A stretch of 33,225 nt of DNA, from positions 257,508 through 290,732 of the forward strand of contig NZ_LHCI01000106.1 in the NCBI RefSeq assembly GCF_001280255.1, read 5' to 3'. Below the pieces are notes generated by a model. That model did not search any database, had not been told where the DNA came from, and worked only from the letters and a program-made list of their open reading frames with translations. The stretch is from Thermus aquaticus. GTDB taxonomy: Bacteria; Deinococcota; Deinococci; Deinococcales; Thermaceae. The translations under genes were made by a program, and so were the position numbers. Every line of letters starts with the position of its first letter. Within the stretch, counting starts at the first letter, position 1. Below are positions 1 through 33,225 of the stretch, piece by piece.

Positions 1-242
1 GGAGGCGGCGCAGGTGGTGGAGGCGTACCGCAGGCGGTGGGAGGTGGAGCGGTTCTTCCGGCTTTTGAAGACGGGGCTGGGGCTTGAGACCTTGCAGCTC
101 GGGGGCAAGCTGGGGCTGCCCAGCGAGAGGGATGGTCCGTACCTGCTCCTGAGGGGCCTGGTTCGCCTGCTCAACTATGAAGTCACCCAAGAACTCTTGA
201 AGCAGGCTAAGGGAGGGCGAGGAAGGAGTTTTGGGTAAAGCC
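1..242 (+). mobile_element. Right end of an IS4-type insertion sequence
   Basis: The first bases carry the tail of a transposase gene and then run directly into the interrupted coding sequence of a peptide-binding protein on the opposite strand. The element edge must lie near 235-245, because binding-protein homology, read on the minus strand, holds up to the codons for KMVYQG and then stops. The transposase stop (236-238) sits at this edge, so it probably overlaps the terminal inverted repeat. The other end of the element is outside the window, so the inverted repeat and target duplication cannot be verified. The exact edge is an inference to within about 10 bp. Confidence 0.7.
2..238 (+). 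CDS. IS4-family transposase, C-terminal fragment cut by the window edge
   Basis: The reading frame is open to the left edge, so this is the C-terminal part of a longer DDE transposase. It contains an exact YREK signature of IS4-family enzymes: Y, two residues, R, three residues, E, six residues, K, within YRRRWEVERFFRLLK. The E of this signature is the last acidic residue of the catalytic triad. The two aspartates lie upstream, outside the window. After the signature come a hydrophobic helix (LLLRGLVRLLNYEV) and a basic tail. The frame ends in TAA at the junction with the truncated binding-protein gene. The whole enzyme would cut and paste its own element. Whether this copy is intact cannot be judged. 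Confidence 0.8.
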   Translation, partial: EAAQVVEAYRRRWEVERFFRLLKTGLGLETLQLGGKLGLPSERDGPYLLLRGLVRLLNYEVTQELLKQAKGGRGRSFG

Positions 243-929
243 CTGGTAGACCATCTTGCCCTGGTTCAGGTAGGCGGGGGTGGAGAAGTCGGTGAAGAAC
301 TTGCGGTAAATCTCCGCCAACCGGGCGGCATCCCTCGTGGGGTCCAGGCCCGCGGTCTGGCGCTTCACCTGCTCCCAGGCCGCGCCCATGATGTGCTTGG
401 GGGCGTAGCCGATGGGGCTCCCGATGAGGTCGGTGGCGTAGGCGGGCTCAAAGATCACGGTGAAGTTGCGGGCGTCCCGCACCCGGAGGTTCACCCGCTC
501 CCAGTAGTCGGGGTCGAGGACAGGCATGCCCTTGGCCTTGCCCACCTCAAAGTAGAACTGGACGTCCTCGGTGGTGATGGGGCGGCCGTCGGACCAGCGG
601 GCGTCGGGCCGGATGGTGATGTCGATCTCCAGGCGCTTCCGCCCCTGGCCGATGTCCGTGAACCGCACCCGGCCGTTCTGGGTGGTGGGCACCTCGGTGG
701 CCAGGACAGCGGTGTTCTGCCCGTCCAGGTTCAAGGTGATGAAGGGGACGAAGAGGTAGTTTTGTATCTCCGCCTTGATGGACTGGTTGGAGATGACGGA
801 GAGGAAGTCCCCCGCCAGGACCCTGGGCTCCTGGGAAGCCCCCACGATGAGGCTGTTGTCCGCGGGCCCCGCCAGGGCCAGCCCTAGGGCGGTTAAACCG
901 AGTACAGCCAGTTTGCCTACTTTCCTCAT
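207..929 (-). pseudogene. Peptide ABC-transporter substrate-binding protein (SBP_bac_5), truncated by an IS
   Basis: This encodes the first 225-230 residues of a family 5 (dipeptide/oligopeptide) extracytoplasmic binding protein. It begins with an N-terminal signal peptide (MRKVGKLAVLGLTALGLALA) and continues with the typical early domain features (LRPDARWSDGRPITTEDV-like segment, here IRPDARWSDGRPITTEDVQF). Members of this family are usually 500-600 residues long, so more than half is missing. Homology ends after KMVYQG, and the remaining codons to the stop at 207 are IS sequence. The 5' end is well preserved, with a strong promoter and an AAAGGAGG ribosome binding site 4 nt before the ATG, so the insertion looks fairly recent. 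A truncated binding protein lacking its second lobe should not bind peptide. Confidence 0.85.
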
Positions 930-974
930 ATGGCCTCCTTTCGCGTTCTCGGCACTCTCTAAGTGGCCGAGGGT

Positions 975-1002
975 ATTATACGCCAGCCAGGCTTAAGGTC
1001 AA
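975..1002 (-). promoter_or_regulatory. Sigma-A promoter of the truncated binding-protein gene
   Basis: On the minus strand, TTGACC (1002-997) and TATAAT (980-975) are separated by 16 bp. This is the best -35/-10 pair in the window. The start codon is about 46 nt downstream and is preceded by AAAGGAGG, so this mRNA should have a normal leader, unlike many other genes here. Confidence 0.8.
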
Positions 1003-1011
1003 CGGGGGAAA

Positions 1012-1048
1012 AGCTAAAGGGGCCTGAAGCCAGGCCCCTCCTTTAGCT
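1012..1048 (-). terminator. Intrinsic terminator after the Fe-S carrier gene
   Basis: GGGGCCTG and CAGGCCCC form an 8-bp stem around a four-base loop. The pairing can extend outward through AGCTAAAG and CTTTAGCT with a small bulge. Read on the minus strand, the core stem is followed by TTTAGCTTTTCC. The outer arm overlaps the stop codon of the Fe-S carrier gene. Confidence 0.75.
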
Positions 1049-1427
1049 AGTGGCCGCAGGTGCGGGCCTCCCCCTCCTGGTCCTTGGTGCGGAAGGAGTG
1101 GCCGCAACCGCAGGTGCTTATGGCGTTGGGGTTGTGGACGGTGAAACCGCCGCCCATGAGGCTTTCCACCCAGTCTATCTCCGAGCCCACCAGGTAGGGG
1201 AGGGACCTCTGGTCCACCACCAGGCGCACCCCGTGCATCTCCACGAAGGTGTCCCCCTCCAGCTCCCTTTCGTCCACGGCCATGCCGTACTGGAAGCCCG
1301 AGCACCCCCCGGACTTGATGTAGACCCGGATGGCCGCCCCTTCCTTGCCGTAGCGGGCCAGGATCTCCTTGGCCTTTTCCGCCGCCAAAGGGGTGATGCG
1401 GATGACCGCCTCCTGGGCTTCTACCAT
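1047..1427 (-). CDS. Fe-S cluster carrier protein of the IscA/ErpA/SufA (HesB) family
   Basis: This 126-residue A-type carrier transfers assembled Fe-S clusters to apoproteins in the cytoplasm. The three conserved cysteines are present: one in the SGGCSG motif (about residue 42) and the CGCG pair near the C-terminus (about residues 110-112). The length is normal for the family. The ATG start has GGGAGG about 7 nt upstream and a possible -10 TACAGT at 1447-1442. The gene is monocistronic: it has its own terminator, and a divergent peptidase gene lies on the other side. The sequence does not decide between the ErpA and IscA/SufA subtypes, so no symbol is given. Confidence 0.92.
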
Positions 1428-1495
1428 GTCCCAACCTCCCTACTGTAAGGCTAGCACGGCGGGGGTGAAGAAAGGTGAGGCAGGTTCCAAGGGAT

Positions 1496-1501
1496 TAGGA
1501 T
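1496..1501 (+). promoter_or_regulatory. -10 element for a leaderless M24 peptidase mRNA
   Basis: TAGGAT ends 6 nt before the ATG at 1508. No good -35 is visible. This spacing places transcription initiation at or next to the start codon. Confidence 0.55.
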
Positions 1502-1507
1502 GAGGGC

Positions 1508-2638
1508 ATGGACGTGTCCCGCGTGCAGGCGGTGCTAAGGGAAGAAGGGTTTGACGGCTGGCTCCTCTACTCCTTCGGGCGGAGCAACCCCGTGGCCCTT
1601 CACGTTCTGGGCCTGGGCCACCTCCACCTCACCCGCCGCCTGGCCTACTTCCTTCCCCAGGAGGGGGAGCCCACCCTCCTCTGCCACGCCATTGAGGCAA
1701 GCCTCCTCCCGCCCCTTCCCGGAAAGCGGCGCACCTACCACACCTGGCAGGGCTTCCTGGAGGGGCTTGCCCAGGCCCTCGAGGGCTCCTGGCGCATCGC
1801 CTTGGAGTACGTGCCCGGGGGGCGGATCCCCTACCTCTCCCAGGTGGACGGAGGGACCCTGGACCTCCTCAGGGGGATGGGCCTCGAGGTCGCCTCCTCC
1901 TGGCCACTCCTCCTCCTCTTCCAGACCTGGGAGGAGGAGAAGCTCAAGGCCCATAGACGGGCGGCCTCCGGCCTGGTCCAGGCCAAGGACGCGGGCTTGG
2001 CCTTCCTCCGGGAAAACCCCAAGGCCACGGAAAGGGAAGTCCAGGCGCGGATGGCCCAGGTCCTGGAGGGGCTTGGCCTCACCTTTGACCACCCTCCCAT
2101 GGTGGCCTTTGGGAAGAACAGCGCCAACCCCCACCACGCGCCCACGGAGAAGGCCCTGGAGGAAGGAGAGGTGGCCCTTCTGGACCTGTGGGCCAAGGAG
2201 CCGGGCGGGGTCTACGCCGATATCACCTGGATGGCGGGCCTCGAGGTGGGCGAGGCCGCCCACCGGGCCTTCCAGGCGGTGCGGGAGGCCCGGGACCAGG
2301 CCATCGCCTTCGTGGCCAGGGCCTACCGGGAAGGGCGCCACCCCCGGGGGTACGAGGTGGACCGGGTGGCCAGGGGGGTTCTGGAGGAGATGGGGTATGG
2401 GCCCTACATCCGCCACCGCACCGGCCACAACCTGGGGGAGGAGGTCCACGGCTTTGGGCCCCACCTGGACGACCTGGAGACCCAGGATTTCCGCCCCCTG
2501 GTCCCGGGCTTGGCCTTCACCGTGGAACCGGGGGTCTACCTGGAGGGCTTCGGCGTGCGCACGGAGGTGAACGTCTACCTTCACCCGGAAGGGCCGGAGG
2601 TGACCACCCCCCTCCAGGAGGCCATCACCCCCCTCTAA
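1508..2638 (+). CDS. M24 family aminopeptidase (Xaa-Pro aminopeptidase/prolidase type)
   Basis: This 376-residue protein has a creatinase-like N-terminal domain (about 1-135) and a pita-bread metallopeptidase domain (about 145-376). All five metal ligands are visible: D226 (LLDLW), D238 (YADIT), H307 (TGHNLG), E340 (VEPGVY) and E353 (RTEVNV). H314 is the likely second catalytic histidine. The family cleaves an N-terminal residue before proline, or an Xaa-Pro dipeptide, using two divalent metals in the cytoplasm. The start is supported by the leaderless -10 at 1496. The prs gene begins 56 nt after the stop. Aminopeptidase P and prolidase cannot be told apart from the sequence alone. Confidence 0.9.
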
Positions 2639-2678
2639 TCCACGCCGGCCGGGCAGGGGACCCCAGTCCAGGGCGTGG

Positions 2679-2690
2679 TATCTTGGGGGA
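2679..2690 (+). promoter_or_regulatory. Possible -10 and ribosome binding site of prs
   Basis: TATCTT (2679-2684, preceded by TGG) is followed by GGGGGA and then the ATG at 2695. The -10 to start spacing is 10 nt, slightly longer than at the other leaderless-type starts in the window, which leaves room for a minimal leader. No -35 is recognisable. Confidence 0.4.
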
Positions 2691-2694
2691 CGGC

Positions 2695-3627
2695 ATGGAC
2701 CGCCCCCTTCTGATCTTCTCCGGCCAGTCCAACCAGCCCCTGGCCCGGGCCATCGCCGAGGCCCTGGGCATACCCTTGGGCAGGAGCACCACCCAGCGCT
2801 TCGCCAACGACAACCTCTTCGTCCGCTTTGAGGAGAGCCTCCGGGAAGGGGACGTCTTCATCGTCCAGTCCTTCACCCCCCCGGTGCAGGATCACCTCAT
2901 GGAGCTCCTCATGATGGTGGACGCCGCCAAGGGGGCCAGCGCCGCCCGGGTCACCGCCGTCATCCCCTACTTCTCCTACGCCAGGAGCGACAAGAAGGAC
3001 TCCCCCCGCATCTCCATCGCCGCCAGGCTCATCGCCGACCTCCTGCAGACCGCCGGGGCGGACCGGGTCCTCACCATGACCCTTCACTCCCCCCAGGTGC
3101 ACGGCTTCTTCAAGATCCCCGTGGACCACCTTTCCGCCGAACCCGTAATCGCCAACCACTTCGCCACCAGGGTGGACCTGGAAAACGCTGTGGTGGTGGC
3201 CCCAGACGCCGGGGACCTTAAAAGGGCAAGCTCCCTAGCGAGAAGGCTCCGCCTGCCCCTGGCCTTCATAGACAAGGAGCGGGTCTCCGACACCGAGGTG
3301 CGGGTGCGGATGCTGGTGGGGGAGGTCAGGGGCAAGACGGCCCTGATCGTGGACGACGAGATCTCCACCGCGGGGAGCCTGGTGGAGGCGGTGGAGGCCC
3401 TGATGCAGGCCGGGGCCAAGGAGGTCTACGCTGCCGCCACCCACGGGGTCTACGTGGGGCCAGCCCTAGAGCGCATCGCCAAAAGCCCGGTCAAGGAGGT
3501 GGCCGCCACCGACACCTGCCCTCCCAAGGAAGCCCCCAAGCTCAAGACCCTCACCGTGGCCCCCATCTTCGCCGAGGCCATCTGGCGGATCCACCGGGGC
3601 GAGTCCGTCTCCAGCCTCTTCACCTAG
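2695..3627 (+). CDS. prs: Ribose-phosphate pyrophosphokinase (PRPP synthetase)
   Basis: This 310-residue enzyme converts ribose 5-phosphate and ATP to PRPP, the precursor of purines, pyrimidines, histidine, tryptophan and NAD. Visible family features are the N-terminal FSGQSN segment, the ATP-site and flexible-loop region ([12 protein letters not shown]), the metal/ATP histidine region ([13 protein letters not shown]) and the PRPP-binding signature ([11 protein letters not shown], about residues 217-227). The length is typical of class I synthetases. The frame is open far upstream, but [13 protein letters not shown] is the natural N-terminus and follows the preceding stop. The hydrolase gene starts 2 nt after the stop, so the two are probably co-transcribed. 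Confidence 0.95.
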
Positions 3628-3628
3628 C

Positions 3629-4324
3629 ATGGAAAGGCGCCTCGTGCTCGCCGGCCTTCCCGTCTTGGCCCAGATCCCGGAAAACCCCAGGGCCATCCTC
3701 CTCGCCCTCCACGGCCTCCAGGGCTCCAAGGAGCACATCCTCTCCCTGCTTCCCGGCTTTAAGGAGGCGGGCTTCCTCCTCCTGGCCCCCGACGCCCCTA
3801 GGCACGGGGAAAGGGGCACGCCCCCTTCCGCCAAGAGCGGGCGCTACGTGGAGGAGGTCTACCAGGTGGCCCTGGCCTTCGCCGAGGAGGCCTGGCGGGT
3901 GGCGGAGGAGGCCAGGGCCCGCTACGGCCTTCCCCTCTTTCTGGCGGGGGGAAGCCTGGGCGCCTTCGTGGTCCACCTCCTCCTCTCCCGGGGCTTCCGG
4001 CCAAGAGGGGCCCTGGCCTTCATCGGGAGCGGCTTTCCCATGAAGCTTCCCCAGGGGCAGAGCCTTCAGGACCCCCAGGTGGCCGCCCTCTACCAGGCCC
4101 CCCCGGCCCTGAAGGGCGAGGCCTACGGAGGGGTACCCCTTCTCCACCTCCACGGCACCAGGGACCTGATCGTCCCCCTGGAGCGCATGGAGAAGACCGT
4201 AGAGGCCCTCAGGCCCCACTACCCCGAAGGCCGGCTGGCCCGCTTCGTGGAGGAGGGGGCGGGGCATATCATCACCCCCCTCATGGCCCGGGTGGGGCGG
4301 GCTTTTCTGGAGGCATGGCTCTAA
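3629..4324 (+). CDS. Alpha/beta hydrolase, esterase-like
   Basis: This 231-residue protein has a minimal alpha/beta hydrolase fold. The oxyanion strand motif LALHG lies near residue 26. The nucleophile elbow is GGSLGA with Ser109, the likely acid is Asp179 (HGTRD), and the catalytic histidine is His213 (GAGHI). It resembles small bacterial carboxylesterase/dienelactone-hydrolase-type enzymes, and the substrate is unknown. The gene starts 2 nt after prs and its last 10 nt overlap the next gene, so the three are translationally coupled. A metabolic link to PRPP synthesis is not evident. Co-transcription may only reflect compactness. Confidence 0.85.
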   Translation: MERRLVLAGLPVLAQIPENPRAILLALHGLQGSKEHILSLLPGFKEAGFLLLAPDAPRHGERGTPPSAKSGRYVEEVYQVALAFAEEAWRVAEEARARYGLPLFLAGGSLGAFVVHLLLSRGFRPRGALAFIGSGFPMKLPQGQSLQDPQVAALYQAPPALKGEAYGGVPLLHLHGTRDLIVPLERMEKTVEALRPHYPEGRLARFVEEGAGHIITPLMARVGRAFLEAWL

Positions 4325-4902
4325 AGATACCCCATCTAAGGCTTCGCCGGGATGGGGGCCCCAGAAAGATCCTGGTGGGGCTCCAAGGCTACCGGGGCTT
4401 TCCCGGCGGGTTCAAGGCCTACCGCCAGGTCTTCCCCACGGTGGAGCTCTCCTGGTGGCACCGCCTGCCAGACGAAAGGACCTTGGGCCGCCTCGAGGCC
4501 CTCGCCCCCCCGGGGTTCCTCTTTAGCGCCCTCGGCCACAAGCACCTCACCTTTAGGCCAAGCGGCGAGGAAAGGCGCACCCTCAGGCGCTTCCTGAGGC
4601 GCTTCCGGCGCTTTGGGGAGAAGCGGGGGGCGGTCCGCCTCCTCGTCCCCCAGGGGGTGGAGGAAGGGGCCATGGCCCTTTGGCTGGACCTCCTCGAGGC
4701 GGTGCTGGAGGAGCTTGGCCCCTTCCCCCTCTTCTTCCAGGCCCCCGAACCCTTGAGGCCCCTCCTGAAGGCCCGGGGCCACCTTTTGGTCAACGAGGAG
4801 GGACCCCTTCTCTACCTCCTGGACCCCCCCGGGCTTCCCGAGGGGGAGGGCTTCGCCTACTTCTCCTCTTTGCAAGCCCTGGCCCAGGCCCTACACTCAT
4901 AG
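4315..4902 (+). CDS. Short DUF72 (YecE-like) family protein
   Basis: This 195-residue protein begins with a strand-glycine motif and a segment (VGLQGYRGFPGGFKAYRQVFPTVELS, given in part) that matches the opening of DUF72 proteins: VG-x-x-GY...FPTVE, then a W/F-rich piece with a conserved arginine (RLP), then a PPGFLFS strand followed by K/H residues. Full DUF72 proteins are about 230-280 residues and adopt a TIM-barrel-like fold of unknown function. This one is shorter, with a divergent C-terminal half. It overlaps the hydrolase gene by 10 nt and precedes speA. The assignment rests on the N-terminal third. Confidence 0.6.
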   Translation: MALKIPHLRLRRDGGPRKILVGLQGYRGFPGGFKAYRQVFPTVELSWWHRLPDERTLGRLEALAPPGFLFSALGHKHLTFRPSGEERRTLRRFLRRFRRFGEKRGAVRLLVPQGVEEGAMALWLDLLEAVLEELGPFPLFFQAPEPLRPLLKARGHLLVNEEGPLLYLLDPPGLPEGEGFAYFSSLQALAQALHS

Positions 4903-4918
4903 CGGAGGTTGACCCGGA

Positions 4919-6811
4919 TTGAAGACGGCCAAGCGCTTTTCCCCCAAAGAAGCCGAGGAGGTCTACCTGGTCCCCTACTGGGGGGCGGGGTTTTTCCGGG
5001 TAGGCGAAAGGGGCGAGCTGGAGGTGACCCCTCTGGGCCCTGAAGGGCCTTCCGCCTCCCTTTTGGAGATCGTGGAGGCCCTGAGGGACGAGGGGCGGCC
5101 CCTACCCCTTGTCCTCCGCTTCCCCCAGATCCTGGAGGCCCGGGTCCGGGAGCTCAACGAGGCCTTCCTCCGGGCCATGGAGAAGTACGGCTACCGGGGG
5201 GGCTACCGGGGGGTCTACCCGGTGAAGGTCAACCAGCGCCGCCTGGTCCTGGAGACCGTGGCCCGGGCGGGTAGGCCCTACCACCATGGCCTCGAGGCGG
5301 GCAGCAAGCCGGAGCTGGCCCTGATCCTGGCCCAGGACCTCTCCAAGGAGGCCCTCATCACCACCAACGGCTTCAAGGACGACGACTTCATCCGCCTGGC
5401 CCTCATGGGCAAGAAGCTGGGCCGCAACGTGGTCATCACCCTGGAGAAGTTCGCGGAACTCCCCAGGGTCCTCCGCCTCTCCCGGGAGGTGGGGGTGAGG
5501 CCCAGCCTGGGGATCCGCTACAAGCTGAAGGCCAAGGGGGCGGGGCAGTGGGAGGCCTCGGGGGGAGAGAACGCCAAGTTCGGCCTCACCACCCCCGAGA
5601 TCGTCAAGGCGGTGGAGATCCTTAAGGAAGAGGGCCTCCTGGACACCCTGGTCATGCTCCACGCCCACATCGGCAGCCAGGTCACGGACATCCGCCGCAT
5701 CAAAGCCGCCGTGCGGGAGGCGGCCCAGACCTACGTGCAGCTCAGGAAACTGGGAGCCCCCCTCCGCTACCTCAACCTGGGGGGCGGCCTGGCCGTGGAC
5801 TACGACGGCTCCAAGACCAACTTCTACGCCTCCGCCAACTACACGCTTCAGGAGTACGCCGAGGACCTGGTCTACGTGACCAAGGAGGTGGTGGAGGCCC
5901 ACGGAGAGCCCCACCCCATCCTGGTGACGGAGTCCGGCCGGGCGGTGACCGCCTACCACGAGGTCCTGGTCCTGGAGGTCATTGACGTCATCACGCCTCC
6001 CGGGGAGGAAAAGCCCGCGCCCCCCCCTGAGGAGGCCCACCCCCTGGTCAAGGAACTCTGGGAAAGCCTGGAAAACCTCTCGGCTAAGAACTTCCGCGAG
6101 GTCTACCACGACGCCTTCGCCGACAAGGATACCTTGCAAACCCTCTACGACCTGGGCCTGGTGTCCCTGAAGGACCGGGCGCTGGCGGAGGAGATCTTCT
6201 ACCACATCGCCCGGCGGGTCTACGCCATCGCCCAGAGCCTTCCCTACGCCCCCGACGAGCTGGAGGACCTGGAGAAGCTCCTGGCCGACAAGCTGGTGTG
6301 CAACTTCTCCATCTTCCAAAGCCTCCCCGACGCCTGGGCCATCCACCAGCTCTTCCCCATCGTCCCCTTGAGCCGTCTTTCCGAGCCCCCTGCCCGCAGG
6401 GCCACCCTGGTGGACATTTCCTGCGACTCCGACGGGAAGATTGACCGCTTCATTGACCTCCACGACGTGCGCCACACCCTTCCCGTCCACCCCGTGCGCC
6501 CGGGGGAGCCCTACTACCTGGGGGTCTTCCTGATAGGGGCCTACCAGGACGTCTTGGGCAGCAACCACAACCTCTTCGGCCAGGTGGGGGAAGCCCACGT
6601 GGAGGTGGACGAGGAGGGCTTCGCCATAGAGCGCTTCGTCCCCGGAGAGACGGCGGAGAAGGTCATTGAGAAGATGGGCTTCACCGCCCGGGAGCTGATG
6701 CTCGGGGTGGAGCGCCTGGTGCGGCAAAGCCGGCTCTCCCCCGCGGAAAAGGGGGCCTTCCTGGAACGCTACGCCCGGGAGCTCCAGGGGTACACCTACC
6801 TGGAGGACTAG
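4919..6811 (+). CDS. speA: Biosynthetic arginine decarboxylase, PLP-dependent
   Basis: This 630-residue enzyme decarboxylates arginine to agmatine, the first step of polyamine synthesis. In Thermus, agmatine is aminopropylated before urea removal, on the way to spermidine and long or branched polyamines. The PLP lysine is K103 in YPVKVNQ. The barrel motif HAHIGSQ lies at about 248-254, and the C-terminal active-site motif CDSDG begins at about C502. The length is normal for SpeA. The start is TTG, with GGAGG 10 nt upstream, and no better ATG or GTG fits the conserved N-terminus. It ends the prs operon. The metK gene faces it from the opposite strand. Confidence 0.95.
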   Translation: MKTAKRFSPKEAEEVYLVPYWGAGFFRVGERGELEVTPLGPEGPSASLLEIVEALRDEGRPLPLVLRFPQILEARVRELNEAFLRAMEKYGYRGGYRGVYPVKVNQRRLVLETVARAGRPYHHGLEAGSKPELALILAQDLSKEALITTNGFKDDDFIRLALMGKKLGRNVVITLEKFAELPRVLRLSREVGVRPSLGIRYKLKAKGAGQWEASGGENAKFGLTTPEIVKAVEILKEEGLLDTLVMLHAHIGSQVTDIRRIKAAVREAAQTYVQLRKLGAPLRYLNLGGGLAVDYDGSKTNFYASANYTLQEYAEDLVYVTKEVVEAHGEPHPILVTESGRAVTAYHEVLVLEVIDVITPPGEEKPAPPPEEAHPLVKELWESLENLSAKNFREVYHDAFADKDTLQTLYDLGLVSLKDRALAEEIFYHIARRVYAIAQSLPYAPDELEDLEKLLADKLVCNFSIFQSLPDAWAIHQLFPIVPLSRLSEPPARRATLVDISCDSDGKIDRFIDLHDVRHTLPVHPVRPGEPYYLGVFLIGAYQDVLGSNHNLFGQVGEAHVEVDEEGFAIERFVPGETAEKVIEKMGFTARELMLGVERLVRQSRLSPAEKGAFLERYARELQGYTYLED

Positions 6812-6833
6812 GGGCCGTTAAGGCTCCGTTAAA

Positions 6834-6890
6834 GACGAGGCCCTCTACCGGGCCAAGCGCGCGGGGAAAAACCGGTTGGAGACGGCCTAA
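6834..6890 (+). pseudogene. C-terminal scar of a GGDEF (diguanylate cyclase) gene
   Basis: Nineteen codons including the stop read DEALYRAKRAGKNRLETA, which is the characteristic end of GGDEF domains (A-D-x-A-L-Y-x-A-K-x-x-G-K-N-R). There is an in-frame TAA at 6819-6821, so the rest of the gene is gone. The scar lies between the speA stop and the terminator. I infer that a diguanylate cyclase gene once stood here and was deleted. Confidence 0.7.
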
Positions 6891-6926
6891 CCCAGAGAAC
6901 TAGGCTCCGGTACGTCCTTTTGGGGC

Positions 6927-6960
6927 CCCCGCCGTGGCAAGAGCCACGGCGGGGTACTTT
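6927..6960. terminator. Hairpin terminator between convergent speA and metK
   Basis: CCCCGCCGTGGC (6927-6938) and GCCACGGCGGGG (6943-6954) form a perfect 12-bp stem with an AAGA loop. On the plus strand the stem is followed by TACTTT. On the minus strand no clear U-run follows. It can serve both converging transcripts. Confidence 0.8.
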
Positions 6961-8146
6961 AAAGCCCCGTTTCCCGCCTCAAGGCCTCCACCCGGTCCGT
7001 CTCCTCCCAGGGGAAGCCGGGCCGGCCAAAGTGGCCGTAGGCGCTGGTGGGGGTGTAGATGGGCCTTAGGAGGTCCAGCTCCTCAATGATGGCCAGGGGC
7101 CTCGGGTCAAAGACCTTAGCGGCGATCTCCGTGAGCTTCTCGTCGGGCAGGACCCCGGTGCCGAAGGTCTCCACCCGCAAGGACACGGGCCGCGCCTTGC
7201 CGATGGCGTAGGCGAGCTCCACCAGGGCCCGCTTCGCAAGCCCCGCCGCCACCAGGTTCTTGGCCATGTAGCGGGCGTAGTAGCTGGCGGAGCGGTCCAC
7301 CTTGGTGGGGTCCTTGCCGCTGAAGGCCCCGCCCCCGTGGGGCACCGCCCCTCCGTAGGTGTCCACGATGATCTTCCGGCCCGTCAAGCCGGTGTCGGCG
7401 TGGGGGCCTCCCAGGATGAAGCGGCCCGAGGGGTTGATGAGGTACTCCGTCTCCCCCTCCTTGAGGTACTCCGCCGGGATGGCCTGGCGGACCACCTCCC
7501 GGATCAGGTCCTCCCTAAGCTGCTCCTGCTCCACCTCGGGGGAGTGCTGGGCGGAGACCACCACGGTCTTCACGTAAAGGGGCCGGTCCCCCTCGTAGAC
7601 CACGGTCACCTGGGCCTTGCCGTCGGGGCGCAGGTAGGGCAGGAGGCCCGTCTTGCGCACCTCGGCCAGGCGCATGGTGAGGCGGTGGGCCAGGGTAATG
7701 GGGAGGGGCATGAGCTCCGGGGTTTCGTCCGTGGCGTAGCCGAACATGAGGCCCTGGTCCCCCGCCCCCACGCGGTCTAAGGGATCGGTGGACTTGAGAA
7801 CCCGCCACTCGTAGGCCAGGTTCACGCCTCCGGCGATGTCCGGGGACTGCTCGTCTATGGCGGTGAGGACGGCGCAGGTGTCGGCGTCAAAGCCGTACTT
7901 GGCCCGGGTGTAGCCCACCTCCCGCACCGTCTTGCGCACCAGGCCCGGGATGTCCACGTACCCCTCGGTGGTGATCTCCCCCGCCACGAAGACAAGCCCC
8001 GTGGTGACCAGGGTCTCCGCCGCCACCCGGGCCTTCTTGTCCTGGGCGATGAGGGCGTCCAGGATGGCGTCGGAGATCCGGTCCGCCAGCTTGTCCGGGT
8101 GCCCTTCCGTGACCGATTCAGACGTGACCAGCCGCAACTTGCGCAC
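6959..8146 (-). CDS. metK: S-adenosylmethionine synthetase (methionine adenosyltransferase)
   Basis: This 395-residue enzyme makes AdoMet from methionine and ATP and hydrolyses the triphosphate. Visible motifs are [15 protein letters not shown] near the N-terminus, [12 protein letters not shown] (the ATP-site hexapeptide region) and [16 protein letters not shown] (the P-loop-like motif). Length and architecture are complete. The start is ambiguous. GTG at 8146 gives the usual N-terminal length but abuts the AAGGAGG sequence. TTG at 8137 has ideal spacing (8 nt) to that site and would remove three residues. AdoMet is needed by the methyltransferase MenG in this window and, after decarboxylation, as aminopropyl donor for the polyamine route begun by SpeA. 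Confidence 0.95.
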
Positions 8147-8182
8147 CTCCTTAGGGATCTGCCCCCCTGGGGCAACCCCGAT

Positions 8183-8210
8183 AGTATAGCACCCCCCCTC
8201 GGCCGTCCAG
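8183..8210 (-). promoter_or_regulatory. metK promoter
   Basis: On the minus strand, TATACT (8188-8183) lies 16 bp from a weak -35 CTGGAC (8210-8205). It overlaps the region that drives murI in the other direction. The short leader can form a small GGGG-TTG-CCCC hairpin but is far too short for a SAM riboswitch. Confidence 0.55.
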
Positions 8211-8216
8211 TATGCT
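8211..8216 (+). promoter_or_regulatory. -10 element for leaderless murI mRNA
   Basis: TATGCT ends 8 nt before the GTG start at 8225. There is no Shine-Dalgarno sequence in that gap. Confidence 0.55.
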
Positions 8217-8224
8217 TGGCCCCC

Positions 8225-8998
8225 GTGAGGAACCCCAAGGCCCCCATCGGCGTCTTTGACTCGGGCGTGGGCGGGCTCACCGTACTGACCGCCCTGAAGA
8301 AGGCCCTTCCCCAGGAGGACTTCCTCTACTTCGGCGACACGGCCCGGGTGCCCTATGGGGGCAAGCCCCTCTCCATGGTGCGGCGCTTCGCCTGGGAGAT
8401 CGCGGGCTTTCTCCTCCGGGAGGGGGTGAAGGCCATCGTGGTGGCCTGCAACACGGCGAGCTCCGCCGCCCTCCCCGACCTGGCGGAAGACCTTTCCGTG
8501 CCCGTCTTCGGGGTCCTGGAGCCGGCGGCCCAGGTGGCCCAGGGCTACCGCAAGGTGGGCCTCATCGGCACCCAGGCCACGGTGGGTAGCCGAGCCTACG
8601 AGCGCTACGTAGACCTCTCCTGGGCCAAGGCCTGCCCCCTCTTCGTCCCCCTGGTGGAGGAGGGGCTCTGGGACGACCCCGTGGCCCTCCTCATCGCCCG
8701 GCACTACCTCGAGGAGGCCCCGGAGGACCTCGAGGCCCTCATCCTGGGCTGCACCCACTACCCCTACCTGAAAAGGACCATCCAGGAGGTCCTACCCCGG
8801 GTGGCCCTCATAGACTCCGCCGAGGCCACGGCCGGGAGGGTGGCCGAGGCCCTGGCGGCCGAGGGGCTTTTGAACCCGGAAGGCAGGGGCCAGGTGGTCC
8901 ACTACGTGACCGGGGACCCGGAAAGCTATAAGGCCTTGGCCGAGCGCCTGGGGGTGCGGGTGGAGGCCCTGAGGCGGGTAAGCCTGGAAGAGCTCTGA
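8225..8998 (+). CDS. murI: Glutamate racemase
   Basis: This 257-residue cofactor-independent racemase supplies D-glutamate for peptidoglycan. The two catalytic cysteines are clear: ACNTAS (about C75) and LGCTHYP (about C180), along with FDSGVGGL at the N-terminus and the PYG segment. The open frame extends upstream through the divergent metK promoter, but GTG at 8225 fits both family length and the leaderless -10. It is divergent from metK and is followed by the LOG scar. Confidence 0.95.
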
Positions 8999-9043
8999 CG
9001 CCACCTCAAGCCAGCATGGGGTGGTATCACCCCTCCGCCGGGC

Positions 9044-9049
9044 TAGGCT
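9044..9049 (+). promoter_or_regulatory. -10 element of the decayed LOG-family gene
   Basis: TAGGCT ends 6 nt before the ATG at 9056. The promoter appears intact although the gene behind it is broken. Confidence 0.45.
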
Positions 9050-9055
9050 GGGGGC

Positions 9056-9285
9056 ATGGGTAAGAAGCCCCTCATTGACCAGCTCCACCACGAGGACAGC
9101 TGGCGGCTTTTCCGCATCCTGGCGGAATTCGTGGAAGGGTTTGAGACCCTCGCGGAAATAGACGTGCCTCTGGTGTCCGTCTTCGGCTCGGCCCGCTTTG
9201 GGGAGGGCCACCCCGCCTACGCCCTGGGCTACCGCCCCGGATACCCCGGAAGAGGTGGTTGGCGGCCCTGAAGGCGGTATCCTGA
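9056..9285 (+). pseudogene. LOG-family (TIGR00730-like) gene with a large internal deletion
   Basis: The first 60 codons match the N-terminus of LOG/lysine-decarboxylase-like proteins: DSWRLFRILAEFVEGFETL, then VSVFGSARFGEGHPAYALGY. The Rossmann-type nucleotide site with its GGGPGVMEA motif, which should follow, is absent. From about 9240 another frame reads DTPEEVV and, with one G removed near 9261, AALKAVS followed by a stop at 9283-9285. That is the usual kind of C-terminus for this family. About 100-150 codons were therefore lost, plus a 1-nt insertion. Intact relatives hydrolyse nucleoside 5'-monophosphates to free base. The product here, about 71 residues, would be inactive. Confidence 0.65.
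9278..9283 (+). promoter_or_regulatory. -10 element for a leaderless XTP-pyrophosphatase mRNA
   Basis: TATCCT ends 7 nt before the ATG at 9291 and lies inside the surviving tail of the LOG scar. It would give the downstream gene its own promoter. Confidence 0.5.
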
Positions 9286-9290
9286 AGGGG

Positions 9291-9902
9291 ATGCGGGTCG
9301 TCCTGGCCACCTCCAACCCCGGCAAGGTGCGGGAGCTGAGGGCGGGTCTAGAGCCCCTGGGCTGGACCCTCCTCTCCCTGGCCGACTTCCCCTTGCGCAT
9401 GCCCAAGGAGGAGGGGAGCACCTTCCTGGAAAACGCCCTTTTGAAGGCGGCCTACGTGGCCAGGGCCACGGGCCTCCCCGCCTTGGCCGACGATTCGGGC
9501 CTCGAGGTCTTCGCCCTGGGGGGCGAGCCCGGGGTCTACAGCGCCCGCTACGGGGGACGGGAGACCGACCGGGAGCGGAACGTCTACCTCCTGGAGAGGA
9601 TGCGCCACCTGAAGGGGGAGGAGAGGCGGGCCCGCTTCGTGGCCGTTTTGGTCCTGGCCTACCCCGACGGGCACGCCGAGGCCTACGAGGGGAGCGTGGA
9701 GGGGGTGATCCTGGAGGCTCCCCGGGGGGAGGGCGGCTTCGGCTACGACCCCCTCTTTTTCATCCCCGAGGCGGGGAAGACCTTCGCCGAGATGAGCCTG
9801 GAGGAGAAGGCCCGCTACTCCCACCGGGGCCGGGCCCTAGAGGCCCTCCTCAAGGCCTACGAAAAGGGCCCCCCGCCCCGGGAGATCTCCAGGCTGGAAT
9901 GA
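9291..9902 (+). CDS. rdgB: Non-canonical purine NTP pyrophosphatase (XTP/dITP, HAM1 family)
   Basis: This 203-residue house-cleaning enzyme hydrolyses XTP, ITP and dITP to monophosphates and so keeps deaminated purines out of nucleic acid. Motifs seen are the substrate loop SNPGK (residues 8-12), TFLENALLKA (metal-binding Glu/Asn), LADDSGLEV (catalytic Asp pair), GEGGFGYDPLF and the C-terminal SHRGRAL. The length is typical. The start sits 5 nt after the vestigial LOG stop and has its own -10 at 9278. The last codons overlap the next gene by 4 nt (ATGA). Confidence 0.93.
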   Translation: MRVVLATSNPGKVRELRAGLEPLGWTLLSLADFPLRMPKEEGSTFLENALLKAAYVARATGLPALADDSGLEVFALGGEPGVYSARYGGRETDRERNVYLLERMRHLKGEERRARFVAVLVLAYPDGHAEAYEGSVEGVILEAPRGEGGFGYDPLFFIPEAGKTFAEMSLEEKARYSHRGRALEALLKAYEKGPPPREISRLE

Positions 9903-10930
9903 ACGTCCTCTCGCCCCACATCGCCCTCTACCGCCTTTTTGACCTGGCGGACGAGATAGACCTCGCCCGCCTGGGCACGCCCAGGCTCCGCCTCTCCCGC
10001 CCCCGGCTGGGAGCGGTGCGCTTCCAGAACCCCCCGGCCCAGCTGGAGCTGGGGGTGCGGAGCGTGGAAGGGGTTTCCGGCCTCCTCACCGCCCGGCTTT
10101 ACGAGTTCGGGGTGGCCTCCCTCTCCTTCCGGGTGCACCTGGGGGAAAGGCTGCCGTGGGAGGCCTTCGTGGAAAAGGCCCTGGCCATGCCCGAGCTTCC
10201 CTTCTGGGAGGGCTTTTTTATGGCGGAGCTGGCCGCTTTGGAGCCCTACCTCCAAGGGGCCCTCCTCCGCCCCGAGGAGAAGCGGCTTTCCGAGGAGTTC
10301 GTGGTCTACCACGCCCTGGGCCTCGAGGGGGCCAAGGCCCACGCCCCCCCCGTGGACCTCACCCCCTTGTGGATGGGGACCCGGGAGGAGTTCGCCCCCG
10401 AGGTGCGCCGGGAGATGGAGCGCTACCGCTACAGCTACTCCACCGAGGACCTGGCCCTTTTGGGCTTTGACCGGGTCCTGATCCTGGACTCCGAGGGGAT
10501 CTGGGACGTGGCCGACCTGGTGGAGTTCGTCCACGCCCAGCTCCTGGAGCTCTCCTACTACGACCGGGTCCTCACCGAGGAGCTGGAAAGGGTGCCCCAG
10601 GTCCTAAGGGTGCGGGGCCTTTGGGGCTACGGCCGGCTTCAGCGCCTGAGGCGGCACCTCATGGCCCGGCACGCCGAGATCGCCGACGTCAAGGCCCGGA
10701 TGGAGGGAGCCTTGCGCATCACCGAGGACCTCTTCTACGCCAAGATCTACCGGGCCGCCCTGGAGCTTTACGGGGCCCACGAGCTGGAACGGAGCGTGGA
10801 GGAGAAGCTGAGGGCCCTCGAGGCCACCTACGAGATGGTCACCGAAGAGGTGGCCCACCTCCGCAGCCAGGCGGTGGAGGTGGGCATCCTGGCCCTCATC
10901 GCCTTTGAGGTGGTGCGGGCCCTCCTTTAG
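9899..10930 (+). CDS. RMD1/YagE (DUF155)-like protein with C-terminal membrane helix
   Basis: This 343-residue protein of unknown biochemical role overlaps rdgB by 4 nt. The C-terminal half carries the kind of pattern seen in DUF155 proteins: a strand followed by an acidic helix (DSEGIWDVADLVEF), long amphipathic helices likely to form coiled coil (about 215-325), and a final hydrophobic segment (VGILALIAFEVVRALL) that probably anchors it in the membrane. The mitochondrial RMD1/RMND1 proteins share this shape, with an N-terminal alpha/beta part followed by helices and a terminal membrane segment. The family call comes from architecture and partial motif resemblance, not from a search. Confidence 0.5.
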   Translation: MNVLSPHIALYRLFDLADEIDLARLGTPRLRLSRPRLGAVRFQNPPAQLELGVRSVEGVSGLLTARLYEFGVASLSFRVHLGERLPWEAFVEKALAMPELPFWEGFFMAELAALEPYLQGALLRPEEKRLSEEFVVYHALGLEGAKAHAPPVDLTPLWMGTREEFAPEVRREMERYRYSYSTEDLALLGFDRVLILDSEGIWDVADLVEFVHAQLLELSYYDRVLTEELERVPQVLRVRGLWGYGRLQRLRRHLMARHAEIADVKARMEGALRITEDLFYAKIYRAALELYGAHELERSVEEKLRALEATYEMVTEEVAHLRSQAVEVGILALIAFEVVRALL

Positions 10931-10955
10931 GGGCACCTGTCCCTCAGGCTGGTGG

Positions 10956-11012
10956 TATGCTTAGGGGGCAGGGCGCGAAAAAACCTTGGAGCGGAAACGC
11001 TACCACGCGCCC
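10956..11012 (+). promoter_or_regulatory. malE promoter and structured leader or operator
   Basis: A -10 TATGCT (10956-10961) would start transcription near 10968. Just downstream, GGGCGCG (10971-10977) and CGCGCCC (11006-11012) are perfect inverted arms. Nested inside is AGCG-GAAA-CGCT (10990-11001), a hairpin with a GNRA-type tetraloop in RNA or a short palindrome in DNA. The element could be a repressor operator for the sugar operon or an mRNA-stabilising 5' structure. The sequence does not decide between them. Confidence 0.45.
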
Positions 11013-11024
11013 GCAGGTGGGAGT

Positions 11025-12221
11025 ATGAGAAAAGCGCTGGCCCTTTTAGCCCTAGGCCTTTCCCTGGCCCTCGCCCAGGGGAAGATCACCGTCTGGACCC
11101 ACTTCGGCGGCCCCGAGCTGGAGTGGCTTAAGGCCCAGGCCAAGACCTTTGAGAAGACCTCCGGCACCAAGGTGGAGGTGGTGGAGGTCCCCTTCGGCGA
11201 CATCAAGCAGAAGTTCATCCTGGGGGCACCCCAGGGGCAGGCCGCCGACCTCCTGGTCTCCATCCCCCACGACTGGCTGGGGGAGATGGCCCAGGCGGGG
11301 GTCCTCGAGCCCATGGGCAAGTACGTGACCCAAAGCTACCTGGCGGACATCCAGCCCGTGGCCGTGGAGGCCTTCACCTTCGGGGGTAGGCTCTTGGGCC
11401 TGCCCGCCTTCGCCGAGAGCGTGGCCCTCATCTACAACAAGAAGTACGTGAAGGAGCCCCCCAAGACCTGGGAGGAGTTCTTGGACCTGGCCCGGCGGCA
11501 CACCACCGGCTCCACCTTCGGCTTCCTCTACAACATCGGCGACCCCTACTTCAACTTCGGCTTCTTCCGGGCCTACGGGGCGGACAACGTCTTCGCCAAG
11601 GACGCCCGGGGCAACCTGGACCCCTCCAAGCTCCTCCTAGGCGGCGAGGTGGGGGAGAAGGCCCTCCAGTTCATCAAGGACCTCCGCTTCCGCTACAACC
11701 TGGTGCCCGAGGGCGTGGACTACGGGGTGGCCGATGGGGCCTTCAAGGACGGGGCCCTGGCCATGATCATCAACGGCCCCTGGGCCCTTGGGGACTACAA
11801 GAAGGCCAAGATTGACTTCGGCATCGCCCCCTTCCCCACCCCGCCCGGGGCCAAGAACCCCTGGGGGCCTTTCCTGGGGGTCCAGGGCGTGGTGGTGAAC
11901 GCCTACTCCAAGAACAAGACCGCCGCGGTGAACTTCGCCAAGACCCTGGTCTCCGGCAAGAACCTGGTGAGCTTCAACCAGGCGGGCGGCCGCGTCCCCG
12001 TGTCCAAGAGCGCCGCCAAGAGCCTGGAAAAGGACCCCGTGGTGGCGGGCTTCTCCCGGGTCTTCGCCCTGGGTACCCCCATGCCCAACATCCCCGAGAT
12101 GGGCAAGGTCTGGGGCCCCTGGGGGAACGCCATCTCCCTAGCCATCCAGAAGCCCGACTCCAACGTGAAGAAGATCGTGGAGGACATGGTGGCCGAGATC
12201 AAGAAGGCCATCGGCAGGTAA
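11025..12221 (+). CDS. malE: Maltose/maltodextrin-type ABC transporter substrate-binding protein
   Basis: This 398-residue family 1 extracytoplasmic binding protein has a signal peptide (MRKALALLALGLSLALAQG) with probable signal peptidase I cleavage after ALA or AQ. No lipobox is present. Early residues ITVWTHFGGPE and the middle segments (LPAFAESVALIYNKKYVKEPPKTW, in part) are typical of MalE-like proteins. GGTGGGAG precedes the ATG closely. An in-frame ATG upstream would add a non-signal extension and is rejected. It delivers the sugar to MalF/MalG. No ATPase gene is nearby, so a shared MsmX/MalK-type ATPase encoded elsewhere is likely. Trehalose or related disaccharides are possible alternative ligands. 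Confidence 0.88.
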   Translation: MRKALALLALGLSLALAQGKITVWTHFGGPELEWLKAQAKTFEKTSGTKVEVVEVPFGDIKQKFILGAPQGQAADLLVSIPHDWLGEMAQAGVLEPMGKYVTQSYLADIQPVAVEAFTFGGRLLGLPAFAESVALIYNKKYVKEPPKTWEEFLDLARRHTTGSTFGFLYNIGDPYFNFGFFRAYGADNVFAKDARGNLDPSKLLLGGEVGEKALQFIKDLRFRYNLVPEGVDYGVADGAFKDGALAMIINGPWALGDYKKAKIDFGIAPFPTPPGAKNPWGPFLGVQGVVVNAYSKNKTAAVNFAKTLVSGKNLVSFNQAGGRVPVSKSAAKSLEKDPVVAGFSRVFALGTPMPNIPEMGKVWGPWGNAISLAIQKPDSNVKKIVEDMVAEIKKAIGR

Positions 12222-12233
12222 GCCCCATGACCG

Positions 12234-12268
12234 CCCCCCACAGGACCTTTTTCCCTGTGGGGGGTTTT
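12234..12268 (+). terminator. Intrinsic terminator between malE and malF
   Basis: CCCCCCACAGG (12234-12244) and CCTGTGGGGGG (12254-12264) form a perfect 11-bp stem with a 9-nt loop, followed by TTTT. It is the most textbook terminator in the window, yet it stands inside an apparent operon. It probably raises MalE over the permeases by partial termination or 3' end protection. Confidence 0.85.
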
Positions 12269-12273
12269 ATCCT
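12268..12273 (+). promoter_or_regulatory. -10 element for leaderless malF transcript
   Basis: TATCCT starts at the last T of the terminator U-run and ends 6 nt before the malF ATG at 12280. It would re-initiate transcription directly after the terminator. Confidence 0.5.
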
Positions 12274-12279
12274 TGAGCC

Positions 12280-13608
12280 ATGCGGCATCCTCCTGGTCTC
12301 AAAGGCTTCCTCCTGGCCCTCGCCCTCCTTTTGGGCCTCCTTCTCCTCTCCACGGGGGTGGGCCTCTTGGCCTACCTCCTCCTCGAGCCCCACCTGGCCC
12401 TCCCGGGCTGGACCATCCTGGCGGTAGCCCTCCTGGTCATGGTACCGGGGGCGGTGGCCGTGGGCCGCCTCTTCCCCTGGCTCACCGATTGGTACTACTT
12501 CCTCCCCGCCTTGGCCTTCCTCCTGGTCTTCACCCTCTACCCCATCGGCCTCACCGTCTACCTGGCCTTCACCGACTACTCGGGGCAGAGGAACAACCTC
12601 CCCGACCGCTCCACGGAGACCGCCGTGGTGAAGCAGGAGGGCCCAAGGCTCCTCCTGGAAGAGCCCGTGGCCGAGGCGTTGCGGTGCGACCCCTGCCAGG
12701 GGGAGCCCGTGGAGGTCTACGCCGAGGGGCACCGGATGCGGGCCAGGATCCTGGAGGCCCAGGGGGCGGAGCTCCTTTTGGACCGCGCACCCCCCTTCCA
12801 GGCGGAGTTCGTGGCCAAGGTGAACGCCTTCCGCTTCGTGGGGCTAAAGAACTTCGCCTTCATCTTGTCCCAAGCCAACCAGGCCCTCTTTCCCGTCTTC
12901 GCCTGGAACGTGGTCTTCGCCACCGCCACCGTGCTCCTGAACGCCTTCCTGGGCCTCATCCTGGGCCTTATCCTCAACAACAAGGGCCTCAAGCTGAGGA
13001 ACTTTTACCGGACCCTGCTCATCGTTTCCTGGGCCCTGCCCGGGGTCATCACCGTCCAGGTCTGGGTGGCCCTCCTCAACTACAACTTCGGGGCCATCAA
13101 CCGCCTCCTGGGGGTCTTGGGGATCTACCCCATCCCCTGGCTCAACGACCCCGACTGGGCCAAGGTGGCCATCCTCCTCGTCAACCTTTGGCTCGGCTTC
13201 CCCTACATGATGACCGCCACCCTGGGGGCCCTCTCCACCATCCCCGACGAGCTCTACGAGGCGGCCAGGGTGGACGGGGCCACCCCCTGGCAGGCCCTAT
13301 GGGGCATCACCCTTCCCCTTCTGGAGAAGCCCATGGTGCCCATCCTCCTCTCCTCCTTCGCCTTCAACTTCAACAACTTTTACATCATCTACCTGCTCAC
13401 GGGCGGGGGGCCAGCCCAGGAAGGGCGCCTGGCCACGGCCCAGGCCACGGACATCCTCATCTCCTGGGCCTACAAGACCGCCTTCAGCGCCGAGGGGCAG
13501 TCGGCCTACGGCCTGGGAGCGGCCATCAGCCTCATCATCTTCGCCATCACCGTGGCCATCAGCCTGGTGAACTTCCGGGTCACGGGAGCCCTGAGGGAGG
13601 TGAAGTAG
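12280..13608 (+). CDS. malF: Maltose-type ABC transporter permease MalF
   Basis: This 442-residue inner-membrane permease has N-terminal hydrophobic segments (about 8-35, 43-62 and 72-98). They are followed by an extracytoplasmic insert (about 100-200) comparable in position to the P2 loop of enterobacterial MalF, and then the core transmembrane domain. The EAA loop that docks with the ATPase is EAARVDGATPWQALWGITLP at about 327-346. The insert contains a CDPC motif (C136, C139), which could be a disulfide or metal site and is unusual in this family. The malG start follows the stop without a gap. Confidence 0.92.
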   Translation: MRHPPGLKGFLLALALLLGLLLLSTGVGLLAYLLLEPHLALPGWTILAVALLVMVPGAVAVGRLFPWLTDWYYFLPALAFLLVFTLYPIGLTVYLAFTDYSGQRNNLPDRSTETAVVKQEGPRLLLEEPVAEALRCDPCQGEPVEVYAEGHRMRARILEAQGAELLLDRAPPFQAEFVAKVNAFRFVGLKNFAFILSQANQALFPVFAWNVVFATATVLLNAFLGLILGLILNNKGLKLRNFYRTLLIVSWALPGVITVQVWVALLNYNFGAINRLLGVLGIYPIPWLNDPDWAKVAILLVNLWLGFPYMMTATLGALSTIPDELYEAARVDGATPWQALWGITLPLLEKPMVPILLSSFAFNFNNFYIIYLLTGGGPAQEGRLATAQATDILISWAYKTAFSAEGQSAYGLGAAISLIIFAITVAISLVNFRVTGALREVK

Positions 13609-14928
13609 ATGCGGAAGGTTCTGGCCTTTCTCTTCACCGGCCTTGTCCTATGGGGGGTTTACTGGTTCGCCGCCACCCGTCTCTTTGACGAGGGCTCCTA
13701 CCGCAAGCAGGTGGCCTTGGGCAGCGTCTTCGTGCCTTACGGGTGGGCTTACGCCTTGGGCGTTATCCTCCTCCTCGCGCTTCTCATCTTCTTCTACAGC
13801 CTGGCCTACACCGCCCTTGTGAACCGCCTCCAGGGAAGGCGGCGAAGCCCCTGGCCCCTTTTCCTCCAGGGCATCACCCACCTCTTCCTCTGGGTCCTGA
13901 TTCTTCTCGTCTACTACCCGGTGGTCCAGGTGGTGGCGGCCAGCTTTGACCCCACCAACAACCTCTTCAGCTTTAAGAGGCCGAATACGGGCTTTCTGCT
14001 CCTGGACGCCAAGGTCATCCCCTACCTGCCCGAGCCCTCCCTGGAAAACTACGCCAGGCTGGTGGAGGGGGTGGTCCTCTACCCGTACCAGGTTGCGCTC
14101 GCCCTCCTGGCGGGTCTGTCCCTTTTGGGGGTGGCGGGCATCGGGCTTCTGCGCCGCCTCCTGCCGGAGGAGGAGTGGATGGGCTTCTGGCAGGGAAGGC
14201 TCCTCCTCCTGATGGCCCTCGCCATCTTCGCCCTGGCCCTAAGCCTCTCCCCCAAGCAGTTCACCGGCCAGGGCACGGAGACCAAGTTCCTCCTCTGGGT
14301 GCGCAACACCTTCCTCATCTCCGGGCTCACGGGGCTTCTCGCCGTCTTGCTCACGGCCACCGCCGGCTACGCCTTCGCCCGCTTCCGCCACCTGCCCGGG
14401 CGCTACCCCCTCCTCCTCTTCTTCATCTTTGTGCAGATGTTCCCGGGGTTTCTGGCCCTGGTGGCCATCTACTACCTCCTGTCCCGGCTGGACCTCCTGA
14501 ACACCTTCACCGGCCTGGTCCTGGCCTACTCCGGCGGCATCATCAGCTTCGGCACCTGGGTGTACAAGGGCTACCTGGAGAGCATCAGCCCCAGCCTCGA
14601 GGAGGCCGCCATGGTCGACGGGGCCACCAAGTGGCAGGTCTTCACCAAGATCCTCCTGCCCCTTTCCGCCCCCATGTTCGTCTTCATCTTCCTCCTGCAG
14701 TTCGTGGGCACCTACTCGGAGTTCGTCCTGGCCAACCTGGTCCTGACCGGGGTGGAGAGCTGGAACGTGGGCGTGGGGCTTAGGAGCTTCACCACCGGCC
14801 AGTTCCAGACCAAGTGGGGGGTCTTCGCCGCCGCCAGCGTCCTGGGCTCTTTGCCCATCCTCTTCCTCTTCTACGGCTTCCAGCAGTACTTCGTCTCCGG
14901 CTACACGGCGGGGGCCGTGAAAGAATGA
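13609..14928 (+). CDS. malG: Maltose-type ABC transporter permease MalG, with extended N-terminal half
   Basis: At 439 residues this is far longer than enterobacterial MalG (296). The C-terminal half contains the canonical permease domain with the EAA loop EAAMVDGATKWQVFTKILLP starting at residue 332. The N-terminal half adds several hydrophobic segments (about 3-22, 44-68, 84-108, 160-185 and 195-215) that would form additional membrane helices. ATG at 13609 directly follows the malF stop. The final codon region overlaps the GH13 gene by 4 nt (ATGA), so both are translationally coupled. Confidence 0.92.
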   Translation: MRKVLAFLFTGLVLWGVYWFAATRLFDEGSYRKQVALGSVFVPYGWAYALGVILLLALLIFFYSLAYTALVNRLQGRRRSPWPLFLQGITHLFLWVLILLVYYPVVQVVAASFDPTNNLFSFKRPNTGFLLLDAKVIPYLPEPSLENYARLVEGVVLYPYQVALALLAGLSLLGVAGIGLLRRLLPEEEWMGFWQGRLLLLMALAIFALALSLSPKQFTGQGTETKFLLWVRNTFLISGLTGLLAVLLTATAGYAFARFRHLPGRYPLLLFFIFVQMFPGFLALVAIYYLLSRLDLLNTFTGLVLAYSGGIISFGTWVYKGYLESISPSLEEAAMVDGATKWQVFTKILLPLSAPMFVFIFLLQFVGTYSEFVLANLVLTGVESWNVGVGLRSFTTGQFQTKWGVFAAASVLGSLPILFLFYGFQQYFVSGYTAGAVKE

Positions 14929-16634
14929 ACTACCACGACCTCGAGCACCTCTCGCCCCCCTTCCCCCGCCTGGGAGAGGAGGTGGCGATCTTCCTGGAGA
15001 CCGAGGCCCAGGAGGGGCTTCTCCTCTACGAGAAGGACGGGGAGGTCCTGCAAAAGCCCATGGCCCGGGTCCCGGGCGGGCTCAAGGCCCAGGTGGCCGT
15101 GGCCCAGAGCCCCTTCCGCTACCTCTTCCGCCTGCCGGAAGGCTACTGGGGAAGCCACGGCCTGGAGAAGGCCCTTCCCCGCTACGATCGCTTCTTCCAC
15201 CTCCTCGCCCATCCCCTTCCCCCGGAGTGGGCCCTAGGCACGGTCTTTTACCAGATCTTTCCCGACCGCTTCCGCCAGGGGCCAAAGGACCTGGCCCCCC
15301 AGGACGGGGCCTGGCTTTACGGGGGTAAGCCCATCCGAAGGAAGGCCTGGCACGAGCCCCCGGGGCCCGACGGCTCCCGGGAGTTCTACGGAGGGGACCT
15401 CTTTGGCGTCCTGGAGGCCCTGCCCTACCTCCAGGACCTGGGGGTGGAGACCCTCTACCTCACCCCCATCTTCAAAAGCCCCAGCAGCCACCGCTACGAC
15501 ACCGAGGACTACCTCCAGGTGGACCCCCACCTGGGCGGGGAGGAGGCCCTAGAAGCCCTCTACCAGGCCCTCGAGGCCCAGGGGATGAAACTCGTCCTGG
15601 ACGGGGTCTTCAACCACATCGGGGCCACCCACCCCTGGTTCCAGAAGGCCCTAGACCCCAAAAGCCCCGAGCGCACCATGTTCACCTTCTTTCCCGACGG
15701 CTCCTACCAGAGCTTCTTTGGGGTCCGGCAGATGCCCAAGCTGGACTACGCTTCCCCCCTGACCCAGGAGCGCTTCGTCTTCGGCAAAAGGGCCCCCATC
15801 CGCCACTGGATGCGCCTCTGCCATGGCTGGCGGCTGGACGTGGCCCACGCCATCGGGGAGGGGGGGACCAACCGCAAGAACGCCCGCTGGCTTAGGGCCC
15901 TGGCCCGGGCCGCCAAGGAGGAGCGGGAGGAGGCCTTCGTCTTCGGCGAGCTCTCCTACGACACCGTCCCCACCCTACGGGCCCACACCCTGGACGGGGC
16001 CATGCACTACGCCGGCTTCGCCCACCCGGTCATGGCCTGGCTTTCGGGAAGGGACGTCCACGGCCTTCCCGCCCCTCTAGGGGCCCACGAGGTCTGGCAG
16101 GTCCTCCACGACCACTACGCCGCCCTGCCCCTCCAGCTCCGCCACACCATGTACACCCTCCTCTCCTCCCACGACATCCCCCGGGCCCTGTGGCGGCTTA
16201 GGGGGGATAAGGAGCGCTTCAAGCTGGCCTACGCCCTCCTCTTCGCCTTCCCGGGAAGCCCCGCCATCTACTACGGGGACGAGATCAGCCTTTCCCAGCC
16301 CAACCCCTACGAGGTCTGGGCGGGGGACCCCTACTGCCGCGCCCCCTTTCCCTGGGACGAGGCGGCCTGGGACCGGGACCTCCTCCGCTTCTTTAAGCGC
16401 CTCGTCCACCTCAAAAAGACCCACCCCGCCCTCCGCCAGGGGGGCCTTCTGCCCCTGGAGGCCCCGGAGGGCGTCCTGGCCTTCCGCCGGCGGTGGCGGG
16501 GGAAGGAGGTCCTGGCCTACTTCGCCAAAGAAGGGGCCAGACTTCGGGTTCCCCAGGGGGTGGACCTCCTCACGGGCCAGGAGGTGGCGGGGGAGGTGGA
16601 GGCCCGCTACCTCCTCCTGGAGCCCGTATCCTAG
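14925..16634 (+). CDS. GH13 alpha-glucosidase/neopullulanase-type maltodextrin hydrolase
   Basis: This 569-residue intracellular glycoside hydrolase has no signal peptide. A short beta-rich N-terminal domain (about 1-100) precedes the catalytic barrel, which opens with VFYQIFPDRF. GH13 regions are: I, DGVFNH (about 227-232); II, GWRLDVAHA with nucleophile D305; III, FGELS with acid/base E342; IV, SSHDIPR with H416 and D417. These features fit MalZ-like maltodextrin glucosidases, cyclomaltodextrinases and neopullulanases, which act on imported malto-oligosaccharides. The start overlaps the malG stop, so sugar import and hydrolysis are produced together. Exact specificity (maltose, cyclodextrin or pullulan) is unresolved. 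Confidence 0.9.
   Translation: MNYHDLEHLSPPFPRLGEEVAIFLETEAQEGLLLYEKDGEVLQKPMARVPGGLKAQVAVAQSPFRYLFRLPEGYWGSHGLEKALPRYDRFFHLLAHPLPPEWALGTVFYQIFPDRFRQGPKDLAPQDGAWLYGGKPIRRKAWHEPPGPDGSREFYGGDLFGVLEALPYLQDLGVETLYLTPIFKSPSSHRYDTEDYLQVDPHLGGEEALEALYQALEAQGMKLVLDGVFNHIGATHPWFQKALDPKSPERTMFTFFPDGSYQSFFGVRQMPKLDYASPLTQERFVFGKRAPIRHWMRLCHGWRLDVAHAIGEGGTNRKNARWLRALARAAKEEREEAFVFGELSYDTVPTLRAHTLDGAMHYAGFAHPVMAWLSGRDVHGLPAPLGAHEVWQVLHDHYAALPLQLRHTMYTLLSSHDIPRALWRLRGDKERFKLAYALLFAFPGSPAIYYGDEISLSQPNPYEVWAGDPYCRAPFPWDEAAWDRDLLRFFKRLVHLKKTHPALRQGGLLPLEAPEGVLAFRRRWRGKEVLAYFAKEGARLRVPQGVDLLTGQEVAGEVEARYLLLEPVS
16627..16632 (+). promoter_or_regulatory. -10 element ahead of the small ORF at 16639
   Basis: TATCCT ends 6 nt before the ATG at 16639 and overlaps the last codons of the GH13 gene. 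It suggests an internal leaderless promoter. Confidence 0.4.
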
Positions 16635-16638
16635 AAGA

Positions 16639-16932
16639 ATGGAACCCAAAGGCCCGCCCAAAGACCTCCTCGCCCAAGCGGAAGGCCTTCGGAGCGTGGA
16701 CCCCAGTACCCCGGGCTTCAGGGAGAGGTTCCTCGCCCTCCTCCTTGAGGCCAAAGCCCGCTGGGAAAGCCTTTCCCCCGAGGAAAAAGGGCGGCTTCTC
16801 GCCCTGTTGGGCGCCCTCCTTTCCCTCTTGCCTTGGGGGAGGTTGGGGCGGATCGGGGCTCTCTTCCAGAGGGCCACAAGCCCCCAGGCCCAGCTCCTTT
16901 TGCGGCTGGCCCTCAGGCTCCTAAAGCGCTAG
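16639..16932 (+). CDS. Small hypothetical protein, possibly membrane-associated
   Basis: I do not recognise this 97-residue protein. It has a charged N-terminal half with proline-rich start, then a leucine-rich hydrophobic stretch (RLLALLGALLSLLPWG, about 50-66), a second amphipathic stretch (AQLLLRLALRLLKR) and a basic end. One membrane-associated helix is plausible. It starts 4 nt after the GH13 stop and ends 22 nt before mutS2. Codon use matches its neighbours, which supports its being real. It may be read from its own promoter rather than only with the sugar operon. Confidence 0.6.
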   Translation: MEPKGPPKDLLAQAEGLRSVDPSTPGFRERFLALLLEAKARWESLSPEEKGRLLALLGALLSLLPWGRLGRIGALFQRATSPQAQLLLRLALRLLKR

Positions 16933-16940
16933 CCCCGGGC

Positions 16941-16946
16941 TATACT
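16941..16946 (+). promoter_or_regulatory. -10 element for leaderless mutS2 mRNA
   Basis: TATACT ends 8 nt before the GTG at 16955. The gap (GGGCTTTT) contains no Shine-Dalgarno sequence. Confidence 0.6.
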
Positions 16947-16954
16947 GGGCTTTT

Positions 16955-19213
16955 GTGCGGGACGTCCTCGAGGTCCTGGAGTTCCCCAAGGTGAAGGCCC
17001 TCCTGGCAACGAGGGCCAAGACCCCCTTGGGGCAGGAGCTGGCCCTCGGCCTGGCTCCCCTTTCCCGGGAAGAGGCGGAAAGGCGCCACGGCCTCACCCA
17101 GGAGGCCCTCAGCTACCCCTACGCCCTCCCCGAGGCCGGGGCCTTGAAGGCGGCCTGGGAGCGGGCCAAGGCGGGAGGGAGGCTTTCCGGCCCCGAGCTC
17201 CTTCGGGCGGCCCAGGCCCTCGAGGAGGCCATGGCCCTCAAGGAGGAGCTCCTTCCCCTGCAAAACGCCCTGAGCCAGGTGGCGGCGGGCATCGGGGACC
17301 ACGGGGCCTTCCTCCTTCGGGTCAGGAAGGCCCTGGACGAGGAGGGGGCGGTGCGGGACGAGGCCAGCCCCCGCCTCAAGCAGATCCGCCAGGAACTCCA
17401 CCCCCTGCGCCAGGAGATCCTGAACCGCCTTTACGCCCTCATGGACCGGCACAAGGAGGCCGTCCAGGACCGCTTCGTCACCCTTAGGCGGGAGCGCTAC
17501 TGCATCCCGGTGCGGGCCGGGATGGCCCATAAGATCCCGGGCCTCCTCCTGGACGAGTCCGAGTCCGGGGCCACCCTCTTCATAGAGCCCCTCTCAGTGG
17601 TCAAGCTCAACAACCGCCTCTACGCCCTTAGGCTCCAGGAGGAGGAGGAGGTGAACCGGATCCTCAGGGAACTCTCCCAGCGCCTGGCCGAGGACCCCGG
17701 GGTGCCGGGGACCCTCGAGGCCCTGGCCCTTCTGGATCTAGTCCAGGCCCAGGCCGCCTTGAGCAGGGACCTGGGGCTTTCCCGCCCCCGGTTCGGGGAG
17801 GGCTACGCCCTGGAGGAGGCCTTCCACCCCCTCATAGAGAACCCGGTCAAGAACAGCTTCGCCCTGGACGAAACCCACCGCCTCCTCCTCATCTCCGGCC
17901 CCAACATGGGGGGCAAGACGGCCCTCCTCAAGACCCTGGGCCTCGCCGTCCTCATGGCCCAGTCCGGCCTCTTCGTGGCCGCTAAGAGGGCCACCCTGGC
18001 CTGGCCCGACCGGGTCTACGCCGACATCGGCGACGAGCAGTCCCTTCAGGAAAGCCTCTCCACCTTCGCCGGGCATCTGAAGCGCCTCAAGGAGATGCTG
18101 GAAGGGGCCACGGAGAGGAGCCTGGTCCTCATAGACGAGCTGGGAAGCGGCACCGACCCCGAGGAGGGGGCGGCCCTCTCCCAGGCCATCCTCGAGGCCC
18201 TCCTGGCCCGCGGGGTCAAGGGGATGGTCACCACCCACCTCTCCCCCCTCAAGGCCTTCGCCCAGGGGCGGGAGGGGATCATGAACGCCTCCATGCGCTT
18301 TGACCTGGCCACCCTGCGCCCCACCTACGAGCTGGTCCTGGGGGTGCCGGGGCGGAGCTACGCCCTGGCCATCGCCCGGAGGCTGGCCCTGCCCGAGGCG
18401 GTCCTGAGGCGGGCCGAGGCCCTCCTCCCCGAGGGAGGGCGGCTGGAAGCCCTTCTGGAGAAGCTAGAGGCCGAGCGCCTGGCTCTCATGGAGGAAAAGC
18501 GCCACCTGCAGAAAGCCCTGGAGGAGGCCGAGGCCCTGAAGCGGGAGCTTCTGGCCCGGGAGAAGGGCTTCGCCGAGGAGCGGCAAAGGCGCCTGAAGGC
18601 CCTCGAGGAGGAGGTGCGTCAGCGCCTTCTCCAGGTGGAGGCCGAAATCAAGGCCATCAGGGAGAAGGCCAGGACCGAGGGCAAGCGGGACGCCCTGAGG
18701 GAGCTCATGGCCCTGAAGGAGCGCTACGCCAAGAAGGCCCCGCCGCCCCCGCCCCCCCCGGGCCTCACCCCGGGCCAAGCGGTGGAGGTGCCCTCCTTGG
18801 GGAAGCGGGGCCGGCTCCTGGAGATCCGGGGAGAGGAAGCCCTGGTCCAGGTAGGCCCCCTAAAGATGAGCCTGAAGGCCGCCGAGCTCAAGCCCCTCCA
18901 GGAGGAGGCTACCCCCAAGGCCCTCCCCCTCAGGCCCCGCCGGGAGGTGAAGGAGGTGGACCTCCGGGGCCTCACCGTGGAGGAGGCCCTTCTGGAAGTG
19001 GATAGCGCCCTGGAGGAGGCCCGCGCCCTGGGCCTCCCCACCCTCCGCCTCCTCCACGGCAAGGGCACGGGCGCCTTACGCCAGGCCATCCGGGAGGTTT
19101 TGCGCCGGGACAAACGGGTGGAGGCCTTCGCCGACGCGCCCCCCAACGAGGGAGGGCACGGGGTCACGGTGGTGGTCCTGAAGGGGGGAGCCTCCCCTAG
19201 CGCAAAAGGGTGA
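16955..19213 (+). CDS. mutS2: MutS2, recombination-suppressing ATPase/endonuclease
   Basis: This 752-residue MutS paralogue lacks the mismatch-recognition domain. An N-terminal core and lever region (about 1-270) leads to the ATPase with Walker A GPNMGGKT at 315-322 and Walker B LVLIDE with D394-E395, then a Gly-Thr-Asp signature. A long charged coiled coil (about 490-590) follows, with a proline run (APPPPPPPPG) and a KOW-like segment. The C-terminal Smr nuclease domain starts near 667 (VDLRG at 668-672) and has HGKG at 701-704. Family members bind branched DNA and suppress homologous recombination; in some species they also act on collided ribosomes. The GTG start has a leaderless -10. The end overlaps the next gene on the opposite strand by 17 bp. 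Confidence 0.95.
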   Translation: MRDVLEVLEFPKVKALLATRAKTPLGQELALGLAPLSREEAERRHGLTQEALSYPYALPEAGALKAAWERAKAGGRLSGPELLRAAQALEEAMALKEELLPLQNALSQVAAGIGDHGAFLLRVRKALDEEGAVRDEASPRLKQIRQELHPLRQEILNRLYALMDRHKEAVQDRFVTLRRERYCIPVRAGMAHKIPGLLLDESESGATLFIEPLSVVKLNNRLYALRLQEEEEVNRILRELSQRLAEDPGVPGTLEALALLDLVQAQAALSRDLGLSRPRFGEGYALEEAFHPLIENPVKNSFALDETHRLLLISGPNMGGKTALLKTLGLAVLMAQSGLFVAAKRATLAWPDRVYADIGDEQSLQESLSTFAGHLKRLKEMLEGATERSLVLIDELGSGTDPEEGAALSQAILEALLARGVKGMVTTHLSPLKAFAQGREGIMNASMRFDLATLRPTYELVLGVPGRSYALAIARRLALPEAVLRRAEALLPEGGRLEALLEKLEAERLALMEEKRHLQKALEEAEALKRELLAREKGFAEERQRRLKALEEEVRQRLLQVEAEIKAIREKARTEGKRDALRELMALKERYAKKAPPPPPPPGLTPGQAVEVPSLGKRGRLLEIRGEEALVQVGPLKMSLKAAELKPLQEEATPKALPLRPRREVKEVDLRGLTVEEALLEVDSALEEARALGLPTLRLLHGKGTGALRQAIREVLRRDKRVEAFADAPPNEGGHGVTVVVLKGGASPSAKG

Positions 19214-19916
19214 GGACTCCCAGAACCACGGCGATGGCCGTGAAGTAGAGCATGGCCTTGTTGAAGGCGGTGTTGATCTCCGCCTTCACCTCCTGGCGGA
19301 GGCCGGCCATCTCCTGGCGGAGGCCTGAGATCTCGGCCCGCACCTCCTGGCGCAGGCCGTTGAACTTCTCCTCCATCTCCTGGCGGAAGCCGGCCATTTC
19401 CGCCCTCATCTCCTGGCGAAGCCCGTCCATCCCTTGGCGAAGACCGGCGATCTCCGCCCTCACTTCCTGGCGGAGCCCGTCCATCTCCTGGCGGAGGCCC
19501 GCAATCTCGGCCCGCACCTCCTGGCGCAGACCATTGAACCTCTCCTCCATCTCCTGGCGAAGCCCGGAGATCTCCGCCTTCACCTCCTGGCGGAGCCCGT
19601 CCATCTCCTGGCGGAGGCCCGCAATCTCGGCCCGCACCTCCTGGCGCAGACCATTGAACCTCTCCTCCATCTCCTGGCGAAGCCCGGAGATCTCCGCCTT
19701 CACCTCCTGGCGCAGGCCGTTGAACTTCTCCTCCATCCCCTGGCGGAGGCCTGAGATCTCGGCCCGCACCTCCTGGCGGAGGCTGGCCATCTCCGCCTTC
19801 ACCTCCTGGCGGAGAAGGTCCATCCTCGCCTCCAGGGCGGACACCCGGTCGGGGAGGACGGCCATCACCCCTTCCACGATGCCCTCTAGCTTGTAGAGGC
19901 GTTCTTCTACGGTCAT
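19197..19916 (-). CDS. Repetitive coiled-coil protein with C-terminal membrane anchor
   Basis: This 239-residue protein is built almost wholly from repeats of about 11 residues of the form GLRQE-V/M-xAEI-S/A or EE-K/R-FN. They are arranged in 40-residue super-repeats (two nearly identical copies in the middle) and predict one long continuous coiled coil (about 25-215). The last 20 residues (MLYFTAIAVVLGVLTLLR) form a membrane helix, so the rod would project from the inner face of the membrane. The N-terminal MTVEERLYKLEGIVEGVM is non-repetitive. Such proteins are loosely like DUF1640/CCDC90-type or scaffold-like proteins, but I cannot assign a function. A -10 TATCCT lies 9 nt before the ATG. 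The 3' end overlaps mutS2 by 17 bp. Confidence 0.8.
   Translation of the reverse strand: MTVEERLYKLEGIVEGVMAVLPDRVSALEARMDLLRQEVKAEMASLRQEVRAEISGLRQGMEEKFNGLRQEVKAEISGLRQEMEERFNGLRQEVRAEIAGLRQEMDGLRQEVKAEISGLRQEMEERFNGLRQEVRAEIAGLRQEMDGLRQEVRAEIAGLRQGMDGLRQEMRAEMAGFRQEMEEKFNGLRQEVRAEISGLRQEMAGLRQEVKAEINTAFNKAMLYFTAIAVVLGVLTLLR
19466..19712 (-). repeat. 120-bp tandem duplication inside the coiled-coil gene
   Basis: Bases 19466-19592 are identical to 19586-19712, that is 127 bp at an offset of exactly 120 bp (40 codons). The flanking units are the same motif but more diverged. The lack of even silent differences points to a recent duplication or active gene conversion. Shorter 33-bp units recur throughout the gene. 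Confidence 0.9.
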
Positions 19917-19925
19917 CTGGCTCTC

Positions 19926-19931
19926 AGGATA
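19926..19931 (-). promoter_or_regulatory. -10 element of the coiled-coil gene
   Basis: On the minus strand TATCCT ends 9 nt before the ATG at 19916. Confidence 0.45.
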
Positions 19932-19948
19932 GCAGACCCGCCCGCACC

Positions 19949-20350
19949 TTAAAGAGGCCTTCCCTCCACTGCAGCGATGCGGGCCCGCACCTCCTGGGGA
20001 AGAGGGGCAGGCCTTCCTCCCTCCAGCCAGACCTGGACCGTCTTCCCCCGGGCTGCCTCCTCCCCCGCCGCCAGAACCAGGTACTCCATGTCAAAGCTGG
20101 AGCGCCCCAGGCGGACCACCCGCACCCCCACCTCCACCGGGTCCTGCAGGAGGATGGGTCTCAGGAAGTCCACCTCGGCCCGAGCCAGGATGAAGTGCCC
20201 CTTGCCCACCCAGTCCGGCTCCAACCGGGAGAAGTAAGCCGCGCGGGCCACCTCCAGATAGGTGAGGTAGACGGCGTTGTTCACGTGCCCCAGAGCGTCC
20301 AGGTCGCGGAAGCGCACCTGGATGGGCACCACCACGGGAAAGCCTTCCAC
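19949..20350 (-). CDS. Acyl-CoA thioesterase, 4HBT hotdog family
   Basis: This protein has a single hotdog domain with the 4HBT-type signature RFRDLDALGHVNNAVYL. The aspartate next to the ALGHVNN segment is the likely catalytic residue, and a helix (YLEVARAAYF) follows. Relatives (YbgC/FadM type) hydrolyse acyl-CoA thioesters as tetramers in the cytoplasm. I chose the GTG at 20350 (133 residues) because -10 TAAGCT ends 8 nt before it and the domain then starts at the usual distance. An ATG at 20368 would add six residues and has only a poor GGGAG directly adjacent. It is divergent from the oligopeptidase gene. The substrate chain length is unknown. Confidence 0.85.
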   Translation of the reverse strand: MEGFPVVVPIQVRFRDLDALGHVNNAVYLTYLEVARAAYFSRLEPDWVGKGHFILARAEVDFLRPILLQDPVEVGVRVVRLGRSSFDMEYLVLAAGEEAARGKTVQVWLEGGRPAPLPQEVRARIAAVEGRPL

Positions 20351-20378
20351 GGGGAAAAAGCTTACCATCTCCCGGCCT

Positions 20379-20394
20379 CTGACCCAGGGGTCAG
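20379..20394. promoter_or_regulatory. Palindromic operator candidate between thioesterase and oligopeptidase genes
   Basis: CTGACCC (20379-20385) and GGGTCAG (20388-20394) form a perfect inverted repeat around AG. It covers the -35 region of the thioesterase promoter and abuts the -10 (TAAAGT, 20396-20401) of the peptidase promoter. One bound dimer could therefore control both. Confidence 0.45.
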
Positions 20395-20395
20395 G

Positions 20396-20401
20396 TAAAG
20401 T
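20396..20401 (+). promoter_or_regulatory. -10 element for leaderless oligopeptidase mRNA
   Basis: TAAAGT ends 6 nt before the ATG at 20408. Confidence 0.5.
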
Positions 20402-20407
20402 GGGGTC

Positions 20408-22102
20408 ATGACGGAGACCACCTGGGACCTGACCCCCCTTTTCCCCAGCCTAGAAAGCCCGGAGTTCCAGAGGGCCTGGCAGGGCCTAAGGGAGCGCATC
20501 GGCGGGCTTAAGGACCTCCTGGAGCGGGAAGCCCCCCTCCAGGAGGTCCTCTTTGCCCTAGACACCCTCTTTGAGGAGGCCCTTCCCCTTCAGGCCTACC
20601 TCTACGCCCGCTTCAGCGCCAACACCGCCGACGAGGCCGCGTTGGCCAAGCTCTCCGAGCTAGAGATCCTCCTCCTGGACTTCCAGCGCCTAAGGCCACG
20701 CCTCACCCGCTACCTGGCCCTGCAGGACCCGGAGGAGGCGGGCCCTTACCGCCTCCTTGTGGAGGAAGCCCGGCTTTTCGCCCTCCACATGATGCCTGAA
20801 GGGGAGGAGACCCTGGCGGCGGAGCTCTCCCTCTCCGGCCGGGGGGCCTGGGCCAAGCTCCACGAGAACCTGACCAGCCAGATCACGGCGGTGGTGGACG
20901 GGGAGGAAATGCCCATCACCAAGGTGCGCAACCTCTATTTCCGTCCCGAGGAAGACGTGCGCAGGAAAGCCTACCAGGCGGAGCTTCTGGCCTGGGAGCA
21001 AAACCAGGTGCCCATCGCCTACGCCCTGAACGGGGTGAAGGGGGAGGCGGTGGTGCTGAACCGCAGGCGGGGCTTTCGGGACGACCTAGAGCCCACCCTC
21101 CTGCAAAACCGCATCACCAGGAAGGCCCTTCTGGCTATGCAGGAGGCGGTGGAGGAAAGCCTGCCCCTCTTTCGGCGCTACTACCTTCTGAAGGCCAAAG
21201 CTCTAGGCAAGGAGCGCCTGGACTGGTGGGACCTCTTCGCTCCCATAGGCCAGGGGCGGCGCTGGACCCTGGAGGAGGCCCGAGGCTTCATCGTGGAGAA
21301 GCTCGCCGCCTTCTCCCAAAACGCCGCCCAGGTGGCGGAGGTGGCCTTTAGGGAGCGCTGGATGGATCTCCTCCCCCGCAAGGGCAAGGTGGGCGGGGCC
21401 TACTGCATGCCGAGGGGTGGGGGCAAGAGCCTGATCCTGGCCAACTACGAGGAAAGCTTTGAGTCCGTCTCTACCCTGGCCCACGAGCTGGGCCACGCCT
21501 ACCACAACTTCGCCCTGGCCCGGGTCCCCGCCTCCTTGCGGGAGGTGCCCATGACCTTGGCGGAGACGGCCAGCATCATGAACGAGACCCTGGTGGTGGA
21601 AGCCGCCCTGAAGGAGGCCTCCCCCGAGGAGGGCCTCCTGATCCTGGACGCCTACCTGCAGGGAGCGGCCCAGGTGGTAGTGGACATCTATAGCCGCTTC
21701 CTCTTTGAGTCCTGGGTCTTCGCCCGCAGGAAGGAACGGGAGCTTTCCCCAAGGGAGTTCAAGGAGCTCATGGTGGAGGCCCAGAAAAGGGCCTACGGGG
21801 AGGCTCTGGCCTCCTTCCATCCCTACATGTGGGCGGTGAAGGGGTACTACTACGGCTCTGACTTTTACAACTACCCCTACACCTTCGGCCTCCTCTTCGG
21901 CCTGGCCCTCTACAGCGAGGCCAAGGAGGACCCGGCCTTCATGGAGCGCTACGAGGGGCTCCTGGCCGAGTCCGGGATGCACACCGCCAAGGCCCTGGCG
22001 GCCCGGTTCGGCTTTGACCTGGAAAGCCCGGAGTTCTGGCGGAAGGGCCTGAAGGTCCTGGCCGATAAGGTGGAGGAGCTAGAGCGCCGCCTCCCGGCTT
22101 AG
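20408..22102 (+). CDS. M3 family oligoendopeptidase (PepF type)
   Basis: This 564-residue cytoplasmic zinc metallopeptidase degrades oligopeptides. The zinc motif HELGH is at 359-363, with the third ligand glutamate about 25 residues later in the segment MTLAETASIMNE. The C-terminal substrate-gripping motif with tyrosines (GYYYGSDFYNYPYTFG) is present. The length matches PepF/M3B enzymes. It is divergent from the thioesterase with a shared palindrome between. Natural substrates probably include signal peptide fragments or imported peptides, which is inference from the family. Confidence 0.9.
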   Translation: MTETTWDLTPLFPSLESPEFQRAWQGLRERIGGLKDLLEREAPLQEVLFALDTLFEEALPLQAYLYARFSANTADEAALAKLSELEILLLDFQRLRPRLTRYLALQDPEEAGPYRLLVEEARLFALHMMPEGEETLAAELSLSGRGAWAKLHENLTSQITAVVDGEEMPITKVRNLYFRPEEDVRRKAYQAELLAWEQNQVPIAYALNGVKGEAVVLNRRRGFRDDLEPTLLQNRITRKALLAMQEAVEESLPLFRRYYLLKAKALGKERLDWWDLFAPIGQGRRWTLEEARGFIVEKLAAFSQNAAQVAEVAFRERWMDLLPRKGKVGGAYCMPRGGGKSLILANYEESFESVSTLAHELGHAYHNFALARVPASLREVPMTLAETASIMNETLVVEAALKEASPEEGLLILDAYLQGAAQVVVDIYSRFLFESWVFARRKERELSPREFKELMVEAQKRAYGEALASFHPYMWAVKGYYYGSDFYNYPYTFGLLFGLALYSEAKEDPAFMERYEGLLAESGMHTAKALAARFGFDLESPEFWRKGLKVLADKVEELERRLPA

Positions 22103-22168
22103 CCCCTTCCTTTTCCCCACCGGGCAGTCCCCTTGCACCCTCCTGACCGTCCTCTGACCCAAGGGGAG

Positions 22169-22174
22169 TAGCCT
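22169..22174 (+). promoter_or_regulatory. -10 element for leaderless arsenate reductase mRNA
   Basis: TAGCCT ends 7 nt before the ATG at 22182. Just upstream, CTGACC and CTCTGACCC form a short direct repeat (22143-22160) that might bind a regulator. Confidence 0.45.
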
Positions 22175-22181
22175 GAAGAGG

Positions 22182-22634
22182 ATGCGGCTTCTCGTCCTCT
22201 GCACCCACAACTCCGCCCGCAGCCAGATGGCGGAGGCCTGGCTCAAGCACCACGCCCGGGCGCTGGGGGTGGACCTCGAGGTCCACTCCGCCGGCACGGA
22301 GAAGACCTACGTGAAGGAGGAGGCCAAGCAGGTGATGGCCGAGGTGGGCCTGGACCTCACGGGCCACTTCTCCAAGACCCTTCTTGAGGTGCCGGACCCC
22401 TGGAACTTTGACCTGGTCCTCACCGTCTGCGACCAGGCCAAGGAGGCCTGCCCCGCCTACCCCGCCGAGACCCAAAAGCGCCACGTTTCCTTTCCCGACC
22501 CCACCGGCAGGCCCCTGGAAGAGTGGCGCCGGGTCCGGGACGCCCTGGGGCGGATGAGCCTTTACCTGGTGGAAAGCCTGAAGAAAGGCGAGATCCCCTC
22601 GGACCAGGCGCTAAAGGAGGCTAGCGGCCTATAG
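22182..22634 (+). CDS. arsC: Thioredoxin-coupled arsenate reductase (low-MW phosphatase fold)
   Basis: This 150-residue protein reduces arsenate to arsenite with electrons from thioredoxin. It has the P-loop CTHNSARS with nucleophile Cys7, the further cysteines Cys83 and Cys90 in TVCDQAKEACPAYP that form the disulfide relay, and the acid motif FPDPTG. This matches the ArsC type characterised from Thermus thermophilus. Plain low-MW tyrosine phosphatases lack the two extra cysteines. No arsenite pump or ArsR gene is adjacent, so detoxification would need an exporter elsewhere. The 3' end overlaps menG by 6 bp. Confidence 0.88.
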   Translation: MRLLVLCTHNSARSQMAEAWLKHHARALGVDLEVHSAGTEKTYVKEEAKQVMAEVGLDLTGHFSKTLLEVPDPWNFDLVLTVCDQAKEACPAYPAETQKRHVSFPDPTGRPLEEWRRVRDALGRMSLYLVESLKKGEIPSDQALKEASGL

Positions 22635-23330
22635 GTCCCCCACGTGAATGGCCGCCACGCCAAAGGTGAGGAGCTCGTAGCGCACGGAAAACCCCGCCTC
22701 CTCCATGAGGGCCTTCAGGGCCTCCGGGGGCGGGAAGGCTTCCACGCTTTCCGGCAGGTAGCGGTAGGCACTAAAGCTCCCGGAGATGAGCCCCCCCAAA
22801 AAGGGCAGAACCCGCTGGAAGTAGACCCGGTAGACCAGCCCAAAGGCCCCCTTGGGGGGCGGGGGGAACTCCAGGATCACCAGCCTCCCCCCAGGGGCGA
22901 GGACCCGGCGAAGCTCGGCCAGGGCCTTCCGGTAGTCGGCGAAGTTGCGGAAGCCGAAGGCGATGGTGACGGCGTCAAAGCTCCCGTCGGGAAAGGGAAG
23001 GGCCAGGGCGTCCGCCTCCTGGAAGGCCACGGAAAGCCCCCGGGCGCTGGCCTTTTTGCGGGCGATCTCCAGCATGGGAGGGGCGAAGTCGGCCCCCACC
23101 ACCTCCGCCTCAGGGGCGGAGGCCTTGAGGAGGAGGGCCAGGTCCCCGGTGCCTGTGGCCAGGTCCAGGATGCGCCTAGGGCCCTTCTCCAGGGCCAGGG
23201 CCACCGCCCGCCTGCGCCAGCGTAGGTCGGCCCCCAAGGAGAGGAGGCGGTTTAGGAGGTCGTAGCGGGGGGCGATCTCGGAAAACATCCGCCGCACCCG
23301 GGTGGCCTTTTCCTCAGGCGAAGCCGCCAC
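22629..23330 (-). CDS. menG: Demethylmenaquinone methyltransferase (MenG/UbiE)
   Basis: This 233-residue AdoMet-dependent methyltransferase carries out the last step of menaquinone synthesis, methylating demethylmenaquinone. Motif I is DLATGTGD, followed by the acidic loop VVGADFAPPML and the UbiE signatures FGFRNFAD and PGGRLVILEF. The frame is open to 23366, but GTG at 23330 has a consensus promoter (TTGTAC, 17 bp, TAGACT) ending 7 nt before it, and it starts the protein at the usual place. Menaquinone is the respiratory quinone in Thermus. It is divergent from the permease gene with overlapping promoters. Confidence 0.92.
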   Translation of the reverse strand: MAASPEEKATRVRRMFSEIAPRYDLLNRLLSLGADLRWRRRAVALALEKGPRRILDLATGTGDLALLLKASAPEAEVVGADFAPPMLEIARKKASARGLSVAFQEADALALPFPDGSFDAVTIAFGFRNFADYRKALAELRRVLAPGGRLVILEFPPPPKGAFGLVYRVYFQRVLPFLGGLISGSFSAYRYLPESVEAFPPPEALKALMEEAGFSVRYELLTFGVAAIHVGDL

Positions 23331-23337
23331 GAGGGGG

Positions 23338-23366
23338 AGTCTAGCATCCCCAGGGGTAGGGTACAA
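23338..23366 (-). promoter_or_regulatory. menG promoter, leaderless
   Basis: On the minus strand TTGTAC (23366-23361) and TAGACT (23343-23338) are 17 bp apart. The -10 ends 7 nt before the GTG. The -35 overlaps the -10 of the divergent permease gene. Confidence 0.7.
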
Positions 23367-23367
23367 T
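23362..23367 (+). promoter_or_regulatory. -10 element for leaderless permease mRNA
   Basis: TACAAT ends 7 nt before the GTG at 23375. It occupies the same bases as the -35 of menG on the other strand, so the two promoters should interfere. Confidence 0.6.
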
Positions 23368-23374
23368 CGGGCAC

Positions 23375-25204
23375 GTGCGAAGGGACCATAGGCGCCTCGA
23401 GGCCCTGGTGCTTCTGGGAGGGGCCCTTACCCTCCTCCTCTGGTACCTGGCCCCCTGGGCGGTGCCCCACCGGCTCTTTGGCGGCGAAGGCGTGCTCCTC
23501 AACCCCTTTGGCCACCACCTGCCCCAGGGAAGCCTGCCCCAGGGCTACCGGGATGGCTGGCTCGGCCTCGTCTTCTACCTCTCCCTGGCCTGGCTCCTCC
23601 TGAGCCTGGCCCTGCCCTGGCGGATGGGGCCTAAGGGGGCCTACCTGGCGGGAGCTTTGGGCCTCGGCCTTTTCCTCCTCGCCTACGTCCTCTTCCAAAG
23701 CAGCGTGGCCCAGGTCAACGTCGGGGCGGAAAGGCCCCTCCTCAGGCGGTACAGCCTGGGCCTGGGAAGCTACACCACCCTGGCCTATAGCCTCTACCTC
23801 CTCCTCCTGGGCCGGGTCTTCTCCCCCGGGGGGCTGGCCTTTCTGGTGCGGCGGCGGGGGGTGGTGGTTCCCCTCTTCTCCCTCCTCTTGGCCTCCCTCC
23901 TAGGGGGGGTCATCGTGGCCATCCTTAAGGAAACCCCCGGGGAGGCGGCGAGCCTCAGGGAAGGCTTCATGCTGAAGCTGGACCTCATCACCTACACTTA
24001 CCAGCTCCTCTTTAGCCCCCTGGTGAACCCCTCGGGCTTTTTGCAAAGCCTCCTTCTAGCCACCCCCCTCATCTTCACCGGGCTGGCCGTGGCCTTGGGC
24101 TTCCGGGGCGGGCTCTTCAACATCGGGGCCCCGGGGCAGCTCATCATGGGGGCCATCGCCGCCATGCTGGTGGGGGTCTACCTGCCCGGGCCCAGGTGGC
24201 TGGTCCTGCCCCTGGCCATCCTGGCCGCCGCTATGGCCGGAGGGCTCTGGGGGGCTTTGGTGGGCTGGCTCAAGGCCCGCTTCGGGGCCCACGAGGTCAT
24301 CAACACCATCATGTTCAACTACATCGCCGCCAGCGTTTTCCTCTTCCTCATCTCCGCCAACGAGTACAAGTTCTTCGGGTACACCCTTTATCTGCCCTTC
24401 AAGTACCCGGGCTATGAAGCCCGGAGCTACGAGATCCGCCCCGAGGCCCGCCTCCCCCACTGGACGGACCTGGTGGCCCCGGGAGGGGAGCTCTCCTTCG
24501 CCCTGCCCCTGGCCCTCCTCCTCGGCCTTTTAGGCTACCTGCTGGTGCGGAGAAGCCTGGGGCACCGGGTCCTGGCCGCCTTCCTCCTGGGGGCTTTGGG
24601 GTACGGGGTGGGGGGGCTTCTCCCCGGCCTCCCCGTGAGCTTCGGCCCCGACCTCACCTCGGTGCGCCTCAACGGGGCCTTCCTCATCGCCCTCCTGGCC
24701 CTCCTCTTCTTCCACCTCTACGTGTTCCGCACCGTGGGAGGGTACGAGCTCAGGGCCATGGGCCTCGCCCCCAAGGCGGCGGAGTACGGGGGGGTGATGG
24801 CCGGGCGGAAGGTGGTCCTCATCATGTTCCTGGCGGGGGCCCTGGCAGGCTTGGCCGCCACCCATTACGTGCTGGGCGGGGGGATAGACGAGTACCGCCT
24901 GAAGCAGTCCCTCCCCTACTCCGTGGGCTTTGACGGCATCGCCGTGGCCCTCATGGGGCAGAACACCCCGGTGGGTGTGGGCCTCGCCGCCTGGCTTTTC
25001 GGCATCCTCCTCACCGGGGGGCTCCAGGTGAACCTGCAGCTGGGCATCAGCCGGGAGCTGGTGGCGGTGCTCCAGGCCCTCGTGGTCCTCTTCATCGCCG
25101 CCGGGGGCTTCCTGCCCCGCTACTTCACCGACCCCCTGAGGGCGGCCGAGGTGGAGCTCAAGGAGGAGACCAGAAAACGGGAGGGCGAGGAGGTGCAAAG
25201 ATGA
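23375..25204 (+). CDS. ABC transporter permease of the BMP/nucleoside uptake type (NupP/YufP-like)
   Basis: This 609-residue integral membrane protein has about a dozen hydrophobic segments. The family signature NIGAPGQLIMGA lies in the segment beginning GLFNIGAPGQ (about 248). Relatives (BmpC, NupP, YufP) pair with a second permease to import nucleosides or, in some cases, other small molecules, using a BMP-type lipoprotein and a tandem ATPase. It is longer than the usual 330-370 residues. The extra N-terminal region (about 1-150) adds several helices and a further hydrophobic block lies near 365-435. The end overlaps the next gene by 4 nt. Confidence 0.85.
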   Translation: MRRDHRRLEALVLLGGALTLLLWYLAPWAVPHRLFGGEGVLLNPFGHHLPQGSLPQGYRDGWLGLVFYLSLAWLLLSLALPWRMGPKGAYLAGALGLGLFLLAYVLFQSSVAQVNVGAERPLLRRYSLGLGSYTTLAYSLYLLLLGRVFSPGGLAFLVRRRGVVVPLFSLLLASLLGGVIVAILKETPGEAASLREGFMLKLDLITYTYQLLFSPLVNPSGFLQSLLLATPLIFTGLAVALGFRGGLFNIGAPGQLIMGAIAAMLVGVYLPGPRWLVLPLAILAAAMAGGLWGALVGWLKARFGAHEVINTIMFNYIAASVFLFLISANEYKFFGYTLYLPFKYPGYEARSYEIRPEARLPHWTDLVAPGGELSFALPLALLLGLLGYLLVRRSLGHRVLAAFLLGALGYGVGGLLPGLPVSFGPDLTSVRLNGAFLIALLALLFFHLYVFRTVGGYELRAMGLAPKAAEYGGVMAGRKVVLIMFLAGALAGLAATHYVLGGGIDEYRLKQSLPYSVGFDGIAVALMGQNTPVGVGLAAWLFGILLTGGLQVNLQLGISRELVAVLQALVVLFIAAGGFLPRYFTDPLRAAEVELKEETRKREGEEVQR

Positions 25205-26112
25205 ACCTGGACGTGGCTTTCTGGACGGCCCTCTTCCTCTCCACCCTGCGGCAGACCACCCCCCTTCTCTTCACCGCCTTAGGGGGAATGTTCTCGGAGA
25301 GGAGCGGGGTGACCAACATCGCCCTCGAGGGCATCATCCTCTTCGGGGCCCTGACGGCGGCGGTGGTGGTGGAGCGCTTTGAGGCCGCCTTGGGCCCTGG
25401 GCCCCACCCCTGGCTCCCCTGGGTGGGGGTCCTTTCGGCCATGGGGGTGGGGGGCCTGGTGGCCGCGGTGCACGCCGTGGTCTCCATAAAGTACCGGGCG
25501 GACCAGATCATCAGCGCCACCGCCATCAACCTCCTGGCCCTGGGGGCCCCGAGCCTGGTCCTCACCTACTTCTACGGCAACGCCACCAGCTCCAAGGAGG
25601 TGGCGAACCGCCTCCCCCTCCTCCTCGGCCTCTCCCCCCTGGTCTACCTGGCCTTCCTCCTGGTGCCCGTGGCCTGGTGGGTCCTCTTCAAGACCCCTTT
25701 TGGCCTCCGCCTCCGGGCCGTGGGGGAGCACCCCGAGGCCGCCGACACCCTGGGGGTGAACGTATACCGCCTCCGCTACACCGGGGTCATCCTCTCCGGG
25801 GTGCTGGCGGGCCTGGCGGGGGCCTACCTTTCCATCGGCTTCCTCAACCAGTTCGTGCGGGGGATGTCGGCGGGGATGGGCTTCATCGCCCTAGCGGCCA
25901 TGATCTTCGGCAACTGGCACCCCCTTGGCATCCTCTTCTCCACCCTCCTCTTCGGCTTCGCTAGCGCCCTCGCCATCCAGCTCCAGGGCACGGAGATCCT
26001 GCCCGCCGTCTTGGTCCAGGCCTTCCCCTACGTGGTCACCGTGCTGGTGCTGGCGGGGTTCATCGGCAGAAGCCGTCCCCCGGGGGCGGTGGGCAAGCCC
26101 TACGAGAAGTGA
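25201..26112 (+). CDS. ABC transporter permease, partner of the preceding (NupQ/YufQ-like)
   Basis: This 303-residue membrane protein has eight or nine hydrophobic segments. Signature segments are SERSGVTNIALEGI near residue 33 and KTPFGLRLRAVGEHPEAADTLGVNV (in part) near 163-187, typical of the second permease of BMP-type nucleoside importers. GGAGG precedes the ATG, which overlaps the previous stop as ATGA. No binding protein or ATPase gene accompanies the pair here, so those parts must be encoded elsewhere. The 3' end overlaps the opposite-strand small ORF by 13 bp. Confidence 0.88.
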   Translation: MNLDVAFWTALFLSTLRQTTPLLFTALGGMFSERSGVTNIALEGIILFGALTAAVVVERFEAALGPGPHPWLPWVGVLSAMGVGGLVAAVHAVVSIKYRADQIISATAINLLALGAPSLVLTYFYGNATSSKEVANRLPLLLGLSPLVYLAFLLVPVAWWVLFKTPFGLRLRAVGEHPEAADTLGVNVYRLRYTGVILSGVLAGLAGAYLSIGFLNQFVRGMSAGMGFIALAAMIFGNWHPLGILFSTLLFGFASALAIQLQGTEILPAVLVQAFPYVVTVLVLAGFIGRSRPPGAVGKPYEK

Positions 26113-26360
26113 AGCTTCCGCAGGCGCCCGAGGCGGAAGAAGAGCCGGAGGCGGCTCCCGTCCCGGAAGGCGAGCTCCACCCCGCCCCTACCCAGGGCGA
26201 AGCCCGAAAGCCCTTCCGCCCCCTCCCCCTGGGCGAAGCGGGCGTGGCCGTCTTGCCGCAGGTAGAGGAACCCCTTCTCCAGCCACACCTGGGCCTCGGT
26301 CCCCTGGCGGTTTAGGCTCAGGCGGCGCACCCTCCGGGCCCAAACCTCGGCCTCGCTCAC
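26100..26360 (-). CDS. Small hypothetical protein, last gene of the holB operon
   Basis: I do not recognise this 86-residue protein. It has a charged N-terminal helix (SEAEVWARRVRRL) followed by alternating short strands (AQVWLEKGFLYLRQDG, VELAFRDGSRLRLFFRL) that suggest a small beta structure, and a basic end. The GTG start overlaps the flavin reductase stop (GTGA), which supports translation from the same mRNA. It ends inside the permease gene on the other strand. Confidence 0.65.
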   Translation of the reverse strand: MSEAEVWARRVRRLSLNRQGTEAQVWLEKGFLYLRQDGHARFAQGEGAEGLSGFALGRGGVELAFRDGSRLRLFFRLGRLRKLHFS

Positions 26361-26893
26361 GGCGTGAAGGCCTCCTCGGCGGGGCGGCCGTAGAGGCCCT
26401 TGCCGTAGTAGAGGAGGGAAAGGCCGGGCAAGGGCCTCCCCTTTTCGTCCAGAAGGCCCTCCTCCTCCCACACCGCCACCACCCGTCCCACGAAGAGGTC
26501 GTGGTCCCCGAAGGGCCGCACCTCCACGAGCTCCAGCTCGTAGGCGGCGTAGGCCCCCTCCAGGATGGGCACCCCAAAGTGGCCCAGGAAGTGGGGGGTT
26601 TGGCCCTTGTCCACCTCCCGGCCCGAACGGCTTCCCAGCCAGTGGATCAGGGCCCCTTGGGCGTGGGGGTGGAAGCTCGCCGAGAAGCGCCGGGCCTTTA
26701 GCAATAGCCCGTGGGTGAAGCGCTTGGGGCTGATGGAGACCCCGAAGAGGGGTGGGTCGGCGGAAAGCCCCGTGTTCCAGACCGCCGGGCAGAAGTTGAC
26801 CTTTTGCTCCAGCCTAACCCCCACCACGGCGGGGACGCCGGGGGAGTAGTGGTAGAAGGCGGGGAGGGGGCCTTGGGGCAGGTAGCTCCTCAC
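26357..26893 (-). CDS. Flavin reductase-like FMN-binding protein
   Basis: This 178-residue protein has the split-barrel flavin reductase (DIM6/NTAB, HpaC-like) fold. Family features include the strand and loop VNFCPAVWNTGLSADPPLFGVSI (in part; the FMN-phosphate region is usually followed by PP-x-hydrophobic), then a KRFTHGLL-like element, and GDHDLFVGRVVAV, the conserved GDHD/H-x-x-hydrophobic-G-x-V strand. Such proteins bind FMN and reduce it with NAD(P)H or act as flavoredoxins. The GTG start overlaps the ricT stop as GTGA. A partner oxygenase is not present in the window. Confidence 0.85.
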   Translation of the reverse strand: MRSYLPQGPLPAFYHYSPGVPAVVGVRLEQKVNFCPAVWNTGLSADPPLFGVSISPKRFTHGLLLKARRFSASFHPHAQGALIHWLGSRSGREVDKGQTPHFLGHFGVPILEGAYAAYELELVEVRPFGDHDLFVGRVVAVWEEEGLLDEKGRPLPGLSLLYYGKGLYGRPAEEAFTP

Positions 26894-27657
26894 GAGAGCT
26901 CCTCCTTGGGAACCTCCAGGCTCTTCCCGTCCTCCAAAAGCACCTCCACCGTGCCCTTCAGGGGGTTCACCTTCTGCACCTTGCCGCAGAGGCCCGCCTT
27001 GGTGCAAACCCGGGCGTTCTTTTTGGGAAGCTCGGCCAGAAGCTCCTGGTAGACGGGGTGCTCGTAGGTGAGGCAGCAGAGGAGGCGGCCGCAGGGCCCG
27101 GAGATCTTCTCCGGGGAGAGGGGAAGCCCTTGGTCCCGGGCCAGCTTGATGGAGACCTGGGCGAAGCCCTGGAGCCAGGTGGAGCAGCAGGACTCCATGC
27201 CGCAGGCCCCCAAGGCCCCCAGGTACTGGGCCTCCTCCCTGGGGCCCTCGGCCAGAAACTCCACCCGGGCCCCGTAGCGCTCCTGGAGCTCCCGGGCGAA
27301 GGCCCTTAGGTTCACCCGCTCCGCCGCGGCGTAATGGACGGTGAGGTGGCGACCCTCCAGGGTGAAGTCGCACCCCAGGACCTTGGCCGCCACCCCTTCC
27401 TCCTTGAGGCGGGCCTTGAGGTAGAAAAGGGCCTCCTCCGCCTTGGCCCTGAGCCTCGCCGCCCGGTCCAGGTCCTCCTTGCTGGCCAGGCGCACCACCT
27501 CCCCCACCTCCTTTTGCCGCCTGGGAGGGGTGCGGACCCGGCCCACCTCGAGGCCCCGGCTGGTCCGCACCACCACGTAGGCGTCCAGGGGCGGAGGCTC
27601 CCCCTGGAAGCGGAAGTAGCGGAGGACGGGGGTGCGGAAACGGACGCCCACGGTCAT
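26890..27657 (-). CDS. ricT: PSP1-domain protein RicT (YaaT)
   Basis: This 255-residue member of the PSP1/YaaT family contains the cysteine motifs GACGMESCCSTWL and GPCGRLLCCLTYE, plus a further pair in VCTKAGLCGKVQ. In Bacillus, RicT forms the Y-complex with RicA and RicF, carries Fe-S clusters and promotes mRNA maturation by RNase Y. Its partners are not in this window. A DNA-replication or cell-division link has also been suggested from its fixed position beside holB. The ATG overlaps the holB stop (ATGA). Function in Thermus is inferred from the family. Confidence 0.9.
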   Translation of the reverse strand: MTVGVRFRTPVLRYFRFQGEPPPLDAYVVVRTSRGLEVGRVRTPPRRQKEVGEVVRLASKEDLDRAARLRAKAEEALFYLKARLKEEGVAAKVLGCDFTLEGRHLTVHYAAAERVNLRAFARELQERYGARVEFLAEGPREEAQYLGALGACGMESCCSTWLQGFAQVSIKLARDQGLPLSPEKISGPCGRLLCCLTYEHPVYQELLAELPKKNARVCTKAGLCGKVQKVNPLKGTVEVLLEDGKSLEVPKEELS

Positions 27658-28463
27658 AGCTCTAAGTCTAAGGCCAGGCGGGCCAGCACGAGGTTGGGGC
27701 TCACATAGGCCTCCAGGGCCTCCCGGGCCCTATCCAAGGCCAGGAGGGCCCGGGGGCGGTTTTGGAGGAGGGCGCGGAGGAGGTAAAACCCCTCCTCCTC
27801 GGCCAAAAGCTCCTCCAAAAGGCCCAGGCGCTCCAGAGGGGGGCTTTGCAAAACCCTCCTCGCCATCTTGAGCCTTTCCTGGAAGGCCAGGGGGTCAGAA
27901 AGGGCCTTGAGGAGGCGGCCTGGGGCCCCGGCGGCGTAGGCGAGGAGGTCTGGGTCCTGGGTCAGGGCGCGCAGCCTTTCCTCGGGAACCGGACCAAAGG
28001 CCACCTCCAGGGCCCGGCTCTTCAGGGTGGGGAGGAGGGTCTCCCCGCTGGGGGCGATGAGGATGATGCGCCCGTAGCTGGGAGGCTCCTCCAGGAGCTT
28101 CAAGAGGGCGTTGGCGGCCGCCTCGGTGAGGAGGTGGGCGGCGTCCAGGATGGCCACCTTGACCCGCTCCCGGGGGTGGCTCTGGAACCAGTCAAAGAGG
28201 GGCTCCACCTCCTCGAGGCGGACCTCGGCCTCCCCCCTCAGGCCCCGCTCCTTGGGGCCGATCTCCAGGAGGTCGGGGTGGGCCTCCAGGAAGGGCGGGG
28301 GGAAGCCCCGGTTGAGGCCCAGGGCGTACCAGCGGGCTACGAGCCGCCTGCCCACCCCCTCGGGCCCCGAGAAGAGGAGGGTGGCGGTCTTGAGCCTGGG
28401 CAGAAGCTCCAGAATGGCCTCGTGGCCGATTATTCCCCAAGGGTGAGGCGGGCGTAGAGCCAC
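27654..28463 (-). CDS. holB: DNA polymerase III delta' subunit
   Basis: This 269-residue clamp-loader subunit acts with tau/gamma and delta to load the beta clamp. The AAA+ P-loop is degenerate (FSGPEGVGRR, arginine for lysine), as in other delta' proteins that do not hydrolyse ATP. The conserved segments NALLKLLEEPP and TLLPTLKSRA (sensor and SRC-like region) are present. The open frame extends to 28988, but GTG at 28463 gives MALRPPHPWGIIGHEAI, matching the Thermus protein N-terminus, with GGAGGAGG about 11 nt upstream. It overlaps the phosphoesterase gene by 34 nt and ricT by 4 nt. Confidence 0.93.
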   Translation of the reverse strand: MALRPPHPWGIIGHEAILELLPRLKTATLLFSGPEGVGRRLVARWYALGLNRGFPPPFLEAHPDLLEIGPKERGLRGEAEVRLEEVEPLFDWFQSHPRERVKVAILDAAHLLTEAAANALLKLLEEPPSYGRIILIAPSGETLLPTLKSRALEVAFGPVPEERLRALTQDPDLLAYAAGAPGRLLKALSDPLAFQERLKMARRVLQSPPLERLGLLEELLAEEEGFYLLRALLQNRPRALLALDRAREALEAYVSPNLVLARLALDLEL

Positions 28464-29152
28464 TCGGGAAACCCCTCCTCCAGTAAGCGCCTCCGGACGG
28501 CCGTCAGGTCGTAGTTCACCCGGTAAAACTCCAGGCGGTCCCCCTCCCAAAGGGCGAAGGCCGCCCCCGGAACCCCGTCCCTGGGCTGGCCCACGGAGCC
28601 GGGGTTGGCCAGGGCCCGCACCGTGGGGGGGAGGACCAGCTCCCCACCTTCGGGGAAGGCCTGGTAGCGAACCCAGGGCTTGGGCCCCTGGAGCTCCAAA
28701 AAGGCCCCCGCCAGATGGGTGTGCCCGTGAAAGGCGAGGCGGGCCTCCATGCAGCGGAAGGCCTCCCGGGCGAGAGCCAGGTCGTCCAGGTACTCCATGG
28801 GATCGCAGGGGCTCCCATGGACCAGAAGGGCCCCCTCCACCTCCTTCTGCCAGGACCAGGAGGCCATGAACTCCAGGTGCCGGGGAAGGAGGCGGGCCTT
28901 CTGCCAGGCCAGGATCTCCAGGACCACCCCCTCCACCGGCAGGCGCTCCAGGGCCAGGAGCCAGGCATCGTGGTTGCCCAAGACGCACTCCGCCCCCACC
29001 GCCATCAGCCAGTCCAGCACCCGGTCCCCGTCCGGGTAATAGCCCACCGCGTCTCCCAGGAAGAGGACCCGGTCAAAGGCCGGGGCCTTTTGCAAAAGGG
29101 CCTCCAGGGCGGGCCAGTTCCCGTGGATGTCGGAGAGGACCAGGTAGCGCAC
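28430..29152 (-). CDS. Calcineurin-like metallophosphoesterase
   Basis: This 240-residue dimetal phosphoesterase of the YfcE/MJ0936-like group has a complete set of ligands: D8 and H10 (SDIHGN), D34 (GDAVGY), N60 and H61 (GNHD), H112 (VHGSP), and H142 and H144 (FHGHTH). Such enzymes hydrolyse cyclic or simple phosphodiesters. The physiological substrate is not known. The GTG start has -10 TATTCT ending 7 nt before it, making this the first gene of the minus-strand operon. The promoter overlaps that of the divergent gene at 29176. Confidence 0.88.
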   Translation of the reverse strand: MRYLVLSDIHGNWPALEALLQKAPAFDRVLFLGDAVGYYPDGDRVLDWLMAVGAECVLGNHDAWLLALERLPVEGVVLEILAWQKARLLPRHLEFMASWSWQKEVEGALLVHGSPCDPMEYLDDLALAREAFRCMEARLAFHGHTHLAGAFLELQGPKPWVRYQAFPEGGELVLPPTVRALANPGSVGQPRDGVPGAAFALWEGDRLEFYRVNYDLTAVRRRLLEEGFPEWLYARLTLGE

Positions 29153-29159
29153 GGGGCTT

Positions 29160-29169
29160 AGAATAGCAT
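29160..29169. promoter_or_regulatory. Overlapping divergent -10 elements
   Basis: On the minus strand TATTCT (29165-29160) ends 7 nt before the phosphoesterase GTG. On the plus strand TAGCAT (29164-29169) ends 6 nt before the ATG at 29176. The two elements share two bases and the start codons are 23 bp apart. Confidence 0.5.
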
Positions 29170-29175
29170 GAGCCT

Positions 29176-29799
29176 ATGGCCTCCGAGCTCTTGGAACGCC
29201 TCTCTCAGGACCTGGAACTCCTTTCCGAACACGTGCGGGCGGCTTTGGACGAGTTCGGCACCCTTCTCGCTTACCTGGAGGGGAGGCGGGGCGGGGGCAC
29301 CGTCCTCCTCCACGCCCCCTATACCGAGGCCATCCCCGTGCTCCAGGCCCTGAACGGCCTCACCTTCCGGGGGCGGATCCTTCTGGCCCTGGACCCCTCC
29401 CCCCTCTCCCCCACCCTGGAAGAGCGCCCCCTGACGGGCCCCACCCGCTCCCCGCTGGAGCACCTCCTCGAGGTGCACCGCCCCCAGCGCCTCCTCCTGG
29501 CCTTCCCCGGGGAGGGGCTTGGGGTGCGCTTTCCCGGGGGAAAGGAGACCCAAGAGGGCTGGCGGCCTCTTTCGGCGGAAGGGGAGCCCCTCACCCTCCA
29601 CGTACAGGCCCCCACGGGCCTCACGTACAAGGAGATTAGGGCCTACGAGGCCTGGGAAAGCCCCCCCTTGCCCCTCTCCCTGCCCCAGGGGGAAGGCCCC
29701 TACCTGGGGACCGTGGGCCGGGCCCTGGGGATTCCCACCTATGGGGTGGGGATGCTAGACTTGAGGGCGAACCTGGAGGCGGTGCTGGGCCTCTGGTAA
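29176..29799 (+). CDS. Hypothetical protein, 207 residues
   Basis: I do not recognise this protein. An N-terminal helix (about 1-38, LLERLSQDLELLSEHVRAALDEFG) is amphipathic and could form a coiled coil. It is followed by alternating strands and loops (GGTVLLHAPYTEAIPVLQAL, RILLALDPSPLSP) and a GTVGRALGIPTYGVGML segment near the end. No signal peptide, membrane segment or catalytic motif stands out. Codon use and the leaderless -10 support a real gene. It is followed after 11 nt by a small membrane protein with a good ribosome binding site. Confidence 0.75.
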   Translation: MASELLERLSQDLELLSEHVRAALDEFGTLLAYLEGRRGGGTVLLHAPYTEAIPVLQALNGLTFRGRILLALDPSPLSPTLEERPLTGPTRSPLEHLLEVHRPQRLLLAFPGEGLGVRFPGGKETQEGWRPLSAEGEPLTLHVQAPTGLTYKEIRAYEAWESPPLPLSLPQGEGPYLGTVGRALGIPTYGVGMLDLRANLEAVLGLW

Positions 29800-29810
29800 G
29801 GGAGGAAGCC

Positions 29811-30011
29811 ATGGTCTATATCGCGCTGTTCGCCCTGGGAGCGGCCATTGTAACCCTGCTTTTCTACTTGATCCTGAACCCCCGGGTCCTCACCACGGAG
29901 GGGGAGACCTTTGACCTGCGCTTCGTCCTCTTCATGCTGGCGTTGATCGTCCTCTCCGCCGCCACCGTGGCCCTCATCCTCATCCTGGGCCGCATGTACC
30001 ACCTGCTTTAG
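29811..30011 (+). CDS. Small two-helix membrane protein
   Basis: This 66-residue protein has two hydrophobic segments, about residues 3-22 (YIALFALGAAIVTLLFYLIL) and 40-60 (VLFMLALIVLSAATVALIL), joined by an acidic loop (TTEGETFDLR). GGGAGGA lies 5 nt before the ATG. The function is unknown. It probably shares an mRNA with the preceding gene and overlaps the end of the opposite-strand frameshifted gene by 4 bp. Confidence 0.75.
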   Translation: MVYIALFALGAAIVTLLFYLILNPRVLTTEGETFDLRFVLFMLALIVLSAATVALILILGRMYHLL

Positions 30012-30429
30012 CCGGAAGCCTCGAGGAGGACCTCCGGGGAGGCCTCCCCCCGGAGGTACTGCAGGTCTTTTTGCAGGAAGGACCGGGTGGCCTCGAGGAC
30101 CGGGGCGAACTCCAGGGGGAACTGGTCCTTCAGGTGGGCCACGCAATGTAAAAGCCCCTCCACCAGCTCCTTTTCCTGCTCCCGCCTCCTTTTGCCCCCC
30201 TCAGGGAGCTTTGGGCCAGGCGCTCCAGCCGCCGCACCAGGCAGACCCTGGGCTCTCCCCCCACCCCCTCACAGGGCAGGCCCGGGGCCCCGGAGCAGGT
30301 GGCGTAGGTCTTCTCGTAAAGGGGGGCCAGCTCGGGGTGGCCCAGGAGGGCGGGCCCCAGGGGCCCGGCGTGGGCCGCCGCCAGGCGCAGGTACTGGGCG
30401 TGGCGGGCGCGGCGGACCAGAACCTCCAT
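30008..30429 (-). pseudogene. Cys-containing hypothetical protein, frameshifted
   Basis: The gene starts at ATG 30429 (-10 TATCCT ends 6 nt before). It reads MEVLVRRARHAQYLRLAAAHAG through a cysteine-bearing segment (YATCSGAPGLPCEG, then RVCLVRRLERLAQ) up to a G6 run at 30195-30200. There it slips out of frame. With one more G, the frame continues as GGKRRREQEKELVEGLLHC, then VAHLKDQFPLEFAPVLEAT and on to a TAA at 30008-30010, giving about 140 residues. The downstream part has normal codon use. I do not know the family. This could be a true mutation, a sequencing error in the G run, or programmed slippage. Confidence 0.65.
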
Positions 30430-30452
30430 GACCCAAGGATATCCCCGCCCCC

Positions 30453-31421
30453 TCAGGACAAATGGCCCAGCCGAAAAGGGGTCCTGAGGCCCACCTGAGC
30501 CATGGCCCTGGCCTCCTCCGGGGCCCAGGAAAGGGCGAGAACCCCCTTATAGGCCCTTAGCGCCCGCTCCCTCTCCCCGGCCAGGTCCAGAAGCTGGCCG
30601 AAGCGGGCGAGGACATAACCCGGCAGGTACTCGGGGCGCCCGAAGTCCATGCGGAAGACCTCCTCCATGAGGCCCAAGGCCTCCCGCCACTCCCCCGCCG
30701 CCAGGTAGATCTGGGCCGCCAGGTAGAGGGCCTCGGGGCTCCCGATGGCGAAAAGCCCCTCCAGAAGCCCCGCCCAGTCGTCCTCCTCCCGAAGCTGCCA
30801 GGCCCGGTCCAGAAGGGCCCGCTCCCTTTCGGCCTCCGTGGGCTCGTGGGGCTTGGGCAGAGCGCCCGGGAAGGCCTCGGCCAGGAAGGGGTAGTCCAGG
30901 ACCTCGGCCAGAACCGCCCCCTCCTTGCCCCTTAGGGCCTCGGCCACCTGGGCCATCCGCCTTTTGCGGAAGCCCGTGGCCGGCCCCTCGCCGAAGGCCT
31001 GGGCGAAGCCCTCGTAAATCTCCCGTATCTTTTCCAAAAACTCGCCGGAGGTGAGGGCCTCGAGGGTCAGAGGCCTCTTCAGAAGCTCAAGGAGGGCCTG
31101 GTCAAAGGCGGCCATGCGCTCCAGGTGGGGCTTGCCCAGGGAGTGCTGGGCCAGGGCCTCGCGGAAGACCTCCGCCTCCCCCTTGAGGTGGGCCTCCCGG
31201 TCCAGGGCCACCACAGGCACCCCCCGCTCCTCCGCCCAGGGGAGGACGTGGAAGAGGAGGGGGTCCTCCTCCCGCCACCTCCCCGTCTCCAGGGCCTCCG
31301 GGGAAAGGGAGGCCAGGTAGAGGACCTCTGGGCGGGCCCTTTCCAGGATGGCCAGAACCGTGGCCGCGTTGTAGCGTGGGTGCAGGATGTGGAAGGGGCC
31401 GAGGGAGGGCAAAAGCAGCAT
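30453..31421 (-). CDS. Hypothetical protein with helical-repeat (TPR-like) C-terminus
   Basis: This protein has about 322 residues. The N-terminal part (MLLLPSLGPFHILHPRYNAATVLAIL, in part) and the segment RKRRMAQVAEALRGKEGAVLAEVLDYPFL give a faint resemblance to TraB/ChaN-like folds, which I would not press. From about 205 on, helices of the type AQIYLAAGEWREALGLMEEVFR and LLDLAGERERALRAYKGVLAL look like tetratricopeptide repeats. ATG at 31421 is preferred over 31430 because -10 TAAGAT ends 7 nt before it. The 5' end overlaps that of the MFS gene on the other strand. Function is unknown. Confidence 0.75.
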   Translation of the reverse strand: MLLLPSLGPFHILHPRYNAATVLAILERARPEVLYLASLSPEALETGRWREEDPLLFHVLPWAEERGVPVVALDREAHLKGEAEVFREALAQHSLGKPHLERMAAFDQALLELLKRPLTLEALTSGEFLEKIREIYEGFAQAFGEGPATGFRKRRMAQVAEALRGKEGAVLAEVLDYPFLAEAFPGALPKPHEPTEAERERALLDRAWQLREEDDWAGLLEGLFAIGSPEALYLAAQIYLAAGEWREALGLMEEVFRMDFGRPEYLPGYVLARFGQLLDLAGERERALRAYKGVLALSWAPEEARAMAQVGLRTPFRLGHLS

Positions 31422-32598
31422 CCTCACCATCTTAGACCTGCGGGAGAGGAACTACCGGCTGGCGGTGGTGAACGGCTGGCTGGTCTGGCTGGGGGACACC
31501 TTTTTAAACCCCAACATCGTCCTTTCCGGCTTCGCCGCCAAGCTGGGGGCCCCGGGAGCCCTGATCGGCCTCCTGCCCGCCCTCCTCCAGGCGGGAGGGA
31601 TGATCCCCCAGGCCTTTTTGGCCCCCTGGGTGGCCCGCCTGCCCAAGAAGATCGTCCTCTACCGCAGGGTGGCCGCCCTACGGCTTTCCGGGGTGGTCCT
31701 CATGGCCCTCTCCGCCTTCCTCTTCGGGCAAAACCCCACGCTCCTCCTGGCGGGCTTCCTCCTGGGCCTCCTCTTGAACGCCCTCTTCACCGGGGTCTCT
31801 AGCCTCCCCTTCTGGGAGGTGGTGGCCAAGACCACGCCCCCAGAGAAGCGGGCCGCCCTCTTCAGCGCCCGCAACCTGGTGGGGGGGCTTCTCGCCTTCC
31901 TGGCGGGGTTTCTGGTGCGGGAGGTCCTGGCCCTCCCCCTGCCCTACGCCCTCCTCTTCGCCTTGGGCGCCCTGGCCTTCGGCCTCGGCTGGTACCTCTT
32001 CGGCCTCACCGACGAGCCCGAGGAGGCCCCCAATGAGACCCGGCTGGACCTAAAAGCCCCCCTGAGGCGGTCGGAGTTCCGCCGCTACCTCAGGGTGCGG
32101 CTCCTCCTGGGCCTGGCGGGCATGGCGGAGCCCTTCTACGCCGTGTACGCCGTGCGGGTCCTGGGGAAGAGGGAGGAGCTTGGCCTCTACCTGGCCTTCT
32201 ACGCCCTGGCCTTCACCCTCTCCAACCTCCTCTGGGCCCGCCTGGCGGAGAGGGGCTCCAAACGGGTCCTGCTGGCGGGGGCCTTTCTGGGCCTTCTCGC
32301 CCCTTTTCTCGCCATGGCCCTTCCCTCCGGGGCCTTCGGCCTGGTCTTCCTCCTCCAGGGGGCCTACCTGGCCGCCTTGGGCCTCGCCACCACCACCTAC
32401 CTCCTCAACCTGGCCCCGCCCGAGGAGCGGAGCGCCTCCATCGGCCTCGCCAACTCCATCTCGGGCCTCTTCGCCTTCTCCACGGTCCTCGGGGGGTACC
32501 TCTCCGACCGCCTGGGCTTTCCCGCCCTCTTCCTTCTGGCCGCCCTCTTCTATGCCCTGGCCCTTTACGCCGGCAGGAAGCTTCCCGAGGAGGGGTAG
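31387..32598 (+). CDS. Major facilitator superfamily transporter
   Basis: This 403-residue membrane protein has about 11-12 hydrophobic segments in two halves linked by a charged loop (about 210-235, TDEPEEAPNETRLDLK). An MFS-type motif is visible after the second helix (APWVARLPKKIVLYRR, where the usual GxLaDrxGrkxxl is degenerate) and again in the C half (RLAERGSKRVLLAG). The substrate is unknown. The only in-frame ATG that keeps the N-terminal LDLRERNYRL segment is 31387, which makes the gene overlap the divergent 30453-31421 gene by 35 bp. A weak -10 TAGCGT lies at 31372-31377. It ends at the junction with the toxin remnant. Confidence 0.85.
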   Translation: MWKGPREGKSSILTILDLRERNYRLAVVNGWLVWLGDTFLNPNIVLSGFAAKLGAPGALIGLLPALLQAGGMIPQAFLAPWVARLPKKIVLYRRVAALRLSGVVLMALSAFLFGQNPTLLLAGFLLGLLLNALFTGVSSLPFWEVVAKTTPPEKRAALFSARNLVGGLLAFLAGFLVREVLALPLPYALLFALGALAFGLGWYLFGLTDEPEEAPNETRLDLKAPLRRSEFRRYLRVRLLLGLAGMAEPFYAVYAVRVLGKREELGLYLAFYALAFTLSNLLWARLAERGSKRVLLAGAFLGLLAPFLAMALPSGAFGLVFLLQGAYLAALGLATTTYLLNLAPPEERSASIGLANSISGLFAFSTVLGGYLSDRLGFPALFLLAALFYALALYAGRKLPEEG

Positions 32599-32642
32599 GC
32601 TACCAAGTAGAGAAAGGCGTGGGTGTCTAGGAGAAGCCTCAT
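32568..32642 (-). pseudogene. VapC-type PIN toxin, N-terminal remnant
   Basis: Immediately overlapping the antitoxin stop (ATG within TATGA), the sequence reads MRLLLDTHAFLYL, the invariant start of PIN-domain toxins including the first catalytic aspartate (LLLDTHAFLW in intact proteins). Homology stops within about 15 codons. The frame then runs antisense into the MFS gene and ends at a TAA near 32568. The remaining 100 or more codons, with the other acidic residues, are lost, so no toxin activity is expected. Confidence 0.75.
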
Positions 32643-32852
32643 AGACCGAAGGCCTGGGCCATCCCCAGAGGAAGGGGGGCGTCAAAGTCCTCCCCGATGC
32701 GCAGGCGGCCCTTAAAGCGGCCGAACTGGCGCTTCTTCCTGGCCCGGTAGGGCACCAGGAGGGCCACGGGCTCCGCGCCGCGCAGGAAAACCACCTGCTC
32801 CCCCAGGGCCAACTCCTTGAGGAACTGGGAAAGCTCCGTTAATCTGCTTCAC
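32639..32852 (-). pseudogene. Phd/VapB-type antitoxin, frameshifted near its start
   Basis: The main frame reads TELSQFLKELALGEQVVFLRG, then AEPVALLVPYRARKKRQFGRF and KGRLRIGEDFDAPLPLGMAQAFGL. This is the complete Phd/YefM pattern: DNA-binding N-terminal fold with a GE-x-VV strand and RG-x-PVA-x-LVP, then the toxin-binding tail with FDAPLP. In-frame, a TGA precedes it without a start codon. The natural start is GTG at 32852 (-10 TACCCT 6 nt before), reading VKQI, and joins the main frame if one A is removed near 32840. Either this 1-nt insertion killed the gene, or a non-canonical start is used. Confidence 0.75.
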
Positions 32853-32880
32853 CCTCCCAGGGTAAGCCAAGGGCTTATAA

Positions 32881-33225
32881 GAGGCTGTCGTAAAAGTCCT
32901 CCAGGGGCAGTTACGCGGCCCTGGCTAGCCGCTTCACCAACAATCGTAGCATGCCCAGATAGACCCAGGCCTCGCTTACCCGAGGGTTCTCCTCATAGTC
33001 CTTGGCAAGACGCCGGTTCCGCCCCAGCCAGGCAAAGGTCCTCTCCACCACCCACCTCTTAGGTAAAGGCTTGAACCCACGCTCCCGCGGAATCTCCGGC
33101 ACCTCCGCCCCCTCCCGCACCCAGACCCCCCGTACCCCCGCGTAGGGACGGGCCACCACCTCCAGCTCCAAACCCAGGGAAGAAGCCGTCTCCTTGAGGC
33201 CCCGGTACCCCCAGTCCACGAAAAG
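32881..33225 (-). mobile_element. IS5-type insertion sequence, one end
   Basis: The element end is placed at GAGGCTGTCGTAAAAG (32881 onward), which resembles the GAG-x-CTGT terminal repeats of IS427/IS1031-like members. It follows TTATAA, a likely TA-rich target. It continues beyond the window, so the second inverted repeat and target duplication cannot be checked. It lies 28 bp upstream of the antitoxin start. Confidence 0.65.
32911..33225 (-). CDS. IS5-family transposase, C-terminal part cut by the window edge
   Basis: The frame is open to the right edge and ends with TAA at 32911. It contains the second catalytic aspartate region ([12 protein letters not shown]) and the third acidic residue in [21 protein letters not shown] (given in part), the usual DDE signature of IS5-group enzymes. 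The tail [15 protein letters not shown] is typical. The N-terminal portion with the first aspartate is outside the window. Whether the copy is functional is unknown. Confidence 0.85.

Follow-up and report, generated by a model that had tools for sequence, protein, structure and literature searches.

The best-known examples of repeat proteins of variable length come from pathogens, in which the variation is usually put down to surface exposure and immunity. Two described families come closest to the protein analyzed here. The first is DUF1640/CCDC90 (PF07798), whose members MCUR1 and CCDC90B reportedly have a head-neck-stalk-anchor layout (Adlakha et al. 2019). They resemble our protein in having a helical stalk and a C-terminal anchor, and PMC4786415 gives their β-layer motif as aliphatic-ATK-polar-D/E. 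The second family is Bdr of Borrelia, described in PMC10016077 as inner-membrane proteins of undiscovered function and in PMC4370689 as carrying KID repeats. Bdr proteins and the Thermus rods described below share a conserved head, tandem 11-residue units in variable number, a C-terminal membrane helix, and carriage on plasmids.

The window, i.e., the whole analyzed stretch of 33,225 nucleotides of Thermus aquaticus (contig NZ_LHCI01000106.1), contains such a rod gene on the minus strand at 19197..19916. Its open reading frame starts with ATG and encodes 239 aa, and orthologs occupy the same site in the genomes G018, G005 and G013. The conserved head, residues 1–34 (19815..19916, minus strand), reads MT.EERLYKLEGIVEGVMA.LP... 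and is mostly invariant in columns 1–22 of the family alignments. Residues 35–212 (19281..19814, minus strand) form a rod of 11- and 7-residue units with a hydrophobic period of 3.64, as judged from the unit parse, a periodogram and AlphaFold2; the periodicity reached a power of 9.9 vs at most 2.2 in 500 shuffles. The initial annotation had described repeats of about 11 residues, which holds for thirteen of the 17 unit-start spacings, but the other four are 7 residues. Proline is missing from the rod, and cysteine and tryptophan are missing from the whole protein. A C-terminal membrane anchor, residues 217–238 (19203..19268, minus strand), was located by its Kyte-Doolittle profile and is conserved across 24 aligned members; the last 22 residues ahead of the terminal R are hydrophobic, and the best 19-mer (residues 220–238) has a mean of 2.06. 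AlphaFold2 predicted one chain as a single helix from residue 3 to 238 with a mean pLDDT of 90.5; together with the hydrophobic C-terminus, this agrees with the long rod and C-terminal membrane helix proposed earlier. The gene has all the traits by which we define the R-type of this family: a head MT.EERLYKLEG.VEG, a rod of 11- and 7-residue units, an anchor A(F/L)N..MLY and an extended −10 element of its own. Our collection of R-type copies numbers 28; all but one are intact, and these 27 span 86 to 247 aa.

Within the rod, a stretch of DNA is repeated exactly at an offset of 120 nt (copies at 19465..19592 and 19585..19712, minus strand). It had been noticed before as an identity of 127 bp without silent change; the offset and the absence of silent changes were found again, and the length, which is that of the longest exact self-match in the gene, is 128 nt. 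Tandem Repeats Finder returned a period of 120 with 2.5 copies and 95% matches, and this period corresponds to 40 aa, i.e., 11+11+11+7. When codons were shuffled synonymously with the protein kept (n=200), the longest exact run had a mean of 25.6 nt and a maximum of 41 nt, so that the repetition of the protein is by itself insufficient to give this DNA identity. There were zero changes over about 28 silent sites, for which P is about 1e-4 if the duplication dates from the split from G018. A recent duplication or gene conversion would account for the changeless repeat. Comparison of the eight V-type units of the gene gave pS 0.40 and pN 0.08, from which the unit pattern of the rod appears to be kept by selection. 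The duplication is unlikely to be nothing but an assembly artefact, because exact runs of at least 50 nt were present in 5/27 R-type copies across Thermus (the frameshifted copy G025:C2 left out); we rejected an artefact as sole cause on these runs and on plasmid alleles of differing length (see below).

True membership of the DUF1640/CCDC90 (MCUR1-like) family, with head, neck, stalk and anchor, would explain the similar overall layout, and PF07798 scored 54.3 bits on the window protein, above its cut-off of 33.5. The C-terminal anchor typical of that family is present in the rod family, and there was a weak PDB match to 6h9l_A (E 0.0028), which we take to be a DUF1640/CCDC90 family structure. 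However, the best PF07798 stretch covered residues 67–168, i.e., rod only, and unrelated coiled coils (apolipoprotein, gp58, SF-assemblin) scored similarly on the same protein. Short members stayed below the cut-off, with 19.2 bits for a 108-aa and 17.8 bits for a 70-aa protein. Moreover, the β-layer motif [aliphatic]-A-T-K-[polar]-[DE] was found at the stalk start in none of the 28 R-type copies with either strict or relaxed patterns, and for lack of this motif membership fails. We hence regard a DUF1640 origin as improbable.

Homology to Bdr would be suggested by the shared layout, by tblastn matches of the window protein to 70 Borrelia plasmid records and by a pairwise BLASTP E of 2e-19. 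This pairwise match has, however, an identity of 18% and is confined to the rods; the unit sequences differ, and the window rod combines units of 11 and of 7 residues. The Bdr head model NF040499 gave 90.4 bits on a Borrelia protein and was not found on two scanned Thermus plasmid alleles (P0002 and a 70-aa allele, E up to 0.01), nor among the best 25 of 42 matches of the window protein. Since the Bdr head is absent from the Thermus proteins scanned, the resemblance appears to be a likeness of layout and not homology or membership, and we give common descent with Bdr very little credence.

Composition would explain several other database matches. Some plasmid-borne Thermus paralogues are named 'apolipoprotein A1/A4/E family protein', which looks like a coiled-coil artefact; on the window protein, PF01442 reached 57.7 bits and remained below its gathering cut-off of 90. 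PDB matches were mostly to apolipoprotein A-I and were set aside as compositional. The same applies to the phage tblastn matches; those listed were for the most part streptococcal coiled coils of the hyaluronidase type, with 16–27% identity. A match to phrog_9415 (E 1.2e-23) says nothing on origin, as the search of the genus recovers the same rods. A viral origin was rejected: viral contigs contained 33 stretches with the pattern, none of which was confirmed, and a search of plasmids and phages with the 86-aa member gave nothing at E 1e-3.

Rod-family matches were found in 25/27 Thermus genomes and were absent from the other two genomes searched. A profile search over the phylum Deinococcota found 27 of 111 genomes, i.e., the 25 Thermus genomes and one genome each from two other genera of the same taxonomic family. 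Among named genomes, a scan found ten loci in Thermus and an eleventh in a Bipolaricaulota bin that may be a misplaced Thermus contig. The rods are thus a dispersed, multi-copy family nearly confined to Thermus. Two copies in the window genome are R-type, and a third, distant one belongs to a second kind, the E-type, which has a related head (ERLEKLEGIVE...) and anchor. In contrast to the R-type, the E-type rod consists chiefly of 11-residue units of another sequence and occupies a fixed locus, usually directly downstream of gene e2 and near Wzy_C and LptF/LptG genes; its open frames of 165–423 aa are equally variable in length. Several family copies are broken by stop codons.

Heads and anchors of the R-type are almost invariant in the alignments. 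In the four mutS2-site orthologs, codons 1–40 gave pN 0–0.02 vs pS 0.17–0.21, and head and anchor gave pN 0–0.04 and pS 0.04–0.37. At this site, and in the eight species with a copy at a tRNA-Leu site, the substitution pattern argues strongly for intense purifying selection on both ends. Between the ends, all 250 unit spacings in 27 rods (G025:C2 again left out) were 4, 7, 11, 18 or 22, the pattern used to parse them being of our own choosing and the 4s being extra matches inside an 11-residue unit.

The number of units changes between species at the same site. The four mutS2-site orthologs have 239, 144, 156 and 145 aa, and the eight species with a copy at the tRNA-Leu site have 123, 222, 156, 189, 134, 145, 167 and 178 aa, no two equal. 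Two of the latter, G008 and G022, have identical head DNA and are separated by two separate single 11-residue indels; outside these, the two differ by four changes in total, three of them silent and one altering an amino acid. A constant repeat number with accumulated silent changes was not what we saw between species, as the ortholog in G018, the genome with the most similar MutS2 (89%), has 144 aa vs 239 aa in the window. The G018 ortholog contains an exact repeat of its own, 80 nt at an offset of 54 nt, because of which the two genes were probably amplified separately from different units. Equal lengths also occur: in the pair G010/G011, with identical mutS2, the two compared copies were equal in length (157/157 and 116/116), and G015 and G016 have one length, 126, in common.

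Within a species, unit number could be followed at a paralogue that T. thermophilus carries on a plasmid, with cobS and cobO on either side, for which 34 Thermus records matched by DNA and 13 were fetched. One of these 13 alleles was frameshifted, and the 12 intact ones had six lengths, i.e., 70, 178, 207, 255, 277 and 299 aa. In 11/12 of the intact-allele records, HB8 itself counted, cobS differed from that of HB8 at 0–14 of 720 positions; the value of 347/720 for HB5018b, whose cobS is shorter by 3 nt, stems from an offset in the count, which was made without gaps, and not from divergence. Four strains from Murakami, Niigata, have alleles of 299, 70 and 255 aa and the frameshifted one. The 70-aa form has no head and was found in two of the 13 fetched alleles, and in nine records in all as judged by span. 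Unit number thus changes within species in the rod family, as seen in the plasmid paralogue. The initial annotation had expected a changing copy number in living populations, and this is right for the rod family; the within-species case comes from the plasmid paralogue, the window gene being represented by one genome per species. All length steps keep the 7/11 register. As slippage between like units keeps the register anyway, these indels are not independent evidence of selection. A search by title and abstract start, with most subscription journals outside its coverage, gave no earlier description of length variation in these Thermus proteins.

Such extreme length drift, together with the dispersed sites, the headless and frameshifted alleles and the interrupted copies, might also be expected of a mobile or drifting gene of little function, with ends kept for some small role and the rod as neutral ballast. 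Against this stand the purifying selection on both ends in the mutS2-site and tRNA-Leu-site copies and the apparent selection on the unit pattern, and we consider such a gene doubtful, albeit the least so among the alternatives to our proposal.

In the window, the rod gene meets mutS2 (16955..19213, plus strand; TIGR01069, 732 bits) tail to tail, and the overlap noted previously was confirmed as 17 nt (19197–19213). On the far side lies a 4HBT thioesterase gene (19949..20368, minus strand; PF13279), which in other genomes usually overlaps or abuts the mutS2 stop. The rod stands beside mutS2 in only 4/27 genomes. Of the 27 mutS2 loci used as control, 21 had readable mutS2 ends, 20 of them with the thioesterase stop; for the remaining seven, the judgment rested on coordinates alone. 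At the 20 readable loci, the two genes overlapped by 4–21 nt in 13 cases, were separated by 61–98 nt of other DNA in three, and had a rod between them in four. In the window, the mutS2 frame finds its stop codon only inside the rod gene, and its end is shifted relative to rod-less species; the overlap is therefore best read as a putative by-product of insertion into the mutS2/thioesterase junction. MutS2 restrains recombination between repeats, and the overlap had been called suggestive of a pairing, although possibly accidental. However, most genomes have no rod at mutS2, and lengths vary equally at sites without mutS2. We find a functional pairing exceedingly improbable; the two genes most likely came together by chance through an insertion.

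The rod region also seems to have moved between species. In the mutS2 tree, the four rod-bearing genomes do not form one group, and G005 groups with the rod-less G026 and G016 (100/100 support). The anchors of G005 and G013 are one silent change apart (pS 0.04) vs pS 0.33 for their mutS2 genes. Transfer of the rod region between G005- and G013-type lineages would be the simplest reading; alternatively, the rod may have inserted independently at one point, or been lost elsewhere. Similarly, G015 and G016 show pS 0 in the head while mutS2 shows pS 0.38. From the mutS2 insertion and such cross-species copies, movement of the gene is likely.

A predicted extended −10 promoter, TGCTATCCT (19926..19934, minus strand), ends 9 nt before the ATG of the window gene, a leaderless spacing. 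An element TGnTAnnnT ends 7–13 nt ahead of the ATG in 28/28 R-type copies and was found in 0.7% of shuffled upstream stretches. Leaderless transcription is known in Thermus, and the short spacing from −10 to ATG would fit it. Outside the gene, different R-type sites show no obvious similarity except for about 20 nt before the ATG; since promoters are conserved by selection, such sharp edges of homology alone are no proof of a moving cassette.

R-type copies stand at several other sites, where genes are named by resemblance unless scanned. In 8 genomes, a copy adjoins tRNA-Leu(CAG) between leuC-like and trpS-like genes. At another site, the rod gene is convergent with an scpA-like gene, so named by resemblance and without Pfam match; as this is merely one among several sites, it lends no backing to the septal or nucleoid-linked role that had been proposed. 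Further copies lie near pilin-like genes and elsewhere. Across the 28 R-type loci, no partner gene was conserved next to the rod from site to site. A Uma2 gene (cluster c5, with Pfam assignment from one cluster member) was the immediate neighbor at 10/28 R-type loci, these ten sites not being independent, for which reason we ascribe no functional meaning to the linkage; the window genome contains 20 places with a Uma2 match.

The pilin-like neighbors, found in several species, raise the possibility of a factor for competence or type IV pili. PMC5529391 describes the PilA-ComZ locus as having, among its pseudopilins, an apolipoprotein, a chromosome segregation protein and DUF820 nucleases, and these are probably R-type copies and their neighbors. 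No pilin neighbor, however, is found at the mutS2, tRNA-Leu, cobalamin and Lpt/Wzy sites, and a role in the pilus is quite improbable.

We rather propose, and consider moderately probable, that the rods are tail-anchored coiled-coil proteins acting as membrane-bound spacers or scaffolds, with an exact length that is uncritical or free to drift, encoded by a dispersed and nearly Thermus-only family. Because there is a single C-terminal membrane helix and an N-terminal hydrophobic stretch is absent, head and rod would face the cytoplasm. Chains, modeled here singly by AlphaFold2, may associate in parallel. With a helix rise of about 0.148 nm per residue, the 178 residues of the window rod would hold the head up to about 26 nm off the inner membrane. 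Whole units are gained and lost between two fixed ends, and this would occur through slippage, or through unequal recombination, of units of 21 and 33 nt that are nearly identical; exchange among such units would keep reading frame and coiled-coil register automatically. Carrying its own short promoter, the gene would have entered gene-end junctions such as that of mutS2 and the thioesterase gene, with transfer between species being probable. Several observations count against a spacer or scaffold, i.e., two headless 70-aa alleles and one frameshifted allele among the 13 fetched from plasmids, two of the 27 Thermus genomes without a match, several stop-interrupted copies, and the description of pTT27 in PMC13140390 as almost entirely dispensable.

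A bolder version, which we think unlikely, would make rod length a heritable, fast-mutating ruler or contingency trait that resets the distance between head and inner membrane. The rod would then sit on a minimal cassette of about 20 nt of promoter and a leaderless ORF, spreading among Thermus gene ends by natural transformation, and length would be selected, more than just tolerated.

The rods show the length variation known from pathogens in a free-living thermophile, and as the protein most likely sits in the cytoplasm on a membrane anchor, immune evasion is excluded as the reason. They give Bdr a counterpart outside pathogens, and their natural series of lengths is unusually clear. T. thermophilus is genetically tractable, and with its natural alleles of 70 to 299 aa at one locus, whether rod length matters is directly testable.

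The longest internal repeat of the set was found in the R-type rod gene G025:C12 (locus L039, 7402–8058), where an exact run of 287 nt recurs at an offset of 66 nt. In the window, a 214-aa antisense ORF (19252–19896, + strand) faces the rod gene; this frame exists because the repeated rod codons give no stops on the opposite strand. A Uma2 (PF05685) gene of cluster c5 directly adjoins the rod in 10 of the 28 R-type loci, and these ten do not count as independent sites (cf. locus L036, 8308–8865).

E-type rods, the distant paralogues, occupy a fixed locus (L063, L097–L111) adjoining gene e2, the Wzy_C ligase and the LptF/LptG genes, with open frames of 165–423 aa. Another paralogue is found between cobS and cobO on T. 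thermophilus plasmids (loci L148–L151, L153–L161). Its alleles span 70–299 aa within this single species; the 70-aa allele lacks the head and the SNM6-6 allele is frameshifted. In strain HB5018 of T. thermophilus, the cobS-rod-cobO segment occurs twice, each time on a separate plasmid (L159, L161).

An R-type copy is also present in a MAG labelled Candidatus Bipolaricaulota (L146), possibly on a misbinned Thermus contig. Moreover, the rod genes of genomes G015 (L049) and G016 (L051) are almost identical, yet mutS2 differs between these species with a silent-site difference (pS) of 0.38. This near-identity in sequence points to lateral transfer of the rod gene.
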